Shown: one piece after another, positions 1 through 64,000 of the stretch
Layout: each line of letters starts with the position of its first letter
How positions within the stretch are numbered: the stretch's first letter is position 1
Source: Porticoccus hydrocarbonoclasticus MCTG13d
GTDB lineage: Bacteria; Pseudomonadota; Gammaproteobacteria; Pseudomonadales; Porticoccaceae
Reading direction: 5' to 3'
DNA length: 64,000 nt
NCBI RefSeq assembly: GCF_000744735.1
Contig: NZ_JQMM01000001.1
Coordinates: 2,294,001 to 2,358,000, forward strand
Notes under the pieces: generated by a model
Told to the model about the DNA's origin: nothing
The model's input: the letters and a program-made list of their open reading frames with translations, nothing else
Databases searched by the model: none
Translations under genes and position numbers: made by a program

Positions 1-764
1 TAGTTAGAGGCGTGGTCGCTGCGGAATACGGTGCGCTCCAGTTCCAGGGTATCCAGCAGAATTTCCATTTCCTGAAACAGTTGCTGCTGGGTCAGTGGTT
101 GGAATTCGCCACCAAAACCTTGCTGAAACCGTTCAATGCCTCCGGGGAAGCTCACTACCAAAGTTGAAAGAAATTCCGGCTGGGCCTCGTTCATTAATTT
201 CGCGGAGTTGATGGCGTGCTGCTCGGTGTATTGTTGCCCGCCAAGCCCATTGAGGATCATCACCGAGCTTTTCATACCCGCTTGTTTGATCTTGTGTAGC
301 GCGTCCAGTGACGAGGCGTAGGTTTCGCCCTTGTCGATTTTTTCCAGCACCAGATCGTCGCCGGATTCACAACCCACATACATCAGGCTGAGGCCGAGCT
401 GTTGCAGCTCCGTCAGTTCTTCAACGGATTTATTTTTCAGGTTGCGGGGCAGACAGTACGAGGAAATGCGCTGCACATCCGGAAAATATTGGCGGATAGC
501 CAGCAGAAGCTCCCTGAGGCGGCGAAAGGACAGGGTCATGGCATCGCCATCGGCCAGAAATACCCGGCGCACCGGGTAGCCGCTGCTGGCCACCTGTTGC
601 AGTTCCTGTTCAATCTCGGACTGGGGTTTGACGCTGAATTTTTTCTGGGGCGCGGTGTACATCTCGCAGAAGGTGCAGCGATTCCAGGAACAGCCGTTGG
701 TGACCTGTAAAATCAGCGAGCGGGCTTCGCTGGGGGGACGAAAAAGGGGTTCTATATAATCCAT
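1..764 (-). CDS. Radical SAM protein (3'-truncated by window edge)
   Basis: About 254 residues are visible from an ATG at 764; the C-terminus lies beyond the left edge. The cluster motif is CSWNRCTFC (residues 25-33), giving C-x4-C-x2-C, followed by EMY. This spacing is the form I associate with a family of free-standing radical SAM proteins carrying a GCSxNxCxFCxMY signature. Further in, a YVGCESGDD segment and a VMILNGLGG segment fit the usual SAM-binding strands of the barrel. The cysteines should bind a [4Fe-4S] cluster that cleaves SAM to a 5'-deoxyadenosyl radical; the substrate is unknown. It stands alone, separated from cysS by a palindromic repeat. Fold confident, function not assigned. 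Confidence 0.85.
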   Translation of the reverse strand, partial: MDYIEPLFRPPSEARSLILQVTNGCSWNRCTFCEMYTAPQKKFSVKPQSEIEQELQQVASSGYPVRRVFLADGDAMTLSFRRLRELLLAIRQYFPDVQRISSYCLPRNLKNKSVEELTELQQLGLSLMYVGCESGDDLVLEKIDKGETYASSLDALHKIKQAGMKSSVMILNGLGGQQYTEQHAINSAKLMNEAQPEFLSTLVVSFPGGIERFQQGFGGEFQPLTQQQLFQEMEILLDTLELERTVFRSDHASN

Positions 765-822
765 AGACCTATCCTACCCTGTTGCGAAAAAGTTAGGGCC
801 CTTTATGCACTTGGATAAAACC

Positions 823-968
823 CTAGAAGCTGTTTCATAACGTCACGAGCGAAGGTGAGACAAGGCAAAAATGGCCGAAAAAGCGGAGTTTACATTGAGT
901 AAATGAGCAATTTGAGGCCATTTTTAACACAGTATCACCGAGCGCAGTAGTTATGAAATAGCTTCTAG
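823..968. repeat. MITE-like imperfect palindrome with 18-bp terminal inverted repeats
   Basis: The left end ctagaagctgtttcataa (823-840) and the right end ttatgaaatagcttctag (951-968) are inverted copies with one mismatch. Inside are a second pair, aaaaatggcc near 866-875 and ggccattttt near 916-925, so the whole 146 bp can fold into a long stem. It has no coding capacity. The right end overlaps the cysS stop codon (TAG, 965-967 on the minus strand). Similar palindromes are, from memory, dispersed in marine gammaproteobacteria. A non-autonomous mobile element (MITE) is the best reading; a purely structural 3' element is possible. Confidence 0.7.
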
Positions 969-2362
969 TCCCGGCGCCAGGTTGTGCCTTCTCTGGAGTC
1001 TTCGAGAACGACACCCTGTGCCGCCAGGTCATCGCGAATCTGGTCGGCGCGGGCGAAGTCACGATTTTTCTTGGCAGCGACGCGCTCGGCAATCAGTGTT
1101 TCGATTTGTTCGGCGTCCGGGCCATCGCTGGCGATTCCCTGCAGAAAGGTTTTGGGTTCCACCGTGAAGATACCGAACACACCGCCCAACGCTTTTAACT
1201 CGGCGGCCAGTTTCGCCGCCTGAGCCGGGTCGGTTTTGGCACAGGTGTTCATGTCCCGCACCAGGTCATACATGGCGGCCAGTGCATCGCGGGTGTTGAA
1301 GTCGTCATCCATGGATTCGACAAAACGGCGGTAGTAGTCACTGGCGTGCAGTGTATCGAGAGCTGCGGGAGCCGCTTCGGTAAAGGGAAGCAACGCGGTG
1401 TAGAAACGGTCGAGGCCGCCCTTGGCCTCGATCAGATTCTCTTCGGAATAATTGATGGGACTGCGGTAGTGACTGGACAGCAGGAAGTAGCGCACCACTT
1501 CCGGATGGTATTTTTTCAGCACTTCGCGGATGGTGAAGAAATTGTTCAGTGACTTGGACATTTTCTCGTTGTCCACCCGCACCGCACCGGCGTGCATCCA
1601 GTAATGCACGTATTTTTTACCGGTGGCGGATTCGCTCTGGGCGATTTCGTTTTCGTGGTGGGGAAACGGCAGATCCGGCCCGCCACCGTGGATATCGAAG
1701 GTGTCACCCAGACAACAGGTGGACATGGCGGAGCACTCGATATGCCAGCCGGGACGACCGGGGCCCCAGGGGGATTCCCAACTCACTTCGCCGGGTTTGG
1801 CACTTTTCCAGAGGGCAAAATCGCGGGGGTCTTCCTTGGCTTCGTCCACCTCGACGCGGGCACCAGCCAGCAGGTCTTCGGGGTTGCGACCACTGAGTTT
1901 GCCGTAGTCGGCAAACCGACTGACCCGGTAGTAGACATCACCATTGTCGGCGGCATAGGCGTAGTGGTTGTCCACCAGAATCTGCACCATGGCGAGGATA
2001 TCGTCCATATAGGCGGTGGCGCGGGGTTCCAGATCGGGCCGCAGCACACCAAGGGCATCCTCGTCCTCGTGCATGGCGTCGATCATCCGGTCGGTGAGCG
2101 CCGTATAGGGTTCGCCATTGTCGTTGGCGCGGTTGAGAATCTTGTCGTCGATGTCGGTAATGTTGCGCACGTAGGTGACATCCCAGCCCCGGGTTCTCAG
2201 GTAGCGGGTGATCACGTCAAACGCCACCAGTACCCGGGCGTGACCGATATGGCAGTAGTCGTAAACGGTGATACCGCAGACGTACATGCGAATCTTGCCC
2301 GCCTCGATGGGTTTGAAGACTTCTTTCTGCCGGGTCAGAGTGTTGTATAGAGTCAGTGCCAT
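965..2362 (-). CDS. cysS: Cysteinyl-tRNA synthetase
   Basis: Class Ia synthetase of 465 residues that charges tRNA-Cys in the cytoplasm. It starts [16 protein letters not shown], and I prefer this ATG over an upstream in-frame TTG because the family starts here. The HIGH-type ATP site is HIGHARV near residue 31. The zinc-ligand region includes the CGITVYD cysteine and the WHIECSAMS segment, and the KMSKS motif reads [10 protein letters not shown]. The C-terminus ends EGTTWRRD, the normal family ending, with the stop codon supplied by the edge of the adjacent palindromic repeat. It follows glnS on the same strand after 48 bp, so co-transcription is plausible. Confidence 0.97.
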
Positions 2363-2384
2363 AGTGCCTTGTCTTATCAATAAG

Positions 2385-2406
2385 CGGGGTCTTCAGTTGG
2401 ACCCCG
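2385..2406 (-). terminator. Hairpin between glnS and cysS
   Basis: A perfect 7-bp inverted repeat, cggggtc and gaccccg with an 8-nt loop, fills most of the glnS-cysS gap. No T-run follows on the minus strand, so it is a weak terminator or a processing/stability hairpin rather than a strong intrinsic terminator. Confidence 0.4.
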
Positions 2407-2410
2407 ACGG

Positions 2411-4081
2411 TCAGCTTTTCCAGTTATCCCTGAGTTCGATGGTGCGGTTAAACACCAGGGTATTCTCGCTACCGGATTCCGTATCCCGACAGAAATAACC
2501 TTCCCGCTCGAACTGATAGTTATCCCCTGCAACGGCCTCCGCAAGACCGATTTCGCCCTTGCAACCGGACAATACCGTCAGCGATGCCGGGTTGATGAAG
2601 TCGAGGAAGTTGCGATCGCCCGCCTCCGGCGCCGGATCGCTGAACAGCCGGTCATAGAGCCGCACTTCACAGTCCACGCACTCCGTCGCGGATACCCAGT
2701 GAACCACACCGCGGGGACGAATGCCCTCGGGCGGATCTTCGCCGTGAGTGCCGGGAATCATTTCCGCCAGAATTTCGACGATCTCGCCGCGGTCATCCTT
2801 CACCACTTCGTTGGCCTGAATGACACAGGCACCGCGCAGCCGCACCCACTCGCCGGGCACCAGCCGCTTGAATTTCTTGCGGGACAGACTGCTGTCTTCG
2901 TTGAAGTCCTCGCGGTCGATATAGATTTCCCGGGTAAAGGGCAATTGGCGCTCACCGAGGTCATCGCGATTGGGATGACCGGCCACAGTGCGCATGTCCA
3001 CCTCGCCGTCGGGCACATTGGTGAGCGTCACTTTCAGGGGATGCAGAACACACATGGCCCGCGGGGCATTGTCGTTGAGATCGTCACGGATAAAGTGCTC
3101 GAACTGGGCCATGTCCACCACACCGTCAGTCTTGGCCACTGCCAGGCTGTCACAGAAATTGCGAATTGCCCGGGGGGTTACGCCCCGACGGCGCAGACCG
3201 GAGAGCGTCGGCATACGCGGATCATTCCAGCCGCTGACATGGCCCTCATCCACCAGCTGTTTGAGCTTGCGTTTGCTGGTAATGCTGTAATTCAGATTGA
3301 GCCGGCCAAACTCGAACTGACGCGGCTTTGACGGCACCGGCAGATTGTCGATAAACCACTCGTACAACGGTCGGTTGGCGGCGAATTCCAGTGTGCAGAT
3401 GGAGTGGGTCACCCCCTCGATCGCATCTTCCTGACCGTGGGCGAAATCGTAGGAGGGGTAGATGTTCCAGGTGTCGCCGGTGCGGTGATGGGATCTTTTC
3501 TTGACCCGGTACAACACCGGGTCGCGCAGGTTGATATTGGGCGAGGCCATGTCAATCTTGGCCCGCAGGGTCATGCGGCCCTCGTCAATGGCACCGGTTT
3601 TCATCTGTTCCAGCAGTACCAGATTGTCTTCAACGGAACGATCCCGCCAGGGGCTGTTTTTGCCCGGCTCGGTGAGGGTGCCGCGGTATTCGCGCATCTG
3701 CTCGCCATTCAGCTCGCAGACAAAGGCCTTGCCCTCCCGAATCAGGTACTGGGCCCACAGGTACAACTGCTCGAAATAATCTGAGGCATAGCGCACCTCA
3801 CCATCCCACTGAAAACCCAGCCAGCGCACGTCGTCGATAATCGCCTTGACGTACTCGTCCTCTTCTTTTTCCGGATTGGTATCGTCAAAACGGAGGTTGC
3901 ACGCGCCACCGAACTGCTCGGCCAGCCCAAAGTTCAGGCAGATGGATTTGGCGTGCCCGAGGTGCAGGTAACCGTTGGGTTCCGGGGGAAAACGGGTGAT
4001 CACTCTCGTCACCGAGCCATCGGCCAGCTCCCGGGAGATCAACTGCTGAATAAAATTGAGCGGTTTATTATCGTCTGCCAT
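2411..4081 (-). CDS. glnS: Glutaminyl-tRNA synthetase
   Basis: Class Ib synthetase (556 residues) that charges tRNA-Gln. It begins MADDNKPLNFIQQL; earlier in-frame TTG and ATG codons exist, but this start matches the family N-terminus and has a GGGG tract about 8 nt upstream. The HIGH-type motif is RFPPEPNGYLHLGHAKS near residues 30-46. NLNYSITSKRKLKQLV carries the MSK-type loop (SKRK), and the C-terminal anticodon-binding beta-barrels run to the end. GlnRS is typical of gammaproteobacteria and eukaryotes, which supports the taxonomic reading. Transcribed leftwards with cysS. Confidence 0.97.
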   Translation of the reverse strand: MADDNKPLNFIQQLISRELADGSVTRVITRFPPEPNGYLHLGHAKSICLNFGLAEQFGGACNLRFDDTNPEKEEDEYVKAIIDDVRWLGFQWDGEVRYASDYFEQLYLWAQYLIREGKAFVCELNGEQMREYRGTLTEPGKNSPWRDRSVEDNLVLLEQMKTGAIDEGRMTLRAKIDMASPNINLRDPVLYRVKKRSHHRTGDTWNIYPSYDFAHGQEDAIEGVTHSICTLEFAANRPLYEWFIDNLPVPSKPRQFEFGRLNLNYSITSKRKLKQLVDEGHVSGWNDPRMPTLSGLRRRGVTPRAIRNFCDSLAVAKTDGVVDMAQFEHFIRDDLNDNAPRAMCVLHPLKVTLTNVPDGEVDMRTVAGHPNRDDLGERQLPFTREIYIDREDFNEDSSLSRKKFKRLVPGEWVRLRGACVIQANEVVKDDRGEIVEILAEMIPGTHGEDPPEGIRPRGVVHWVSATECVDCEVRLYDRLFSDPAPEAGDRNFLDFINPASLTVLSGCKGEIGLAEAVAGDNYQFEREGYFCRDTESGSENTLVFNRTIELRDNWKS

Positions 4082-4249
4082 ACTGCAGCCCCGCCGGGCC
4101 ATCCTCCGCAAAAAAGAGCCGGATTATAGCCTCCGGGGAAGCCTGTATAAACAACTGATCACCAACCGTCCGGGATTCTTCAGCTTCCGCCCTGTATGAA
4201 TCCTCTGCAAAACACCAGAATCGAGCTGTGAGTTAACCCTATTCCCGCC

Positions 4250-5149
4250 ATGCACCCCAATCTCCGAGCCATTCTCTACCTGCAGCTCTGCCTGATGTTT
4301 TTCCTGGTGGGCGACTCGGTGGCGAAGCGCCTGCTGGAGACAATTCCCCTCGGCCAGATGATCTGTCTGCGCACCGCCGCTTCATTGCTGGTACTGACGG
4401 CGTTTATTCTGGCCACCGGCCGCCTGCGAACCCTGCGTGTCAGCAAACCCGTGCACCAACTGTTGCGCAGCCTATTCTTTACCGTGATCAGCCTCGGCTA
4501 CTATGTGGCGATCAAGCATTTTCCGATCAGTGCAGTGAGTGCCGCGACTGCGGGTGCACCGATCCTGATTTCGGCCATATCGCCACTGATTCTCAAGGAG
4601 CGGGCCAACGCCATTCAGTGGCTGGCCACCATCACCGGTTTTATCGGAGTCTGCCTGGTACTGAAGCCGGATGTCAGCAATTCCGGCTGGCACTATCTGG
4701 CGCTGACGGTCCTGCCCCTCGCCTTTGCCATCATGATTCTCTGGTCGCGCTATCTGTCCCGCACCGAATCGGACTGGTCGATGAACTATTACATCTATAT
4801 CCCGCTTTTGCTGGCGGCATTTTTCTGGCAGCAGGAAGCCTGGATTGCCCTGGATAACAAAACGCTGCTGATGGTTCTGGTCTCCGGCAGCGGCGGAGCA
4901 TTTGGTTTTATCATGATGGTGGCGGCCTACCGGGTGGGCAAGCCGGTGATCGTGGCACCGTTTCAGTACACGGCCATCATCATGGCGCTCGGCGTGGATA
5001 TAATCTTCTGGCAGTTCTACCCCAACCTGGGCCTGTGGATCGGGATTGGCCTGATTCTGTTGTGCGCTGGAATACAGGGTTGGCAGGCACGCATTGAAGA
5101 ACCGGCGATCACCCCGCATCTGCGCCCGGAGGACACCCACACCCCCTGA
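4250..5149 (+). CDS. DMT-superfamily (EamA) permease
   Basis: A 299-residue, very hydrophobic protein with about ten predicted membrane helices in two EamA repeats (roughly residues 5-140 and 150-285). The first repeat includes the family's early glycine/serine pattern (FLVGDSVAKRLLE) and a mid-repeat AGAPILISAISPLILKE segment at the usual EamA junction. It is likely an inner-membrane exporter of a small metabolite; substrate cannot be predicted. It is divergent from glnS, with the 168-bp gap holding both promoters. The tail after residue 280 is hydrophilic. Start is the first ATG of the frame. Confidence 0.85.
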   Translation: MHPNLRAILYLQLCLMFFLVGDSVAKRLLETIPLGQMICLRTAASLLVLTAFILATGRLRTLRVSKPVHQLLRSLFFTVISLGYYVAIKHFPISAVSAATAGAPILISAISPLILKERANAIQWLATITGFIGVCLVLKPDVSNSGWHYLALTVLPLAFAIMILWSRYLSRTESDWSMNYYIYIPLLLAAFFWQQEAWIALDNKTLLMVLVSGSGGAFGFIMMVAAYRVGKPVIVAPFQYTAIIMALGVDIIFWQFYPNLGLWIGIGLILLCAGIQGWQARIEEPAITPHLRPEDTHTP

Positions 5150-5260
5150 ATTTGCTATGAAGCCCGGGCACTGGCGCCGGGCCAGAGTAAAGCGGTTTAA
5201 ATTCAACCCTGAAAAACGTAATATACGCACCTCTTTCGACAGTCACAGGGTTCACTACAG

Positions 5261-5770
5261 ATGATTACACTGCACACAAATTACGGCGATGTCAGCCTTG
5301 AGCTGGATTTCGATAATGCGCCGGTTTCCTCCGCTAATTTTTTGCAGTACTGCCGCGAAGGTTTCTATGAAGGAACCATCTTCCATCGCGTCATTGACGG
5401 ATTCATGATTCAGGGCGGCGGCATGACGGCCGATATGCAAAACAAACCTACTCGCGATCCCATTCAGAACGAGGCCGATAACGGTCTCGCCAATGAAACC
5501 GGCACCCTGGCGATGGCACGGACCAATGATCCCCATTCCGCCAGTTCACAGTTCTTCATCAACGTTTCCGACAACACTTTTCTCAACCACAGCGGCAAGA
5601 ACCCCCAGGGTTGGGGCTATGCGGTATTTGCCCGGGTCACCGATGGCATGGATGTGGTCAACAAAATCAAGGGTGTACCCACTGGCCGTCACGGCATGCA
5701 TCAGGATGTGCCCAAGGATCCGGTGGAAATCCAGAAGGTCACCGTCAGCGATGCTTACGCGGATAAATAA
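5261..5770 (+). CDS. ppiB: Peptidyl-prolyl cis-trans isomerase B (cyclophilin)
   Basis: A 169-residue cytoplasmic cyclophilin catalysing cis-trans isomerisation of prolyl bonds. The signature [14 protein letters not shown] (near residues 45-58) contains the catalytic arginine, and ASSQFFIN (near residues 97-104) carries the active-site Gln/Phe pair. No signal peptide, consistent with the cytoplasmic PpiB rather than periplasmic PpiA. lpxH follows after a 30-bp gap on the same strand; this ppiB-lpxH order is common in gammaproteobacteria. A terminator-shaped hairpin lies just inside lpxH. Confidence 0.96.
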
Positions 5771-5800
5771 GGTCACTCCAGGCCATGGCAGGTGGTGCTG

Positions 5801-6523
5801 ATGACCACACTGCTGATATCCGATCTGCACCTTTCCCCAGAACGCCCGGCGGTAACCCGGGCGTTTTTTGCTTTTCTGGAAAATCACGCCGACGACATCA
5901 AGGCGCTGTATATCCTCGGCGATCTGTTCGAGGCATGGGTCGGGGATGATGACCCCGCGCCACTGGCCCGCCAGGTGATTGCAGCGCTGAAAAAACTGTC
6001 CGATAGCGGTGTCAGACTATTCTTTACCCACGGCAACCGCGATTTCTTGATCGGCAAACAATTCGCCCGGGAAAGCGGAGCCACCCTGCTGCCCGACCAC
6101 CATCTTGACGAGCTGGGCGGCCAGCGCGTGCTGCTTCTGCATGGTGATACCCTGTGTACCGGCGATGCCGACTATCAGAAATTTCGCCGCAAGTACCGCC
6201 ATCCGCTGGTGAAATTTCTGTTGCGCCACCTGCCGCTCAAAAAACGTCAGAAGATGGCGGTGGAGTGGCGGCAGAAGAGCATGCGAGCCAACGCCAACAA
6301 GTCGGACAATATCATGGATGTGTCGGAGGAGACTGTGGCGCAACTGATGGCACAGTACCAGGTGAAACTGATGATTCACGGCCACACCCACCGCCCCTAT
6401 CACCACCATATGGCCTTTGGTGAACGGCTGGTTCTGGGTGACTGGCATCAACGGGGCTGGTATATCCGCATCGAAGGAGACCACCCGCCGGAACTGATTT
6501 CCTTCCCCATCGAAGAAAGCTGA
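5801..6523 (+). CDS. lpxH: UDP-2,3-diacylglucosamine diphosphatase
   Basis: A 240-residue metallophosphoesterase that cleaves UDP-2,3-diacylglucosamine to lipid X and UMP in lipid A synthesis, at the inner face of the membrane. Metal-binding motifs are in order: DLHL near residue 8, GDLFEAW near 40, GNRDF near 79, LLHGDTL near 113 and HGHTHRP near 194. The ATG at 5801 gives MTTLLISDLHL like the E. coli protein and has a CAGGTGG sequence upstream; a GTG three codons earlier is the alternative. Its 3' end meets the leftward ABC permease gene with only 9 bp between. Confidence 0.96.
   Translation: MTTLLISDLHLSPERPAVTRAFFAFLENHADDIKALYILGDLFEAWVGDDDPAPLARQVIAALKKLSDSGVRLFFTHGNRDFLIGKQFARESGATLLPDHHLDELGGQRVLLLHGDTLCTGDADYQKFRRKYRHPLVKFLLRHLPLKKRQKMAVEWRQKSMRANANKSDNIMDVSEETVAQLMAQYQVKLMIHGHTHRPYHHHMAFGERLVLGDWHQRGWYIRIEGDHPPELISFPIEES
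5841..5869 (+). terminator. Terminator-like hairpin inside the 5' part of lpxH
   Basis: AACGCCCGG (5841-5849) pairs perfectly with CCGGGCGTT (5857-5865) across a 7-nt loop, and the 3' arm runs into a T-tract ending at 5869. Short flanking ccag/ctgg arms (5837-5840, 5876-5879) extend it. It has the shape of an intrinsic terminator but lies within codons 14-23 of lpxH, 70 bp after the ppiB stop. It could cause partial termination of ppiB transcripts. Confidence 0.5.
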
Positions 6524-6532
6524 ACCAGGCGT

Positions 6533-7729
6533 CTATTCAGCCCTGAGGGCATCAATAGGGCTGAGCCGGGTGGCATTCAGCGCTGGCCGCACACCGGCCA
6601 TCAGGCCGATCAGCATGGACACCAACAGCGCCACCAATACGATTTCCCCCTTCAGGGCCACCGGCAGTCCCGGCACAAACAGCCGTACGCCCACCACCAG
6701 CAGTGCAATCACCAGCACACCGGCCAGCCCGCCCACCAACCCCAGCATTACCGCCTCACCCAGAAACAGGTTGCGAACCTGACTGCGGGTGCTACCCAGA
6801 GCCCGCAACAACCCCACCTCGGAGGTGCGTTCGGTCACGGTGATCATCAGGATGGTGGTGATGCCGACGGCTCCCACCAGCAGGGAAATCGCCCCCAGCC
6901 CGCCGCCGGCGTATTTCAGGATGCGCAGGATATTGTCCATGGTCGCCATCATCTGATCCTGGGTGACGATGGTGAAATCCTCGAAACCGTGGCGCTCGAT
7001 CAACAGCCGCCTGATGTTTTCCGTGAGTCGCTCGGTGGGCACGGCGGGGCTGTAGAAAACGTCCACCTCCATGAGGCTTTCGCGGTTGAATATCTGCAGT
7101 CCCTTGTTGGCGGGGATATAGATCATGTCGTCCAGATCGGTGCCAAGAAACTGCCCTTTGGGCGCCATGACGCCGATCACCCGGAAACGGTTGCCGCCAA
7201 TGTGGACAAACTCTCCCAGGGGATTGTCACCGCCAAACAACTCCCGTTTCAGTTTGCTGCCCAGTACCGCAAAGGCCCGCGCCCGCTGAATATCCTCCTG
7301 GGGCAGAAACGAACCCTGTGACACCTCCAGTTTCCAGGCCTTGTCCGCCAGGGCGCCGACGCCGGCCACATCGGTGTAGCGGCTGCGCCCCACAGCCTTG
7401 ATCTGCGCGGTGCCGAACACCACCGGCACCACCTGCTCCACTCCCGGGATGCGCTTCAGCGCTTCGGAGTCCTCCAGGGACAGGGGACGGGTGGTGTTGA
7501 GGATACCGCCCATGCCAAAGGTCTCTGTCTTGCCCGGGGTAATGGCGACAATATGGCTGCCGAACTGGGTAAATTCCTGAATGACGAATTGCCGCAGCCC
7601 CTCTCCCAAAGAACTCAGCAACACCATGGCTGCAATACCAATGGCAAAACCGACGATGGTCAGTACAGATCGCAGGCGCTGCATCCACAGGGCCCGGAAA
7701 ATCCAGCGCAGGTAATCGAGAAAATTCAC
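6533..7729 (-). CDS. MacB-like ABC transporter permease (second permease)
   Basis: A 398-residue FtsX/MacB-type permease: an N-terminal helix (VLTIVGFAIGIAAMVLLSS), a large periplasmic MacB-PCD domain (about residues 45-260), then three C-terminal helices. The GTG start at 7729 overlaps the TGA of the upstream permease (GTGA), indicating translational coupling; this frame extends upstream without a stop, but that part is antisense-like GC-rich sequence and not family-like. It is the last gene of the leftward adaptor-ATPase-permease-permease operon. It probably pairs with the other permease as a heterodimer driving export of an antibiotic, peptide or lipid. Confidence 0.88.
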   Translation of the reverse strand: MNFLDYLRWIFRALWMQRLRSVLTIVGFAIGIAAMVLLSSLGEGLRQFVIQEFTQFGSHIVAITPGKTETFGMGGILNTTRPLSLEDSEALKRIPGVEQVVPVVFGTAQIKAVGRSRYTDVAGVGALADKAWKLEVSQGSFLPQEDIQRARAFAVLGSKLKRELFGGDNPLGEFVHIGGNRFRVIGVMAPKGQFLGTDLDDMIYIPANKGLQIFNRESLMEVDVFYSPAVPTERLTENIRRLLIERHGFEDFTIVTQDQMMATMDNILRILKYAGGGLGAISLLVGAVGITTILMITVTERTSEVGLLRALGSTRSQVRNLFLGEAVMLGLVGGLAGVLVIALLVVGVRLFVPGLPVALKGEIVLVALLVSMLIGLMAGVRPALNATRLSPIDALRAE

Positions 7730-8937
7730 AGGTCCTGCCCCCGCATGGCCAGCACCGGGTCCAGGGCCGCCGCACGCCGCGCCGGAATCAGCGAGAACAC
7801 CAGCCCCGACAACAGCGCCGTACCCACCGCTGCGGGCACCGACCACCAGGGAGGCGCCAGCGGAAAGGCGGGCCATAGCCGGGCGACAACCAGCACCGCC
7901 ACCCAAGCCACGGCAACGCCGGCCACGGAACCCAGGCTCACCAGCAGCAGGGATTCCCCGAGAAACAGTTGCCTCACCTGACGACTACTGCCGCCCAACG
8001 CTTTCAACAGACCAATTTCCCGGCGCCGCTGGCTGACGGAAATCAGACTGATATTCATGATCAGAATACCGGCCACCAGCAGACTGATCGCGGCAATGGC
8101 GGCGATGGCCAGGGTCAGGGTGGTGAGGATGTTGTTGAAGGCCGCCAGCATGGAATCCTGGCTGATCAGGGTAACGTCATCCTCGCCCTCGTGGCGCTCG
8201 CGGATAACCCCCCGCACCCGCTCTTCAACCCGGTCGAAATCGGCATTGGCATCCAGTTCCAGCAGCACCCGAAACAGTCCCGGCGAATTGAACATCTGTT
8301 CGGCGGTGCGCACCGGCACAATGATCATGTCCCGCAGATCCAGCCCGAGGGACTCGCCGCGCTCCTCCAGCACGCCGATTACCCGCATGCGGCGATCACC
8401 CGCCCGCACCCACTCGCCGATGGCGCGGCGGTTACCGAACAATTCCCGTTTCAGCTTGGAGCCCAGTACACACACCGCCAGGGCTTCACTGTCTGCGCGC
8501 TCCGGCAGAATTTTGCCCTGGGCCACATCCATTTTTCGTACCTGGAATATCGCCGCGGTACTGCCCAACACGATCACCTCACGGGAGCGACTGCCCCGAG
8601 TCACCGGCGCAGTGCCGGCAATCACCGGCGCCACCGCCCTGATTGCCGGCAGGCGCTCCAGCGCCTGGGCATCTTCCAGGGTCAGGTCCCGGGGCGCGGC
8701 GCCGTAGATGGGTGGCGCGCCGCCGGTGGTTTCCTTGCGGCCGGGCAGAACGATCAGCAACTGATTGCCCAGCGCCGAGAATTCCCGGTCCACGTAGCGG
8801 CGGGCGCCTTCACCCAGGCTGGTGAGCATAATTACCGAGGCAACGCCCAGCCCCACCGCGAGCAATAGCAGCACGGTGCGCACCCGATGGCGCAAAAAGA
8901 GCTGACCGTTAAAGTGCAGTTGATCCAGCAGGCGCAT
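7726..8937 (-). CDS. MacB-like ABC transporter permease (first permease)
   Basis: A 403-residue permease with the same plan as its downstream neighbour: an N-terminal helix (TVLLLLAVGLGVASVIML), a periplasmic MacB-PCD domain, and C-terminal helices ending in LDPVLAMRGQ, the usual family tail. I chose the ATG at 8937 (MRLLDQL) with GGTGA just upstream; an ATG 33 bp earlier is possible. It overlaps the 3' end of the ATPase gene by 29 bp. Sequence is clearly related to, but diverged from, the second permease, consistent with an old duplication. Confidence 0.88.
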   Translation of the reverse strand: MRLLDQLHFNGQLFLRHRVRTVLLLLAVGLGVASVIMLTSLGEGARRYVDREFSALGNQLLIVLPGRKETTGGAPPIYGAAPRDLTLEDAQALERLPAIRAVAPVIAGTAPVTRGSRSREVIVLGSTAAIFQVRKMDVAQGKILPERADSEALAVCVLGSKLKRELFGNRRAIGEWVRAGDRRMRVIGVLEERGESLGLDLRDMIIVPVRTAEQMFNSPGLFRVLLELDANADFDRVEERVRGVIRERHEGEDDVTLISQDSMLAAFNNILTTLTLAIAAIAAISLLVAGILIMNISLISVSQRRREIGLLKALGGSSRQVRQLFLGESLLLVSLGSVAGVAVAWVAVLVVARLWPAFPLAPPWWSVPAAVGTALLSGLVFSLIPARRAAALDPVLAMRGQDL

Positions 8938-9613
8938 TGCCGTCACCAGTGTAGGATTCGATCTGACCATCCACCATGCGGATGCGCCGCCGAGCCCGCT
9001 TTCCGAGCTGGGCGTCGTGGGTCACCACCAGCAGGGTGATACCCTCGCGATTGAGGTTTTCCAGCACCTCCACCACCTCGGCACCAGACGCCTGATCGAG
9101 GTTGCCGGTGGGCTCGTCCGCCAACAGAATACGCGGTCTCATGACAATGGCCCGGGCGATGGCCACCCGCTGCAACTGTCCCCCGGAAAGCTGGTTGGGC
9201 CGGTGCCCGGCCCGATCCGCCAAACCCACCTGCTCCAGCACATCCAGCGCACTCTGGCGGCGTTTTTTGGGGGCGATCCCCGCCAGCATCATGGGCAACT
9301 CGACATTTTCCAGAGTGGTCAGGCGGTTGATCAGGTGAAATGCCTGAAAGATGAAACCGACGTAGTCGGCGCGCAACCGCGCCCGCGCCTCCTCGCCCAG
9401 TTCTTCCGTGGCGGTTCCCTCCAGACGATAGCTGCCGCTGTCCGGGCGATCCAGCAGGCCAACCATATTGAGCAGGGTGGACTTTCCCGAGCCGGAAGGC
9501 CCCATCACCGACAGGTACTCCCCGGCGTCAATGGTGATATTCACATCCCGCAGCGCCCGAAGCGGCGACTCACCCACCAGATAGGTCTTGTTGACGTCCT
9601 GCAGTTCAATCAT
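8909..9613 (-). CDS. ABC transporter ATP-binding protein (MacB/LolD type)
   Basis: A 234-residue cytoplasmic ATPase. Walker A is GPSGSGKST near residue 40, the Q-loop is FIFQAFHLI, the signature is [15 protein letters not shown] near residue 142, Walker B is [12 protein letters not shown], and the H-loop is VTHD. The start [11 protein letters not shown] at 9613 fits the family and overlaps the adaptor gene by 8 bp; longer in-frame starts would add a non-homologous extension. It powers the two adjacent permeases. Overlaps on both sides indicate one operon. Confidence 0.94.
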
Positions 9614-10748
9614 TGGCGGTCCGGCCAGTTTTTGCCGGAGCGCCCGCTTCGACGCCCTCGCTGCCAATATTACTGACGATCAGCTCGCCCTCTTTCAACC
9701 CTTCCAGCACTTCGGTATAGCGCCAGTTGGTCAAACCCTTGTGAATCTGACGGCGTTGCAGAATACCCTCGTCGTCCACCACCAGCACATACTCGTCATC
9801 CACCACCAGTTCCGAGGGAATGCGCAGAGCGTTGTCGCCGCTGTCGAGAATGATTTCCATATCTGCGCTGTAACCGGCCAGCAATCTGACATCTTCCGGC
9901 AGTGGCTCCAGCTCCGCTTCCACTTCCACAGTGCGGGCCTGTTTTTCCTGATCGAGAATGTAGGGCGAGATGCGCCTTACGGTGGCGGGGAAAACCCGAT
10001 CACGGAAGGCGTCCAGGGTGACGCGAACCGGCAGGCCCAGAGCGATATTCGAGGCGTCCACTTCGTCGATGGGCGCACTAATGTAGTGACAGTCATCGGT
10101 GAGCAGGTCGATGGCCGGCGGCGTCATCACGCCCGGTGGAGACGGCGTGGCATATTCTCCCACCTCCCCGGTCACCTCGGCGACGGCACCGTCAAAGGGC
10201 GCCCGCAGGAAGGTCTGCTCCAGCACAGCGGCGGCGACGGAAACGGCGGCGGCGGCCTGCACCACCCGAGCCTTGGCCGCCTCGCAACTGGCAGAACTGG
10301 CCTGGGCCCTGGATTCAGCCAGATCCGCCGACTCCTCGGACACCAGATTCCTTTCCGCCAGGTTGGTCAGTCGCCTCGCCTCGCGCAGATCGGATTGCGC
10401 GGAAATGCAGATACTCTGGTGCTCCTGCTGGGCCGACACCTCGGAGGCTTGCGCCACCTGTAATTGCGCCTCGCGATCCTTGTTCCACAGCACCATCAGC
10501 AGCTGCCCGGCCACAACCTGATCGCCCTCGTCCACCAGCAACCGGTCGATGCGCCCGCCAATGGACAGGGCCAGCCGGGAGCGCTGGCAGGCTTCGACGG
10601 TACCGGCACGGGTATTGGCCACAGTGCGCTCCACCACACCCCTCTCAACCGGAACAACCGTGACAGTGACCGGTTCAGGACGCGACCAGTAATAAAAGAG
10701 TGCGGCAAGGACTGCCAGAACGGCCAAGGTGATTAGGCTTTTTTTCAT
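9606..10748 (-). CDS. Membrane fusion protein (HlyD/MacA-like adaptor)
   Basis: A 380-residue periplasmic adaptor anchored by one N-terminal helix (SLITLAVLAVLAALFYYW). It has a lipoyl-like hairpin (GGRIDRLLVDEGDQV near residue 70), an Ala/Gln-rich coiled coil (about 95-165), the returning lipoyl half (FLRAPFDGAVAEV near 185), then beta-barrel domains. It should link the inner-membrane MacB-type permeases to an outer-membrane channel; no TolC-like gene is present here, so a chromosomal TolC elsewhere is inferred. First gene of the leftward operon. The ATG at 10748 is preferred over an upstream TTG. Confidence 0.9.
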   Translation of the reverse strand: MKKSLITLAVLAVLAALFYYWSRPEPVTVTVVPVERGVVERTVANTRAGTVEACQRSRLALSIGGRIDRLLVDEGDQVVAGQLLMVLWNKDREAQLQVAQASEVSAQQEHQSICISAQSDLREARRLTNLAERNLVSEESADLAESRAQASSASCEAAKARVVQAAAAVSVAAAVLEQTFLRAPFDGAVAEVTGEVGEYATPSPPGVMTPPAIDLLTDDCHYISAPIDEVDASNIALGLPVRVTLDAFRDRVFPATVRRISPYILDQEKQARTVEVEAELEPLPEDVRLLAGYSADMEIILDSGDNALRIPSELVVDDEYVLVVDDEGILQRRQIHKGLTNWRYTEVLEGLKEGELIVSNIGSEGVEAGAPAKTGRTAND

Positions 10749-10851
10749 CCGCGACGTCTCATGCAAGTTGAAGTTACGCTATGACATCATAAGCTTTGTT
10801 GTGCAGGATGCGCGTTGACCTGTATCGGCCTATCTGTAAAAAATGATACCG

Positions 10852-10880
10852 CCAAAAAAAAACGGCCCACAGGCCGTTTT
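10852..10880 (-). terminator. Rho-independent terminator of the PyrD-PyrK fusion gene
   Basis: On the minus strand AAAACGGCC and GGCCGTTTT form a perfect 9-bp stem with a short loop, followed by an uninterrupted T-run. It starts 3 bp after the stop codon of the leftward oxidoreductase gene. Confidence 0.85.
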
Positions 10881-10882
10881 GA

Positions 10883-12514
10883 TTAGACGACCGAAGCACC
10901 GTCCATGAAGGGGCCATCCACGCAGATTCTTCGCCCGTCCGGGGCGGCACAGGCACCACAGAGGCCAACGCCGCATTTGGTCAGGTAATCAATGGCACTG
11001 AAGATCTGATCATCGCCGCAGAACTCCCTTTCCACGGCCACGGCGGCGCGCACCATAGGGGACGGCCCGCAATTGTAGAAAATGAGGTTTTTTCGTTCTG
11101 CCGGGGGCAGCTGTTGTAAATACTCCCGCAGCAATTCGGTGACAAAACCGTGAAAGCCCTCGCTGCCATCATCGGTGGAGACATGCACCGGGGCAATCTT
11201 GCGGCACTCGTCGAGGAAATACAGCCGCTCCGCGGTGCGTGCGCCGGTAAAAATTTCACTGTTGGGGAAATCCCTCGCCAGCTGGTAAACCGCCGCGAGA
11301 CCGGTGCCACCACTGACAGTAATGATTTTGGCGCCGGCTGGCGGGGCAACGGCCATGCCGTGGGGGCCGCGCACATAAGCTTCAGTGCCGGGCTGCAGTG
11401 ACATCAACTCGTGGGTAAACAACCCCACATCAATCACCGCCAGCGAGAAAGGGTCGTCGGTGAGAGCCGAGAACGGTTTTTCACCCACCCCCGGTATCCA
11501 TAAAAAGACAAACTCACCAGCCTGTACATCCACCTTGCGGTCAAAGGTGAGGATGCAGATATCGTCCGTTACCCGCTCATTGGACACCAGTATCACGGGG
11601 CGGAACTGCATATCCACATCGTAGCGAATCATCTGCTCCGCAGCGTTGCTGCCCTGCGCCATGTCGCGCTCCAGGGTACGGAAATACTCGCCCATTTCGT
11701 CGGTGGTCAGGCCAATCAGCGCGGAACCCACACCGACAATATCGGCACCGGCATCGCGGAAAGCCCGCACATCATCAGCACTGCTGACGCCGCCGCAACC
11801 GATGATGGGACAATCCACCGCCTCGGCCATTTCCCGCACGCATTTCAGGCCGATAGGCAGAACACCCTTACCGGACATGCCGCCGGAACCGTGACTCAGC
11901 ACCGGATGGCCGTGTGACGAAGTGTAACCGGGCCCCACGGTATTGATCGCGCAGAGCGCATCGGCTCCACCGGCCACGGCTGCTCTGGCGATCTCGGCAA
12001 TATTCGGTGTATTGGGCGTGAGCTTGGGGATCACCGGGATATTCACCGCAGCCTTGACCGCTGCGGTGATCTGGCGAACCAGTTCCGGATCCTGGCCCAT
12101 TGCCATACCGTAACCCTTGGCGTGGGGACAGGACAGATTCAGCTCCAACCCATCAGATACCGGGGCGACAATTTTGGCCACCTCAACAAATTCCTCGACA
12201 CTGCCGCCAAAAATGGAGGTGAGCAGGAAGCGATCTTCCGGCACCCGCAGGGTTGCCAACTGGGCAGCGAGCTGTTCGGCACCGGGATTGGTGAGTCCTA
12301 CCGCATTCACGAAACAACCGGGCGCATACTGGCTGATCACGGGCTCCCGGTAACCGGACCTCGGGGTCAGACCGACACTCTTTGTCGTGATAACACCGAC
12401 TTCGGGCATGGTGTCAAAAATACGCTGAATAATGGATGTGGCCGTGGTCACAATACCGGAAGGAATGGTGTACGGGGCGGTAATCTGCTTGGTAAGAAAG
12501 GGTACTTTTGACAT
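10883..12514 (-). CDS. Fused dihydroorotate dehydrogenase-like (PyrD) and PyrK-like electron-transfer protein
   Basis: One 543-residue chain joins two normally separate subunits. Residues 1-300 are a class 1 DHODH-type FMN barrel: TTKSVGLT (K45), NAVGLTNPG (N70), NLSCPH with a candidate catalytic C129. Residues 310-490 are a ferredoxin-reductase-type FAD/NAD module (VSGGTGLAAVYQLA). The tail CGVGLCGAC...C (C514, C519, C522, C531) matches the PyrK [2Fe-2S] site. The expected reaction is NAD-linked oxidation of dihydroorotate. The His after SCP replaces the Asn of PyrD type 1B and resembles dihydropyrimidine dehydrogenase, so another dihydropyrimidine substrate is possible. Start at MSKVPFL; miaE lies 76 bp upstream on the same strand. 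Confidence 0.85.
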   Translation of the reverse strand: MSKVPFLTKQITAPYTIPSGIVTTATSIIQRIFDTMPEVGVITTKSVGLTPRSGYREPVISQYAPGCFVNAVGLTNPGAEQLAAQLATLRVPEDRFLLTSIFGGSVEEFVEVAKIVAPVSDGLELNLSCPHAKGYGMAMGQDPELVRQITAAVKAAVNIPVIPKLTPNTPNIAEIARAAVAGGADALCAINTVGPGYTSSHGHPVLSHGSGGMSGKGVLPIGLKCVREMAEAVDCPIIGCGGVSSADDVRAFRDAGADIVGVGSALIGLTTDEMGEYFRTLERDMAQGSNAAEQMIRYDVDMQFRPVILVSNERVTDDICILTFDRKVDVQAGEFVFLWIPGVGEKPFSALTDDPFSLAVIDVGLFTHELMSLQPGTEAYVRGPHGMAVAPPAGAKIITVSGGTGLAAVYQLARDFPNSEIFTGARTAERLYFLDECRKIAPVHVSTDDGSEGFHGFVTELLREYLQQLPPAERKNLIFYNCGPSPMVRAAVAVEREFCGDDQIFSAIDYLTKCGVGLCGACAAPDGRRICVDGPFMDGASVV

Positions 12515-12590
12515 TGACAGGGACTGACCTGAGAGAAATAAGGAAGGAGCAGAAGGATAAACGTCCTCGGGACTGAAATCCACCCGTCAA

Positions 12591-13256
12591 CTACGCGAGA
12601 GTACCCATCGATACAACCTCGGACAACCCTCTGTCCGAGGTTACAGGCGCACCGGAATGAAAGCGGAACTCACTGTCCGGCGTTTCCACCAGAGACCGCT
12701 CTTCCCGCCGGAAAACAGCGAGACGCTCGTTCACTTCTTTCGCACCACCAGCCTGGAGGGCGAGGTCGAGATAATCCCGATAGTGCCGTCCCTCGGAGGT
12801 GAGCAACGACTGGTAAAAATTTTGCAGCTCGGGATCCAGGAAGGGTGCCACTCTGGCAAAACGTTCACAGGAGCGGGCCTCGATAAAGGCGCCGACAATC
12901 AGGGTATCCAGCAATTTCGCCGGTTCATGGGTGCGCACCTTGCCGCGCAATCCCGCCGCGTAGCGGGCGGCACTGATCGCACGATACTCGATACCGCGCT
13001 TTTGCATGATGGCAATCACCTGCTCGAAATGGCGCATTTCCTCCCGGGCCAGCCGTGACATTTTGTTGAGCAGCTCAAAATGGTCGATGTAGCGGTAAAT
13101 CAGGTTTAACGCCGTGCTGGCCGCTTTCTTCTCGCAGTTAGCATGATCTATCAGCAAAACAGCCTGATTTTCCGGTTTTATTGCCTCCTCGACCCAGCTG
13201 TCAGGGGTCGGACAGGGCAGGAAAGCCTGAATTTCATCGAGCGCGGATACTGCCAC
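12591..13256 (-). CDS. miaE: tRNA-(ms2io6A37) hydroxylase MiaE
   Basis: A 221-residue ferritin-like diiron oxygenase that hydroxylates the isopentenyl side chain of ms2i6A at tRNA position 37, using O2. Candidate iron ligands are seen in NCEKKAAS near residue 45, EEMRHFEQV near 80, EARSCERF near 130 and SEGRHYRDYL near 160. The N-terminus LDEIQAFLPCPTPDSWV is typical of the family. GTG start at 13256 with AAGG about 9 nt upstream. It sits between a GST gene and the PyrD-PyrK-like gene on the same strand. Confidence 0.92.
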   Translation of the reverse strand: MAVSALDEIQAFLPCPTPDSWVEEAIKPENQAVLLIDHANCEKKAASTALNLIYRYIDHFELLNKMSRLAREEMRHFEQVIAIMQKRGIEYRAISAARYAAGLRGKVRTHEPAKLLDTLIVGAFIEARSCERFARVAPFLDPELQNFYQSLLTSEGRHYRDYLDLALQAGGAKEVNERLAVFRREERSLVETPDSEFRFHSGAPVTSDRGLSEVVSMGTLA

Positions 13257-13288
13257 AACAACGTGCCTTTGGTGATTGAGTCTGTCGA

Positions 13289-13936
13289 TCAGGAATCAGC
13301 TGAAAAAGTGTCCCGCTCGCTGATCAGGGTATTGTCCATCTGGTGAACGATCGGTCGCGCGGCGACGGTGTAGCGCCAGTCTGCCAGATCGGTCATTTCG
13401 TCCATCGCCGTCCAGGGGACAAACTTTTTCATGGTGCTGTTGACCAGATCCAGCGCGTGGTAAGCGATGACGTCCGCATAGCTGAACTCCTTGCCACACA
13501 GGTAGGGGTCAAACCTGGCCAGCCGGGCCAGTGCGTCCAGGCCCCGCTCTACCTCAACTATCACCTGATCCACCCGCGCCTGATCCGGCGATCCTTTGCT
13601 GTCGGGATGATCAAGCAGACGGCTGACCGGCTGTTCAATATGCTGCAGCAGAATACTCATTAATTCCCTGACCTTGGCCCGCTCGAAAACATCCTCCGGC
13701 AACAATGGCACCTCCGGAATAATGTCCTCGAGAAATTCCATAATCACCGGGACATTGCTGATAAAGCCCTCCCGGGCTTCCAGAAAGGGTACTTCGCCCA
13801 TGGGACTCATGGTCAGGAACAGGGGCTCCCGGCTGGGATAACTGTGGACTTCCTCAAATTCGAAGCCTTTTTCCAACAGTGCCAGTTTCACCATATTGAA
13901 ATAGTGACTGGTGTGAAATCCGTACAATTTGAGCAT
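13289..13936 (-). CDS. Glutathione S-transferase family protein
   Basis: A 215-residue soluble protein with an N-terminal thioredoxin-fold domain (MLKLYGFHTSHYFNMVKLAL, then MGEVPFLEA with the conserved cis-proline near residue 55) and an all-helical C-terminal domain with DVIAYHAL near residue 160. The S/C in the SHYF region may activate glutathione. Substrate unknown. The ATG at 13936 is preferred over a start nine codons upstream because it places MLKLYGFHTS at the N-terminus. It precedes miaE by 32 bp, so the two may be co-transcribed; it is divergent from acnB. Confidence 0.88.
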   Translation of the reverse strand: MLKLYGFHTSHYFNMVKLALLEKGFEFEEVHSYPSREPLFLTMSPMGEVPFLEAREGFISNVPVIMEFLEDIIPEVPLLPEDVFERAKVRELMSILLQHIEQPVSRLLDHPDSKGSPDQARVDQVIVEVERGLDALARLARFDPYLCGKEFSYADVIAYHALDLVNSTMKKFVPWTAMDEMTDLADWRYTVAARPIVHQMDNTLISERDTFSADS

Positions 13937-14189
13937 GGCGGTTACCCGTTCTGAAACCCTCATCGGGCCTGATGGTTATACTGGAAATTGTAACAGAGAA
14001 TTTACTGGGTGAATGACCGTTATCAACTGTAGCCAAGTTACCCTGAATTTTGATCTGTAGTAAGATAGCGCCCCCTATGGGCATGTCAGTACGCCCAGCC
14101 AGAATACCCACATCGGTGACGAGTCACCGATAACCCAGCCGGTGCCGATCCCGGATTGGGGACACTCACACAAAAAGAGGATACAAACT

Positions 14190-16799
14190 GTGCTTGAAGC
14201 CTATCGCCAACATGTGGCAGAACGTGCCGCCGAGGGAATCCCACCCAAGCCCCTGACACCCGAGTGGACCGCCGACCTGGTGGAACTGCTGAAAAACCCA
14301 CCCGCCGGGGAAGAAGACTTTTTACTCGACCTTATCGCCAACCGCGTTCCACCCGGTGTGGATGAAGCGGCTTATGTCAAAGCCGGCTTTCTCAGCGCGG
14401 TAGCCAAAGGCGAAATCACCTGTCCACTGATCGACCGCCCCGCTGCAGTAACATTGCTCGGCAATATGCACGGCGGCTACAACGTCGAAACGCTGGTTCA
14501 ATTGTTGGATGATGCTGACCTCGCCAACAGTGCGGCGGAACAGCTGAAAAGTACTATTCTGGTTTTCGATGCATTCCATGATGTCGCCGAAAAAGCCGAT
14601 GCCGGCAACGCTCAGGCAAAAGCCGTGCTTCAGTCCTGGGCCGATGCCGAGTGGTTTACCCGGCAGGATGCTGTCCCCGAAAGTATCAAGGCCATAGTCT
14701 TCAAGGTGACTGGCGAAACCAATACCGATGATCTGTCCCCTGCACCCGATGCCTGGTCCCGTCCGGATATACCCCTGCATGCCCTGGCGGCCTACAAAAT
14801 GACCCGCGACGGCCTGGCGCCCGATGAGCCAGGTAAAATCGGCCCGATGAAACAGATTGAGGACATTAAATCCAAAGGTCTGCCGGTCGCCTTTGTCGGC
14901 GACGTGGTGGGTACCGGCTCCTCTCGCAAGTCTGCAACCAACTCGGTATTGTGGTTCTTCGGCGACGACATCCCCGGTGTGCCGAACAAACGTTCCGGTG
15001 GCATCTGTATCGGCAACAAAGTCGCCCCGATTTTCTTCAACACCATGGAAGATGCCGGCGCCCTGGTCTTTGAAGCGCCAGTCGACGATATCAACATGGG
15101 CGACGTGATTGAAATTCGTCCCTATGACGGCAAGATTCTCAGCGAGTCCGGTGACGTCTTGTCCGAGTTTCACTTCAAATCCGGCGTGATTCTGGACGAA
15201 GTCCAGGCTGAAGGGCGTATCAACCTGATTGTGGGCCGTGGCCTGACCCAGCGTGCCCGCGAGCATTTGGGACTGCCCGCTTCGGACCTGTTCCGCCTGC
15301 CGGCGCAACCCGCCGACACGGGCAAGGGCTACACCCTGGCGCAAAAAATGGTCGGCAAGGCCTGTGGTCTCGAGGGCGTCCGCCCCGGCTTTTATTGCGA
15401 GCCACAAATGACCACAGTGGGCTCACAGGATACCACTGGCCCGATGACCCGGGACGAACTCAAGGATCTGGCCTGCCTCGGCTTCTCTGCCGACCTGGTG
15501 ATGCAGTCTTTCTGCCACACGGCTGCCTACCCGAAACCCATTGATGTCGAAACGCAACACACCCTGCCCGATTTCATCATGAACCGCGGCGGTGTTTCCC
15601 TGCGGCCGGGCGACGGTATTATCCACAGCTGGCTGAACCGCATGCTGCTGCCCGACACAGTCGGCACCGGCGGCGATTCCCACACCCGCTTCCCCATGGG
15701 TATTTCTTTCCCCGGCGGTTCCGGTCTGGTAGCGTTTGCTGCCGCCACCGGGGTGATGCCGCTGGATATGCCTGAATCCGTACTGGTTCGCTTCAAGGGC
15801 GACCTGCAACCGGGTATCACCCTGCGCGATCTGGTACATGCCATCCCCTACTACGGCATCAAGGAAGGCCTGCTGACCGTTGAGAAAAAAGGCAAAAAGA
15901 ACTTCTTCTCCGGCCGCATTCTGGAAATCGAGGGTCTCGATAAACTGACCGTGGAACAGGCGTTTGAATTGTCGGATGCATCGGCCGAACGCTCTGCTGC
16001 CGGTTGCACCATCAAGCTCAGCGAAGCCTCCGTGACGGAATATCTGAAGTCCAACATCACCCTGTTGCGCTGGATGATCGCCGAGGGCTATGGCGATGTC
16101 CGCACCCTGGAACGCCGGGTGGGCAAAATGGAAGACTGGCTCGCCAACCCCTCACTGATGCAGGCCGATGCCGACGCGGAGTACTCTGCCGTACTGGAAA
16201 TCGATCTGGCAGACATCAAGGAACCGATTGTCTGCTGCCCCAACGACCCGGACGATGCACGACTGCTGTCTGACGTCGCGGGCGACAAAGTGGACGAGGT
16301 GTTTATCGGTTCCTGTATGACCAATATCGGCCACTTCCGGGCGGCGGGCAAACTGCTCAACGAAGCCCCCAGCATCAACACGACCTTCTGGATCTGCCCG
16401 CCAACCCGCATGGACGCTCACACCCTCAAGGAAGAAGGCTACTACGAGATCTATGAAAAGGTCGGCGCACGGACAGAAATGCCCGGTTGTTCGCTTTGCA
16501 TGGGCAACCAGGCCCGGGTTAACCCCGGCGTCACGGTACTGTCTACTTCCACCCGCAACTTCCCCAACCGACTGGGCGACGGGGCCAATGTCTACCTCAC
16601 TTCTGCCGAACTGGCCTCTGTGGGTGGCATCCTGGGCCGTCTGCCCACCACGGCTGAATACATGGAATACGCGAACAAGATCAACTCCATGTCCAGCGAT
16701 ATCTACCGCTACATGAACTTTGACCAGATCGCCTCCTTCCAGAAAGGGGCAGATGAGGGCAAACGGATTGCAGCAGAACAAATCGTCAATGTAGCCTGA
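14190..16799 (+). CDS. acnB: Aconitate hydratase B
   Basis: An 869-residue TCA-cycle enzyme interconverting citrate and isocitrate, with the AcnB domain order (N-terminal HEAT-like helical domain, then the swivelling domain, then the cluster-binding core). The [4Fe-4S] ligands lie in the C-terminal third: GSCMTNIGHF and PGCSLCMGNQARV; the SFCHTAAYPK segment near residue 450 is also typical. The GTG at 14190, preceded by AGAGG, gives VLEAYRQHVAERAAEGI like E. coli AcnB; an upstream ATG would add 16 unrelated residues. A strong terminator follows. Monocistronic. Confidence 0.97.
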   Translation: MLEAYRQHVAERAAEGIPPKPLTPEWTADLVELLKNPPAGEEDFLLDLIANRVPPGVDEAAYVKAGFLSAVAKGEITCPLIDRPAAVTLLGNMHGGYNVETLVQLLDDADLANSAAEQLKSTILVFDAFHDVAEKADAGNAQAKAVLQSWADAEWFTRQDAVPESIKAIVFKVTGETNTDDLSPAPDAWSRPDIPLHALAAYKMTRDGLAPDEPGKIGPMKQIEDIKSKGLPVAFVGDVVGTGSSRKSATNSVLWFFGDDIPGVPNKRSGGICIGNKVAPIFFNTMEDAGALVFEAPVDDINMGDVIEIRPYDGKILSESGDVLSEFHFKSGVILDEVQAEGRINLIVGRGLTQRAREHLGLPASDLFRLPAQPADTGKGYTLAQKMVGKACGLEGVRPGFYCEPQMTTVGSQDTTGPMTRDELKDLACLGFSADLVMQSFCHTAAYPKPIDVETQHTLPDFIMNRGGVSLRPGDGIIHSWLNRMLLPDTVGTGGDSHTRFPMGISFPGGSGLVAFAAATGVMPLDMPESVLVRFKGDLQPGITLRDLVHAIPYYGIKEGLLTVEKKGKKNFFSGRILEIEGLDKLTVEQAFELSDASAERSAAGCTIKLSEASVTEYLKSNITLLRWMIAEGYGDVRTLERRVGKMEDWLANPSLMQADADAEYSAVLEIDLADIKEPIVCCPNDPDDARLLSDVAGDKVDEVFIGSCMTNIGHFRAAGKLLNEAPSINTTFWICPPTRMDAHTLKEEGYYEIYEKVGARTEMPGCSLCMGNQARVNPGVTVLSTSTRNFPNRLGDGANVYLTSAELASVGGILGRLPTTAEYMEYANKINSMSSDIYRYMNFDQIASFQKGADEGKRIAAEQIVNVA

Positions 16800-16813
16800 T
16801 CATGCAAGCTATT

Positions 16814-16844
16814 GAAAAAACCCCGCTTTTGCGGGGTTTTTTTT
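16814..16844 (+). terminator. Rho-independent terminator after acnB
   Basis: CCCCGC and GCGGGG form a stem with a short TTTT loop, flanked by an A-run before and an eight-T run after, 14 bp past the acnB stop. The A/T flanks let it work in both directions. Confidence 0.9.
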
Positions 16845-16941
16845 GCCCGACACAGAAAATTTTGCAGGTTCTGGCGATTAGGTTGCCTATTCTAATCTGC
16901 TGTGACTAAATGATTTCACACTGTTTTGGCAGGTGCTGTAT

Positions 16942-18165
16942 ATGCATTATCACTTTTACGACCTATACCGTCAGTCTCTGATGCCCGTCAACACCGCACT
17001 GGATCTGGCACACGATATCGTCACGCACGAAAAGAACCCCCTCTCCAAAACGCGTCTTGGCAGACTGCGAAAAGCCATTCTTGAATCCACGATTCGCCTC
17101 CTGAAACACTACCCGAAACAAGGGTTCGAGTACGAACCGGTGGTGATAGATGGCGTGGAATATCCGGTTCATGAAGAGGTGGTGGTGGAAAAACCCTTCT
17201 GTAATCTGTTGCGCTTCCGCCGTGAAGGTTTACCCGCCAATGCACCGAAACTGCTCTGTGTGGCAGCACTTTCCGGCCACCATGCCACGCTGTCCAGGGA
17301 AACCTTTGGTCAGTTCCTCGATGACTATGAGGTCTATGTAACCGACTGGCTCGACGCTCGCGATGTCCCTCTCTCCGAAGGTAAATTCGGTTTTGAGGAA
17401 TACGTGCAGTACGTGATTGAGTTCATGGAGCATATTGGTCCCGGCAATCACATGTTCGCTATCTGTCAGGCGGCTGTACCCGGCTTGGTGGCCGTAGCGC
17501 ACATGTGCAAGCACAACCATCCCGCTCGACCCAAATCCCTGATCATGATGGCTGGCCCAATCGATATCCGGATCAATCCGAACAAGTTCGGCAGAAAGGT
17601 CGAGAAAATCTCCGCGCCCCTGCTGCGTCGGGTGGCCATTCACAGGGTCCCGTCGCGCTACGACGGCGCCGGACGCAAGGTCTACCCCGGCATGGTGCAA
17701 CTGGGCGGCTTCATGTCGATGAACATGCGGTCCCACGCACAAAAACATATCCAGTTCTTCAAGGACATCGCCGAAGGCAAAATTGCCGAAGCGGATCGCC
17801 ATCGCGATTTCTACGATGAATACATGGCAGTACTGGACATGGACGCCGATTACTATATGGAAACCATGGAGCGTGTGTTTCTCGACCAGCACCTGCCCAA
17901 AGGTATCATGCAGTATCAGGGTGAAACCATTGACTGCGGTGATATCAAGGATGTCGCCATTCTCACTCTGGAAGGGGAAAAGGACGACATGATCAGCCTC
18001 GGCCAGACCGAAGCCGCTCTCCATCTCTGCACCCACCTTCCCAAGAAGCTGAAAAAGCACTACGTCCAGATGGGTGTCGGCCATTACGGCATTTTCAACG
18101 GCAGCAAATACCGTGAATTTGTGGCTCCACTGATGAAAGACTGGATCAACCGCCACAATAAATAA
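16942..18165 (+). CDS. phaZ: Intracellular polyhydroxyalkanoate depolymerase
   Basis: A 407-residue alpha/beta hydrolase of the intracellular PHB depolymerase family. The nucleophile is a cysteine: AICQAAVPG (C175), the CQ-type elbow of Ralstonia-like PhaZ, rather than a GxSxG serine. The acid and histidine are in LEGEKDDMI near 350 and GVGHYGIFNG near 380. It hydrolyses stored short-chain PHA granules to 3-hydroxyacid units, implying the organism stores PHA; no PHA synthase is in the window. ATG at 16942 with GGCAGG 8 nt upstream; a GTG three codons earlier is less likely. Followed by its own terminator. Confidence 0.93.
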   Translation: MHYHFYDLYRQSLMPVNTALDLAHDIVTHEKNPLSKTRLGRLRKAILESTIRLLKHYPKQGFEYEPVVIDGVEYPVHEEVVVEKPFCNLLRFRREGLPANAPKLLCVAALSGHHATLSRETFGQFLDDYEVYVTDWLDARDVPLSEGKFGFEEYVQYVIEFMEHIGPGNHMFAICQAAVPGLVAVAHMCKHNHPARPKSLIMMAGPIDIRINPNKFGRKVEKISAPLLRRVAIHRVPSRYDGAGRKVYPGMVQLGGFMSMNMRSHAQKHIQFFKDIAEGKIAEADRHRDFYDEYMAVLDMDADYYMETMERVFLDQHLPKGIMQYQGETIDCGDIKDVAILTLEGEKDDMISLGQTEAALHLCTHLPKKLKKHYVQMGVGHYGIFNGSKYREFVAPLMKDWINRHNK

Positions 18166-18181
18166 TGTTACCCATCGCTGG

Positions 18182-18212
18182 AAAAAGGCCGGCTAATCGC
18201 CGGTCTTTTTCT
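18182..18212 (+). terminator. Rho-independent terminator after phaZ
   Basis: GGCCGGC and GCCGGTC pair (one G-T) over a 5-nt loop, preceded by an A-run and followed by five T residues, starting 17 bp after the phaZ stop. Confidence 0.8.
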
Positions 18213-18327
18213 TTGCTGGGTTAACGGGATTGGCCTATCGACCTGATCAATGTCCCCTACCGGTGCCGTCTGTATAAATCCTGAACAACCCTGTAGAATC
18301 CGCCCTCCATTACTCCAGGTGAATGAC

Positions 18328-19653
18328 ATGACAGAACTCCTCTCCCCCGCAGGTTCTCTCAAAAATATGCGCTATGCATTAGCCTACGGCGCCGACGCCG
18401 TCTATGCGGGCCAGCCCCGCTACAGCCTGCGGGTGCGCAACAACGAATTCAACCACCTGGATGTCATGGCAGATGCTATCGCCGAAACCCATAGACAGGG
18501 CAAACAGTTTTACATTGCCAGTAATATCTCACCCCACAATGACAAGATTCGCAGCTATCTGAAAGATATGGCACCGGTGATCGAGATGAAGCCGGATGCC
18601 CTGATCATGTCCGATCCGGGTCTGATCATGATGGTCCGCGAAAAGTGGCCGGAGATGCCCATTCACCTCTCGGTCCAGGCCAATGCGGTCAATTACGCCA
18701 CCGTCAGATTCTGGCACCAGCAAGGGATTGTCCGCACCATCCTGTCACGGGAGCTGGGTCTTGAGGAGGTTGAGGAAATTCGCCAGCGCGTGCCTGAAAT
18801 GGAACTGGAGGTGTTTGTGCACGGCGCCCTCTGTATTGCCTACTCGGGCCGCTGCCTGTTGTCCGGCTATATGAATCACCGGGATTCCAACCAGGGTGCC
18901 TGCACCAATGCCTGCCGCTGGAAATACGATGCCCATGAGGCTACCCAGACTGAAACGGGCGATATTATTCCCACCAAAACCTGGGAACCGGAAAAACCGG
19001 ACAGCCACGATGAGGTTGAACCGATGATGCTGCTTGAGGAACAGGGGCGCCCCGGAGAAATGATGCCGGCCTTTGAAGACGAGCACGGCACCTACATCAT
19101 GAATTCAAAGGATTTGCGCGCGGTCCAGCATGTGGAAAAACTGATCGCCATGGGTGTCCACTCCCTGAAAATCGAGGGTCGCACCAAGTCCCATTATTAT
19201 GTGGCCCGCACGGCCCAAGTCTATCGTCGCGCCATCGACCACGCTCTGGCCGGCAAACCCTTCGACATGAGTCTGATGGCTGAACTGGATCATCTGGCCA
19301 ACCGCGGTTATACCGAAGGATTCTACCGACGCCACGTACCCCAGGAATATCAGAATTATGAACAGGGCGCTTCCGGCAATCCGAACCAACAGTTTGTCGG
19401 TGAAATCTGTGGTGTTGAGCGCGAGAAAGGCTGGTTTACCGTGGATGTCAAAAACCGGTTTGAAGCCGGCGATACGCTGGAACTGATCACTCCGCAAGGC
19501 AATATGACCTTCAATCTGGACGCCCTGGAAAATCGCGATGGCGTAAAAATCGATGCGGCACCCGGCTCCGGGCATGTAGTCCGGATTCCCATGCCGGCGG
19601 ATCTTCCCCTGTCGGAAGACGGCGGCTACGCCATGCTGATGCGCTACATGTAA
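18328..19653 (+). CDS. trhP: tRNA uridine-34 hydroxylation protein TrhP (U32 peptidase family, YegQ)
   Basis: A 441-residue member of the U32 'peptidase' family. In enterobacteria YegQ/TrhP is required for prephenate-dependent 5-hydroxylation of U34, the first step to cmo5U. The U32 signature is EVFVHGALCIAYSGRC near residues 166-181; the cysteines there and in CTNACRWKY are family-conserved and probably hold an Fe-S cluster. The start MTELLSPAGSLKNMRYALA matches E. coli and has AGGTGA 5 nt upstream; an ATG 78 bp earlier is not supported. cmoM, the last enzyme of the same modification, is 0.6 kb away. Confidence 0.95.
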   Translation: MTELLSPAGSLKNMRYALAYGADAVYAGQPRYSLRVRNNEFNHLDVMADAIAETHRQGKQFYIASNISPHNDKIRSYLKDMAPVIEMKPDALIMSDPGLIMMVREKWPEMPIHLSVQANAVNYATVRFWHQQGIVRTILSRELGLEEVEEIRQRVPEMELEVFVHGALCIAYSGRCLLSGYMNHRDSNQGACTNACRWKYDAHEATQTETGDIIPTKTWEPEKPDSHDEVEPMMLLEEQGRPGEMMPAFEDEHGTYIMNSKDLRAVQHVEKLIAMGVHSLKIEGRTKSHYYVARTAQVYRRAIDHALAGKPFDMSLMAELDHLANRGYTEGFYRRHVPQEYQNYEQGASGNPNQQFVGEICGVEREKGWFTVDVKNRFEAGDTLELITPQGNMTFNLDALENRDGVKIDAAPGSGHVVRIPMPADLPLSEDGGYAMLMRYM

Positions 19654-19751
19654 ACGTTAGCGCTGATGGACATTGGCGCGGCACGACAGCGCCAAAACCA
19701 ACGGCTTCCTGCTAGACTGTAGCCCGGCGAAAACGAAAAATCCGAGGTACT

Positions 19752-20240
19752 GTGGCAAAGATTATCCTGTTGCTGGCTCTGGGCCTGGTGGGCTACCTGC
19801 TCTGGCAGCAATATAAGCGACAACCCCCCGAACTGCGCCGCAAAGCACTACTCCGCGGCGGTTTTTATGCTCTGTTGGGAATCATTCTGTTGCTGGTGGT
19901 CACCGGTCGTGTGCACTGGCTTCTGGCTGCGGCCACCGCCGCCCTGCCACTGCTCAAATTGTTGTTCGGATTAGCCCTGAGGGCATGGCCCTTTCTGCAG
20001 GCTCTGCGCAGAAAAAACCAGCCGCCGCCACAGCAGCAGGCAAGTGCTGGCAGCAGCGGTGAACTCAGTCAACAGGAAGCTTTCCAGTTACTCGGTCTGC
20101 AACCGGGAGCCAGTCGCCAGGCCATCATCGATGCCCACAAACGGCTTATCCAGAAGCTGCATCCGGACCGCGGCGGTAATGATTATCTGGCCTCGAAACT
20201 GAATGCCGCCCGGGATCTGCTACTGAAACTGCACAGCTAG
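19752..20240 (+). CDS. Small membrane-anchored J-domain protein
   Basis: A 162-residue protein: an N-terminal helix (IILLLALGLVGYLLW), a second hydrophobic stretch (about residues 35-75), a Gln/Pro-rich linker, then a C-terminal J-domain (about 100-160) with the essential HPD motif in KLHPDRGGND. The J-domain at the C-terminus behind membrane helices recalls mitochondrial Pam18/Tim14 more than DnaJ; it should stimulate an Hsp70 (DnaK) at the inner membrane. GTG start with GAGG upstream. It follows trhP by 98 bp and converges on cmoM through a shared hairpin. Client unknown. Confidence 0.88.
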   Translation: MAKIILLLALGLVGYLLWQQYKRQPPELRRKALLRGGFYALLGIILLLVVTGRVHWLLAAATAALPLLKLLFGLALRAWPFLQALRRKNQPPPQQQASAGSSGELSQQEAFQLLGLQPGASRQAIIDAHKRLIQKLHPDRGGNDYLASKLNAARDLLLKLHS

Positions 20241-20260
20241 GGCCTGTTAACAGGCCCTTT
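20239..20260. terminator. Bidirectional hairpin between the J-domain gene and cmoM
   Basis: GGGCCTG-TTAA-CAGGCCC is a perfect 7-bp stem with a 4-nt loop and a short T-run on the plus strand. It spans the stop codons of both convergent genes. Confidence 0.6.
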
Positions 20261-21035
20261 GCCGCCCATGGGCCAGCAACAGATGAATATAGCGCCCCAA
20301 CCACCGGTAGGGATCCCGTCGGGAGTAGGCCAATTCCATCTCTATCACTGCTTCGGTAACGGTATTACCACCGCGGGGATTCGTCACATAATCGTGAAAG
20401 ACCCGTACACCGGTAGCTGCCATCTCCGCCAGACCGGCATCATTCACCCACTGTTTGACCTGTTCGGGATAAAGCGAATTGACCGGCGTGAGACTGCCTG
20501 TATCGGGGACGAACCTGTCCCTTTTCAGCAGGTTGAAATTGCCTCGCAGCAAATTGCGATATTCAAAGGAATGCCGGTTGTAGTAGGTAAAGGACAGGCA
20601 CCCTTCCGGGGCCAGGAAGCCTTGCAACTGCGGCAGCAATAATTCCGGCCTGGCCAGCCACTCCACTACCGCGTGACACAACACCAGATCGAATCGGCCC
20701 GGCTGCTGTTCCACCAATGCCTGAAACGGGCAGTGGTGCCAGGTGATCTGCTCATAGACACCGGCCTGTCGGGCAGCCACCTGCGCCACGGACAGCATCT
20801 CTGCGGACACGTCATTGACGACCACTCTGTGACCCAGACTGGCCAGGCGAATGGCCAGCTGACCGAGACCGGCACCCACATCCAGCACGGTTAACGGCTC
20901 GGCACCATGAATCTGTGGCAGATACTGTTCCAGATCCCGCCACAGCACCGCCAGACGAATCTCGCCTTTCAGACCGCCGTAGACCTTGCGTTGAAAGCGT
21001 TCGGCAAGGTCGTCAAAATTTCTATCCTGAATCAT
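20247..21035 (-). CDS. cmoM: tRNA 5-carboxymethoxyuridine methyltransferase CmoM
   Basis: A 262-residue class I SAM methyltransferase that converts cmo5U34 to its methyl ester (mcmo5U) in tRNAs reading four-fold degenerate codons. The N-terminus MIQDRNFDDLAERFQRKVYG closely matches E. coli CmoM (SmtA). The SAM-binding glycine loop is VLDVGAGLGQ near residue 47, and LCHAVVEWLARPE and TGVRVFHDYV are family motifs. The ATG at 21035 is chosen by homology; an ATG nine bases earlier is possible. It converges on the J-domain gene, with trhP beyond it. Confidence 0.94.
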   Translation of the reverse strand: MIQDRNFDDLAERFQRKVYGGLKGEIRLAVLWRDLEQYLPQIHGAEPLTVLDVGAGLGQLAIRLASLGHRVVVNDVSAEMLSVAQVAARQAGVYEQITWHHCPFQALVEQQPGRFDLVLCHAVVEWLARPELLLPQLQGFLAPEGCLSFTYYNRHSFEYRNLLRGNFNLLKRDRFVPDTGSLTPVNSLYPEQVKQWVNDAGLAEMAATGVRVFHDYVTNPRGGNTVTEAVIEMELAYSRRDPYRWLGRYIHLLLAHGRQRAC

Positions 21036-21161
21036 AGCCGCCATTATCCGGCAAAATGGCCTGTTTAACTGCTGTGAACTGAAATATTTTCAGGGAATAC
21101 TGTACTCGCCAGAGATAGACCAACAATCTTGCGAAGTGCTTGGCAACTTCTGGCGCGATCA

Positions 21162-21191
21162 CTGACAAAACCGCCCATACTCCCTTATACT
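21162..21191 (+). promoter_or_regulatory. Candidate sigma-70 promoter for the DUF3015 gene
   Basis: A CTGACA -35 element (21162-21167) and TATACT -10 element (21186-21191) are separated by 18 bp, about 50 bp before the DUF3015 start codon. This is the best hexamer pair in the 205-bp gap divergent from cmoM. Confidence 0.5.
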
Positions 21192-21240
21192 CGCAATGCC
21201 TGTAATGAAGCAGTTTCTAATCAATATAAGGAATTTATTT

Positions 21241-21717
21241 ATGATGCGACCAATTCTGACCGGCCTAGTGATGTTAACCGCCAGTTCATTTGCCATGGCC
21301 AGTGACACCGGTCCCGGCTGCGGCTGGGGTTCCATGCTATTCAAAGGCCAATCCGGTGTCGCCTCCCACGTTGTGGCTGCGACAACCAATGGCACTTCTG
21401 GCAACAATACCTTCGGTATGACGTCTGGCACCAATGGCTGCGATACATCCAGAACTATCAACTACACTGGCAGCAACGCCGTGGTGTTCCACAATATGGA
21501 TCGCCTCTCAAACGACATTGCCAAAGGTGACGGGGAAATTCTTTCCACTGTCGCTTCAGTCATGGGAATTGAGTCCCGGGACGTGCCCACCTTCAAGCGC
21601 GTCATGCACGACAACTTCAATACCCTTTATCCGAATAGCGACGTCACCAGCGAACAGATCGTCGAGACCATGGTCTCTCTCATGGCCAACGACAAGACAC
21701 TGGCCAAATACGTATAA
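21241..21717 (+). CDS. DUF3015 family secreted protein
   Basis: A 158-residue exported protein. The signal peptide is MMRPILTGLVMLTASSFAMA with cleavage after AMA, followed by the family opening TGPGCGWGSMLFKGQ. The rest is polar with few cysteines. The start at 21241 (ATGATG) has AAGGA about 8 nt upstream; an ATG 45 bp earlier would mask the signal peptide. The biochemical role is unknown. A DUF4105 gene follows after 97 bp, an adjacency I recall from pseudomonads, so the two probably act together in the periplasm or at the outer membrane. Confidence 0.85.
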   Translation: MMRPILTGLVMLTASSFAMASDTGPGCGWGSMLFKGQSGVASHVVAATTNGTSGNNTFGMTSGTNGCDTSRTINYTGSNAVVFHNMDRLSNDIAKGDGEILSTVASVMGIESRDVPTFKRVMHDNFNTLYPNSDVTSEQIVETMVSLMANDKTLAKYV

Positions 21718-21723
21718 AAACCT

Positions 21724-21748
21724 GGCCCGGCGGTCATTGACTGCCGGG
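21724..21748 (+). other. GC-rich hairpin between the DUF3015 and DUF4105 genes
   Basis: gcccggcggt and actgccgggc form a 10-bp stem with one G-T pair and a 5-nt loop, 6 bp after the DUF3015 stop. No T-run follows, so it may stabilise the upstream transcript or partly terminate it. Confidence 0.45.
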
Positions 21749-21814
21749 CACCCACCCCCTTCAGGACAGATCAACCTGTCCATGTTCATTCCCAGACATC
21801 CATAGGATTCATGG

Positions 21815-23671
21815 ATGAATCACAGATTGAAGACACTCCTCACCCTGCTACTTTTTTTACAGATAGCACCGGTGATTGGAGCACCTGACAATATCGCTGC
21901 CCTGTCCAGAGATTCACAATGGCTGGCTCTGCTGCAATACCAACGCAGTGACTGGGACGGCGCCCTGCGATCCGAAGTGGACAGTGAAGACTTTTTCCTC
22001 AGCGACCGCGGCAAAGTTGACCCGGAAGACGAACTGTTGGCCAATATTCGGGACTTTGAACAGAAACCTGATTTGCAGTGCCGCTTCCCGGCCAGAGCAC
22101 AGTGGTTGCAGAGCCAGGGCCTGATCGACACCCTGTCCATTGGCGAGGGCCACTGCCCGGAACTCAATCAATGGCTGCAAAAATTCGAGCCCGAACATAT
22201 CAGTCTGATCTTTCCTGCGGCTTATCTGAACAGCCCATCGTCCATGTTCGGCCACCTGTTTCTTCGGGTGGACCAGAAAAACCAGCGCGACGAAAACCGC
22301 CTGCTGGCACAGACCATCAACTTTGCCGCGAATGTGAATCACGATGATCCGGAACTGATTTACGCCTACCGCGGCCTGTTCGGCGGATACCCCGGCGTCA
22401 TATCGGTGATGCCCTACTACCAGAAAGTGAAAGAATACAGCGAGGTGGAAAACCGCGACATCTGGGAATACCGGCTCAACCTGAACGCTGAGGAAATTCA
22501 CCGCCTGCTACTCCATACCTGGGAGCTGTTACCGGCTCACTTCGACTATTTTTTCTTTGACGAGAACTGCGCCTATCGCATTCTCACACTTCTGGACGTA
22601 GCGCGCCCGAGCCTGCAATTGACACAACAGTTTTCGACATACGCCATCCCCTCGGACACGCTTCGCAGCATTGTCGCCGGAAATCTGGTAGCCAAGGTAC
22701 GCTACCGTCCGTCAATGGCCACCGAGCTGAAATACAAAATCGAACAGCTGCCTGTATCCCTCCATCCCCTCACCCTGGCTCTGGCAGACCCCAGTAACAT
22801 ACTCCAGGAACAGCACCATGATGAGGACCATCCAGCGATCACGGCTGGTGCTCTGGAGGTGGCCTTCGATCTGCAGCGCTACCAGGCTCAACAACAGCAA
22901 CTCCCCCGGTCGTCGGTGGCCGACGCCTCTCTGGAATTGCTGAAAAAACGCAGTGAAATTGCTGCCCCCTCGCCGTATCGGGCACCACCCGCGCCGACTG
23001 TCCGCGACGATGAGGGCCACCGGACCTTCCAGGTCGCGCTCAGCCGGGGACAGAATGAGGACGTGGAATACACTTTGTTACGCATCCGTCCAGCCTACCA
23101 TGACCTGCTCGATCCTCCTGCCGGGTACCCGGAAGGCGCACAGATCAAATTTCTCGAAACCGACCTGGCCTTAAGGGAAACGGGCACCTTGCGGCTGGAG
23201 CGTTTTACCGGCCTCAATATCACATCACTGACGCCCCGCGACGCTTTTTTCAAACCCCTCTCATGGCGGGTGGATGCCGGGCTTTACAGAAAATACCTGG
23301 CAGACGGCGACGACCCACTGGTTCCCACCCTGAATGTCGGCATAGGCCACAGCTATCGTCTCGCCGGGCAGCACCAGATCTATCTGCTTGCCGAAAGCCA
23401 ACTTCAGCACCAGCACAACCTGCCCTCCAACTACGCGGCAAGCCTTGGGTTACACGGTGGCTGGTTGTTTCGGGGAGAAAACTGGCAACAACATCTTTCC
23501 CTACAACTGAACGAGGCGGTGGCGGGATATGATCACCACTACCATCGGTTGAACTGGGAGGTCAGCTATCACCTGGGATTAAACCTGTCCCTGGTTGGCC
23601 AACTGTCCGCCACCACCACAGAGGGCAACTGGTTTCACCAACAGCGACTGGGACTGGAATGGCGTTTCTGA
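21815..23671 (+). CDS. DUF4105 (Lnb N-terminal-like) periplasmic/outer-membrane protein
   Basis: A 618-residue exported protein with a signal peptide (LLTLLLFLQIAPVIGA, about residues 9-24). Residues 130-300 form the DUF4105 domain, related to the N-terminal periplasmic domain of the lipoprotein N-acyltransferase Lnb. The candidate catalytic residues are the His of SSMFGHLFLR near 150 and the Cys of DENCAYRIL near 252. The C-terminal 200 residues alternate polar and aromatic residues and end LGLEWRF, like a small outer-membrane beta-barrel. AGGA lies 7 nt upstream of the ATG. Its end overlaps the next gene by 13 bp. Activity unproven. Confidence 0.85.
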   Translation: MNHRLKTLLTLLLFLQIAPVIGAPDNIAALSRDSQWLALLQYQRSDWDGALRSEVDSEDFFLSDRGKVDPEDELLANIRDFEQKPDLQCRFPARAQWLQSQGLIDTLSIGEGHCPELNQWLQKFEPEHISLIFPAAYLNSPSSMFGHLFLRVDQKNQRDENRLLAQTINFAANVNHDDPELIYAYRGLFGGYPGVISVMPYYQKVKEYSEVENRDIWEYRLNLNAEEIHRLLLHTWELLPAHFDYFFFDENCAYRILTLLDVARPSLQLTQQFSTYAIPSDTLRSIVAGNLVAKVRYRPSMATELKYKIEQLPVSLHPLTLALADPSNILQEQHHDEDHPAITAGALEVAFDLQRYQAQQQQLPRSSVADASLELLKKRSEIAAPSPYRAPPAPTVRDDEGHRTFQVALSRGQNEDVEYTLLRIRPAYHDLLDPPAGYPEGAQIKFLETDLALRETGTLRLERFTGLNITSLTPRDAFFKPLSWRVDAGLYRKYLADGDDPLVPTLNVGIGHSYRLAGQHQIYLLAESQLQHQHNLPSNYAASLGLHGGWLFRGENWQQHLSLQLNEAVAGYDHHYHRLNWEVSYHLGLNLSLVGQLSATTTEGNWFHQQRLGLEWRF

Positions 23672-24528
23672 AAAGAATTCAACGCAGTTGTCGATGGGCG
23701 CTGATCCTTTCGCTCTCAGTTTCGCTACTTACGGCCTGCAGCGGCATGTTCTTTTACCCGCAGGAGCGTTTGCGCCTCACCCCGGACATACTGGGTATCC
23801 AGTATCGGGACGTCTTCCTGACTACCCGTGACGATATCCGGGTGCACGCCTGGCATCTGCTGCCGCCATCCGTGCCCAAAGGCGTCATCCTGGTACTGCA
23901 CGGCAACGCCGAAAATATCAGCACGCATATCCACAGTGTCGCCTGGCTCGCAGAGTCCGGCTACGAACTGCTCTTGCTAGACTACCGCGGTTTCGGCCAC
24001 TCAGAGGGAGCTGCCTCTCTGCCCGGCGTATTCAACGATTTATCCAGTGCCGCTGACTGGCTTGAGCATCGCAGCCAGAGCCAAGGTATCCCGGCCTTCT
24101 GGCTCGGGCAGAGTATTGGCGCCAGTCTGAGCAGTTACTATTTGTCGAAGCACTCCGTCGACGGCCTCAAGGCGGTCATTCTCGACACCCCTTTCGCCAG
24201 TTACCGCCGGATTGGGCGGGAAAAATTTTCGGAATTCTGGTTGACCTGGCCACTCCAGTACCCTTTATCCTGGCTCATCGACGACCAATACAGCCCCGAA
24301 CGGGTGGCGGATAAATGGCCCCACCTTCCACTATTGATTTTCAGTAGTGAAAACGATGTTGTCATCCCCCAGCGGCACACCCGCGATCTGGTCAGACAAC
24401 TGCGCAGCGGGAGCGAGAGCACCATTGAAACAGTGCACACCGACACACCACACATCGGCACCTACCGCGACCAGTCCTACCGTGAAACCACGCTCAGATT
24501 TCTGCAAGAAAACACGGCCAAAAGATGA
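23659..24528 (+). CDS. Alpha/beta-hydrolase lipoprotein
   Basis: A 289-residue BEM46/YqiA-like serine hydrolase. The N-terminus is a lipoprotein signal with lipobox LTAC (C27). The oxyanion strand is LVLHGNAEN near 80, the nucleophile elbow is LGQSIGASL near 155, with an Asp (SSENDVVIP near 232) and His (DTPHIGT near 263) completing a triad. The substrate is probably an ester at the inner face of the outer membrane. It overlaps the DUF4105 gene by 13 bp, so translation is likely coupled; the trio DUF3015-DUF4105-hydrolase appears to be one unit. Confidence 0.88.
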   Translation: MAFLKRIQRSCRWALILSLSVSLLTACSGMFFYPQERLRLTPDILGIQYRDVFLTTRDDIRVHAWHLLPPSVPKGVILVLHGNAENISTHIHSVAWLAESGYELLLLDYRGFGHSEGAASLPGVFNDLSSAADWLEHRSQSQGIPAFWLGQSIGASLSSYYLSKHSVDGLKAVILDTPFASYRRIGREKFSEFWLTWPLQYPLSWLIDDQYSPERVADKWPHLPLLIFSSENDVVIPQRHTRDLVRQLRSGSESTIETVHTDTPHIGTYRDQSYRETTLRFLQENTAKR

Positions 24529-24548
24529 AGCGCCTGCCAAACAATGCT

Positions 24549-25844
24549 TCACTCACCGATAAAATACTGTTGGGTGCCGCGACTGGCGATGGCCGAGACA
24601 ATGCGTTCGACGCTTTGCAGATAAGCAGCAACCCGGTAACTGACATCCATTTCATCCGCCCGGTCGAAGCACAGCTCAGCCTGATTCACAAGCTGATCCG
24701 CCAAGCGTTCGTTGATGTAACTTTCTGACCAATAATCGCCAGTACGGTTCTGTACCCATTCCAGATAACTGACGATCACGCCCCCTGCATTGGCCAGAAC
24801 ATCCGGTAATACCGTGACTTTTTTTTCGGCCAGGCTTGCGTCCGCTTTGGCCGTCACCGGGCCATTGGCGATTTCCAGAATGGCGCCGGCGCGCACCTGG
24901 CCCACATTGTCAGTCGTAATAGCATTCTCCAGTGCAGCCAGTACCAGCACATCAACATCCAACGCCAGCAGAGCCTCCTGGCTGATCTGGCCGACATCGC
25001 TCTCGGTGCACACAGACGATTCGCAGTAGACCATACCCTTGAGCTCACGCGTTTCGTTCTTGTGCCGCCAGATGGGTTCCGGGTCCAGAGCCATGTTGGT
25101 ATTAATTGCGCCTTTTGAATCAGACAGCGCCACTATCCGGTAACCCGCTTCGTGCGCCAGACGAGCGAAGTGATAGCCGGCATTGCCGAAGCCCTGCACG
25201 GCAATGGTCGTGTCCTCAGGTCGTTTTCCTTTGCGTCTGGCCCAGGTTTCCAGTACCAGCAGAGCGCCGCGACCGGTCGCTGCAGTGCGCCCTGCAGAGC
25301 CTCCCATTTCTGGAGGCTTGCCGGTAATAATGGCAGGCACTTTCTCGCGGCTGATTTCGGAGTACTCATCCACCATCCAACCCATAACGATTTCGTTCGT
25401 GTTGACATCCGGTGCCGGAACATCGCGATCCGGCCCGATGACATCGTAAAAGGCGCGGATGTAGCCTCGGGAAAGCCGTTCCAGTTCCATCCGGGAAAGC
25501 GATTTCGGGTCCACCTGCACACCGCCCTTCGCACCCCCGAATGGCAGATTGACCAGGGCACACTTCAATACCATCCAGAAGCTCAAGGCCGTGACTTCAT
25601 CGGCATCCACATTGGGATGAAAGCGTACTCCGCCTTTGCCCGGTCCGCGACTCTGATCATACTGAACACGCCAACCCGGAAAGACTCGCAAACTGCCATC
25701 GTCCATACGGACTGGGATCGCCGCCTGATGAATGCATTTGGGCTGCTCGAGTTGGCGACGAACGTCACAGTGAACATCCAGTCGGTCAAAAATATCCGCC
25801 ATCCGCGATTGTGCGTCGCTAAAAAGGCTTTTCTTTTGGCTCAA
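24549..25844 (-). CDS. Glu/Leu/Phe/Val dehydrogenase family protein (glutamate dehydrogenase-like)
   Basis: A 431-residue oxidoreductase that probably interconverts glutamate and 2-oxoglutarate plus ammonia. The catalytic lysine motif is NLPFGGAKGGV near residue 100, with PAPDVNTNEIVMGWM near 145. The Rossmann fingerprint GFGNAG is near 218, and the following strand ends LSDSKGA, leaving NAD or NADP undecided. Length fits the hexameric small GDH group (GudB/RocG-like) rather than the 1600-residue NAD-GDH. It stands alone and converges on the hydrolase operon. Leucine or phenylalanine dehydrogenase activity is a less likely alternative. Confidence 0.9.
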   Translation of the reverse strand: MSQKKSLFSDAQSRMADIFDRLDVHCDVRRQLEQPKCIHQAAIPVRMDDGSLRVFPGWRVQYDQSRGPGKGGVRFHPNVDADEVTALSFWMVLKCALVNLPFGGAKGGVQVDPKSLSRMELERLSRGYIRAFYDVIGPDRDVPAPDVNTNEIVMGWMVDEYSEISREKVPAIITGKPPEMGGSAGRTAATGRGALLVLETWARRKGKRPEDTTIAVQGFGNAGYHFARLAHEAGYRIVALSDSKGAINTNMALDPEPIWRHKNETRELKGMVYCESSVCTESDVGQISQEALLALDVDVLVLAALENAITTDNVGQVRAGAILEIANGPVTAKADASLAEKKVTVLPDVLANAGGVIVSYLEWVQNRTGDYWSESYINERLADQLVNQAELCFDRADEMDVSYRVAAYLQSVERIVSAIASRGTQQYFIGE

Positions 25845-26155
25845 ACTGACTCTCCTGAGTTACTGTTAAAAAGGGCACATAATGATCAGACAGGTTGAAC
25901 GAAGGCTGCGATCTTTTAAAGAATAAGCGTGCTGTGGTCAACGTTGAAGGTCCCCATTCCGACCTGCTTTCGTGGACAACAGGGGGATAAAAAGATTCGA
26001 ATCTACAACCTAAATGGAGTTAAACCTTTCGCATGCAATGCAAACTTTGCAATCCATACCCCGGCCAACAGCTTTTCGAGCTTGCTCTAATCCATTGAAA
26101 AAACTAGAATTGCCGCCCAGCGAAGCGAGGTGCCAGCTCTCTATACACCCAATAA
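25845..26155. other. Intergenic region between the dehydrogenase gene and tRNA-Arg
   Basis: The 311 bp hold the leftward promoter region of the dehydrogenase and the rightward leader of tRNA-Arg. A TATACA at 26142-26147 is a possible tRNA -10 box. Reading frames here show no protein family features. Confidence 0.6.
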
Positions 26156-26232
26156 GCCCCGGTGGCACAGCTGGATAGCGCAGCCCCCTCCTAAGGGGCA
26201 GGTCGCAGGTTCGAATCCTGCCCGGGGCGCCA
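26156..26232 (+). tRNA. tRNA-Arg (anticodon CCT)
   Basis: A 77-nt cloverleaf: acceptor GCCCCGG pairs with CCGGGGC (26222-26228), the discriminator is G and CCA is encoded. The anticodon loop CTCCTAA lies in a GCCCC/GGGGC stem, giving anticodon CCT (reads AGG). The T-loop is GTTCGAATC. Confidence 0.96.
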
Positions 26233-26308
26233 TATCTTTTAAGGGACAAATATTTCCTGACATCAGGTCTGCTGGCAGAATCCAGGTATTACGAAACCAC
26301 ACGACCGC

Positions 26309-27016
26309 TCAACCGCGACAGAATGGCCATATCTGCCAGAAGTGTCTGCAGCGGAATTCCGACTCACAACCCGCCAGTTGTGTCTGATATCGACTGGCGA
26401 GGCCACTGACTTTGACGGCCGATCGCAACACCTGAGGCTTGTTGCGATGGTAACCCCGACGGTAACCGGTCGGTCCTTCATGATAAGCCAGGTACAGGTG
26501 CTCCGGGTTGTACAGGGAAATACCCAATCGCTCGTGACTGCGGCGGTTATACCAACCGATGAAGTCCGTGGCATATTTCATGTGGGTACGGCGGGTCAGT
26601 AGACCGCCAACGTCCTCCTCGTATTCACCCCAGACCGGATCCTGCGCCTGGGCATAGCCGTAGGCAGATGAAGACCGAAACCACGGAATGAACCCCAGCA
26701 ACCGATCCCGTGGGGGCTTTGCGTGGCTTCGAAACGAAGACTCCTGATGAATAAAGGCCATCTGGGTAGCAATGGGCGTGCCCCATTTTTCCTGAGCATC
26801 TCTGGCATGGTCATACCAAGCGGGTTCCTGTCTGAAAATCTCACAGATATTACTTTGCTTTGCGGGCGGCGCCGCAGCAAACAGCGCGCAACCCGAAACC
26901 GACACAAAAAAAATCAACAGCGCCGCTGGCCTGATCACAGGATGCCGGCGACACTTTTGACGGCAGTAGCGCCAGCATTTTTTACGTATGGATCGCCGGA
27001 ATGCCAAAGACTTCAC
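26309..27016 (-). CDS. SLT-domain lytic transglycosylase lipoprotein
   Basis: A protein of up to 235 residues. A basic N-terminus leads into a hydrophobic segment and the lipobox VSGC, so it is probably lipidated and placed at the outer membrane. The SLT-type active site is FIHQESSFRS, with the Glu as acid catalyst, followed by SAYGYAQAQDPVW and YNPEHLYLAYHEGPTGY. It cleaves the glycan strands of peptidoglycan to 1,6-anhydro products. The GTG at 27016 lacks a clear ribosome site; a GTG at 26938 still leaves a complete lipoprotein signal and may be the real start. Confidence 0.85.
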   Translation of the reverse strand: MKSLAFRRSIRKKCWRYCRQKCRRHPVIRPAALLIFFVSVSGCALFAAAPPAKQSNICEIFRQEPAWYDHARDAQEKWGTPIATQMAFIHQESSFRSHAKPPRDRLLGFIPWFRSSSAYGYAQAQDPVWGEYEEDVGGLLTRRTHMKYATDFIGWYNRRSHERLGISLYNPEHLYLAYHEGPTGYRRGYHRNKPQVLRSAVKVSGLASRYQTQLAGCESEFRCRHFWQIWPFCRG

Positions 27017-27210
27017 CTGAAAATTGTCTGGACAAAACAGGTTTCAGTTCAGCACAAACCGGAGCAAAAGTGAAATAGACGGGTTGCCGCGCTTTTTTCC
27101 ACACAGGATGCACAACACAGCATGTCCTTTGCAGTACTCAACGGCCTATAATTCCCCGGCACGGGGCTTTGAACGGGTCCACATCTCGCTCACAACATCT
27201 GGATATCCCC

Positions 27211-27924
27211 ATGAATTTATTGCTGCTGGAACCCGCAGATTTCATCTCCGATTCAAAGGTCACGCTCGGCGGGCGGCGCCTGCAGCATCTGCTGGAAGTG
27301 CAAAGGGTCAGCGAAGGAACCAGCCTCAGGGCCGGGCTGGTAAATGGCCGGATCGGAGAGGCAACGGTGCTCAGGCTCACCCCTCAGACGGCAGAGCTGG
27401 CAGTGGTATTGAGTCAACCCCCGCCGCCGGCACTGCCAGTCACACTCTTACTGGCCATGCCCCGACCAAAAATGCTCCGACGCATTCTGCAGACGGTCGC
27501 CACCATGGGCGTTAAACAGCTGTATCTGGTCAACAGTTGGCGGGTGGAGAAAAGCTACTGGCAGAGTCCCTGGCTGGCACCAGAAGCCATTCGCGAACAG
27601 CTGTTACTCGGCCTCGAACAGGGCTGTGATACACAGCTTCCCCAGGTGCTGATCAGACCCCGATTCAAGCCTTTAGTGGAAGATGAACTGTCGGCCATCA
27701 TGGCGGACAGTCTGGCTCTGGTCGCCCACCCAGGCAGTGGCACCCCTTGCCCGGTAGGCCCGCTTTCATCCCCGGTAACACTGGCGGTCGGGCCAGAGGG
27801 TGGATTTATCGACTACGAAATCGACAAACTCTGCGAAGCGGGATTTCAACCCGTCACCCTGGGCAGCCGTATTTTGCGGGTGGAAACGGCGATCCCGGCC
27901 ATTCTGGGTCGGTTGTTTCACTGA
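27211..27924 (+). CDS. rsmE: 16S rRNA (uracil-1498-N3)-methyltransferase
   Basis: A 237-residue SPOUT-class methyltransferase that methylates U1498 of 16S rRNA. It has an N-terminal PUA-like domain (about 1-70) and a C-terminal knotted SAM domain with AVGPEGGFIDYE near residue 190 and LGSRILRVETA near 218, both diagnostic of RsmE. The ATG at 27211 gives MNLLLLEPADF; an ATG 42 bp upstream has no family homology. No operon partner is evident. Confidence 0.95.
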   Translation: MNLLLLEPADFISDSKVTLGGRRLQHLLEVQRVSEGTSLRAGLVNGRIGEATVLRLTPQTAELAVVLSQPPPPALPVTLLLAMPRPKMLRRILQTVATMGVKQLYLVNSWRVEKSYWQSPWLAPEAIREQLLLGLEQGCDTQLPQVLIRPRFKPLVEDELSAIMADSLALVAHPGSGTPCPVGPLSSPVTLAVGPEGGFIDYEIDKLCEAGFQPVTLGSRILRVETAIPAILGRLFH

Positions 27925-28129
27925 TTGAATTATTGACAGCAACCCATTGTCTGGCACCCGCAACATCACAGTTTGAAAAAATCCGTTTTTGTCGTTATGG
28001 TTTCGGTGGAATATAAACCGGTTGGTCAAGATAAATTTGGCCCAGCGGCCAAAACGCTATCTGCGCCCAAAAATGTGTAGATAACAAATTCGACCAATAA
28101 GAATTAATAAAAACTGAGGTAGAAAACTG

Positions 28130-28765
28130 ATGAAACTGTATGACTGTGCTGTCGCGCCAAACCCAAGACGAGCCAGAATGTTTATCGCCGAAAAAGGCCT
28201 GGACATCCCCAAGGTGGAAATCGACATTCTCGGTGGCGAAAACCTGAAGGATTCTTTTCTTGCGATTAACCCTCGCGGTCTATTGCCTGTCCTGGAACTG
28301 GACGATGGCACCCGCTTCGATGAAGCCATGGCCATATGTCGCTATCTTGAAGAATTGCATCCAGATCCACCCCTACTGGGAACTACGCCGGTAGAGCGTG
28401 CGCAGATTGCATGCATGCAGCGCAAAATGGAATTTGAGGGAATGATCGCCACCTCCGAAGTGTTTCGCAACAAGCTAGAAAACGACAGTTTCGCCTACCG
28501 CAGCCTGCCCGGTGTGCCATCACCTGCCATACCCGGTCTGGTGGAACGCGGCACTCAGACCCTCAAGCGCTTTTTCATTTCGCTGGAAAAATACCTGGAG
28601 GGCGGTAACAAATTTATCATGGGAGACCGTTTCACAATGGTCGACATCACCGCCGTCTGTGCAGTGGACTTTGCCAAATGGGTAGATATCACTATCCCCG
28701 ACGGCAACCGTAACAGCCTGCGCTGGTACGATGAAGTATCTGCACGGCCAAGCGCCAGTGCCTGA
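28130..28765 (+). CDS. Glutathione S-transferase family protein
   Basis: A 211-residue GST: thioredoxin-like domain MKLYDCAVAPNPRRARMF with NPRGLLPVLEL (cis-Pro near residue 52) and DEAMAICRYLEELHP (glutathione gamma-glutamyl contact), then a helical domain with GDRFTMVDITA near 160. It differs clearly from the GST gene at 13.3 kb. A GAGG sequence lies before the ATG, and a terminator follows within 25 bp, so it is monocistronic. Substrate unknown. Confidence 0.9.
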   Translation: MKLYDCAVAPNPRRARMFIAEKGLDIPKVEIDILGGENLKDSFLAINPRGLLPVLELDDGTRFDEAMAICRYLEELHPDPPLLGTTPVERAQIACMQRKMEFEGMIATSEVFRNKLENDSFAYRSLPGVPSPAIPGLVERGTQTLKRFFISLEKYLEGGNKFIMGDRFTMVDITAVCAVDFAKWVDITIPDGNRNSLRWYDEVSARPSASA

Positions 28766-28785
28766 ATATTTATTGCCGGCAATTA

Positions 28786-28811
28786 CAAAGGCCCCGTTCG
28801 GGGCCTTTTTT
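28786..28811 (+). terminator. Rho-independent terminator after the second GST gene
   Basis: AAAGGCCCC-GTTC-GGGGCCTTT is a near-perfect stem with a 4-nt loop followed by further T residues, 20 bp after the stop codon. It also lies just past the 3' end of the convergent YihY gene. Confidence 0.88.
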
Positions 28812-28830
28812 AGTTAAATCCGAACGCCAG

Positions 28831-30177
28831 CTAATCCGGCTTCCCGTCATCCACCAGTTTACGCAACGTCAACCCCGCCAGTTTTTCACCAACCGATGAC
28901 TCCAACTGTGCCATGACTTCGTCGACCCCCCCCACTGATTGAATCTGATCGTTCATCATCGACTGCTCATCGTTGGGTCTACGCACAATCTGAAGAAATT
29001 CAGCCACCGTCATATTAGCCGGATCAGATTGCAGCACATAGGTGCTGGGCTCGTCATTGGTTTCAACCACCAGCTCCCGATCCATTAACATCTGCACAGT
29101 CTCCGTCACACGCTCGGCAGGTATTGCCAGTAACTGGCACAGCTCCTCGATCGAGAGTGGTTTTTTGTGGCGAACAAAACGGTGGGCTATCCAGTATATG
29201 GTCAGCAGCGCCGTTTGCTCGCGCAGCCTTCCGCTCAGTGGTACACGTTGATTACTGAGCCTGATCTGCTCCGGATACTGAACGTAATAGGCCACCTGGG
29301 AACCGAGCAGAAGAATAAACCAGCTCAGGTAAAGCCAGATCATGAACAGCACCAGAATGGCAAAGCCGGAATAAATGGCCGCGTACTTGGTCGAGGATGA
29401 AGCGAATTCGGCAAACACCAGGCCCGTGCTCTGCCAGAGGGCACCGCCCACCACCGCACCCACCAGCGCCGCCGTAAACTTCACCCGGGTATTCGGCATA
29501 AACATATAAACAAAGGTGAAGGCCATGATGATCAGCAGGAAGGGGATCAACTTGGTCACCACCAGCATGATACTGCCAAATGGTTCAATGCTGACCAGTG
29601 CCTGAACCACATCGCTATTCATCAGAGAAGCAGTCATCCCGATGGCAGAAAACATCAGCACCGGCCCCACCATAATGACACTCAGGTAGTCGCTGAAGCG
29701 ACGCGAAAATGGGCGGGTGGACTTGGCATGCCAGACATAATTGAACGAACTTTCAACCTTCTGGATCAGGGAAACCACGGTATATAGCAGTAACGCCAAC
29801 CCCACAGAGCCCAGCACGCCCACCTTCATGTTCTCGACGAACCCGAGCAGGTTCACCACGATTTCGTTGCCCTTCTCCCCCAAGGGCTGCACCAGATTCA
29901 ACAACAATGGTTCAATCTGGTTATGCACGCCAAAGGCCTTCAGCACGGAAAAACTGACCGCTAATAGTGGCACCATCGACAACAGAGTGGTGTACACAAG
30001 ACTCATGGCGCGCAAATTGAGTTGCCCATTGGCAAACTCGCGCATCAGAACAAAAAGAAACCTGACAAATTTATAACCATAGCGCTGGGGTAGCGCCATC
30101 GATTCAATATCGGCACGCCATAACCGGTTTTCCAAAAAACTCTTTATCTGGTCGTAATAACCTAGCGGGCTTTGCAT
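28831..30177 (-). CDS. YihY/BrkB family inner-membrane protein with C-terminal helical domain
   Basis: A 448-residue protein. Residues 35-300 carry about six membrane helices in the YihY (formerly 'ribonuclease BN') pattern, with MSLVYTTLLSMVPLLAVSFS and FAILVLFMIWLYLSWFILLLG as landmarks. The last 130 residues are soluble; LSIEELCQLLAIPAERVTE looks like a winged-helix segment, an extension seen in some family members. Molecular function is unknown, and the old RNase BN label is an error for the family. The ATG at 30177 is chosen; an upstream in-frame start would add 12 residues. Confidence 0.88.
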   Translation of the reverse strand: MQSPLGYYDQIKSFLENRLWRADIESMALPQRYGYKFVRFLFVLMREFANGQLNLRAMSLVYTTLLSMVPLLAVSFSVLKAFGVHNQIEPLLLNLVQPLGEKGNEIVVNLLGFVENMKVGVLGSVGLALLLYTVVSLIQKVESSFNYVWHAKSTRPFSRRFSDYLSVIMVGPVLMFSAIGMTASLMNSDVVQALVSIEPFGSIMLVVTKLIPFLLIIMAFTFVYMFMPNTRVKFTAALVGAVVGGALWQSTGLVFAEFASSSTKYAAIYSGFAILVLFMIWLYLSWFILLLGSQVAYYVQYPEQIRLSNQRVPLSGRLREQTALLTIYWIAHRFVRHKKPLSIEELCQLLAIPAERVTETVQMLMDRELVVETNDEPSTYVLQSDPANMTVAEFLQIVRRPNDEQSMMNDQIQSVGGVDEVMAQLESSVGEKLAGLTLRKLVDDGKPD

Positions 30178-30514
30178 TGTTGAGTGCCTGTTCGCTATTG
30201 CATGAATGCACACAGGGTATGACGGACAACAGAGAGCGACAAGTCAAAATTCAGGAAAGACATTTATTCCTCATCATGTAGAAATTAAAAAAGTGCGGGT
30301 AAATAAAAACCCATCACAGGGCCAAATTCCAAGTAAAGACCGCAGTAATCCCGTGGAGAGATTGGCTCACCGCTGCGCGGTTCCGGGTTTTTCCGCGCCG
30401 TTGCGAGCACCGGCGCCCAAAACGGCGTTGCCGTTTTGTCGAACAGGGGGTCTCATTCAGATCTCCCGTCACGGACAAATAAAAAACCCGGCACAAGGCC
30501 GGGTTTTTTATTTG
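30178..30514. other. Intergenic region between YihY gene and tRNA-Ser
   Basis: No gene is visible in 337 bp. It holds the YihY promoter region, a GC-rich stretch around 30365-30415, an 8-bp hairpin AAAACGGC-GTT-GCCGTTTT (30419-30437), and the tRNA-Ser terminator at its right end. Confidence 0.6.
30480..30513 (-). terminator. Rho-independent terminator of tRNA-Ser
   Basis: On the minus strand AAAAAACCCGGC and GCCGGGTTTTTT type arms form a long stem with a small loop and a T-run, 2 bp past the CCA end of tRNA-Ser. Confidence 0.85.
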
Positions 30515-30605
30515 TGGCGGTGAGAGAGGGATTCGAACCCTCGATACGCTATTAACGTATACACGCTTTCCAGGCGTGCTCCTTCAACCACTCGGACACC
30601 TCACC
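30515..30605 (-). tRNA. tRNA-Ser (anticodon GGA)
   Basis: A 91-nt class II tRNA on the minus strand. Acceptor GGTGAGG pairs with TCTCACC (one G-T), the discriminator is G and CCA is encoded. The anticodon loop CTGGAAA in a CACGC/GCGTG stem gives GGA. A long variable arm (about 18 nt) confirms the serine class. Confidence 0.96.
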
Positions 30606-30861
30606 AAATTTTGTCATCTAAGCTTTAACAAGCCTAACTTAACTCCGAGACCGCACGCCTAAGTGCTCGTTGTCACCCTAGAGGGTGCCCTCTCTGCTAA
30701 AGCTCCGAGTCAGCTACTTGGACCCCAGTAATTTTTTTATTTCAGCTTGAAAAATTTCCGCTTACCAGCCCAAAGTTCAGGGTATCTGCCCGTCTGTGGA
30801 TCAGTTGGCGCAGGATTTTGAGGAGCGGAACTGTACACAAGCAACCCGGAAAAAGCAATTG

Positions 30862-31419
30862 TCAGGGCCAGCTCTGGAAGTAATCATCAATAGCTGTTTC
30901 AGGGGCCTCGGGCGGCGCAATCTGGACAGTTCCTAGATACAGGAAGCCGATGATACTTTCGGCATCGCTGAGCCCCAGCCCTGCCATAACGCTGGGGTCA
31001 TAGGCGTAGTCGCCAGTTCGCCAGACCGCACCGACACCCTGCGCATAAGCGGCAGTAATCATATTTTGAGCAGCCGCACCGGCGGATAGCCACTGCTCAA
31101 TTTCCGGGACCTTGGGATTTTCTTTCGGGCTTGCTATCACGACCATGACCATCGGCGCGCGCAGGGGGCGCTCGGCAATACGCTGCCGCGCTTTGTCACT
31201 GAGTTCGGCACCCCGCTGTTCCTCTGAACGAACAAACAGTTCCCCGAGCGCCTGGCGCCCTTCGCCCTCAACGATAAGAAAACGCCAGGGGCGCATTCTT
31301 GCATGATCGGCAGCACGAAACGCCGCTCGCTGAATATTCGCCAGAATGTCACCTTTCGGCGCGGGCTCGGACAATCTGGGTACTGATACGCGCTGGTGAA
31401 GGGCCTGCAATGCATCCAT
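30862..31419 (-). CDS. Nitroreductase family protein (YdjA-like)
   Basis: A 185-residue FMN-dependent nitroreductase-fold protein, short like E. coli YdjA. FMN contacts include the N-terminal RVSVPRLSEPAP, HARMRPWRFLIV near residue 40 and GVGAVWRTGDY near 128. It should reduce nitro or quinone compounds with NAD(P)H as a homodimer; substrate unknown. An AAGGA lies 7 nt before the ATG. Divergent from the adenylate cyclase gene, with about 108 bp for both promoters. Confidence 0.88.
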   Translation of the reverse strand: MDALQALHQRVSVPRLSEPAPKGDILANIQRAAFRAADHARMRPWRFLIVEGEGRQALGELFVRSEEQRGAELSDKARQRIAERPLRAPMVMVVIASPKENPKVPEIEQWLSAGAAAQNMITAAYAQGVGAVWRTGDYAYDPSVMAGLGLSDAESIIGFLYLGTVQIAPPEAPETAIDDYFQSWP

Positions 31420-31527
31420 TTTTTTTCCTTACTGCTGTGTCCACTTTGCTGGGTCATGGACATTTTCGATCAGACATCGTGTAATGACGCGCACTGACTC
31501 ACTGTACCGGGAACATTATCTTACAGG

Positions 31528-32904
31528 ATGACGCCAAACAGTCTTAAAGAGACAAACCGCATTTTACATTACCAGAGCCTGTTCCGCCTTCTGGTAGGTT
31601 TTGCCGGTATTTTATCGCTACTCACGTTCCATCGTGGACTGGAGCATGAGCTGATTGTCACGTTGCCTCTGCTGGTGACCATTGGCTATATTCTGTCTTC
31701 CCATTTTGTATTGCAGCGCGTCTCTCCCTCATCACGGTCCGGCGTCGGGACGGTTTTATCCTTTATTGATGCGCTGCTGCTCGGTGGCCTGATCTGCCTG
31801 ATCGACCTGAGCCTTTTGCCCGCTCTGCTGCTGATTATTACGCTGCAGTTCAACGGAATCATTGGTGGCGGTTTCAGGAAATTACGCAATGATAACCTGG
31901 CGCTGTTGCTCGGCATTGCAATAACCGCACTCCTGAAATTTCCCCAGTGGACACTTTCGGTAGACATCCTGACCAGTCTGCCACCACTGTTGGCGCTGGG
32001 GATATATATCTGTATTTACGGCGCCAGTAGTTCCAGAGAAATCGCAACCTTGGGAGAGAAACAGAAAGAGCTGGAAAAAACACAGGTTCAACTGAAACTG
32101 AGGAATTACCGCCTGTCAAAATACCTCTCCCCAACCCTGCTGAAGGCCATCCAGTCGGGCAAAGATGTCAAGCTGGAAACCCACCGAAAAAAACTGACCG
32201 TATTTTTTTCAGACATCAAGGGTTTCAGCGAACTGGCCGAAGAACTTGAAGGCGATGTGCTGACCAGCCTGCTGAACAACTACCTGTCCGAAATGTCACA
32301 AATTGCCCTGCAGCACGGCGGCACTATCGACAAGTTTATCGGCGACGCCATTATGGTTTTCTTTGGCGACCCCACCAGTAATGGCGTGAAGGCCGACTGT
32401 ACGGCCGCAGTATCAATGGCCATTGCCATGAAAAAACACATGAAGGAATTGCAACGTCGCTGGGCCAGTCAGGGCATAGAAACACCCATGGAAATACGTA
32501 TGGGCCTGAATACCGGCTACTGCGCCGTGGGCAACTTTGGCACGGAGAACCGGCTGGACTACACCCTGCTCGGCACCGAGGTGAATCTGGCCAGCCGACT
32601 GGAGTCCGCCGCAGAACCCGGCGAGATCCTGATTTCACACGAGACCTACTCACTGGTGAAAGACCAGATCATGTGCCGCGACAAGGGCGATATTCAGGTC
32701 AAGGGCTATCAACAGGCGGTACGAATTTATTCTGTGGTGGACTTCCGCAAAAATATGGGAAGTGACCAGAGCTACTTCGAGCACATGACAGACGGCTTTT
32801 CTTTCTATATGGATATGGACAGAATCCGCCACTACGACCGGGATCGAATCATGAAGTCCCTGATCGAAGCCGCCGCCCAACTGAAAAACAAGAAAAACCA
32901 CTGA
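31528..32904 (+). CDS. Membrane class III adenylate cyclase (CyaB-like)
   Basis: A 458-residue protein with an N-terminal six-helix membrane domain (residues 15-170), most like the MASE2 module of Pseudomonas CyaB, a short coiled coil (about 175-195), and a class III catalytic domain (about 220-400). Metal-binding aspartates are in FFSDIKGFSELAE and FIGDAIMVFFGD; IDKF supplies the adenine-selecting Lys, and NLASRLES the transition-state Asn/Arg. It makes cAMP from ATP, presumably in response to a membrane signal. Monocistronic; converges on queF with a 16-bp gap. The MASE2 assignment is inference from length, topology and order. Confidence 0.9.
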   Translation: MTPNSLKETNRILHYQSLFRLLVGFAGILSLLTFHRGLEHELIVTLPLLVTIGYILSSHFVLQRVSPSSRSGVGTVLSFIDALLLGGLICLIDLSLLPALLLIITLQFNGIIGGGFRKLRNDNLALLLGIAITALLKFPQWTLSVDILTSLPPLLALGIYICIYGASSSREIATLGEKQKELEKTQVQLKLRNYRLSKYLSPTLLKAIQSGKDVKLETHRKKLTVFFSDIKGFSELAEELEGDVLTSLLNNYLSEMSQIALQHGGTIDKFIGDAIMVFFGDPTSNGVKADCTAAVSMAIAMKKHMKELQRRWASQGIETPMEIRMGLNTGYCAVGNFGTENRLDYTLLGTEVNLASRLESAAEPGEILISHETYSLVKDQIMCRDKGDIQVKGYQQAVRIYSVVDFRKNMGSDQSYFEHMTDGFSFYMDMDRIRHYDRDRIMKSLIEAAAQLKNKKNH

Positions 32905-32920
32905 TACCTGGCACCCATCC

Positions 32921-33742
32921 TTACTGCCTCGACAGGCGCAGCCTGGGCGGATCGGATTGCACGCTGCTGCGATAGGGATTGATCTCCAGCCCACCGCGAC
33001 GGGTGTAGCGGGCGTAGACCTCCAGTGTATCCGGCTGACACAACTCCCTGATTTCGGTAAAAATGCGTTCCACACACTGCTCGTGAAAATCCTGATGATT
33101 GCGAAAAGAAACCAGATAGCGCAACAACCCTTCGCGGTCGATTGCAGGACCACTGTAACGAATCAGAATACTGGCCCAATCGGGCTGCCCGGTGACCGGG
33201 CAATTGGTTTTCAACAAATGGCTGTAGAGCGACTCGCTGACGATTGTGTGCCCATCTGCCAGACCGAGCAGCGAAGGATCGGGGGCATAGGTATCCACCT
33301 CCACCGGCAGGTCATCCAGGCAAATACCGGGCAGCGAGCCGAGTCCCATGTGACGATAACTGTCGCCGGGGTGGATCCCCACCAGTATCGGCCCCACCAC
33401 ACAGGCACTGACGTCGCGCTCAATGATCCGGGTCACCTCTTCCACGGAGCGATAGCGTTCCTGATTCAGCGAGTTGAGATAGAGTTTCAGGGATTTTGAT
33501 TCAACCAGATTGACCGTGCTGCCCGGTATCGATAGCTCTGCCACCGCCACCACGGGTTTGCCCCGCATATCCAGCCAGGAGACCTCATAGGCGGTCCAGA
33601 GATCCACGCCAAAAAAAGGCTCGGCGCCCAGAATACCCAGTGTCTGCCTACCCTCTTTCCGGGGAATCGAGTGCAATAACTGCGGACTGTAGCTGGCGGG
33701 ATAGTCAGTGTCGGCCCCCAGCAATAATTTTTTCTCAGTCAC
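32921..33742 (-). CDS. queF: NADPH-dependent 7-cyano-7-deazaguanine reductase
   Basis: A 273-residue unimodular two-half QueF that reduces preQ0 to preQ1 for queuosine (tRNA position 34). The nucleophile cysteine is in TNCPVTGQPDW near residue 186, the QueF motif is ESKSLKLYLNS near 92, and FHEQCVERIF and YARYTRRGGLEINP close the protein as in E. coli. The GTG at 33742, with GAGGTG just before it, gives VTEKKLLLGADTDYP; the frame's longer extension overlaps yadH and is not homologous. Last gene of a yadG-yadH-queF operon, 8 bp after yadH. Confidence 0.95.
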   Translation of the reverse strand: MTEKKLLLGADTDYPASYSPQLLHSIPRKEGRQTLGILGAEPFFGVDLWTAYEVSWLDMRGKPVVAVAELSIPGSTVNLVESKSLKLYLNSLNQERYRSVEEVTRIIERDVSACVVGPILVGIHPGDSYRHMGLGSLPGICLDDLPVEVDTYAPDPSLLGLADGHTIVSESLYSHLLKTNCPVTGQPDWASILIRYSGPAIDREGLLRYLVSFRNHQDFHEQCVERIFTEIRELCQPDTLEVYARYTRRGGLEINPYRSSVQSDPPRLRLSRQ

Positions 33743-33750
33743 GGCACACC

Positions 33751-34524
33751 TCAACTGCGCAATCGTTTGCCCCGCTCCAGCAGGAACAGCGAGAAGAAAA
33801 ACAGCAGGGCGCAGAAACCCGTCACCATGACAAAGGCCCATGCCACATTAATATCCGAGACGCCCAACAGACCGTACCGGAAGGTGTTGACCATATAGAG
33901 CACCGGATTGGCCAGCGACACCGCCTGCCAGAAAGGCGGCAACATGCTGATGGAGTAAAACACACCGCCCAGGTAGGTGAGCGGCGTCAACACAAAGGTC
34001 GGAATAATGGAAATATCATCAAAGCTGTTGGCAAAAACCGCGTTGATAAACCCCGCCAGCGCGAACAGGACTGCGGTTAAAAACACAATGGCGACCGTTA
34101 CACCCAGATGACTGACCTGCAGATCGGTAAAAAACAGGGACAGCAGCGTCACAATCACCCCCACAGCCAGACCGCGGGCCACACCACCGATGACATAACC
34201 CAGCAGAATAATGTAGTTGGGAACCGGCGACACCAGTAATTCTTCAATACTGCGCTGGAACTTGGTGCCAAAAAAAGAAGACACCACATTGCCATAGGCA
34301 TTGGTGATCACCGACATCATGATCAGCCCCGGCACCACAAACTCGATATAGGTGAAACCGGACATCTCACCGATACGCGGCCCTATCAATTTGCCAAAGA
34401 TTACAAAATACAGGGCAATCGTAATCGCAGGCGGCAGCAGGGTCTGCTGCCAGATGCGCATAAAACGGCGGACTTCCTTCACCAGGATGGTGGTAAACGC
34501 CACCCATTGCTGACCGGCATTCAT
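33751..34524 (-). CDS. yadH: ABC-2 type transporter permease (YadH-like)
   Basis: A 257-residue inner-membrane permease with six predicted helices. The family segment NPVLYMVNTFRYGLLGVSD near residue 210 and SSFFGTKFQRSIEELLVSPV near 85 match the YadH/NodJ-type group. It overlaps the ATPase gene by 4 bp (ATGA) and pairs with it. Role probably export of a lipid or drug; substrate unknown. queF follows directly. Confidence 0.92.
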   Translation of the reverse strand: MNAGQQWVAFTTILVKEVRRFMRIWQQTLLPPAITIALYFVIFGKLIGPRIGEMSGFTYIEFVVPGLIMMSVITNAYGNVVSSFFGTKFQRSIEELLVSPVPNYIILLGYVIGGVARGLAVGVIVTLLSLFFTDLQVSHLGVTVAIVFLTAVLFALAGFINAVFANSFDDISIIPTFVLTPLTYLGGVFYSISMLPPFWQAVSLANPVLYMVNTFRYGLLGVSDINVAWAFVMVTGFCALLFFFSLFLLERGKRLRS

Positions 34525-35462
34525 AACTGTGCCTCCGCCGTTTCATTCCTGTGCGGCTCCACCAGGGAAACAAACAGCTCCTCCAGCCGGTTGGCCTTGT
34601 TGCGCATGCTGGTCACATGAATATCCCGCTCGCTGAGACTGGCAAACAATTTATTCAGCGATTTCCCCTTCACCACTTCAACCTCGAAACTGTGCTCATC
34701 AATCAGTTGCCCCGGATAACCCTCAATGGTCGGCATCCCTGTCAGGGCCTCGCGGGTATCCAGCACAAACACCTCCTTGTTGAGCTGCCGCAACAACTGC
34801 TTTATGGAGGTATTGTGGATGATTTTACCCTGATCAATGATCGCCACATTGCGGCAGAGACTCTCTGCCTCCTCCAGGTAATGCGTGGTCAATATGATCG
34901 TGGTGCCGCTGGCATTAATCGCCTTGAGAAACTGCCACATGGAGCGGCGCAACTCGATATCCACACCGGCCGTGGGCTCGTCCAGCACCAACAGCCGCGG
35001 CTCGTGAACCAGCGCCCTGGCAATCATCAGTCGTCGCTTCATGCCACCAGAGAGCATCCGGGAGCGCTGATGGCGTTTTTCCCAGAGCCCCAGCTGCCTC
35101 AGATATTTCTCGGTGCGCTCCCCCGCAAGCTTTGGTGGCAACCCGAAATAGCCCGCCTGGGTTTTGACAATATCAATGACCTTTTCAAACTGATTGAAGT
35201 TGAATTCCTGTGGAACCACGCCGATATACTGCTTGGCCAGGGAGAAGTTCCTGTCGATATCCGTCCCGAAAATAGCTATCTCACCTGCCGTTTTTCTCAC
35301 CAGAGAACAGATGATGCCGATGGTGGTGGACTTACCGGCACCGTTAGGCCCGAGTAGCGCAAAAAAATCGCCGGGTTGAACGTCAAGGTCGATGCCCTTG
35401 AGCGCCTCAAAGCCATTGTCATACTGTTTGTGCAAATTGTGGATCGATAATGCAGCAGTCAT
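34521..35462 (-). CDS. yadG: ABC transporter ATP-binding protein (YadG-like)
   Basis: A 313-residue ATPase partner of the adjacent permease. Walker A is GPNGAGKST near residue 40, signature LSGGMKRRLMIARAL near 140, Walker B RLLVLDEPTAGVD, H-loop TTHYLEEAE. A 90-residue C-terminal extension (NKEVFVLDTREAL onward) is usual for YadG. The ATG at 35462 has GGGA 6 nt upstream. First gene of the leftward yadG-yadH-queF operon. Confidence 0.94.
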   Translation of the reverse strand: MTAALSIHNLHKQYDNGFEALKGIDLDVQPGDFFALLGPNGAGKSTTIGIICSLVRKTAGEIAIFGTDIDRNFSLAKQYIGVVPQEFNFNQFEKVIDIVKTQAGYFGLPPKLAGERTEKYLRQLGLWEKRHQRSRMLSGGMKRRLMIARALVHEPRLLVLDEPTAGVDIELRRSMWQFLKAINASGTTIILTTHYLEEAESLCRNVAIIDQGKIIHNTSIKQLLRQLNKEVFVLDTREALTGMPTIEGYPGQLIDEHSFEVEVVKGKSLNKLFASLSERDIHVTSMRNKANRLEELFVSLVEPHRNETAEAQL

Positions 35463-35899
35463 AGCGTCCCAATAGTTACAAAAATAAAAACGGTTACAGA
35501 ATAAAAGTGCCCGGGCGTCAACCAAAGAACATGGCCGGCTCAGCGGGGGGTGATAGTCTAAATGACTTTGCCAGACGTTTGTCGGTTAACACTAAAAAAC
35601 CCGGCGCATTGGGCTGACATCAGGGGTCGGCGATACTGCAACTCGAACACAGCGACGAGCGAGCTCACTATCGTCAGGGCAAGGATTGACCCACCAACCA
35701 CTCTGGGCCTATTCTGCAGTGGTCATACTTATAAAAACAGCCCGCAATAATTGTCCATGTATTAAATTGGTATTGCAGACTTGAGATAAGGAACTGCCAC
35801 GCTGACAGGAAGGACGGCCATGTTGCCCGACTTGACTGCACCATCGAATAAACGGGAAATACCGAGAGTCGGAACCAATCCAATTTCCGGGGTTGCCCC
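35463..35899. other. Intergenic region upstream of the signalling operon
   Basis: The 437 bp separate the divergent yadG and histidine kinase genes and must hold both promoters. I find no convincing consensus promoter pair, RNA gene or protein; small frames here have no family features. The length allows complex regulation of the kinase operon. Confidence 0.6.
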
Positions 35900-37045
35900 A
35901 TGAGCACCAACAGGCCCGACGACGAACAGGGTCAAAATACCGTTCTCCCGCCTTCCTTCGATCCGGGAAAAAAATGGTCACTGCGTTGCCGCGCACTGCT
36001 GATCACCGCTGTCTATGCGATTGTGGCCAGCTTGTGGATCTATGCCTCTGACCACGCACTGATGGCATTGGCTGCCGATACCGAAACATTCAGTCGCTGG
36101 AGCGTGTACAAAGGGATCGGATTTGTCCTGGTCACCTCCCTGTTATTACTGATACTGATCTGGTGGGCTTTCGGTGCTCTGGAGAAAGCCTATGCCGACC
36201 TCAAGGCATTGAATCAGAGCCTGGAAAAAAGGGTCAGGGCTCGCACCAATGAACTGGAATTGGTCGCCAACCGTGCTGAAACTGCCGATCAATTAAAGTC
36301 ATCATTTCTGGCCACCATGTCCCACGAGTTGCGGACTCCACTCAACTCAATCATCGGTTTTACCGGCATTATCCTGCAGGGAATGGCTGGGCCCATTACC
36401 CGGGAACAGAAAAAACAACTGGGCATGGTCCGCAGCAGTGCCCGCCACTTGCTGGACCTGATCAACGACGTGTTGGATATCTCCAAAATCGAAGCCGGGC
36501 AGTTACAGGTCCGCCGGGAGTCTTTTGTCCTGACCGACGCAATCGATCAGGTGATCGGGAGTGTCAAACCATTGGCAGAGAGGAAAGGCCTGTCTCTTCA
36601 CAGGGATATCGCAGAGGGTTTATCCACCATGTGCAGTGATCGTCGACGGGTTGAACAGATTTTGCTGAATCTGCTGAACAACGCCATTAAGTTCACGGAC
36701 CAGGGCAGTGTCGCGTTGCATGTGGAGTTGGAACCGGCATGGATTCCTACCACTGCGGTCGACAGTGCAAACAACAGAATATCACTTCGTGGCAAGCAGC
36801 CGGTACCTGCTGTTCGATTCCGGGTCACCGATACCGGCATTGGTATCCGACCGGAAGATATAGAGCAGTTATTCAAACCCTTCAACCAGGTCGACAGTGG
36901 CCTCACCCGTCAACACGACGGCACCGGGTTGGGATTGGCGATCTGCGGCCGCCTGACCAACCTACTCGGCGGCGCAATCAAGGTCGACAGTCAATGGTCA
37001 CAGGGCAGTGAATTTACCGTGATATTGCCACTGGAGCTATCATGA
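35900..37045 (+). CDS. Membrane sensor histidine kinase
   Basis: A 381-residue kinase with two N-terminal helices (about residues 32-55 and 70-95) bounding a short periplasmic loop, a coiled coil (about 95-130), then HisKA and HATPase_c domains. The H-box is FLATMSHELRTPLNSI (phospho-acceptor His near residue 145), N-box LLNNAIKF, G1 VTDTGIG, G2 GTGLGL. No periplasmic sensor of any size, so it may sense within the membrane or through partners. It starts a rightward operon; its stop overlaps the next gene's ATG (ATGA). Confidence 0.93.
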   Translation: MSTNRPDDEQGQNTVLPPSFDPGKKWSLRCRALLITAVYAIVASLWIYASDHALMALAADTETFSRWSVYKGIGFVLVTSLLLLILIWWAFGALEKAYADLKALNQSLEKRVRARTNELELVANRAETADQLKSSFLATMSHELRTPLNSIIGFTGIILQGMAGPITREQKKQLGMVRSSARHLLDLINDVLDISKIEAGQLQVRRESFVLTDAIDQVIGSVKPLAERKGLSLHRDIAEGLSTMCSDRRRVEQILLNLLNNAIKFTDQGSVALHVELEPAWIPTTAVDSANNRISLRGKQPVPAVRFRVTDTGIGIRPEDIEQLFKPFNQVDSGLTRQHDGTGLGLAICGRLTNLLGGAIKVDSQWSQGSEFTVILPLELS

Positions 37046-37440
37046 AAGAACCCCGCCTCGATATTCTGGTCATTGAAGACAATGAGCTCAATCGCTACCT
37101 GCTGACTTTTTTACTGGAACACCGGGGTCACCGCGTCAGATCGGCCACCGACGGACCGGCAGGCATTGCACTGGCCAAGGCGCTGTTGCCCGACCTGATT
37201 CTGCTGGATATACAATTACCGACCATGCATGGGTATGACGTGGCGGCAACCCTGCGCGAGGTCGAGTCAGTGGGCAATATCCCCATTATCGCAGTGACCT
37301 CCCATGCCATGGCAGGTGATCGAGAGAAAGCACTGGCAGCGGGCTGTAGCGGTTATATCGAAAAGCCCATCGACCCCGATACTTTTGTTGATGAGGTGGA
37401 AAGTGTCTGCTGGCAGTCTCCGGATATGGAAAGCAGCTGA
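37042..37440 (+). CDS. Single-domain (CheY-like) response regulator
   Basis: A 132-residue receiver with no output domain. The acidic pair is in VIEDNELN, the phosphoacceptor Asp is in ILLDIQLPTMHGYD near residue 55, then AVTSHAM (Thr/Ser switch) and IEKPID (Lys). It probably carries phosphate from the upstream kinase to another operon protein or a motor/effector. ATGA overlap upstream, TGATG overlap downstream, so translation of the first three genes is coupled. Confidence 0.93.
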   Translation: MKEPRLDILVIEDNELNRYLLTFLLEHRGHRVRSATDGPAGIALAKALLPDLILLDIQLPTMHGYDVAATLREVESVGNIPIIAVTSHAMAGDREKALAAGCSGYIEKPIDPDTFVDEVESVCWQSPDMESS

Positions 37441-39503
37441 TGTCGCGGATTCTCATTGTTGATGACCGGGAGGAAAACCTCTATTACCTGGAGACGCTGC
37501 TCATCAGCCACGGTTATCAGGTCGATACCGCCAGCCAGGGCAACGAAGCACTGGAGAAGGCACGCAATACCCCTCCCGACATGATTGTTTCTGATCTGTT
37601 GATGCCCATCATGGACGGTTACACGCTTCTCCAGCAATGGAAGTCCGACTCCCGCCTCTCGCATATCCCATTCATCATCTACACCGCTACCTACACCGAG
37701 GAAAGTGACCGTGAGCTGGCCCTGGATTTGGGTGCCGATGCCTTTATCCTCAAGTCCGCCGAGCCTGAAGCTTTTCTCAAAGTCCTGTGGCAGATACAGG
37801 ATCAACCCCATATCGCCAAACCTATTGCGACCAGTCCTGTCGGCCTCGATGAAAACACAATTCTGAAGACCTATAACCAGACACTGGTTCGCAAACTGGA
37901 AGAAAAATCCCGTCAATTGGAAATCGCCAACCGGGCCTTACAGAAGGACATTGCCCGCCGGGAAGCCACGGAAGCGGCGCTTCGGGTCAGCGTGGAGCGA
38001 TTCCGGCTATTGGCCCAGGCCACCAGTGATGCCGCCTGGGACTGGGATATGCTCAGTGACAATCGCTGGTGGAATGATGGTTTCACACAGCTCTTTGGCC
38101 ACCGTCGCGCCGACTCACAACCTGACGACGCCACCTGGGCTGCGCTGATTCACCCCGACGATCGGGAGGAGGTGCTGGCCGGACGCCGACTGGCCATTTC
38201 CCAAAATGGCAACAATCATTGGTCCGCCAGCTATCGTTTCAGGTGTGCAGATGGTCATTGGGCTCAGGTGGAGGATCGAGGTCATCTGATTCGCGATGAC
38301 AACGGCACTGTCATCCGGATGGTCGGTGGCATGACCGATATAACAAACCGCATCACAATGGAAAAACAACTTCACCGGGCACAACGGCTGGAGGCGCTGG
38401 GTATGTTGACCGGCGGGGTCGCCCATGATTTCAATAACCTGCTTACTGTGGTCATGGGTAACGCGCAAATTCTGGAAGACTCGCTGCACGACCATCCCGA
38501 CCATCAAAAGCTGGCAAGTATGATCACAGAGGCTGCTGAACGTGGAGCAGATCTGACCCATCGCCTACTGGCATTTGCCCGACAACAGAGCCTCACCCCA
38601 AGGGCCGTGAACCTGAATCAACTGGTGCTCGGTATCGAACCGCTGCTGCAGCGAACGCTGGGCAGCAATATTGTAATCGCACTGGAGCTCGATTCCCGGC
38701 TACCGGCAGTCTATGTGGATCCTTCGGAACTGGAGCACGCATTGCTGAACCTGTGTGTCAACGGACGCGATGCCATGCCACTGGGCGGCAGCCTGACCAT
38801 CTCAACACGTACCACTCAGACGAGCGATTCAACCGAGCTGGATTTGAGTCGTGGCCAATATGTCGTGTTATCAATCACCGATACGGGCACCGGTATAGCC
38901 CCCGAGCTTGTGGATCGGCTGTTTGAGCCTTTCTTCACCTCTACAGAACAGGGAGGGGGAACAGGGCTGGGTTTGGCGATGGTACACGGGTTCATCAATC
39001 AGTCTGGCGGACAAATCAGCGTCCACTCAAAGCCGGGGGAAGGCAGCACCTTCCTCCTCTATCTGCCTGTCTCCGACCAGCCACCGATACCGCTGCAGGT
39101 TGACGAGAAACCATCTGAAAAGATCGGCGGCAACGAATGGATCCTGCTGGTGGAGGACGACCACCTGGTTCGGAGTGTCGCCAAACATCAACTGGAATCC
39201 CTGGGCTATCAGGTCATCACGGCAACTGATGGCCAGCAGGCACTCGACCTGTTGCGCAAAGGCAATGCGGTTGACCTGCTGTTCACCGATTTGCGCATGC
39301 CCGGCATGGGCGGCAGACAACTGGCCCAACTGGCCAGTGAGCAATGCCCCTACCTGAAAATACTGTTCACCACTGGATTTGCCGGCCACGACGATGAAGG
39401 CGACGGGCTGCAAGACAACACCAACCTCATCAGAAAACCTTACCACCGCGCTGAACTTGCCCAGTGCCTGCGACGGGTACTGACACAGCAGGACAACACA
39501 TGA
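37440..39503 (+). CDS. Hybrid histidine kinase REC-PAS-HisKA-HATPase-REC
   Basis: A 687-residue soluble protein. Order: REC1 (1-125, Asp52 in VSDLLMPIMDG), coiled coil (145-185), PAS with PAC (190-305), HisKA with H-box [11 protein letters not shown] (near 330), HATPase_c (430-550, DTGTGIAPEL and GGTGLGLAM), REC2 (570-685, FTDLRMPGMGG). There is no DNA-binding or enzymatic output, so it is a phosphorelay integrator. Its PAS-kinase-REC part is paralogous to the end of the 1320-residue kinase downstream. Start overlaps the preceding TGA by one base. Confidence 0.93.
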   Translation: MSRILIVDDREENLYYLETLLISHGYQVDTASQGNEALEKARNTPPDMIVSDLLMPIMDGYTLLQQWKSDSRLSHIPFIIYTATYTEESDRELALDLGADAFILKSAEPEAFLKVLWQIQDQPHIAKPIATSPVGLDENTILKTYNQTLVRKLEEKSRQLEIANRALQKDIARREATEAALRVSVERFRLLAQATSDAAWDWDMLSDNRWWNDGFTQLFGHRRADSQPDDATWAALIHPDDREEVLAGRRLAISQNGNNHWSASYRFRCADGHWAQVEDRGHLIRDDNGTVIRMVGGMTDITNRITMEKQLHRAQRLEALGMLTGGVAHDFNNLLTVVMGNAQILEDSLHDHPDHQKLASMITEAAERGADLTHRLLAFARQQSLTPRAVNLNQLVLGIEPLLQRTLGSNIVIALELDSRLPAVYVDPSELEHALLNLCVNGRDAMPLGGSLTISTRTTQTSDSTELDLSRGQYVVLSITDTGTGIAPELVDRLFEPFFTSTEQGGGTGLGLAMVHGFINQSGGQISVHSKPGEGSTFLLYLPVSDQPPIPLQVDEKPSEKIGGNEWILLVEDDHLVRSVAKHQLESLGYQVITATDGQQALDLLRKGNAVDLLFTDLRMPGMGGRQLAQLASEQCPYLKILFTTGFAGHDDEGDGLQDNTNLIRKPYHRAELAQCLRRVLTQQDNT

Positions 39504-39700
39504 TGAATCACGATTACCTCAACCCCAGGAAACCGACAGTCATCCTGCGGTCAACAACCATCGTATCTCTGGAAACTGGGGGCCTTTCAAGCGGGCTTGA
39601 AACAACCCTCACAATACCGCATGCTGGAACTATGTTGGATTTGATCACGGATTATCTTTCTGGCCAGACAGGTCTCTCCGCCAGACAAACCTACAAATAA
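39500..39700 (+). CDS. Small unrecognised ORF inside the signalling operon
   Basis: A 66-residue reading frame whose ATG overlaps the TGA of the hybrid kinase (ATGATG), in the same manner as other junctions of this operon; it ends 13 bp before the REC-EAL gene. The product starts MMNHDYLNPRKPTVIL and has no signal peptide, membrane helix or family motif that I recognise. The overlap and gap-filling position favour a real small protein; the lack of homology means it may simply be a spacer. Confidence 0.4.
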   Translation: MMNHDYLNPRKPTVILRSTTIVSLETGGLSSGLETTLTIPHAGTMLDLITDYLSGQTGLSARQTYK

Positions 39701-39713
39701 TTAAGGTCTGGTA

Positions 39714-40919
39714 ATGACATTAGGCCCCCCCGATAAACGGCTGTTGGTACTCGATGATGATGCCGACGTCAGCTTTACCATCTGCACCATTGCCAAAGGC
39801 GCCGGTCACGATGCCCGCGCCACCACCAGTGCCGATGAGTTTCTTCACCTGGTTGCAGATTGGGCCCCTTCACACCTGATAGTTGATCTCGCCATGCCGG
39901 AAGTGGATGGTGTCGAGATACTGAAACGTCTGGCCGATATCGCCTTTGATGGCGTCGTGATCGTTGCCAGCGGTCTGGGAAACAGGGTGCTGGAGGCTGC
40001 GGGTCGAGCCGCCGCAGAGAATGGTCTCAATGTCTCGGGGGTGCTGGGTAAGCCCTTTACCCCCAACCGACTCCGCGAGCTGCTCAGTGACAAGACCCAC
40101 CAGCCTCCCCTAAAGGCTCCCGAAAACCGGCCACAGGAATTCCAGGTTACCCGGCAGACCCTCACCGCGGGCCTGGCTGAGCAGCAAATAGGCGTCTATT
40201 ACCAGCCCAAAGTCTCCTGCGCCACTGAAAAATGTATAGGCTTTGAAGCGCTGGCCCGGTGGCACCATCCCGATATCGGCATCATTTTGCCTGACCGCTT
40301 CATTCCGCTGGCTGAAGATACCGGTCTGATCGGCGAGCTGACCCGGCAGGTATTTGGCCAAGCTCTTCGCTGGTTTGCCGAATCGTTTCGTGGCACCAAT
40401 ACCACCATCGCCCTGAACATGTCCGTCAGGGTAATAGCTGACGCCGGCCTATCCGAGTGGCTGATGACCCAGTGTCAGGAACTGGGACTGGACCCTCACC
40501 AGATTGTGCTTGAGATTACCGAAAGCAGCAGCATGGAAAACCCGATCATGATGCTGGAGTTTCTTACCCAATTTCGCATCAAGGGGTTCAGCTTATCGAT
40601 TGATGATTTCGGGGTGGGCTACTCATCCCTGATTCAGCTGGCCCGATTGCCGTTCTCGGAAATGAAAATTGACAAAATGTTTATCATCTCGGCACCACAG
40701 TCCGAGGAATCACAAAAAATTGCAGCGGCGATTGTGGGTCTGGCCAGGGCACTGGGGCTACTGGTGACCGCCGAAGGCGTGGAAGATCAGTGGACACTGT
40801 CCTTTCTCGCCGAGATTGGTTGCGACTCAGCTCAGGGGTATTTTATTGCACGCCCGATGTCACCGGACGACACCCTCTCGTGGCTGGCAAACCCGCCGGT
40901 AATTGACGGAGGCTGTTGA
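39714..40919 (+). CDS. Response regulator with EAL domain (c-di-GMP phosphodiesterase)
   Basis: A 401-residue protein: REC (1-120; VLDDDAD, phosphoacceptor Asp in LIVDLAMPEVDG near 60) and EAL (145-395). Catalytic motifs look intact: FEALARW, LNMSVR, LEITES, IDDFGVGYSS, MKIDKMF, AEGVE and QGYF. It should hydrolyse c-di-GMP to pGpG when phosphorylated, giving this operon its only enzymatic output. The flanking kinases are probable phosphodonors. GGAGG near its 3' end serves the next gene, whose ATG overlaps its TGA by one base. Confidence 0.93.
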   Translation: MTLGPPDKRLLVLDDDADVSFTICTIAKGAGHDARATTSADEFLHLVADWAPSHLIVDLAMPEVDGVEILKRLADIAFDGVVIVASGLGNRVLEAAGRAAAENGLNVSGVLGKPFTPNRLRELLSDKTHQPPLKAPENRPQEFQVTRQTLTAGLAEQQIGVYYQPKVSCATEKCIGFEALARWHHPDIGIILPDRFIPLAEDTGLIGELTRQVFGQALRWFAESFRGTNTTIALNMSVRVIADAGLSEWLMTQCQELGLDPHQIVLEITESSSMENPIMMLEFLTQFRIKGFSLSIDDFGVGYSSLIQLARLPFSEMKIDKMFIISAPQSEESQKIAAAIVGLARALGLLVTAEGVEDQWTLSFLAEIGCDSAQGYFIARPMSPDDTLSWLANPPVIDGGC

Positions 40920-43900
40920 TGCATATCCCGGAGGACATTCTCTTCGAATGTCACCCCGATCCGATGTGGATCTATGACAGGGAAACCCTGCGCTTCCTTG
41001 ACGTAAACCATGCCGCCATCGCCAAATACGGCTATTCCCGCGACGAATTCCTCGCCATGACCATTGAGGATATTCGACCGACGGAAGATGTTGCCAAATT
41101 ACACGAAAACCTCGCAAACCCGGCTGCAGGGTTTAATGACGCAGGTATCTGGCGCCACTGCCTCAAGTCCGGGGAAATTATTTCAGTGGCCATCACCGCG
41201 CACACCCTGGACTATGACGGCACAAAAGCCGAACTGGTCTCCGCCCGGGATGTCACCCAGTTACTGGCGCTGCAAGCAGATAAAGCCGACCATCTGAAGC
41301 GGGAGCAGGATTTGCGGCAGGAAGCCGAGACCTCGGCCAACCTGTTTCAATCCCTGTTCGAAGCGGCGCCCGGGCAATTTCTGGTCATGACCCCCGATGA
41401 ATTCAGGATTGTCGCCGCCAGTGATGCCTATCTCAAGGCCACCGGTACCCGGCGGCAGGACATCAAGGGCCGTCTAATGTTCGATGTTTTCCCCGATGAC
41501 CCCGACGACAGCAAGGCAGACGGTGTCCGGAATCTTCGGGCCTCGCTGGAACAGGTCAAAGAGACCGGCATGTCGGATATTCTGCCGGTTCAGCGCTACC
41601 CTATCCCTCGTCCGGAAGACCAGGGCGGCGGCTTCGCCGAACACTTCTGGAGTTGCGTGCACACCCCCCTTAAAGGGGCCGATGGTCAAATTATATTCAT
41701 TATCCTCAGAACCGAGGATGTCACTGACTTTGTCTACTCAGCTGAGGGTCGCCTGGCATCCCAGCGAGCCACTGACATGGAGGAGCACGACGAGGCTCGA
41801 TTGGAGCTGGACATCCTGCTGCGATCCCGCGAATTGAAAATGGCCAACAGCCGCCTGCAGGAACAGGAGGCCAGCCTGCGTACGGCCAAACGGTTACTGA
41901 AGCTGGGGATATGGAAACTCAATCTCGACAGCGATGTGCTCAGCTGGTCTGACGATATCTACGACATGTACGATATTGCTCCCGAGGACTTTGGCCACTG
42001 CTTCGATGCCTACCTGCAATTGATGCACCCGGATGACCGACAGGGTCTGGTCGACGAGCTGAACAGTTTTCTGGAAAAACCCGATACACCGTTGCAATTT
42101 CGCCACAGGATTCCCAAACCGGACGGCAGCATTATGTATGTTCAGGGCATGGGTGAGCTGGCCAATACTGCCGACGGACGAGTGCTCACCGGTGTGGTGC
42201 AGAATATTACCGATCAGGTTCTGGCCGACAACCGTCTGGCCGAGGCCACCAGCCTGCAACGGATTGCCGGAGAGGCCGCGCGTCTGGGGGGTTGGCGTTT
42301 CGATCTTGAGAGAAAGATCATGACCTGGTCCAGAGAGATCGCCGACATCCACGATGTCGGGCAGCAATTTCAACTTACATTCCAGGATGTCGTCAATTTT
42401 TATACCCCGGAATATCGCAATCGTTTTCAGCGTGTTTTTGATGCCTGTGCAACCCGAGGGGAACCCTTTAGCGAAGTGATGGCAAAAACCACTGCCACAG
42501 GCAGACCCATTTGGGTGCGCAATACCGGTGAAGCTGAATACAATGTCGATGGGAATATTTGTGCCGTGCGTGGAGCGCTACAGGACATTACCGACCACAT
42601 CAACGCCCGCGAGCAATCAAAAACCCTGTCCAGTCAGTTGGAGCAGACCCTGGAGAGTATGAGCGATGGCTTCTTCACCCTCGACAGGGACTTCAATTTC
42701 ACCTTCGTCAACAACGAATTTTGCCGAATTCTCAACAAGCGCCGGGATGCACTGATTGGCAATAACGCCTGGGAGTGCTTTCCGGCTGCCGCGGATTCTG
42801 CTTTCCGCACCGAGTATGAAGCGGCCCTTACAACACAGACGACACGTACGTTTACCGAACGTTACAGCGAACTGAATATCTGGTTGCGGGTAAAGGCCTA
42901 CCCCTCGATCGAAGGACTCGCCATCTATTTTCAGGATGTCACCCAGGAGCGAGCCAGAGAGCAACACCTGCGACTGCTGGAATCCGCCATCTCCCGGCAA
43001 AATGACATTTTACTGATCACTGAAGCAAGACCTCTGGATGAACCCGAGGGGCCCAGAATCATCTATGTCAACGATGCCTTCGAGCGGCACACCGGGTATA
43101 GCCGGGAGGAGGTCATCGGCAAAACACCGCGCCTGCTGCAGGGGCCAAAAACCCAGCGGGCAGAGCTGGATCGCATTCGGGAGGCCCTTACCCTTTGGCA
43201 GCCCGTGCGTGCTGAACTAATCAACTACACCAAAAGTGGTGATGAGTTCTGGCTGGAAATGGACATTGTCCCACTGGCGGACGAAACCGGCTGGTTTACC
43301 CACTGGGTTGCAGTAGAGCGGGATATTACTGACCGGAAAATGGCTGAGCAGGCTGTCAGGCAGAGTGACGAACGATTCCAACTGGTCTCCAAAGCCACCA
43401 ACGATGTGATCTGGGACTGGGACCTTGTTGAGGACAGCCTGTGGTGGAACGAAAACCTGAAAACCATGTTCGGTCACGACCCTGCACAGATCAATCACGG
43501 CCTGGAATTCTGGGTTGAACATATTCATCCGGATGATCGCAATGCCCTGCTCACAGAACTCTATGCCGTTTTTAACAGCGGTGGACTCACCTGGCAGGGG
43601 GAATACCGGTTTATCCATGCCAATGGCAAGGCGCAGTCCGTGGTGGATCGGGGCTTTATCACTCGGGATTCAACAGGCAAAGCCATACGCATGGTCGGCA
43701 GCATGGTGGATGTCACCGAACTGCGGGAAATGGATGAACGGCTGCGCCAGTCACAAAAGCTGGAAGCGGTCGGCCACCTCACCGGTGGCATTGCCCACGA
43801 TTTCAACAATCTGCTCACGGTAATATTGGGCAATGCCGAATTCATGCAGGAGCAGCTCGGCGATCAACCCGACCTACAGCGGTTGGCAGAAATGTCTGTC

Positions 43901-44881
43901 ACAGCGGCGGAGCGGGGAGCGGAGCTCACCAACCGCTTGCTCGCCTTTGCCCGTCGCCAGGCATTACAACCCAGGCGGGTGGATATCAATAAACTGGTTA
44001 CCGACACTCTGGGATTACTAAAGCGAGCTCTCAACGAAGATATTGAATTGACGTTTGTCGATACCAGAGAGCTCTGGACTACCGAGATTGATCCTGGCCA
44101 ACTGGAAGTGGCACTGCTCAATCTGGCCATCAATGCACGGGATGCCATGCCAGAGGGCGGCAGGTTGTTGATAGAGACAGCTAATACGCTGCTGGATGAG
44201 GCCTATACGCAGGACCAAGTGGATGTGATCGCCGGTGACTATGTGCAGGTATCGGTATCCGACAGTGGCTCCGGCATGCCTGCCGATATTGTCAGCCAGG
44301 CCTTCGACCCATTTTTTACCACCAAAGTGATGGGCAAAGGCAGTGGTCTCGGCCTCAGTATGGTGTATGGCTTTGTCAAACAATCCGGTGGGCATGCCAG
44401 GATTTATTCTGAAGAAAATGAAGGCACCACAATCAGACTCTATTTTCCACGTGCGGCCGCAACAGACGTGGAGCCCCATGAAGCAACGCGGGAGATTGAG
44501 CCCAGAGGCGGATCAGAACATATTCTGGCGGTTGAGGATGACGATCAGGTGAGGACCTATGTCACCAATCTGCTGGAAAGCCTCGGTTACCGGGTCACAG
44601 CTGCCCGGTCCGGCGCGGAGGCATTAGATATCCTGCTACAGCACAAGGATATTGAACTGTTATTTACCGATGTTGTGATGCCGGGAGGTATCAATGGTCG
44701 ACAACTTAGCGAGCAGGCGCTTAGCATCCATCCCGATATGAAAGTATTGTTTACTTCAGGCTACAGTGAAAACGCCATTATTCACAATGGTCGCCTGGAT
44801 AAAGGCGTGCAGTTGATCAGCAAACCCTATCATCGCGAGCAGCTGGCACTAAAATTGCGCGAGATACTGGACCCGCCCTGA
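40919..44881 (+). CDS. Multi-PAS hybrid histidine kinase with C-terminal REC
   Basis: A 1320-residue soluble protein. I count seven PAS-like modules (about residues 5-125, 145-270, 325-435, 440-560, 565-685, 690-805, 815-930), a kinase core (H-box [11 protein letters not shown] near 960; VSDSGSGMP and GSGLGLSM) and a REC (about 1200-1318, FTDVVMPGG). The sixth PAS has a LOV-like GKTPRLLQG loop in which Pro replaces the photoactive Cys, so classical LOV photochemistry is not expected. Ligands may be flavin, haem or small molecules. GGAGG lies 8 nt before the ATG at 40919. Last gene of the operon. Confidence 0.92.
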
Positions 44882-44919
44882 TCCCCTGCCCCAACCGCCA
44901 GCTCAATAATGCCCGGCAC

Positions 44920-45210
44920 TCAGCATTTAACGCAGTTTCGACCACTGTTTTTGGCCCGATACATGGCTTCATCAGCACGAGCCACCAGTGCCTTTCGGGT
45001 GTCCCCCTTGCGCCATTCCGTGACACCCACGCTGATCGTGACCCCGCCGAGCTCACCAAAATCGAGAGCTTCGACATGGGCTCGCAAACGCTCTGCCAAT
45101 TGGGCACCATCATCCAGCGTGCTGTTGGCTGCCAGCACAATAAATTCTTCACCACCCCAGCGCCCCAGATTATCGGACTCGCGCAGTGTGACGAGCAAGC
45201 TTGGCCGGAG
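44920..45210 (-). pseudogene. 5'-truncated GGDEF (diguanylate cyclase) remnant
   Basis: About 95 codons encode the C-terminal half of a GGDEF domain: RESD (inhibitory I-site), GRWGGEEF active site, VTISVGVTEWRKGD and the family end ADEAMYRAKNSGRN. An in-frame TGA at 45211-45213 blocks extension, and upstream sequence lacks the metal- and GTP-binding DxFKxxND half in any frame. So a diguanylate cyclase has lost its 5' part. It is convergent with the multi-PAS kinase. A TTG could start a 92-residue fragment, but this would not be an active cyclase. Confidence 0.8.
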
Positions 45211-45383
45211 TCATGTGGACTGCTTGCAGCAAGTTCATCACTCATTTTCCTCTGACATCAGATCGAAAAAAAGGAGGGGGCTACCACGATAGGCTATTTC
45301 GGTGGGTTTGACAGGGATCCACAGGAGAACCAAACCGGGCTTGGATCGCCAAACTGAACAGGATTCGCAGCAGGGGAAAAGGC

Positions 45384-45426
45384 CTAAAAAAACAGGGCCA
45401 GTGATTTACATCACTGGCCCTGTTCT
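45384..45426 (-). terminator. Rho-independent terminator after tRNA-Gly
   Basis: AACAGGGCCAGTGA and TCACTGGCCCTGTT form a perfect 14-bp stem with a 6-nt loop; on the minus strand it is followed by a T-run. It sits a few bases past the tRNA-Gly 3' end. Confidence 0.92.
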
Positions 45427-45431
45427 AATAA

Positions 45432-45507
45432 TGGAGCGGGAAACGAGGCTCGAACTCGCGACCTCAACCTTGGCAAGGTTGCGCTCTACCAACTGAGCTA
45501 TTCCCGC
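45432..45507 (-). tRNA. tRNA-Gly (anticodon GCC)
   Basis: A 76-nt cloverleaf on the minus strand with acceptor GCGGGAA, encoded CCA, and an anticodon loop TTGCCAA in a CAACC/GGTTG stem, giving GCC. It is 23 bp downstream of tRNA-Glu and shares its transcript. Confidence 0.97.
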
Positions 45508-45530
45508 ATTTTATCCCATCAGGATAAAAG

Positions 45531-45606
45531 TGGCGTCCCGTAGGGGAGTCGAACCCCTGTTACCGCCGTGAAAGGGCGGTGTCCTAGGCCTCTAGACGAA
45601 CGGGAC
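45531..45606 (-). tRNA. tRNA-Glu (anticodon TTC)
   Basis: A 76-nt cloverleaf on the minus strand with acceptor GTCCCGT, encoded CCA, and anticodon loop CTTTCAC in a CCGCC/GGCGG stem, giving TTC. First tRNA of a two-tRNA unit with tRNA-Gly. Confidence 0.97.
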
Positions 45607-45633
45607 ACAAGGTTCTCATCAAGAGAGGCGCGC

Positions 45634-45662
45634 ATTCTAAGAAGCGGCATGTGCGCTGTCAA
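45634..45662 (-). promoter_or_regulatory. Sigma-70 promoter of the tRNA-Glu/tRNA-Gly unit
   Basis: On the minus strand TTGACA (45657-45662) and TAGAAT (45634-45639) are separated by exactly 17 bp, followed by a GC-only GCGCGCC discriminator about 30 bp before the tRNA. A GC-rich discriminator is characteristic of stringently controlled stable-RNA promoters. Confidence 0.85.
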
Positions 45663-45737
45663 CCCTGCATTCTGTTTTTCTCTGCGGCAGCCCGAAAACC
45701 CACGACACTGGTCCGGTAGCAACCCGTGATCAGAATT

Positions 45738-46133
45738 TCAGGACGGCTCCAATTGCAAGGAGGCCGAATTCACGCAATATCGCAGTCCGGTTGGTTCAGG
45801 GCCGTCATCAAACAGGTGTCCCAGATGAGCGCCACAGTGCGCACAAGTGATCTCGGTACGGCGCATGCCATGGCTAGTATCGGCACATTCATCGATAGCA
45901 TTCTCATCCATGGCCTGATAGAAGCTCGGCCAGCCGGAACCTGAGTCATACTTGGCCGCAGCATCAAACAGCGGCTGATGGCAGCATTTACAGTGGTAGA
46001 TACCGGGAGCTTTCTCATCGCAGTAGGCACCACTAAATGGAGGTTCAGTGCCCTTCTGACGACAGATTCTGAATTCGTCAGGGGTGAGCTGTTCTCGCCA
46101 TTGTTCATCGTTAAATTGTCCTGTGTTCGCCAT
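45738..46133 (-). CDS. msrB: Peptide-methionine (R)-S-oxide reductase
   Basis: A 131-residue MsrB that repairs methionine-R-sulfoxide in proteins. Structural zinc is held by two CxxC motifs, CKCC near residue 48 and CAHC near 98; the catalytic cysteine is in [11 protein letters not shown] near 118, with SGSGWPSF in between. The ATG at 46133 has GAGG 8 nt upstream; a GTG three codons earlier is the alternative. Divergent from alaA, with about 90 bp between. Confidence 0.96.
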
Positions 46134-46222
46134 CCTCGGCACCTCAGAGTTTTCTTATTTATGGCAGGGTTTTGATATACAATCAGTTTTTATCTGAATT
46201 GGACAACCAGAAACAATACTTT

Positions 46223-47479
46223 ATGCAACATATCCAGAAGTCAAACAAGCTGAATAACGTCTGCTACGATATTCGCGGCCCGGTGCTCGACCACGCCAAC
46301 CGGCTCGAGGAAGAAGGCCTGCGCATCCTGAAGCTGAATATTGGCAACCCTGCCCCGTTCGGTTTTGAAGCGCCCGACGAGATCATTCACGATGTCATTC
46401 ACAACTTGGCCAAGGCCCAGGGCTACTGCCACTCCAAAGGCATCTACAGTGCCCGCAAGGCCGTTATGCAACGCTGCCAGTTGATCGGTATCCCGAATGT
46501 CGACATCGACGATATCTTCCTGGGCAACGGCGTCAGCGAACTGATTGTCATGGCCATGCAGGCACTACTCAACAACGGGGATGAAATTCTGGTGCCGGTG
46601 CCGGATTACCCCCTGTGGACGGCTGCCGTCAATCTGGCCGGGGGCAAGGCGGTTCACTATCTCTGCGACGAAGCCAACGAATGGCAACCGGACATCGAGG
46701 ATATCGCCCGCAAGATCACACCGAATACCCGGGGCATTGTGGTAATCAACCCCAACAACCCCACCGGGGCTGTTTACTCCGAGGCGGTTCTGCAGAAAAT
46801 TGTCGAACTGGCCAGGGAGCATGACCTGATCATTTATGCCGATGAAATCTATGACCGCATTCTCTACGATGATGCAGTACATGTACCACTCGGCAGTCTG
46901 GCCACTGATGTGTTGTGTATCACGTTCAATGGGTTATCAAAAGCCTACCGCCTGGCTGGCTTCCGTTCCGGCTGGCTGGTGGTAAGTGGCGCAAAACACC
47001 GCGCCCGCAGTTATATCCAGGGGATTGAAATGCTCGCATCCATGCGGCTGTGCGCCAACGTGCCGGCCATGTATGCCATTCAGACCGCCCTGGGCGGCTA
47101 TCAGAGCATCAACGATCTGGTGGCACCGGAGGGCCGTCTCTACCAGCAACGCGAAAAAGCCTGGTCCCTGTTGACCCGGATACCCGGTGTCAGTTGCGTC
47201 AAACCCAAAGCGGCGATGTACCTGTTCCCCAAACTGGACCGGGAAATTTATCCGATTGAAGACGACGAGCAATTGGTGCTGGATTTATTACTGGAAGAAC
47301 GGATTTTGCTGGTGCAGGGCACCGCTTTCAACTGGCCGGATCCCGACCATTTCCGCATCGTATTCCTGCCGAGGGAAGACGACCTGGAGGAAGCCATTGA
47401 GCGGCTGGCCCGCTTCCTGGAAAAATACCGTCTCAATCATCCGGTGACAAAGGTAAAACTGGCTCAGGTGGCCCCGTAA
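46223..47479 (+). CDS. alaA: Glutamate-pyruvate aminotransferase AlaA
   Basis: A 418-residue PLP-dependent class I/II aminotransferase, closely matching E. coli AlaA from MQHIQKSNKLNNVCYDIRGP onward. The PLP lysine is in FNGLSKAYRLAGFR near residue 240, with VINPNNPTGAVYS near 175 and YADEIYDRI near 208. It makes alanine from pyruvate and glutamate. The ATG at 46223 is chosen by homology; a start 51 bp upstream would add unrelated residues. Its 3' end overlaps the convergent ATP-NAD-kinase-like gene by 16 bp. Confidence 0.95.
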   Translation: MQHIQKSNKLNNVCYDIRGPVLDHANRLEEEGLRILKLNIGNPAPFGFEAPDEIIHDVIHNLAKAQGYCHSKGIYSARKAVMQRCQLIGIPNVDIDDIFLGNGVSELIVMAMQALLNNGDEILVPVPDYPLWTAAVNLAGGKAVHYLCDEANEWQPDIEDIARKITPNTRGIVVINPNNPTGAVYSEAVLQKIVELAREHDLIIYADEIYDRILYDDAVHVPLGSLATDVLCITFNGLSKAYRLAGFRSGWLVVSGAKHRARSYIQGIEMLASMRLCANVPAMYAIQTALGGYQSINDLVAPEGRLYQQREKAWSLLTRIPGVSCVKPKAAMYLFPKLDREIYPIEDDEQLVLDLLLEERILLVQGTAFNWPDPDHFRIVFLPREDDLEEAIERLARFLEKYRLNHPVTKVKLAQVAP

Positions 47480-48597
47480 CTGATCGGATAGAGAATTCTG
47501 TCCCGGTAACCGGTCAGTACCGGGACGTAACCTGCCAGCTCCCGGTCCAGTTGCGGATCGTTACTGTCCACCATCAGCGGCCTGCCTGCAAGTTGAGTAA
47601 TTTTGGTTTTGGTCGCCACGACAATCAGGTTATCCCGGCCAGCGCGCCTGATAATCGCAGGTGTCAATTGCTGATTGCCACGACCCAGCAGCATGCCCTG
47701 CCCCCCAATTGGCGTAATGATAATACTCACCGGGCCGTTGAATCCCACCACCGCCTGTTCGATTTGTCTGGCTGAAACATCCCTGGCCAGCAACTGCCCA
47801 TTCCTGACCAGATCCACACCAAGCAGTGTGTTATCGAGCCCCATTGCCGCCATTAGCCCCGCTGTGGTCGAGCCGGGGCCCACCAGATAGAGTGTGTCAT
47901 CCTCCATTTCCTCCATCAGGGTATCGGCTATTTCATCAACCACAAGCGCCTCCACTTCCCGGCCGCCATCCTTGACCTGTTGCATAAAACGGCCTTCTTC
48001 CGGCACCAGTAACTCCCCGTAGTAACGGGACATTACCCGGCCCTGGCGAAAGGCATCCTCGTCGATATCACGCACTTCCTGCCGACGAATATCCACGAGA
48101 TCGGCACGAACCAGCCGACAAACCACTTCGCCCGCCGCTTCCGGTGTAATGGCATACACGCCGGAGTGCATCTTGACCCCGGCTGGTACGCCCAGGACCG
48201 GCTGATTTGGGGAAATCGCATTGCAAATATTGCGTGCCGTACCATCGCCGCCAACAAACAGCAGCAAATCCACGCCTTTGTCCTCCAGCACTCTGGCCGC
48301 CTGCTCGGTGTCCTCCGGTCGGGTATTCACGGGATCCGTTTCACAGACCAGTTCGGGGACAAAACCACATTGTCTGGCCACCGACTCCCCCATCAGACCG
48401 GGGCAGGTCAGCACCGATACGGCATCACCACCGAGAGCATGGAAGATTACGTCCAATGCTCTGGCGGCACGCTCTGGAGCACGCAAACCGGCCCCTTCCC
48501 GCAAGGCTTCGGCAGCGGCATCACCATCGCTACCCTTCAACGCCGCGGGACCACCGATGCCTGCCAGCGGATTGACGATCAAGCCGAGTGTGAACAT
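47464..48597 (-). CDS. ATP-NAD kinase family protein (AcoX-like)
   Basis: A 377-residue protein of the ATP-NAD kinase/AcoX group. The nucleotide site is LLFVGGDGTARNICNAI near residues 112-128 (GGDGT motif), preceded by an N-terminal LGLIVNPLAGIGGP strand-loop, and VGPGSTTAGLMAA and PIGGQGMLLGRGNQ follow. It is longer than NadK and lacks its standard C-terminal NAD site order, so NAD phosphorylation is uncertain. It is divergent from a PA1571-type small gene; in P. aeruginosa, as I recall, PA1571 and PA1572 form the same pair. Confidence 0.85.
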   Translation of the reverse strand: MFTLGLIVNPLAGIGGPAALKGSDGDAAAEALREGAGLRAPERAARALDVIFHALGGDAVSVLTCPGLMGESVARQCGFVPELVCETDPVNTRPEDTEQAARVLEDKGVDLLLFVGGDGTARNICNAISPNQPVLGVPAGVKMHSGVYAITPEAAGEVVCRLVRADLVDIRRQEVRDIDEDAFRQGRVMSRYYGELLVPEEGRFMQQVKDGGREVEALVVDEIADTLMEEMEDDTLYLVGPGSTTAGLMAAMGLDNTLLGVDLVRNGQLLARDVSARQIEQAVVGFNGPVSIIITPIGGQGMLLGRGNQQLTPAIIRRAGRDNLIVVATKTKITQLAGRPLMVDSNDPQLDRELAGYVPVLTGYRDRILYPISYGAT

Positions 48598-48696
48598 GGC
48601 AACTCCTGAATGTGCCTTTGCAAATTTAACCCCAAGGCTTGCCTTACAGGGTAATCATGGTATGTTTTGCCAATCGACCACCACCAGTGAGCAAAC

Positions 48697-48873
48697 ATGG
48701 AGCAGCCGAAAGACAAGTCTGACAAAAAGGTCAAATCACCTGATTTTCACGGTGCGGCTCTGATTGACGACAACGGTCGGGAAATCCCGATTACGGAAGA
48801 CATGGTGCAGCATGCAATTAGCGACCTGAACCAGAAAGAGCCCCCACGACCAAAAGAAAAATCCCGCCCCTAG
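48697..48873 (+). CDS. PA1571-family small protein
   Basis: A 58-residue hydrophilic protein beginning MEQPKDKSDKKVKSPDF. The core HGAALIDDNGREIPITEDMV matches the GA-hyDxxGREhPIT pattern of small proteins annotated as the PA1571 family. The ends are Lys/Pro-rich. No signal peptide or helix pair. It is divergent from the ATP-NAD-kinase-like gene, with 99 bp between them. Its TAG overlaps the TAG of pdxB on the other strand by 4 bp. Function unknown. Confidence 0.78.
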   Translation: MEQPKDKSDKKVKSPDFHGAALIDDNGREIPITEDMVQHAISDLNQKEPPRPKEKSRP

Positions 48874-49973
48874 CCCTCGGCAGTCGTAAATCCCAGTGTG
48901 GCCAACTGGCCTGTCAGATACTCATTGCTGCGCACTCTCGCACCGAAATGCTGGAATTCACGACGTGCAGGATAGGTTTTCCGTAGCTGATCAAACCCAA
49001 AACCCACTGCTGCGGGATCACCGGCTGACAGCAATGCCTCACGCATACGACGGTCATCATCTGCTATATCGTAAACAGCCAGTACCGCTTCCGCCAGAGA
49101 CGTGGCACGGAGCCACCGGACAGGCTCATCACGCCCGGGTTTTGCCGGCGAGGGTTGCCCCAACCACTGACAAAATGCCTCGCACACCATACGGGTACCA
49201 CTGATTTTGCCGTCTTCGCTGTACCCCGCGATATGCGGCGTGCCGATGGTAACCTGTTCAAGCAGGGGCAATGATATCTCTGGCTCAGACTCCCACACAT
49301 CCAGCACAACCTGCCACTGTTCGCCACGATTCAAACGCAACAGCGCCGCATTATCCACCACTGGTCCACGCCCGGCGTTGAGCAACAACCCGCCGGGCGA
49401 AAAATTCATCAGCGCTGCTTCGTTCAGCATGTGGTGGGTCGGATAGGGCCCACCGATAGTCAGTGGGGTATGCAGGCAGAGAATATCGGCTTCGAGCACC
49501 CGCTCAAAGGTTGTCAGGCCCCCGATAGCTGCGTTATCGAGAAATGGGTCGTAGCAGCGGCAATCAACGCCAAGCGCCCGCAGGGTGCGATAGAGCCTGC
49601 CGCCCACATTACCGCAACCGACAATGCCCACCGTTTCTCTGAGCCAGCCGGGTCGCAGACGACACAGTGCCGAGAGCACGTACTGAACCACGGCATTGGC
49701 GTTGCAACCTGGGGCACTGGCAAATCGAATGTTTCTGGACGTCAGATAATCCATGTCCACATGGTCGACACCTATCGTGGCAGAACCGACAAATTGTATC
49801 GGACTGCCCTCGAGCAGCGCCGCATTGACCGGGGTGACCGAGCGGACCAGCAACACATCCGCATCCACTAAATGTGCTGCCGTCAGCTCACGGCCGGGAC
49901 AGGTCACCACCTCGCCATAGGGCGAGAACAATTCCCTCACCAATGGCATATTGTCATCGGCAACAATTTTCAT
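48870..49973 (-). CDS. pdxB: Erythronate-4-phosphate dehydrogenase
   Basis: A 367-residue D-2-hydroxyacid dehydrogenase of PLP (vitamin B6) synthesis. The start MKIVADDNMPLVRELF, the NAD fingerprint GIVGCGNVGGRLYRTL near residue 118, substrate Arg in NAGRGPVVDN near 200, and catalytic His in GTPHIAGYSEDGK near 250 fit PdxB, as does the PdxB-type C-terminal dimerisation domain. It overlaps xni by 4 bp (ATGA) and ends the GGCT-epmC-xni-pdxB operon. Confidence 0.96.
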   Translation of the reverse strand: MKIVADDNMPLVRELFSPYGEVVTCPGRELTAAHLVDADVLLVRSVTPVNAALLEGSPIQFVGSATIGVDHVDMDYLTSRNIRFASAPGCNANAVVQYVLSALCRLRPGWLRETVGIVGCGNVGGRLYRTLRALGVDCRCYDPFLDNAAIGGLTTFERVLEADILCLHTPLTIGGPYPTHHMLNEAALMNFSPGGLLLNAGRGPVVDNAALLRLNRGEQWQVVLDVWESEPEISLPLLEQVTIGTPHIAGYSEDGKISGTRMVCEAFCQWLGQPSPAKPGRDEPVRWLRATSLAEAVLAVYDIADDDRRMREALLSAGDPAAVGFGFDQLRKTYPARREFQHFGARVRSNEYLTGQLATLGFTTAEG

Positions 49974-50911
49974 CGGGTGTGTGATGCCTCCTTCACGATG
50001 CGCTGCGTCTGGCCTCTGGCGTGCGCAAGTTTTACGGCACGATTTTTCAGTGTAGTGCCCAGCCCCATTCGCTGACAGAAATCATCCAGTTTATCCAGTG
50101 CGATCGGGGCACGTTGCAAAGCGGGTTCCCCAACGGGTGCGTCCAGGGCTATCCGGGTCAGGGATTGGGCCATTAGCAGTTGCTGCCGGTGGGCGGCAAT
50201 TTTTTCAGGTAGCTGCTTCGCACCGCGCACGGGCAGATTGGCGATTTCAGATCCAGCCGCAAGCAACCCATCCAGCGACGCGCAATGCGCTAACAATTCA
50301 ATCGCCGTTTTTGCACCCACGCCCGGTAAGCCGGGTATGTTATCGACTCTGTCACCGACCAGTGCCAGATAATCTGCCAGCTGCTCCGGCCAGACCCCGA
50401 GTTCTCTTTTGATGGCAAATCGATCCCTGGCAGGCGTACGGTCAAAGTCCCAGAGTAACGCATCGTCGTCCAGCAATAACTGGGCAAGGTCTTTATCGCC
50501 ACTGATCACCGCGATCGGGTGGCCGTCGTCACGACCCCTTTCAGCCAGGGTGCCAATAATATCATCCGCTTCATGGGAATCGCTGGCCAGGGTCAAAATG
50601 CCCAGGATAGCTGTCACCTCAGCGCAGGCCCGTAACTGAAAGGCGAGTGCGTCGTCGGGCAGCTCGCGATTGGCCTTGTAGTCCGGGTAAATCGTATTCC
50701 GGAAACATTGGCCCAGGCTCTCGTCAAAAGCCACTGCCATAAACTGCGGCTGAACCTGCTCGAGCATACCCAGCAGAAAACCGAGATAACCGTACACGGC
50801 CTGCGTGGGATAGCCTTCCCCGGAATACCACCGCTGCGGCAGCGTAAAATAATGGCGAAAAATATAGATGGAGGCATCTACCAGATACAGTGGGGGTTTT
50901 CGTGTCACCAT
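49970..50911 (-). CDS. xni: Flap endonuclease Xni (ExoIX-like 5'-3' exonuclease)
   Basis: A 313-residue protein of the Pol I 5'-nuclease family. Acidic metal ligands are in YLVDASIYIFRHYF, AFDESLGQCFRN, SDSHEADDIIGTL and VISGDKDLAQLL; the helix-hairpin segment is VDNIPGLPGVGAKTAIELL near residue 190. E. coli Xni is shorter (about 250) and lacks one metal site, so full exonuclease activity here may differ. The ATG at 50911 overlaps the epmC stop by one base (TGATG). Confidence 0.88.
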   Translation of the reverse strand: MVTRKPPLYLVDASIYIFRHYFTLPQRWYSGEGYPTQAVYGYLGFLLGMLEQVQPQFMAVAFDESLGQCFRNTIYPDYKANRELPDDALAFQLRACAEVTAILGILTLASDSHEADDIIGTLAERGRDDGHPIAVISGDKDLAQLLLDDDALLWDFDRTPARDRFAIKRELGVWPEQLADYLALVGDRVDNIPGLPGVGAKTAIELLAHCASLDGLLAAGSEIANLPVRGAKQLPEKIAAHRQQLLMAQSLTRIALDAPVGEPALQRAPIALDKLDDFCQRMGLGTTLKNRAVKLAHARGQTQRIVKEASHTR

Positions 50912-51474
50912 CAGGATCCCAGCGAACCGACACGGTAGTGGCAGGGATCCAGGTAGTCCCGACCACCAAAAATCTCCGACAGCGAAGCGGCGAACAGCGC
51001 TGCCCGCATCGGCAAACAGCCAACACACCAGCTCTGAGCCTGGTCGGCTACTGCCACAGCGAACGCGTCACTGGCACCGACATCCCCGGACAGATTATCG
51101 GCACTAATCTGAAACCGTTGCCCTGCCGCCACGGAAAATATCCATTCCAGTGCCTGGGGTTTGATCTCCACCTGCTCAAAAGCACTTTGCTCATTGACAC
51201 TGCGGCCATCGGGCCGATACCAGTAGCCAAAATCCACCCGTTGACGACGCTGCTCACCGGCAATACACCAATGGGCAATTTCATGAAGGGCACTGGAAAA
51301 ATAATCCTGCCGGAAAATCAACTGGTGACAGTCATCTACCCCCTCGGCAGGCAGATAGACCGGTTCCTCACCGCCTCCGCTCAACAGGGTATTGCAGGAG
51401 TCGGCAAACAGATCGTTGAAAACGCCCATCAACTGACACGTCCGGGGGTTAAAAATAACCGTATCACCAGACAA
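50911..51474 (-). CDS. epmC: Elongation factor P hydroxylase EpmC
   Basis: A 187-residue protein matching E. coli EpmC (YfcM), which hydroxylates the beta-lysylated Lys of EF-P. The metal-binding HEIAHWCIAG (near residue 64) and VDFGYWYRPDGR and KPQALEWIF are family motifs. I chose a TTG at 51474, which overlaps the upstream gene by 11 bp and has GAGGG 8-9 nt before it, because homology with the E. coli protein already starts at RTCQL, before the first ATG (51429). efp, epmA and epmB are not in the window. Confidence 0.92.
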   Translation of the reverse strand: MSGDTVIFNPRTCQLMGVFNDLFADSCNTLLSGGGEEPVYLPAEGVDDCHQLIFRQDYFSSALHEIAHWCIAGEQRRQRVDFGYWYRPDGRSVNEQSAFEQVEIKPQALEWIFSVAAGQRFQISADNLSGDVGASDAFAVAVADQAQSWCVGCLPMRAALFAASLSEIFGGRDYLDPCHYRVGSLGS

Positions 51475-51931
51475 TCGTCACACCCTCACAGCAAACTGTG
51501 TTGTTGATTTTCTCCCAGTAGTCAGGGGAAAGGTAATCACGGCCCGCCAGTAAATGTTCGATATACCAGCGTGCCGGGCGAATGGCGTGATCAATCACGG
51601 CGGGATTGGCTATATAGGTCCAGGCGGGCACGACACCGCATTCTGTCTGTACCGGAAAACGTTCGCGACTGTACCTGAATGGCGTGCCCTCAAAGGGGTC
51701 CAACCTGGCAATTTCTACAGAACTTTCCAGCTGGTAAAGAACCCCTTCCACCCGCTCATTCCGGGCAAAAACGATATTGGCGCAAGCCAGCCGGGCATCG
51801 TGGCCGGAGCGTTTATTGAACCGTAGGCCATAACCATCCAGCCAGCCAGCGCACTGGCCGACAACTCGCATCTCACGCGCAGCCATGCGCTGTGAATTCA
51901 TATTTGAGCCATAGGCAAAATAGTAGCTCAC
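51464..51931 (-). CDS. Gamma-glutamylcyclotransferase family protein
   Basis: A 155-residue AIG2/GGCT-fold protein. The substrate loop is YYFAYGSNMNSQRM at the N-terminus; the catalytic Glu is in DPFEGTPFRYSR near residue 80. It may release 5-oxoproline from gamma-glutamyl amino acids or glutathione-derived peptides. The GTG at 51931 is chosen because YFAYGSNM normally lies at the N-terminus; the frame continues 26 codons upstream with no family match. First gene of the operon running into epmC, xni and pdxB. Confidence 0.82.
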   Translation of the reverse strand: MSYYFAYGSNMNSQRMAAREMRVVGQCAGWLDGYGLRFNKRSGHDARLACANIVFARNERVEGVLYQLESSVEIARLDPFEGTPFRYSRERFPVQTECGVVPAWTYIANPAVIDHAIRPARWYIEHLLAGRDYLSPDYWEKINNTVCCEGVTIVW

Positions 51932-52078
51932 AAAATATACCCAAGGTATTGTGCTTTGAAATGATCGGTAGTACCTTATTTTGCGTGGATGCGTTTTAGC
52001 CGTACGCACCTATCAGGTCCCGATCCAGGACGCAGTTCCTCAGGGCCTGTTCGAACCGCCATTTGAGGAGGCTGTATT

Positions 52079-52774
52079 ATGACTACCTCAACACCTGACC
52101 ACAACACGGACAACGTGGTCGATCTCTTCACAGGGAAGCCCTACTCCTCCCGGTTAAACCGCCGCATTATCCGTCTCGCTCCCGAACTCGATGGTCTGGA
52201 AATGATCTATTCCAACGAGACTCACCCCAACAAACTGTTCAGTGTCAAAGTACTGTGCTGGGCATTGCGTGCCGATGGTGAGGTGGTGGGTCTGGTGCCC
52301 TGGCTCGATGACATCATGCCATGTACAGAGATCCAGGATCCGCTGAATGGTCACTGGGAGGGCTACTACGATCCGGGCATTGATGAAGTCTTTTTTGAGG
52401 CGCCCATCCACAAGGTATTGGAGGTAGAGACAGCAGCAGAATACTATGAGATCGATTGCGAGACAGACAGCGATGTCGTTCAGGAACTGCCGGACACCAT
52501 TGGCACCCATGCGGTACTGTCAAGCGACGGATTCAAAAGTATTACGCTGAAGGAAGTCGTCAGCTGGCGACTGCTCTATGACGGCTCCGTGCAGGGCATG
52601 CTGATTGATGATGAAAAAATCATCAGCACACCAGTGCTACCCGGGGACGCGTGCCTCTACTCGGCCAAAGGCGAAGAGACTTTCTGCTATTTCTTCCAGC
52701 ACCATATCGCCAACAAGATCAAGGCGCAGGATCCGGAAGCACTGGCAGCGATCTCCATGCTGGTGGAGTCCTGA
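52079..52774 (+). CDS. Conserved-looking hypothetical protein (231 residues)
   Basis: I do not recognise the family. The protein is acidic and soluble, without signal peptide or membrane helices. Its middle has repeated short beta-like segments: VKVLCWALRADGEVVGLVPWLDD and later VVSWRLLYDGSVQGMLIDDEK, suggesting two copies of one fold. GAGG lies before the ATG, and codon use matches the neighbours. Monocistronic. Confidence 0.75.
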   Translation: MTTSTPDHNTDNVVDLFTGKPYSSRLNRRIIRLAPELDGLEMIYSNETHPNKLFSVKVLCWALRADGEVVGLVPWLDDIMPCTEIQDPLNGHWEGYYDPGIDEVFFEAPIHKVLEVETAAEYYEIDCETDSDVVQELPDTIGTHAVLSSDGFKSITLKEVVSWRLLYDGSVQGMLIDDEKIISTPVLPGDACLYSAKGEETFCYFFQHHIANKIKAQDPEALAAISMLVES

Positions 52775-53046
52775 GGAAAGCAGCAGGGACTGGGGAAACC
52801 AGGCCGGCAGCATTAAAGCGCCGCTGATAGCCCGAGGGGTAGCATCAAAGCTGTCCCGATGATGGCGCCGGGCGGCTCGCTGAAACAGACCCGATAATCC
52901 TGTGTGATTCGGGTAGGTTGTCTTGCTCACCCCGTTTTCTGTGACCAGGCTTTGTTGCCACCCAACCCTCCAACTCTCTTTAGTATCAACGACTCATCAA
53001 TGCAGCTCAGGACTATGTACCGAGATTACATCTCACAAAGTGACGT

Positions 53047-53700
53047 CTATGGGCAGTTGCGGGCAAAGACTGATACCGAGCAGGCTACAGCGGCCAAGTG
53101 TTCAGATTGATCAAGACCGGAGGCCTTGCGGGGTTTCAGGTCGTGGTTGCCGTCCTCCAGCCAGTGGATTGTTACAGCGGGGCTCAACGGGATTGAGGCC
53201 AACTCATCGGGCTTGCCAAAGGGATCACGGGTGCCCTGATAAATCAGCGCCGGGGTGGTCATGGTCAGCAAGTGATCAATCCGCATCCGCTCGGGTTTAC
53301 CGGGCGGATGAAAAGGGTAACCAAGGCAGCACAGCCCTGCTGCGCCCAGTTCGTCGACGACCATACTCGCCATGCGACCACCCATGGATTTACCGCCGAT
53401 CAGTATCGGGGCTGAAAGATCCTCACGATAAAAGCAGTGGGTGTAGACTTCGCGCCAACAATCCAGCAATACGGGCTGGCGGTCTGGCGGCCGCTTTTTC
53501 CCGGTGAGACGACGTTGTCGCATATAGGGAAACTCAAAGCGCACAACAGTCATACCCTCGACCGTCAATTGTCGGGTGATGGCCGCCATAAAATCACTGT
53601 CCATCGGCGCACCGGCACCGTGGGCCAGGATCAATGAGCCAACTGGCCGTGTTTGCTCCGCTGGCCGGTCTATCAGATAGCTCAGGGGGATATCTGTCAC
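53047..53700 (-). CDS. Alpha/beta hydrolase (KANL3/Tex30-like)
   Basis: A 217-residue cytoplasmic hydrolase. The first strand-loop is LILAHGAGAPMDSDFM, the nucleophile elbow is IGGKSMGGRMAS (Ser near residue 107), the acid lies in YQGTRDPFGKPD and the histidine in WLEDGNHDLKPR. This set is typical of the TEX30/KAT8-NSL3-like family of dienelactone-type hydrolases; substrate unknown. The GTG at 53700 overlaps the yheU TGA (GTGA). Last gene of the methyltransferase-yheU-hydrolase operon. Confidence 0.86.
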   Translation of the reverse strand: MTDIPLSYLIDRPAEQTRPVGSLILAHGAGAPMDSDFMAAITRQLTVEGMTVVRFEFPYMRQRRLTGKKRPPDRQPVLLDCWREVYTHCFYREDLSAPILIGGKSMGGRMASMVVDELGAAGLCCLGYPFHPPGKPERMRIDHLLTMTTPALIYQGTRDPFGKPDELASIPLSPAVTIHWLEDGNHDLKPRKASGLDQSEHLAAVACSVSVFARNCP

Positions 53701-53933
53701 GGTGAATCTGCCAGCTGACGAAACTGTTGCCGCGACAGCAAATTGCAACTTTCTGTCACCGGATCGAAGGTAATCACCACATCACCCCGATCCACCTGCC
53801 GTCTGAGCCGCTGCCGTTTGGCCTGCAGCGTCAACTCCTCGAAACCGTAGTCCGTGCCCTCACGGGCGATAAAATCCTCCAGTAGCGCGGTGAGCAGTTC
53901 GTCGGATAACCGATCCGGTGGAATCTGAATCAC
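53697..53933 (-). CDS. yheU: YheU family protein (UPF0270)
   Basis: A 78-residue protein matching YheU: PPDRLSDELLTALLEDFI, then the family core REGTDYGFEELTL and a C-terminal RQQFRQL. Function unknown. It overlaps the methyltransferase gene (ATGA) and the hydrolase gene (GTGA). In E. coli yheU also neighbours the hydrolase yheT, so a YheU-hydrolase link recurs. Confidence 0.9.
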   Translation of the reverse strand: MIQIPPDRLSDELLTALLEDFIAREGTDYGFEELTLQAKRQRLRRQVDRGDVVITFDPVTESCNLLSRQQFRQLADSP

Positions 53934-54742
53934 GGTGTCACCGGTTTAATAAACTTCAGCGTCATGCGGTCGCTCTCACCAATGGCCTGATACTTCTCCC
54001 GATCCTTCTCCTGTAACCGCAGGGAGGGCGGCAGGGTCCAGACACCCTCCGGATAATCGGTCGTATCTTTGGGATTGGCATTGAGTTCGGACTTGGCCGC
54101 CAGCACAAAACCGGCTTTTTCCGCCAGCTCAATCACATAGGCCTCGGGCATATAGCCGCTGCGTATCATTTCGGCCCGGTCGATAGTACGGCCGGTGCGA
54201 TGCTCCACAACACCGAGTACCCCGCCGGGTTTGAGCGCCCGGAAGAACAGTTCAAACGCTTTTCCTTCACTGTCAGAACGCAACCAGTTGTGTACATTGC
54301 GGAATGTCACCACCCGGTCGGCGACCCCATCGGGCACCGTCAGCACACCATTCGCCGGATCGAATGTCGACAGGATCACATCGCCATACGCCGTCGGATC
54401 AGCGGCCAGCTTCGCGGTAAATGACGCCAACGACCGTTCATAATAGGGCACACCGCTGTCTTTTGGAAAATGGGCCGCATACAACAGGCCTTGATCGGTG
54501 CCCCCGTGTTGGACCAGTGGCGCGAGAATTTCGGTATACCAGCCGGCACCGGGGGAAATCTCCACCACGGTCATGCCCGGTTCCACCTGAAAAAAGGCGA
54601 GGGTTTCCACTGGATGACGATAACTGTCACGTGCCACAAATTCGGGGGTTCGGTGAGCTCCCGTAAAAGGAGATGCATCGGCTATAGCATCGACACATCC
54701 CAGCCATAACACCAGCAACAGTAACGGATTAATGATTTTCAT
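53930..54742 (-). CDS. Exported SAM-methyltransferase-fold protein
   Basis: A 270-residue protein that combines a signal sequence (MKIINPLLLLVLWLGCVDA) with a class I methyltransferase fold: VVEISPGAGWYTEIL near residue 60 (SAM motif I), then FRNVHNWL and ALKPGGVLGVVEHR (motif post-II/III). The cysteine in WLGC is not a good lipobox, so a cleaved signal is more likely. SAM is not expected in the periplasm, so the true activity is unclear. Overlaps yheU by 4 bp. Confidence 0.85.
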   Translation of the reverse strand: MKIINPLLLLVLWLGCVDAIADASPFTGAHRTPEFVARDSYRHPVETLAFFQVEPGMTVVEISPGAGWYTEILAPLVQHGGTDQGLLYAAHFPKDSGVPYYERSLASFTAKLAADPTAYGDVILSTFDPANGVLTVPDGVADRVVTFRNVHNWLRSDSEGKAFELFFRALKPGGVLGVVEHRTGRTIDRAEMIRSGYMPEAYVIELAEKAGFVLAAKSELNANPKDTTDYPEGVWTLPPSLRLQEKDREKYQAIGESDRMTLKFIKPVTP

Positions 54743-54863
54743 CTCGATCTCCTCTGGGTCTCTGAAGACTCCAAAATGGCCAACAGATAATGTCCGATCG
54801 TGGCCGGGGGCCGATTGTTAGGCCATAATAGTCCCACAACAGCACAGGAATAAGAACCGCCGC

Positions 54864-55376
54864 ATGAAACACTATCTCGCATTGACCGTCATCGCCAATG
54901 ATCGCCCCGGCATTGTGGAGCGCATCGCCGATGTAATCACTCGTGCCGGTGGCAACTGGCTTGAAAGCAGTATGTCCCGGCTTGCCGGCAAATTCGCCGG
55001 CATCCTGTTGGTGGATATTGCCGAAGAGGGACAGGGGGCTCTGCTCACGGCGCTGGAACAACTACAACACCAGGGTATCCGGGTAACCGGCGAGGCCTGC
55101 TCCTCACTGCATGCAGCCGATGGCGAGCACGTCACACTGACGGTGGTCGGCAACGACCGTCCAGGTATCGTCGGCGAGATATCCGGTATTCTGGCAAAAC
55201 TGCAGGTCAACGTGGAGGAACTCAATACCCACTGCGAAGATGCTCCGATGAGCTCAGAAATCCTGTTCCGGGCCAGTGCAACCCTGCAGTTGCCACAGGA
55301 CCTCGACAGAGGCCGACTGCAACAGATACTGGAAAGTGTATCGGACGACCTCATGGTAGAGCTGGAACAGACCTGA
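54864..55376 (+). CDS. gcvR: Glycine cleavage system transcriptional repressor GcvR (double ACT)
   Basis: A 170-residue protein of two ACT domains (about 1-80 and 88-168), each opening with a signature: LTVIANDRPGIVERIAD and LTVVGNDRPGIVGEISG. In E. coli GcvR binds glycine and antagonises GcvA. No gcvA or gcvTHP is in the window, so the target is inferred from the family. GcvR-like proteins next to bcp/dapA are common elsewhere; that context is absent here. Monocistronic. Confidence 0.85.
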   Translation: MKHYLALTVIANDRPGIVERIADVITRAGGNWLESSMSRLAGKFAGILLVDIAEEGQGALLTALEQLQHQGIRVTGEACSSLHAADGEHVTLTVVGNDRPGIVGEISGILAKLQVNVEELNTHCEDAPMSSEILFRASATLQLPQDLDRGRLQQILESVSDDLMVELEQT

Positions 55377-55382
55377 AGGGAT

Positions 55383-56153
55383 TTAGGCGACGAGGCCTTT
55401 CAATAACAATCCCACCCCAAATGCCATCCCGGCAGCAATACCGCCGATCGCCACCGTTTCCAGCCCCGACACCAGCCAGCCCTGATCGACAAAACGACCC
55501 TTCATGGCACCGACGATGAAAAAAGCTATCACTGTAAGGCCAGCAGATAGGCCAAAGGCGTAGTCGATCAGACCCGGAGATAACCAGTTGGCGACATAAG
55601 TCATCAATGGGATAAACCCTACCAGACAAAAGGCTCCAAAGGTGGCCAGACCGGCCTTGAGCGGGTCATGTGATTGCAGCGAGAGACCAAACTCTTCCTG
55701 AACCATGGTATCCACCCAGGTTTTCTCATCCGAGGTAATCACATCCACGGCATCATCAAGAATACGTCCCTCGAAACCCTTGCGGGCATAAATCTGGCGA
55801 ATCTCCTCCACCTCGCCCTCGGGAAATCGTTTAATTTCCTCGAGTTCCCGGTTGCGGATCTTGATGCGGTGCTGGTTCTCCGCACGGGTACCCAGGTAGT
55901 TACTCACCGCCATACTGAAACCGTCCGCCAGCAGGTTGGCAAAACCCAGAATAATGATTACCGAAGAAGACAGACCGGCACCGGCAACACCCGCAACGAT
56001 GGCAAAGGTGGTGATGGCACCATCCACCGCACCGTAGATAAAGTCCCTCACGTAAACAGAGTCCGGGCCATCATCCAGGCGCTGGGCAATCAACTGAGGA
56101 TGATGATGAGCTTTAAAGTCCTCGATCTCTCCGAGCTTGTCGTGGCTTTCCAT
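55383..56153 (-). CDS. VIT1/CCC1-family transporter
   Basis: A 256-residue membrane protein. FIYGAVDGAITTFAIVAGVAGA opens the first helix and LGFANLLADGFSMAVSNYLGTRAE the second, the diagnostic VIT1/CCC1 motifs. A polar insert (about residues 85-150, Glu-rich, the metal-binding domain of the family) precedes three more helices. It probably moves iron or manganese, exporting or sequestering excess. It converges on gcvR, with 6 bp between the stop codons. Confidence 0.9.
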   Translation of the reverse strand: MESHDKLGEIEDFKAHHHPQLIAQRLDDGPDSVYVRDFIYGAVDGAITTFAIVAGVAGAGLSSSVIIILGFANLLADGFSMAVSNYLGTRAENQHRIKIRNRELEEIKRFPEGEVEEIRQIYARKGFEGRILDDAVDVITSDEKTWVDTMVQEEFGLSLQSHDPLKAGLATFGAFCLVGFIPLMTYVANWLSPGLIDYAFGLSAGLTVIAFFIVGAMKGRFVDQGWLVSGLETVAIGGIAAGMAFGVGLLLKGLVA

Positions 56154-56208
56154 AGGTCAACTCCAGGGCAAACCGGGATTAAAGTAGACCCCGGTAACAA
56201 GTGAACGG

Positions 56209-57189
56209 TCAGGCTGAACCGGTTAATACTGAGAATGCCAGATAACTGTTGTAGGTAATAAAGACCAACAGCAGACCAAAACCCTCCAGCCGGTTAATCC
56301 TGCCCTGCCCTCTAAAGCCATAGGCCATAAACAGCAGCATCACCATGAGAAGCATCATTGTGCCCCAATCGCGGGTCAACACCTGCTGTGACAGGTTGGT
56401 CAAGGGCTCAATAAGACCCGCGATGCCGACCACCGCCAGAATATTGAACATATTGGAGCCAACGATATTGCCGATGGCGATATCGTGCTCACCCTTGCGC
56501 ACGGCAATAACAGAAGAGGCCAATTCAGGCAGGGATGTTCCCAGCGCGACTATTGTCAAACCGATAATCAGGTCGCTGACACCCAGGGATTCGGCAATGG
56601 TGACGGCCCCCCACACCAGCAGCCGCGAGCTGGCCACCAATACGATCAAACCCACGGCCAGCCAGATGATGGCTTTCGCCAGTGGCATGGTATGCTCACG
56701 TATTTCCTGATCGAAGTCTGTTGCTAGGGCATCACCCCGATCCCGAATAGCAGAAAAAACCGACCAGCCGATCAATGCAAAAAAACCGAGCAGCAGCAAT
56801 GCCGCCTCCCAGCGAAGTACTGCGTTATCCCAAAGCATGAGACCCGCGCCAAGACAGATCAGAATCAGCAGCGGCAACTCCCTGCGAACGATTTTTGAAT
56901 GCACCATGATCGGCATAATCAAGGCTGTGACACCCAGTATCAGGCCGGTATTGACAATATTGGACCCCAGCGCATTACCCAGAGCAAGCTCAGGGCTGCC
57001 ATCCAGGGCCGCCATGGCCGACACCACCATCTCCGGCGCAGAAGTGCCAAAACCGACTATCACCATACCGATCAGGAGGCTGGGCATACCGGCATGGTAG
57101 GCTGTCGCCGCAGCACCATCCACAAATCGGTCGGCACTCCAGATCAACAGACCAAAACCCACCAACACCGCCAGCATTGCAATCAGCAT
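56209..57189 (-). CDS. Calcium/sodium antiporter (CaCA family, YrbG-like)
   Basis: A 326-residue inner-membrane antiporter with about ten helices and the two inverted alpha-repeats: IVGFGTSAPEMVVSAMAA near residue 50 and IVALGTSLPELASSVIAV near 220. These carry the conserved Glu that coordinate Ca2+. The repeat-adjacent segments ALGNALGSNIVN and AIGNIVGSNMFN confirm it. Leftward, monocistronic. Confidence 0.94.
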   Translation of the reverse strand: MLIAMLAVLVGFGLLIWSADRFVDGAAATAYHAGMPSLLIGMVIVGFGTSAPEMVVSAMAALDGSPELALGNALGSNIVNTGLILGVTALIMPIMVHSKIVRRELPLLILICLGAGLMLWDNAVLRWEAALLLLGFFALIGWSVFSAIRDRGDALATDFDQEIREHTMPLAKAIIWLAVGLIVLVASSRLLVWGAVTIAESLGVSDLIIGLTIVALGTSLPELASSVIAVRKGEHDIAIGNIVGSNMFNILAVVGIAGLIEPLTNLSQQVLTRDWGTMMLLMVMLLFMAYGFRGQGRINRLEGFGLLLVFITYNSYLAFSVLTGSA

Positions 57190-57328
57190 ATCGCTCCCTT
57201 TTTACCTGTTCGTTCTCTCATTAACACCTGGGCATCAACTCGTCGATGCGCACACATCACTTTCTGCCGGGCGGAGCATCCTAACCGGCAACACCCTGCA
57301 AGACCAGTTATAGGAAACGGCCATACCA

Positions 57329-57793
57329 TTACTGCCCACCGGCAAAGTCATTTTGTCGCCAGGCCTCGTAACTGACAATGGCCACCGCATTGGACAAATT
57401 CATGCTGCGACAGCCGGGACGCATGGGAATTCTCAGGCGGTGGGCCGGGGCAAAACTGTCCATCACCGACTGCGGCAAACCGGCTGTTTCCGAACCGAAC
57501 AGGAGCACGTCACCGGGGCGATAAGCGATCCCGTCATAGAGCACACTTCCCTTCGTGGTACAGGCGAAAATCCGCCTGTCACCCATCTGCGCCAGAAATG
57601 TCGTGTAGTCGGGGTAACGAGTGACTGAGGTCATATCCCGGTAATCCAGCCCGGCCCGGCGCAATTTCTTTGCTTCCAGGTCGAAACCCAACGGTTCGAT
57701 CAGATGCAAATGACTGCTGTTATTCGCCATCAAACGGATGATATTACCCGTATTCGGGGCGATCTGCGGTTCGTAAAGGGCAATGTGAAACAT
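57329..57793 (-). CDS. trmL: tRNA (cytidine/uridine-34 2'-O)-methyltransferase TrmL
   Basis: A 154-residue minimal SPOUT methyltransferase, acting on the wobble nucleotide of tRNA-Leu isoacceptors. [21 protein letters not shown] at the start, [11 protein letters not shown] near residue 98, and [19 protein letters not shown] near 125 are TrmL motifs forming the knot. The ATG at 57793 is chosen from the family N-terminus. Divergent from the zinc island, with 234 bp between the start codons. Confidence 0.95.
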
Positions 57794-57944
57794 AGAGAGA
57801 TCACGCGAAGATAAGGCAGCCATTCTAACAGGTGCGACCCCCTGCAGACATACTGTCTCCGTCACCACCCATGATGCACCGTAGCAATCAACCACCGTGG
57901 TTTATGGATCGAAATACCGGGAACTGGACAATGCATCATCGCAC

Positions 57945-57984
57945 TTGACTTTGTCACGGCGACAATTATGATACGATATATCAT
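57945..57984 (+). promoter_or_regulatory. Promoter with overlapping palindrome: candidate Zur operator
   Basis: TTGACT (57945-57950) and TATGAT (57967-57972) are spaced 16 bp. The -10 box overlaps a perfect palindrome, ATGATA-CGATA-TATCAT (57968-57984), placed to block RNA polymerase. A very similar 13-mer occurs at 62800-62812 in front of the ABC transporter. Gene content and a Zur-like gene downstream make Zur the likely ligand; this is inference. Confidence 0.65.
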
Positions 57985-58027
57985 CTTATTTACGGCTCTC
58001 AATAAAAACGGAGACCCCTTTGCCGCC

Positions 58028-59260
58028 ATGGATACCACCACTATGAAAACTCAACCCAACAAACTGCCCGTCACCGTGTTGTCCGGGTTCCTGGGCGCAG
58101 GAAAAACTACAGTGCTAAACCATATCCTCCACAATCGGGATGGCCGCCGTGTAGCAGTCATTGTCAACGACATGAGCGAGGTCAACATTGATGCAGCCAC
58201 CATCCAGAATGAAGTACAGCTGAACCGCAGTGAAGAGCGTCTGGTAGAAATGAGTAATGGTTGTATCTGCTGCACCCTGAGAGAGGATTTACTGGAGGAA
58301 GTCGGCCGGCTTGCCGCCGAAAACCGTTTTGATTATCTGGTGATTGAATCCACCGGTATTTCGGAACCCCTGCCCGTGGCAGAAACCTTTACATTTGCCG
58401 ATGAACAGGGTCGAAGCCTGTCCGATGCCGCACAACTGGATACCATGGTAACCGTCGTGGATGCGGTCAATTTCATGCATGACTATATCGAAGCAAAACA
58501 GCTACAGGAGACCGGCGAAAGCCTTGGCGAAGACGACCACCGAAGTGTCGCCGACCTGCTGGTTGATCAGGTGGAATTCAGTGATGTGATCCTCATCAGC
58601 AAAACCGATCTGGTATCAACTGAAGCATTAAACAAACTCAAAGGTGTACTGAAAACACTCAATACCGAAGCGGATATCGTCGCCATTGAAAACGGCCAGA
58701 TAGATTTGAGCAAGGTACTGGGCACAGGCAGATTCAGTTTTGAGCGGGCACGACAGGCACCTGGCTGGCTGAAGGAAATGCGCGGTGAGCACGTACCTGA
58801 AACCGAAGAATATGGTATCAGCAGTTTTGTGTACAAGGCACGTCGCCCGTTCCACCCCAAGAAATTCCACGACTTTCTCCACAACCCCCAATTGCACGGC
58901 AAACTGATTCGCTCGAAAGGCTGCTTCTGGCTGGCCACACGCCCGGCACATATCGGCAGCTGGAATCAGGCGGGAGGTATCGCCCGCTGTGGCGTTGGCG
59001 GCATATTCTGGAGGGCGGTACCCAAAGATCAGTGGCCCCAGGATCCGGCAACAAGGGAGGCAATTTTAAAGCAGTGGGAAGAGCCTTTTGGAGATATGCG
59101 ACAGGAACTTGTGTTTATCGGACAGGGACTCGATCGCGACCAGGTTTACCAACAACTGAACGATTGCCTCCTCTCGGAAGAAGAACTGTTTGCGGGCAAA
59201 GAACACTGGCTGTCTCTACCAGATCCGTTCCAGGCGTGGGCCTCCCCAGAGGGGCAATGA
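58028..59260 (+). CDS. COG0523 GTPase, probable zinc metallochaperone (ZigA/YciC type)
   Basis: A 410-residue G3E-family GTPase. Walker A is [10 protein letters not shown] near residue 20, the metal site is GCICC (CxCC) near 78, guanine specificity ILISKTD near 200, and a CobW C-terminal domain contains [13 protein letters not shown] and [13 protein letters not shown]. The long form with this C-terminus is the Zur-regulated clade, which delivers zinc to client proteins under starvation. I use the ATG at 58028 (58043 is possible), because the first in-frame ATG at 57968 lies in the operator. DUF1826 overlaps its stop (ATGA). Confidence 0.92.
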
Positions 59261-59931
59261 TCATGCCCGATAATTCTGCCCTGAAACTGCTGACCATTGA
59301 GGATAGCGGCAGTGTCGCCGACACGGACCCGGGTGTTTTCTCAAGTATCTACAATGCCGATATCAACATGGCTATCTGGCAGCGAACCCTCAATCTGCCG
59401 ACGCAGGTTTATGTGGCGTCGCTGATAAAAAGTCCGCCTGTTTTTCAGACATTACAGGCCGTCATGCAGGAGGGAGAAATAGCGCCCTGGCTCTCCGCCC
59501 ACCTGCCGAACCGTCGGGGGAAACCCGCATTGATTGCAGATATTTCCCGGCTGTGCGAAATGTTTTCGGTGTTGTTTGACCTGCAACACATCGGCCTGCG
59601 CATGGCCCTGCTGAGTCAGGCTATGTGCCCGCGATTCCATGTGGATCATATTCCCTGCCGAATGGTGACGACCTACGGAGGCCCGGCCACCGAATGGCTT
59701 GAAAACAACCGGGTCGACCGCACCAGACTCGGCAAAGGCGGAAAAGCAAAATCCGATGACCAATCAGATGTATTCCACTCACCCCGGCATATCAGTCAAC
59801 TCACCGTCGGCGATGTTGCCTTGCTAAAAGGTGAGTCATGGCATGGCAACGAAGGCCGGGGAGCCGTCCACCGATCTCCTCCCATGCCCTCCGGCGCAGC
59901 CAGATTGATGCTATCACTGGACTTTGGGTAA
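59257..59931 (+). CDS. DUF1826 family protein
   Basis: A 224-residue soluble protein. DUF1826 is known mainly as a neighbour of COG0523 genes in zinc-limitation loci. Possible metal ligands are grouped in [12 protein letters not shown] (near residue 128), and the C-terminus has [18 protein letters not shown], resembling an oxygenase-like cupin end; both are observations only. ATG at 59257 overlaps the GTPase stop codon; an ATG two codons later has better spacing from GAGGGG. A terminator follows. Function unproven. Confidence 0.85.
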
Positions 59932-59960
59932 TCCATCCAACCTGAATAGTCGAGGGTACT

Positions 59961-59985
59961 TCGGCCCCTTCGGGGGCCTTTTTTA
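59961..59985 (+). terminator. Rho-independent terminator after the DUF1826 gene
   Basis: GGCCCC-TTCG-GGGGCC, a perfect 6-bp stem capped with a stable UUCG tetraloop, followed by six T residues. It separates the GTPase-DUF1826 unit from the DUF2796-zur-GTPase unit. Confidence 0.9.
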
Positions 59986-60017
59986 CAACAACGCGCCATC
60001 AAACAACTGGCCAGACT

Positions 60018-60638
<621 letters not shown>

Positions 60639-60640
60639 CC

Positions 60641-61111
60641 ATGGGCATATCGACACTGGATCAAGTGATCAAAAAAGCGGAAGAGCACTGCAACCATCCA
60701 GGTGCCAAACTGACACCCAAGCGCAAAAATATTCTGATTCTGTTATTGCGTTCTGGCAGTCCCCTGTCCGCCTACGAATTGGCCGAGCGCTATCAACAAC
60801 AGTTTCACGAATCCGTCCCGCCCATGTCTGTGTACCGAATGCTGGATTTCCTGATGACTGAAAACCTGGCCCACAAACTGGTATCGGAAAACAAGTTTAT
60901 TGCCTGCTCCCACATTGCCTGTAACCACCAACACCAGGTGCCCCAGTTCCTGATCTGTGACCACTGCAATAAGGTCAAGGAAATTGCGATTGGCAAGGAG
61001 ATCATTGACGCACTGAACATTAATGTCACCAAAGCAGGTTACCACCTGATCAACCACCAACTGGAACTGCATTGCCTCTGCGACGAATGCAGCCAGACAA
61101 GTGCCGCCTGA
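60641..61111 (+). CDS. zur: Fur-family regulator, probable Zur
   Basis: A 156-residue Fur-superfamily repressor. The winged helix spans about residues 20-90 (TPKRKNILILLLRSGSPLSA, SVYRMLDFL recognition helix). Zinc sites: CSHIACNHQHQ, CDHCNK and CLCDEC provide the structural CxxC pair and sensing ligands. Context (two COG0523 GTPases, ZrgA-like, ABC transporter) makes zinc-sensing Zur much more likely than Fur or Mur. Start at ATG 60641; an upstream in-frame start would overlap the DUF2796 gene. Its end overlaps the next GTPase by 11 bp. Confidence 0.88.
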   Translation: MGISTLDQVIKKAEEHCNHPGAKLTPKRKNILILLLRSGSPLSAYELAERYQQQFHESVPPMSVYRMLDFLMTENLAHKLVSENKFIACSHIACNHQHQVPQFLICDHCNKVKEIAIGKEIIDALNINVTKAGYHLINHQLELHCLCDECSQTSAA

Positions 61112-62123
61112 TTGCACGGGTAGCCAGGCTGCCCCCCTGAAACAGATTCCCACCAATATCATCACCGGATTTCTCGGTGCCGGAAAAACCACCGCCATAC
61201 GACATCTGCTGGCTCACAAACCACCGCAACAACGCTGGGCATTACTGATCAATGAATTCGGCGAAGTGGGTATCGATGCCGCGTTACTGAATCAGAGCGG
61301 AGAGACCAACAACATCTTTGTTCGGGAAGTGCCTGGCGGCTGCCTGTGCTGCACCAACCAGTTAAACCTCCAGATTGCCCTCAACCTGTTATTGAGCCGT
61401 GCTCGACCACAGCGGCTGCTGATCGAACCCACAGGATTGGGGCACCCCCGCGAATTACTGGAATTATTGAGTGGGGAATATTACCGCGAGGTGCTGTCAC
61501 TACATGCCACTCTGACCCTGGTAGATGCCCGCCATATCACTGATAAACGCTACCACGACCACGCGGTATTCAATCAGCAACTGCAGGCAGCTGATATCAT
61601 CCTGGCCAATAAAGCGGACCTGTACAGTGCCAAAGACCTACCACAACTGCACTCCTTTCTGGACAAAAACGGCCTGTCACAGCCAGTGATACCCCTGACC
61701 AGGGGGGCGATGGAACCCGGCCTGCTGGATCGACCCAGCCGTGCCGTTGCTGTCCCCACACACACCCAACGGCACAACACCCCGAGCATGGACTATGAGG
61801 AGGGACTGCCTCCCATGCCGGAGCAAGGGTATTTGCGAATTGACCACCAGGGAGAAGGTTACTTCAGCAACGGCTGGATTTTCGAACCCAACCATGTATT
61901 CGACTACCGTAAATTGATGGCGCTGCTCAACCAGACCCCTGCCATCAGATTGAAAGGTGTGTTTATCACCAATCGAGGTATTTTGCGTTTCAACCGGACC
62001 GATGGCGAAACCACCAGTGACTTTATAGACGAAACCGCCGACAGTCGCGTGGAGCGGATAACCCGGCGACAGGGGGATGAGCAACAGATGGAACAGTGGC
62101 TGACCCACTGTCTGCTGCCTTAA
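61101..62123 (+). CDS. Second COG0523 GTPase (YjiA/YeiR-like)
   Basis: A 340-residue G3E GTPase distinct from the first: Walker [18 protein letters not shown] near residue 22, metal motif GGCLCC (CxCC) near 82, LLIEPTGLGHPRELL (Walker B), LANKADL (guanine specificity) and a shorter C-terminal domain with GVFITNRGILRFN. It probably also handles zinc but is in another COG0523 subgroup. GTG start inside the zur 3' end, so translation is coupled to the regulator. Confidence 0.9.
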   Translation: MPPDCTGSQAAPLKQIPTNIITGFLGAGKTTAIRHLLAHKPPQQRWALLINEFGEVGIDAALLNQSGETNNIFVREVPGGCLCCTNQLNLQIALNLLLSRARPQRLLIEPTGLGHPRELLELLSGEYYREVLSLHATLTLVDARHITDKRYHDHAVFNQQLQAADIILANKADLYSAKDLPQLHSFLDKNGLSQPVIPLTRGAMEPGLLDRPSRAVAVPTHTQRHNTPSMDYEEGLPPMPEQGYLRIDHQGEGYFSNGWIFEPNHVFDYRKLMALLNQTPAIRLKGVFITNRGILRFNRTDGETTSDFIDETADSRVERITRRQGDEQQMEQWLTHCLLP

Positions 62124-62140
62124 CAGCTGCCAATCCCGAG

Positions 62141-62749
62141 CTATTCTTGATAGACCTCAACCACCATTACCTCCATGGCATAGGCTGAAACGGCTATGTC
62201 ATTCTCCGTCATGGTGGTACTGATCCGGCCACTCAGCCAGAAAGCGTCATAGAGAGACGCCTGCTCAAAGCCCTTCTCGCTCTCTGCGTAGACTATCTGA
62301 TTGGGTGGAGGCGGTGGCACATGGATACAGGCACCGAAAAATGGCACCAGGAAAAACCGCGTCACCCGCTGCCGCTCATCAAAATCCAGCGGCACCACAA
62401 ACCCGGGAATGCGTATCAGTTGACCATCAAATTCCGGCCTTATCTCGTTGGAGGTCAATGCCTGCTGGTAACGATCCCCGGCAGGGTCTCCGGTGCCTCG
62501 AATGGGACTTTCCAGCACATCCTCCTCGCCCCCGTCTTCGATATCGGACAGATAATCAGGGGGATTCATCAATGCATTCAGGTCGCCATCGGGCATCAGC
62601 TCGGTCCACTCGACAGTCCTGAAATCCTCCTTTTCAAACACCGCGCCCTTATCAGCCATCGCCAGGGGGCCGATAACGCATAAGACCATGTATAACCACA
62701 CACTACCGACAGGTAACGCTAAACGTGCAAAGCGGTGCCCACTTTTCAT
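62141..62749 (-). CDS. DUF3299 exported protein
   Basis: A 202-residue protein with an N-terminal signal (VWLYMVLCVIGPLAMA). Its core carries DFRTVEWTELMP, GQLIRIPGFVVPLDF and FFLVPFFGACIHVPPPPPNQIV, the DUF3299 signature; the CIHVPPPPPNQ loop contains a Cys/His pair that could bind a metal. DUF3299 proteins recur next to MacB-like ABC transporters of zinc loci. AAGGA lies before the ATG. It is divergent from the ABC operon, sharing the operator-bearing gap, and converges on the second GTPase. Confidence 0.82.
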   Translation of the reverse strand: MKSGHRFARLALPVGSVWLYMVLCVIGPLAMADKGAVFEKEDFRTVEWTELMPDGDLNALMNPPDYLSDIEDGGEEDVLESPIRGTGDPAGDRYQQALTSNEIRPEFDGQLIRIPGFVVPLDFDERQRVTRFFLVPFFGACIHVPPPPPNQIVYAESEKGFEQASLYDAFWLSGRISTTMTENDIAVSAYAMEVMVVEVYQE

Positions 62750-62799
62750 CCTGTAAATCCTTTTTGCTTATTCGGTAAATTTTTGGCAAAACGAAAAGA

Positions 62800-62812
62800 G
62801 ATATGTTGTATC
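62800..62812. promoter_or_regulatory. Second candidate Zur operator, shared divergent gap
   Basis: GATA-TGTTG-TATC lies between the divergent DUF3299 and ABC genes. Its reverse complement differs from the 57970-57982 core at only 2 of 13 positions (GATAC[GA]A[TC]ATATC). The surrounding ATGTTGTATCAT also resembles the enterobacterial Zur box core (ATGTTATAACAT) at 10 of 12 positions. Confidence 0.6.
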
Positions 62813-62863
62813 ATTTATAGCCTGAACAAACCAGTAAAGCCGTCACCCAGACACCAAAAAACG

Positions 62864-63571
62864 ATGCAAAATTCCACAGACAAGACCCATGCAGTTTCCA
62901 TTGACCAATTGACTTTCCAGTATCCCGGTAACAGGCGTACTGCCGTGCTGGATATTCCTCACTGGCAAATTGCCCGAGGTGAACAGATTTTCCTGAAAGG
63001 ACCCTCGGGCTCCGGCAAAACCACCCTGCTAAATCTGTTGAGTGGCACGCTCTGTGCCCGATCCGGCACACTGCAAGTGCTCGGGGTCAACCTGGCTCAG
63101 CGCAGTGCCCGCCAGAGGGATCATTTTCGAGCCGCCCATATCGGGGTGGTGTTTCAGCAGTTCAATCTCATTCCCTACCTCAGTGTGAGGGATAACCTGT
63201 TACTGGCGGCAAAGCTCGGCGGGACGACAACAGCCGCGGCTCTGGAGCGCTCTGGCCTATTATTCGACACACTAAAACTGGACGAGCAATTGCTGTCCGA
63301 GCACCCCACACGACTCAGTGCAGGTCAGCAACAGCGTGTTGCGATTGTCCGGGCACTGGTCAATGCCCCGGAAATCCTGATTGCCGATGAACCCACCTCG
63401 GCACTGGACAGCCAACTCCGCGACAGCTTTGTACAGCATCTGCTGGCCCTGACCCGTGAATGGCAGAGTACGCTGATTTTTGTCAGTCACGACGACAGCC
63501 TCGGTCGGCAATTTCAGCGGGTGACAGCGCTGGCTGAGATAAATCGGTCAGGAGACAAACATGCTGATTAA
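62864..63571 (+). CDS. ABC transporter ATP-binding protein (LolD/MacB-like, zinc island)
   Basis: A 235-residue ATPase: Walker A GPSGSGKTT near residue 44, Q-loop VVFQQFNLI, signature LSAGQQQRVAIVRAL (Ala replaces the usual Gly), Walker B ILIADEPTSALD, H-loop FVSHDD. It serves the FtsX-like permease that follows with an 11-bp overlap. Together with ZrgA-like and DUF3299 proteins it probably forms a zinc-acquisition system; an efflux role cannot be excluded from sequence. I chose the ATG at 62864; the upstream frame runs through the operator. Confidence 0.9.
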   Translation: MQNSTDKTHAVSIDQLTFQYPGNRRTAVLDIPHWQIARGEQIFLKGPSGSGKTTLLNLLSGTLCARSGTLQVLGVNLAQRSARQRDHFRAAHIGVVFQQFNLIPYLSVRDNLLLAAKLGGTTTAAALERSGLLFDTLKLDEQLLSEHPTRLSAGQQQRVAIVRALVNAPEILIADEPTSALDSQLRDSFVQHLLALTREWQSTLIFVSHDDSLGRQFQRVTALAEINRSGDKHAD

Positions 63572-64000
63572 AATTGCCCTGCACAGTTTGGCGAGTCGCC
63601 GCACCACGGCACTGATCACCGTGTTTTCCATTGCCATCTGCCTGTTCGTACTGCTCGGTATCGGTCATATCCGCCAAGAGGCAAAACACAGTTTCAGCCA
63701 GGCTGTCTCCGGTGTGGATCTGATCGTCGGTCCGCGCACCGGGCAGCTGAACCTGCTGTTGTACTCGGTGTTCCGTCTCGGTGGTGCCACCAACAATATC
63801 GACTGGCACAGTTTTCAAACACTGGCAAAAAAACCGGATGTAGCCTGGGCAATTCCCCTGTCACTGGGGGACTCCCACCGGGGATATCCGGTACTCGGCA
63901 CCACCGATGCCTACTTTCAGCACTTCCGCTATGGCCATCGGCAACCACTGGGGTTTGCCGAGGGGGAGCCCTTTGAACAACCTTTTGATGTGGTGATTGG
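63561..64000 (+). CDS. MacB/FtsX-like ABC permease (truncated by window edge)
   Basis: The first 146 residues of a permease: an N-terminal helix (ALITVFSIAICLFVLLGIG) then a periplasmic MacB-PCD-like domain (SGVDLIVGPRTGQLNLLLYS, GDSHRGYPVLGTTD). ATG with GGAGA just upstream, overlapping the ATPase gene by 11 bp. The single helix and large periplasmic domain are the MacB architecture, not ZnuB, so this is not a classical Znu importer. Confidence 0.88.
   Translation, partial: MLIKIALHSLASRRTTALITVFSIAICLFVLLGIGHIRQEAKHSFSQAVSGVDLIVGPRTGQLNLLLYSVFRLGGATNNIDWHSFQTLAKKPDVAWAIPLSLGDSHRGYPVLGTTDAYFQHFRYGHRQPLGFAEGEPFEQPFDVVI

Follow-up and report, generated by a model that had tools for sequence, protein, structure and literature searches.

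A conserved single-chain PyrD-PyrK fusion as the predicted dihydroorotate dehydrogenase of a Porticoccus-type gammaproteobacterium

Background

Which reaction can be expected from a protein that joins a PyrD-like and a PyrK-like part in one chain and carries an active-site histidine known from dihydropyrimidine dehydrogenase (DPD)? This question is raised by a gene of Porticoccus hydrocarbonoclasticus MCTG13d, located in a stretch of 64,000 nucleotides (contig NZ_JQMM01000001.1, positions 2,294,001 to 2,358,000) that is referred to as the window. A sequence-only reading of the window had pointed out the fusion and the histidine, and had regarded the former as unusual for gammaproteobacteria. 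Here, the gene, its relatives and its genomic setting were analysed computationally with regard to the role of the protein as a dihydroorotate dehydrogenase (DHODH) or as a DPD.

Results

Gene integrity and domain composition

The fusion gene lies on the minus strand at window positions 10883-12514, with an ATG at 12514 and a stop-to-stop frame of 567 codons that contains no internal stops. This ATG is supported as the start since the conservation among relatives begins only a few residues from it. The single chain of 543 residues proposed by the sequence-only reading is borne out by the intact frame and by the order of the Pfam domains DHO_dh (residues 4-267, E-value 2e-51), NAD_binding_1 (residues 400-491) and DHODB_Fe-S_bind (residues 513-542). 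That reading had also considered a frameshift artefact. PyrD and PyrK genes do adjoin in many bacteria, though with PyrK first, whereas 96 fused loci share the PyrD-first order, including those of the isolates Parahaliea, Seongchinamella, Halioglobus and HTCC2207. In addition, the dN/dS values of 0.045-0.076 obtained with the three relatives for which they were computable indicate a frame under purifying selection. A frameshift or misassembly that fused two neighbouring genes was therefore ruled out, its probability being negligible.

The FMN-barrel (PyrD-like) domain covers residues 1-287 (11654-12514, minus strand) according to Pfam, alignment, NCBIfam and the structure model. Aligned with related enzymes, it shows a catalytic loop N126-L-S-C129-P-H131 (12122-12139, minus strand), in which C129 takes the position of the class 1 base and H131 replaces the class 1B asparagine, and a DHODH-type substrate loop N70-A-V-G-L74 (12293-12307, minus strand), for which DPD has NIELI. 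A short low-confidence linker (about residues 288-303) leads to the PyrK-like module (about residues 304-543; 10886-11605, minus strand), which consists of an FNR-type FAD/NAD part and an Fe-S tail. The NAD-binding part identified by Pfam contains the motif GGTGLAAVYQ (11042-11317, minus strand), and the [2Fe-2S] ligands C514, C519, C522 and C531 (C-x4-C-x2-C-x8-C; 10922-10975, minus strand) are placed by Pfam and alignment exactly where they had been read from the sequence. The protein thus has the FMN barrel and the cysteine base in N-x-S-C-P of class 1B enzymes as well as the FAD/NAD module and four-cysteine [2Fe-2S] site of their PyrK partner, the latter as a fused domain. The PyrK half scores under the cut-off of NF000796, and its matches in the PDB are PyrK/NfnA-type chains. 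In the alignment, its four cysteines stand opposite the Asp(Cys)3 ligand set of the Nfn small subunit (PMC8097209).

Conservation among relatives

A single contig scan yielded 214 stretches encoding a relative, 80 of which were kept. Their hosts are Porticoccus, SAR92, Halieaceae (Haliea, Halioglobus, Parahaliea, Seongchinamella), Oceanicoccus and others. The fusion, the CPH motif and the four Fe-S cysteines are present in all 96 fused loci that were translated, some of which stem from a genome that is represented twice. Across these relatives, with identities down to 65%, 195 positions are invariant, among them H131, the Fe-S cysteines, the whole NAVGL loop, C129, N126, N191-T192, K45 and K164. 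The reading of NLSCPH in place of NLSCPN is therefore confirmed as a fixed feature of the family, while every canonical class 1B sequence translated has an asparagine after CP. The fusion is indeed widespread in relatives, as the sequence-only reading had considered. A published characterisation, the other half of that consideration, did not turn up: no description of the protein was found in the literature searched on PyrD-PyrK fusions, on DHODHs in these hosts and on class 1B phylogeny, and a prior description is possible as subscription journals were mostly uncovered. In two genomes (G015 contig 102, locus L016, and G179 contig 7), the fusion is split into two adjacent frames, which is probably an assembly error and possibly decay.

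Role in the genome

The genome of this Porticoccus-type gammaproteobacterium is a single contig and 99% complete. The fusion is its sole PF01180 protein, which settles the suggested search for a second pyrD, and PyrB, PyrC, PyrE and PyrF are encoded. No match to the D-hydantoinase/dihydropyrimidinase family was found in the genome. Since one pathway step is unfilled and one candidate enzyme is available, dihydroorotate oxidation is by far the likeliest role of the protein.

The absence of other pyr genes nearby, also noted from the sequence, was confirmed: a tblastn search with PyrB, PyrC, PyrE and PyrF of this genome against the 80 fusion loci placed none of them near the fusion. Operon context was dropped as functional evidence, given that the neighbours vary from clade to clade and pyr genes are absent from the vicinity. 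Directly upstream, on the same strand, lies a MiaE-like (tRNA hydroxylase) gene at window positions 12591-13256; its proximity to the fusion is restricted to Porticoccus-type loci, where about 1 kb often separates the two.

Distribution and exclusion of class 2 PyrD

In a sample of 294 genomes of the order, each at least 90% complete, the list of fusions was matched by hand to the table of PF01180 matches, and class 2 strength was defined as a match at E <= 1e-65. The fusion occurs in 36 of the 294 genomes, none of which has a PyrD of this strength (best PF01180 E-value no better than 9e-60); conversely, a PyrD of class 2 strength is found in 248 genomes, none of which has the fusion, although the genomes counted are not independent of each other. 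The remaining 10 genomes stay below the threshold and have neither kind, three being without any match and seven having a weaker one. All of the 30 strongest stand-alone matches carry N-x-SSPN, the serine-type class 2 loop, while for stand-alone PyrDs beyond these 30 the class was taken from the score alone. The two kinds coexist within one family and even under one genus code: G001 has no fusion and a stand-alone PyrD of 341 codons, in contrast to G000, G005 and G010 of the same genus, and G146 contrasts with the other g70 genomes in its kind of DHODH. Class 2 PyrD would share the pathway step with the fusion and serves as the alternative in its relatives, but it is membrane-bound, uses a serine base and has no PyrK part.

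The fusion was not seen outside the order: no genome but this one gave a match better than 2e-53 among 369 genomes of the class, and only this genome reached E <= 1e-65 among 398 genomes of the phylum, both samples including some members of the order. Among viral contigs, matches were weak only (23-29% identity), and a degenerate pattern written for E-x-N-x-[ST]-C-P-H-A was not matched exactly by any. Taken together, the surveyed genomes suggest that the fusion most likely takes the place of the quinone-linked class 2 enzyme in a mostly marine group of gammaproteobacteria that is limited to this order.

The earlier generalisation that gammaproteobacteria use class 2 PyrD proved too broad, as 164 of the 369 class genomes (163 besides this one) have a match of class 1B strength, confined to the FMN domain among the matches listed. 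All of the 28 class 1B-type gammaproteobacterial genes that were translated encode a NISCPN PyrD without a fused PyrK. Such stand-alone class 1B PyrDs are common in gammaproteobacteria outside the order (L173-L201). They share host class and FMN fold with the fusion and differ from it in their stand-alone frame of mostly 310-370 codons, in the motifs NISCPN and NAIGLQNPG, in a PyrK-like gene that stands apart, next to a dihydroorotase-like one, and in forming a separate clade. In L229, L230 and L232, a divergent PyrK-like protein of about 293 residues is encoded away from PyrD, beside a dihydroorotase-like gene.

Family scores, phylogeny and structure models

The L. lactis DHODB is the best sequence match of the FMN half (37% identity across the aligned region). 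With this class 1B enzyme (PyrDB plus PyrK), the fusion shares the FMN barrel, the cysteine base, the NAxGL loop and the FAD/NAD and [2Fe-2S] module. It differs in being a single chain with PyrD first, in the histidine for asparagine after CP, in a barrel shortened at its C-terminus by about 25-30 residues compared to canonical PyrDB, and in an Fe-S loop of C-x8-C that is longer in class 1B. The FMN half is nearest to PyrDB by NCBIfam scores but stays under every curated cut-off (NF005574, 241.6 of 269; TIGR01037, 242.9 of 270; archaeal NF041011, 213.6 of 330; PreA, 122.5 of 335), whereas canonical PyrDB proteins score 373-474 on NF005574.

The careful tree sets canonical class 1B, to which the unfused gammaproteobacterial sequences belong, apart from a group made up of PreA/DPD and the fused kind (99/98). 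When class 2 sequences serve as the outgroup, the fused kind groups with PreA/DPD at 92/81, in a sequence set without archaeal PyrD, a possible nearer relative. It is fairly firm from these trees that the fused kind would not be nested inside the sampled canonical class 1B groups. Its grouping with PreA/DPD is weak and at best suggestive: long branches meet there, and constraining the fused kind to class 1B costs only 2.0 log units and is not rejected (AU p = 0.165).

Two AlphaFold models have a good barrel (pLDDT 73.7 and 78.2; pTM 0.57 and 0.69). Residues 1-290 superimpose equally well with VIA-align on L. lactis DHODB (Z 30.5, rmsd 3.2, 277 aligned) and on pig DPD (Z 30.1, rmsd 3.1, 283 aligned). 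The pLDDT falls below 50 in the active-site loops 53-75, 130-137 and 193-213 as well as in the Fe-S loop 510-521, and the lid over H131 is modelled with low confidence. In view of these values and the pTM scores, the domain docking was set aside.

Discussion

The sole PF01180 protein, the presence of pyrB, pyrC, pyrE and pyrF and the mutual exclusion with class 2 PyrD together make the fusion most likely the DHODH of the cell. With a probability of roughly 0.87, it is a soluble, single-chain class 1B relative linked to NAD+, a prediction from genomes in which substrate, electron route and acceptor are derived from the fused gene and its conserved residues as well as from the observations just named. 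Dihydroorotate would be oxidised on the FMN of the N-terminal barrel with C129 as the base, and the electrons of FMN would reach NAD+ within one chain, first over the [2Fe-2S] cluster of the C-terminal part and then over FAD. This relay has been described for class 1B enzymes (PMC8097209), and all of its parts are found in one chain here. Judged by its sequence, the fusion is a conserved single-chain variant of the class 1B-type DHODH.

The comparison with DPD had been drawn from the histidine, which was placed correctly: H131 aligns with the histidine of pig DPD and Azospirillum PreA. However, it is not universal in PreA, as Salmonella PreA has a glutamine in the alignment. The pyrimidine-ring residues N609, N668, S670, N736 and T737 of pig DPD (PMC10970046) align with N70, N126, S128, N191 and T192 of the fusion, but they do not discriminate because most are common to DHODHs. 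Two sites do discriminate: the loop that follows N70 has the DHODH form (NAVGL versus NIELI), and residue 131 has that of DPD. In class 1 structures, the asparagine at the position equivalent to 131 contacts the substrate, and a histidine could do so too. Most likely, H131 would therefore stand in for this asparagine in holding or positioning the substrate while the reaction is unchanged.

A bacterial DPD that reduces uracil and thymine, or oxidises dihydrouracil, by means of a PyrK-type reductase module would also account for H131 and for the tree position, with 89 SH-aLRT for the PreA/DPD grouping in a larger quick tree; the FMN barrels are 29-35% identical and PreA/DPD is a possible sister group. 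To this extent the DPD-like hint has weak support, in that the trees place the FMN domain loosely beside PreA/DPD and not within canonical class 1B. Against it, the DHODH-type loop is kept instead of NIELI and the PyrK module takes the place of the GltD-like and [4Fe-4S] ferredoxin domains of DPD (PMC8097209), which Pfam did not find. The low score on the PreA model, the lack of a dihydropyrimidinase match and the exclusion of class 2 PyrD also speak against a DPD; if the fusion were one, no DHODH would be left in a genome that has pyrB, pyrC, pyrE and pyrF. DPD activity of the fusion thus appears unlikely, and an actual bacterial DPD of this build very improbable. The DPD flavour of the fusion is one residue and a weakly supported tree position.

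An alternative with somewhat more weight, though still improbable, is a DHODH whose PyrK module feeds quinone, ferredoxin or NADP+ instead of NAD+. It would fit the low NF000796 score, the matches of the PyrK half, which include Nfn/sulfhydrogenase-type chains next to PyrK, and the life of the hosts, which are mostly aerobic marine bacteria. Against this, NAD_binding_1 and the all-cysteine PyrK-type [2Fe-2S] tail are conserved, and an N-terminal extension as in class 2 was not seen in the sequence. Within the preferred reading as an NAD+-linked DHODH, it is conceivable, if doubtful, that the fusion represents a third lineage of NAD-linked DHODHs, distinct from both canonical class 1B and DPD, with an FMN domain near the root of PreA/DPD, histidine for asparagine and a single-chain FMN-FeS-FAD relay.

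As a predicted natural single-gene, NAD-linked DHODH, the fusion could serve as a model for this relay and could substitute for class 2 PyrD where independence from quinone is wanted, a purpose for which the two-gene pyrK-pyrD of L. lactis has been placed in Pseudomonas putida (PMC6805499). It also indicates that class 2 and soluble DHODHs have been exchanged inside one bacterial order, down to the genus level, and raises the question of whether one histidine separates dihydroorotate from dihydrouracil chemistry. Apart from the fused loci, PyrK-PyrD pairs were observed on alpha- and betaproteobacterial plasmids (L136, L138, L141) accompanied by a hydrolase, either Zn-dependent or of the hydantoinase/carbamoylase type, with orotate phosphoribosyltransferase, pyrF or pyrC nearby; these sets look like an orotate-use cassette.
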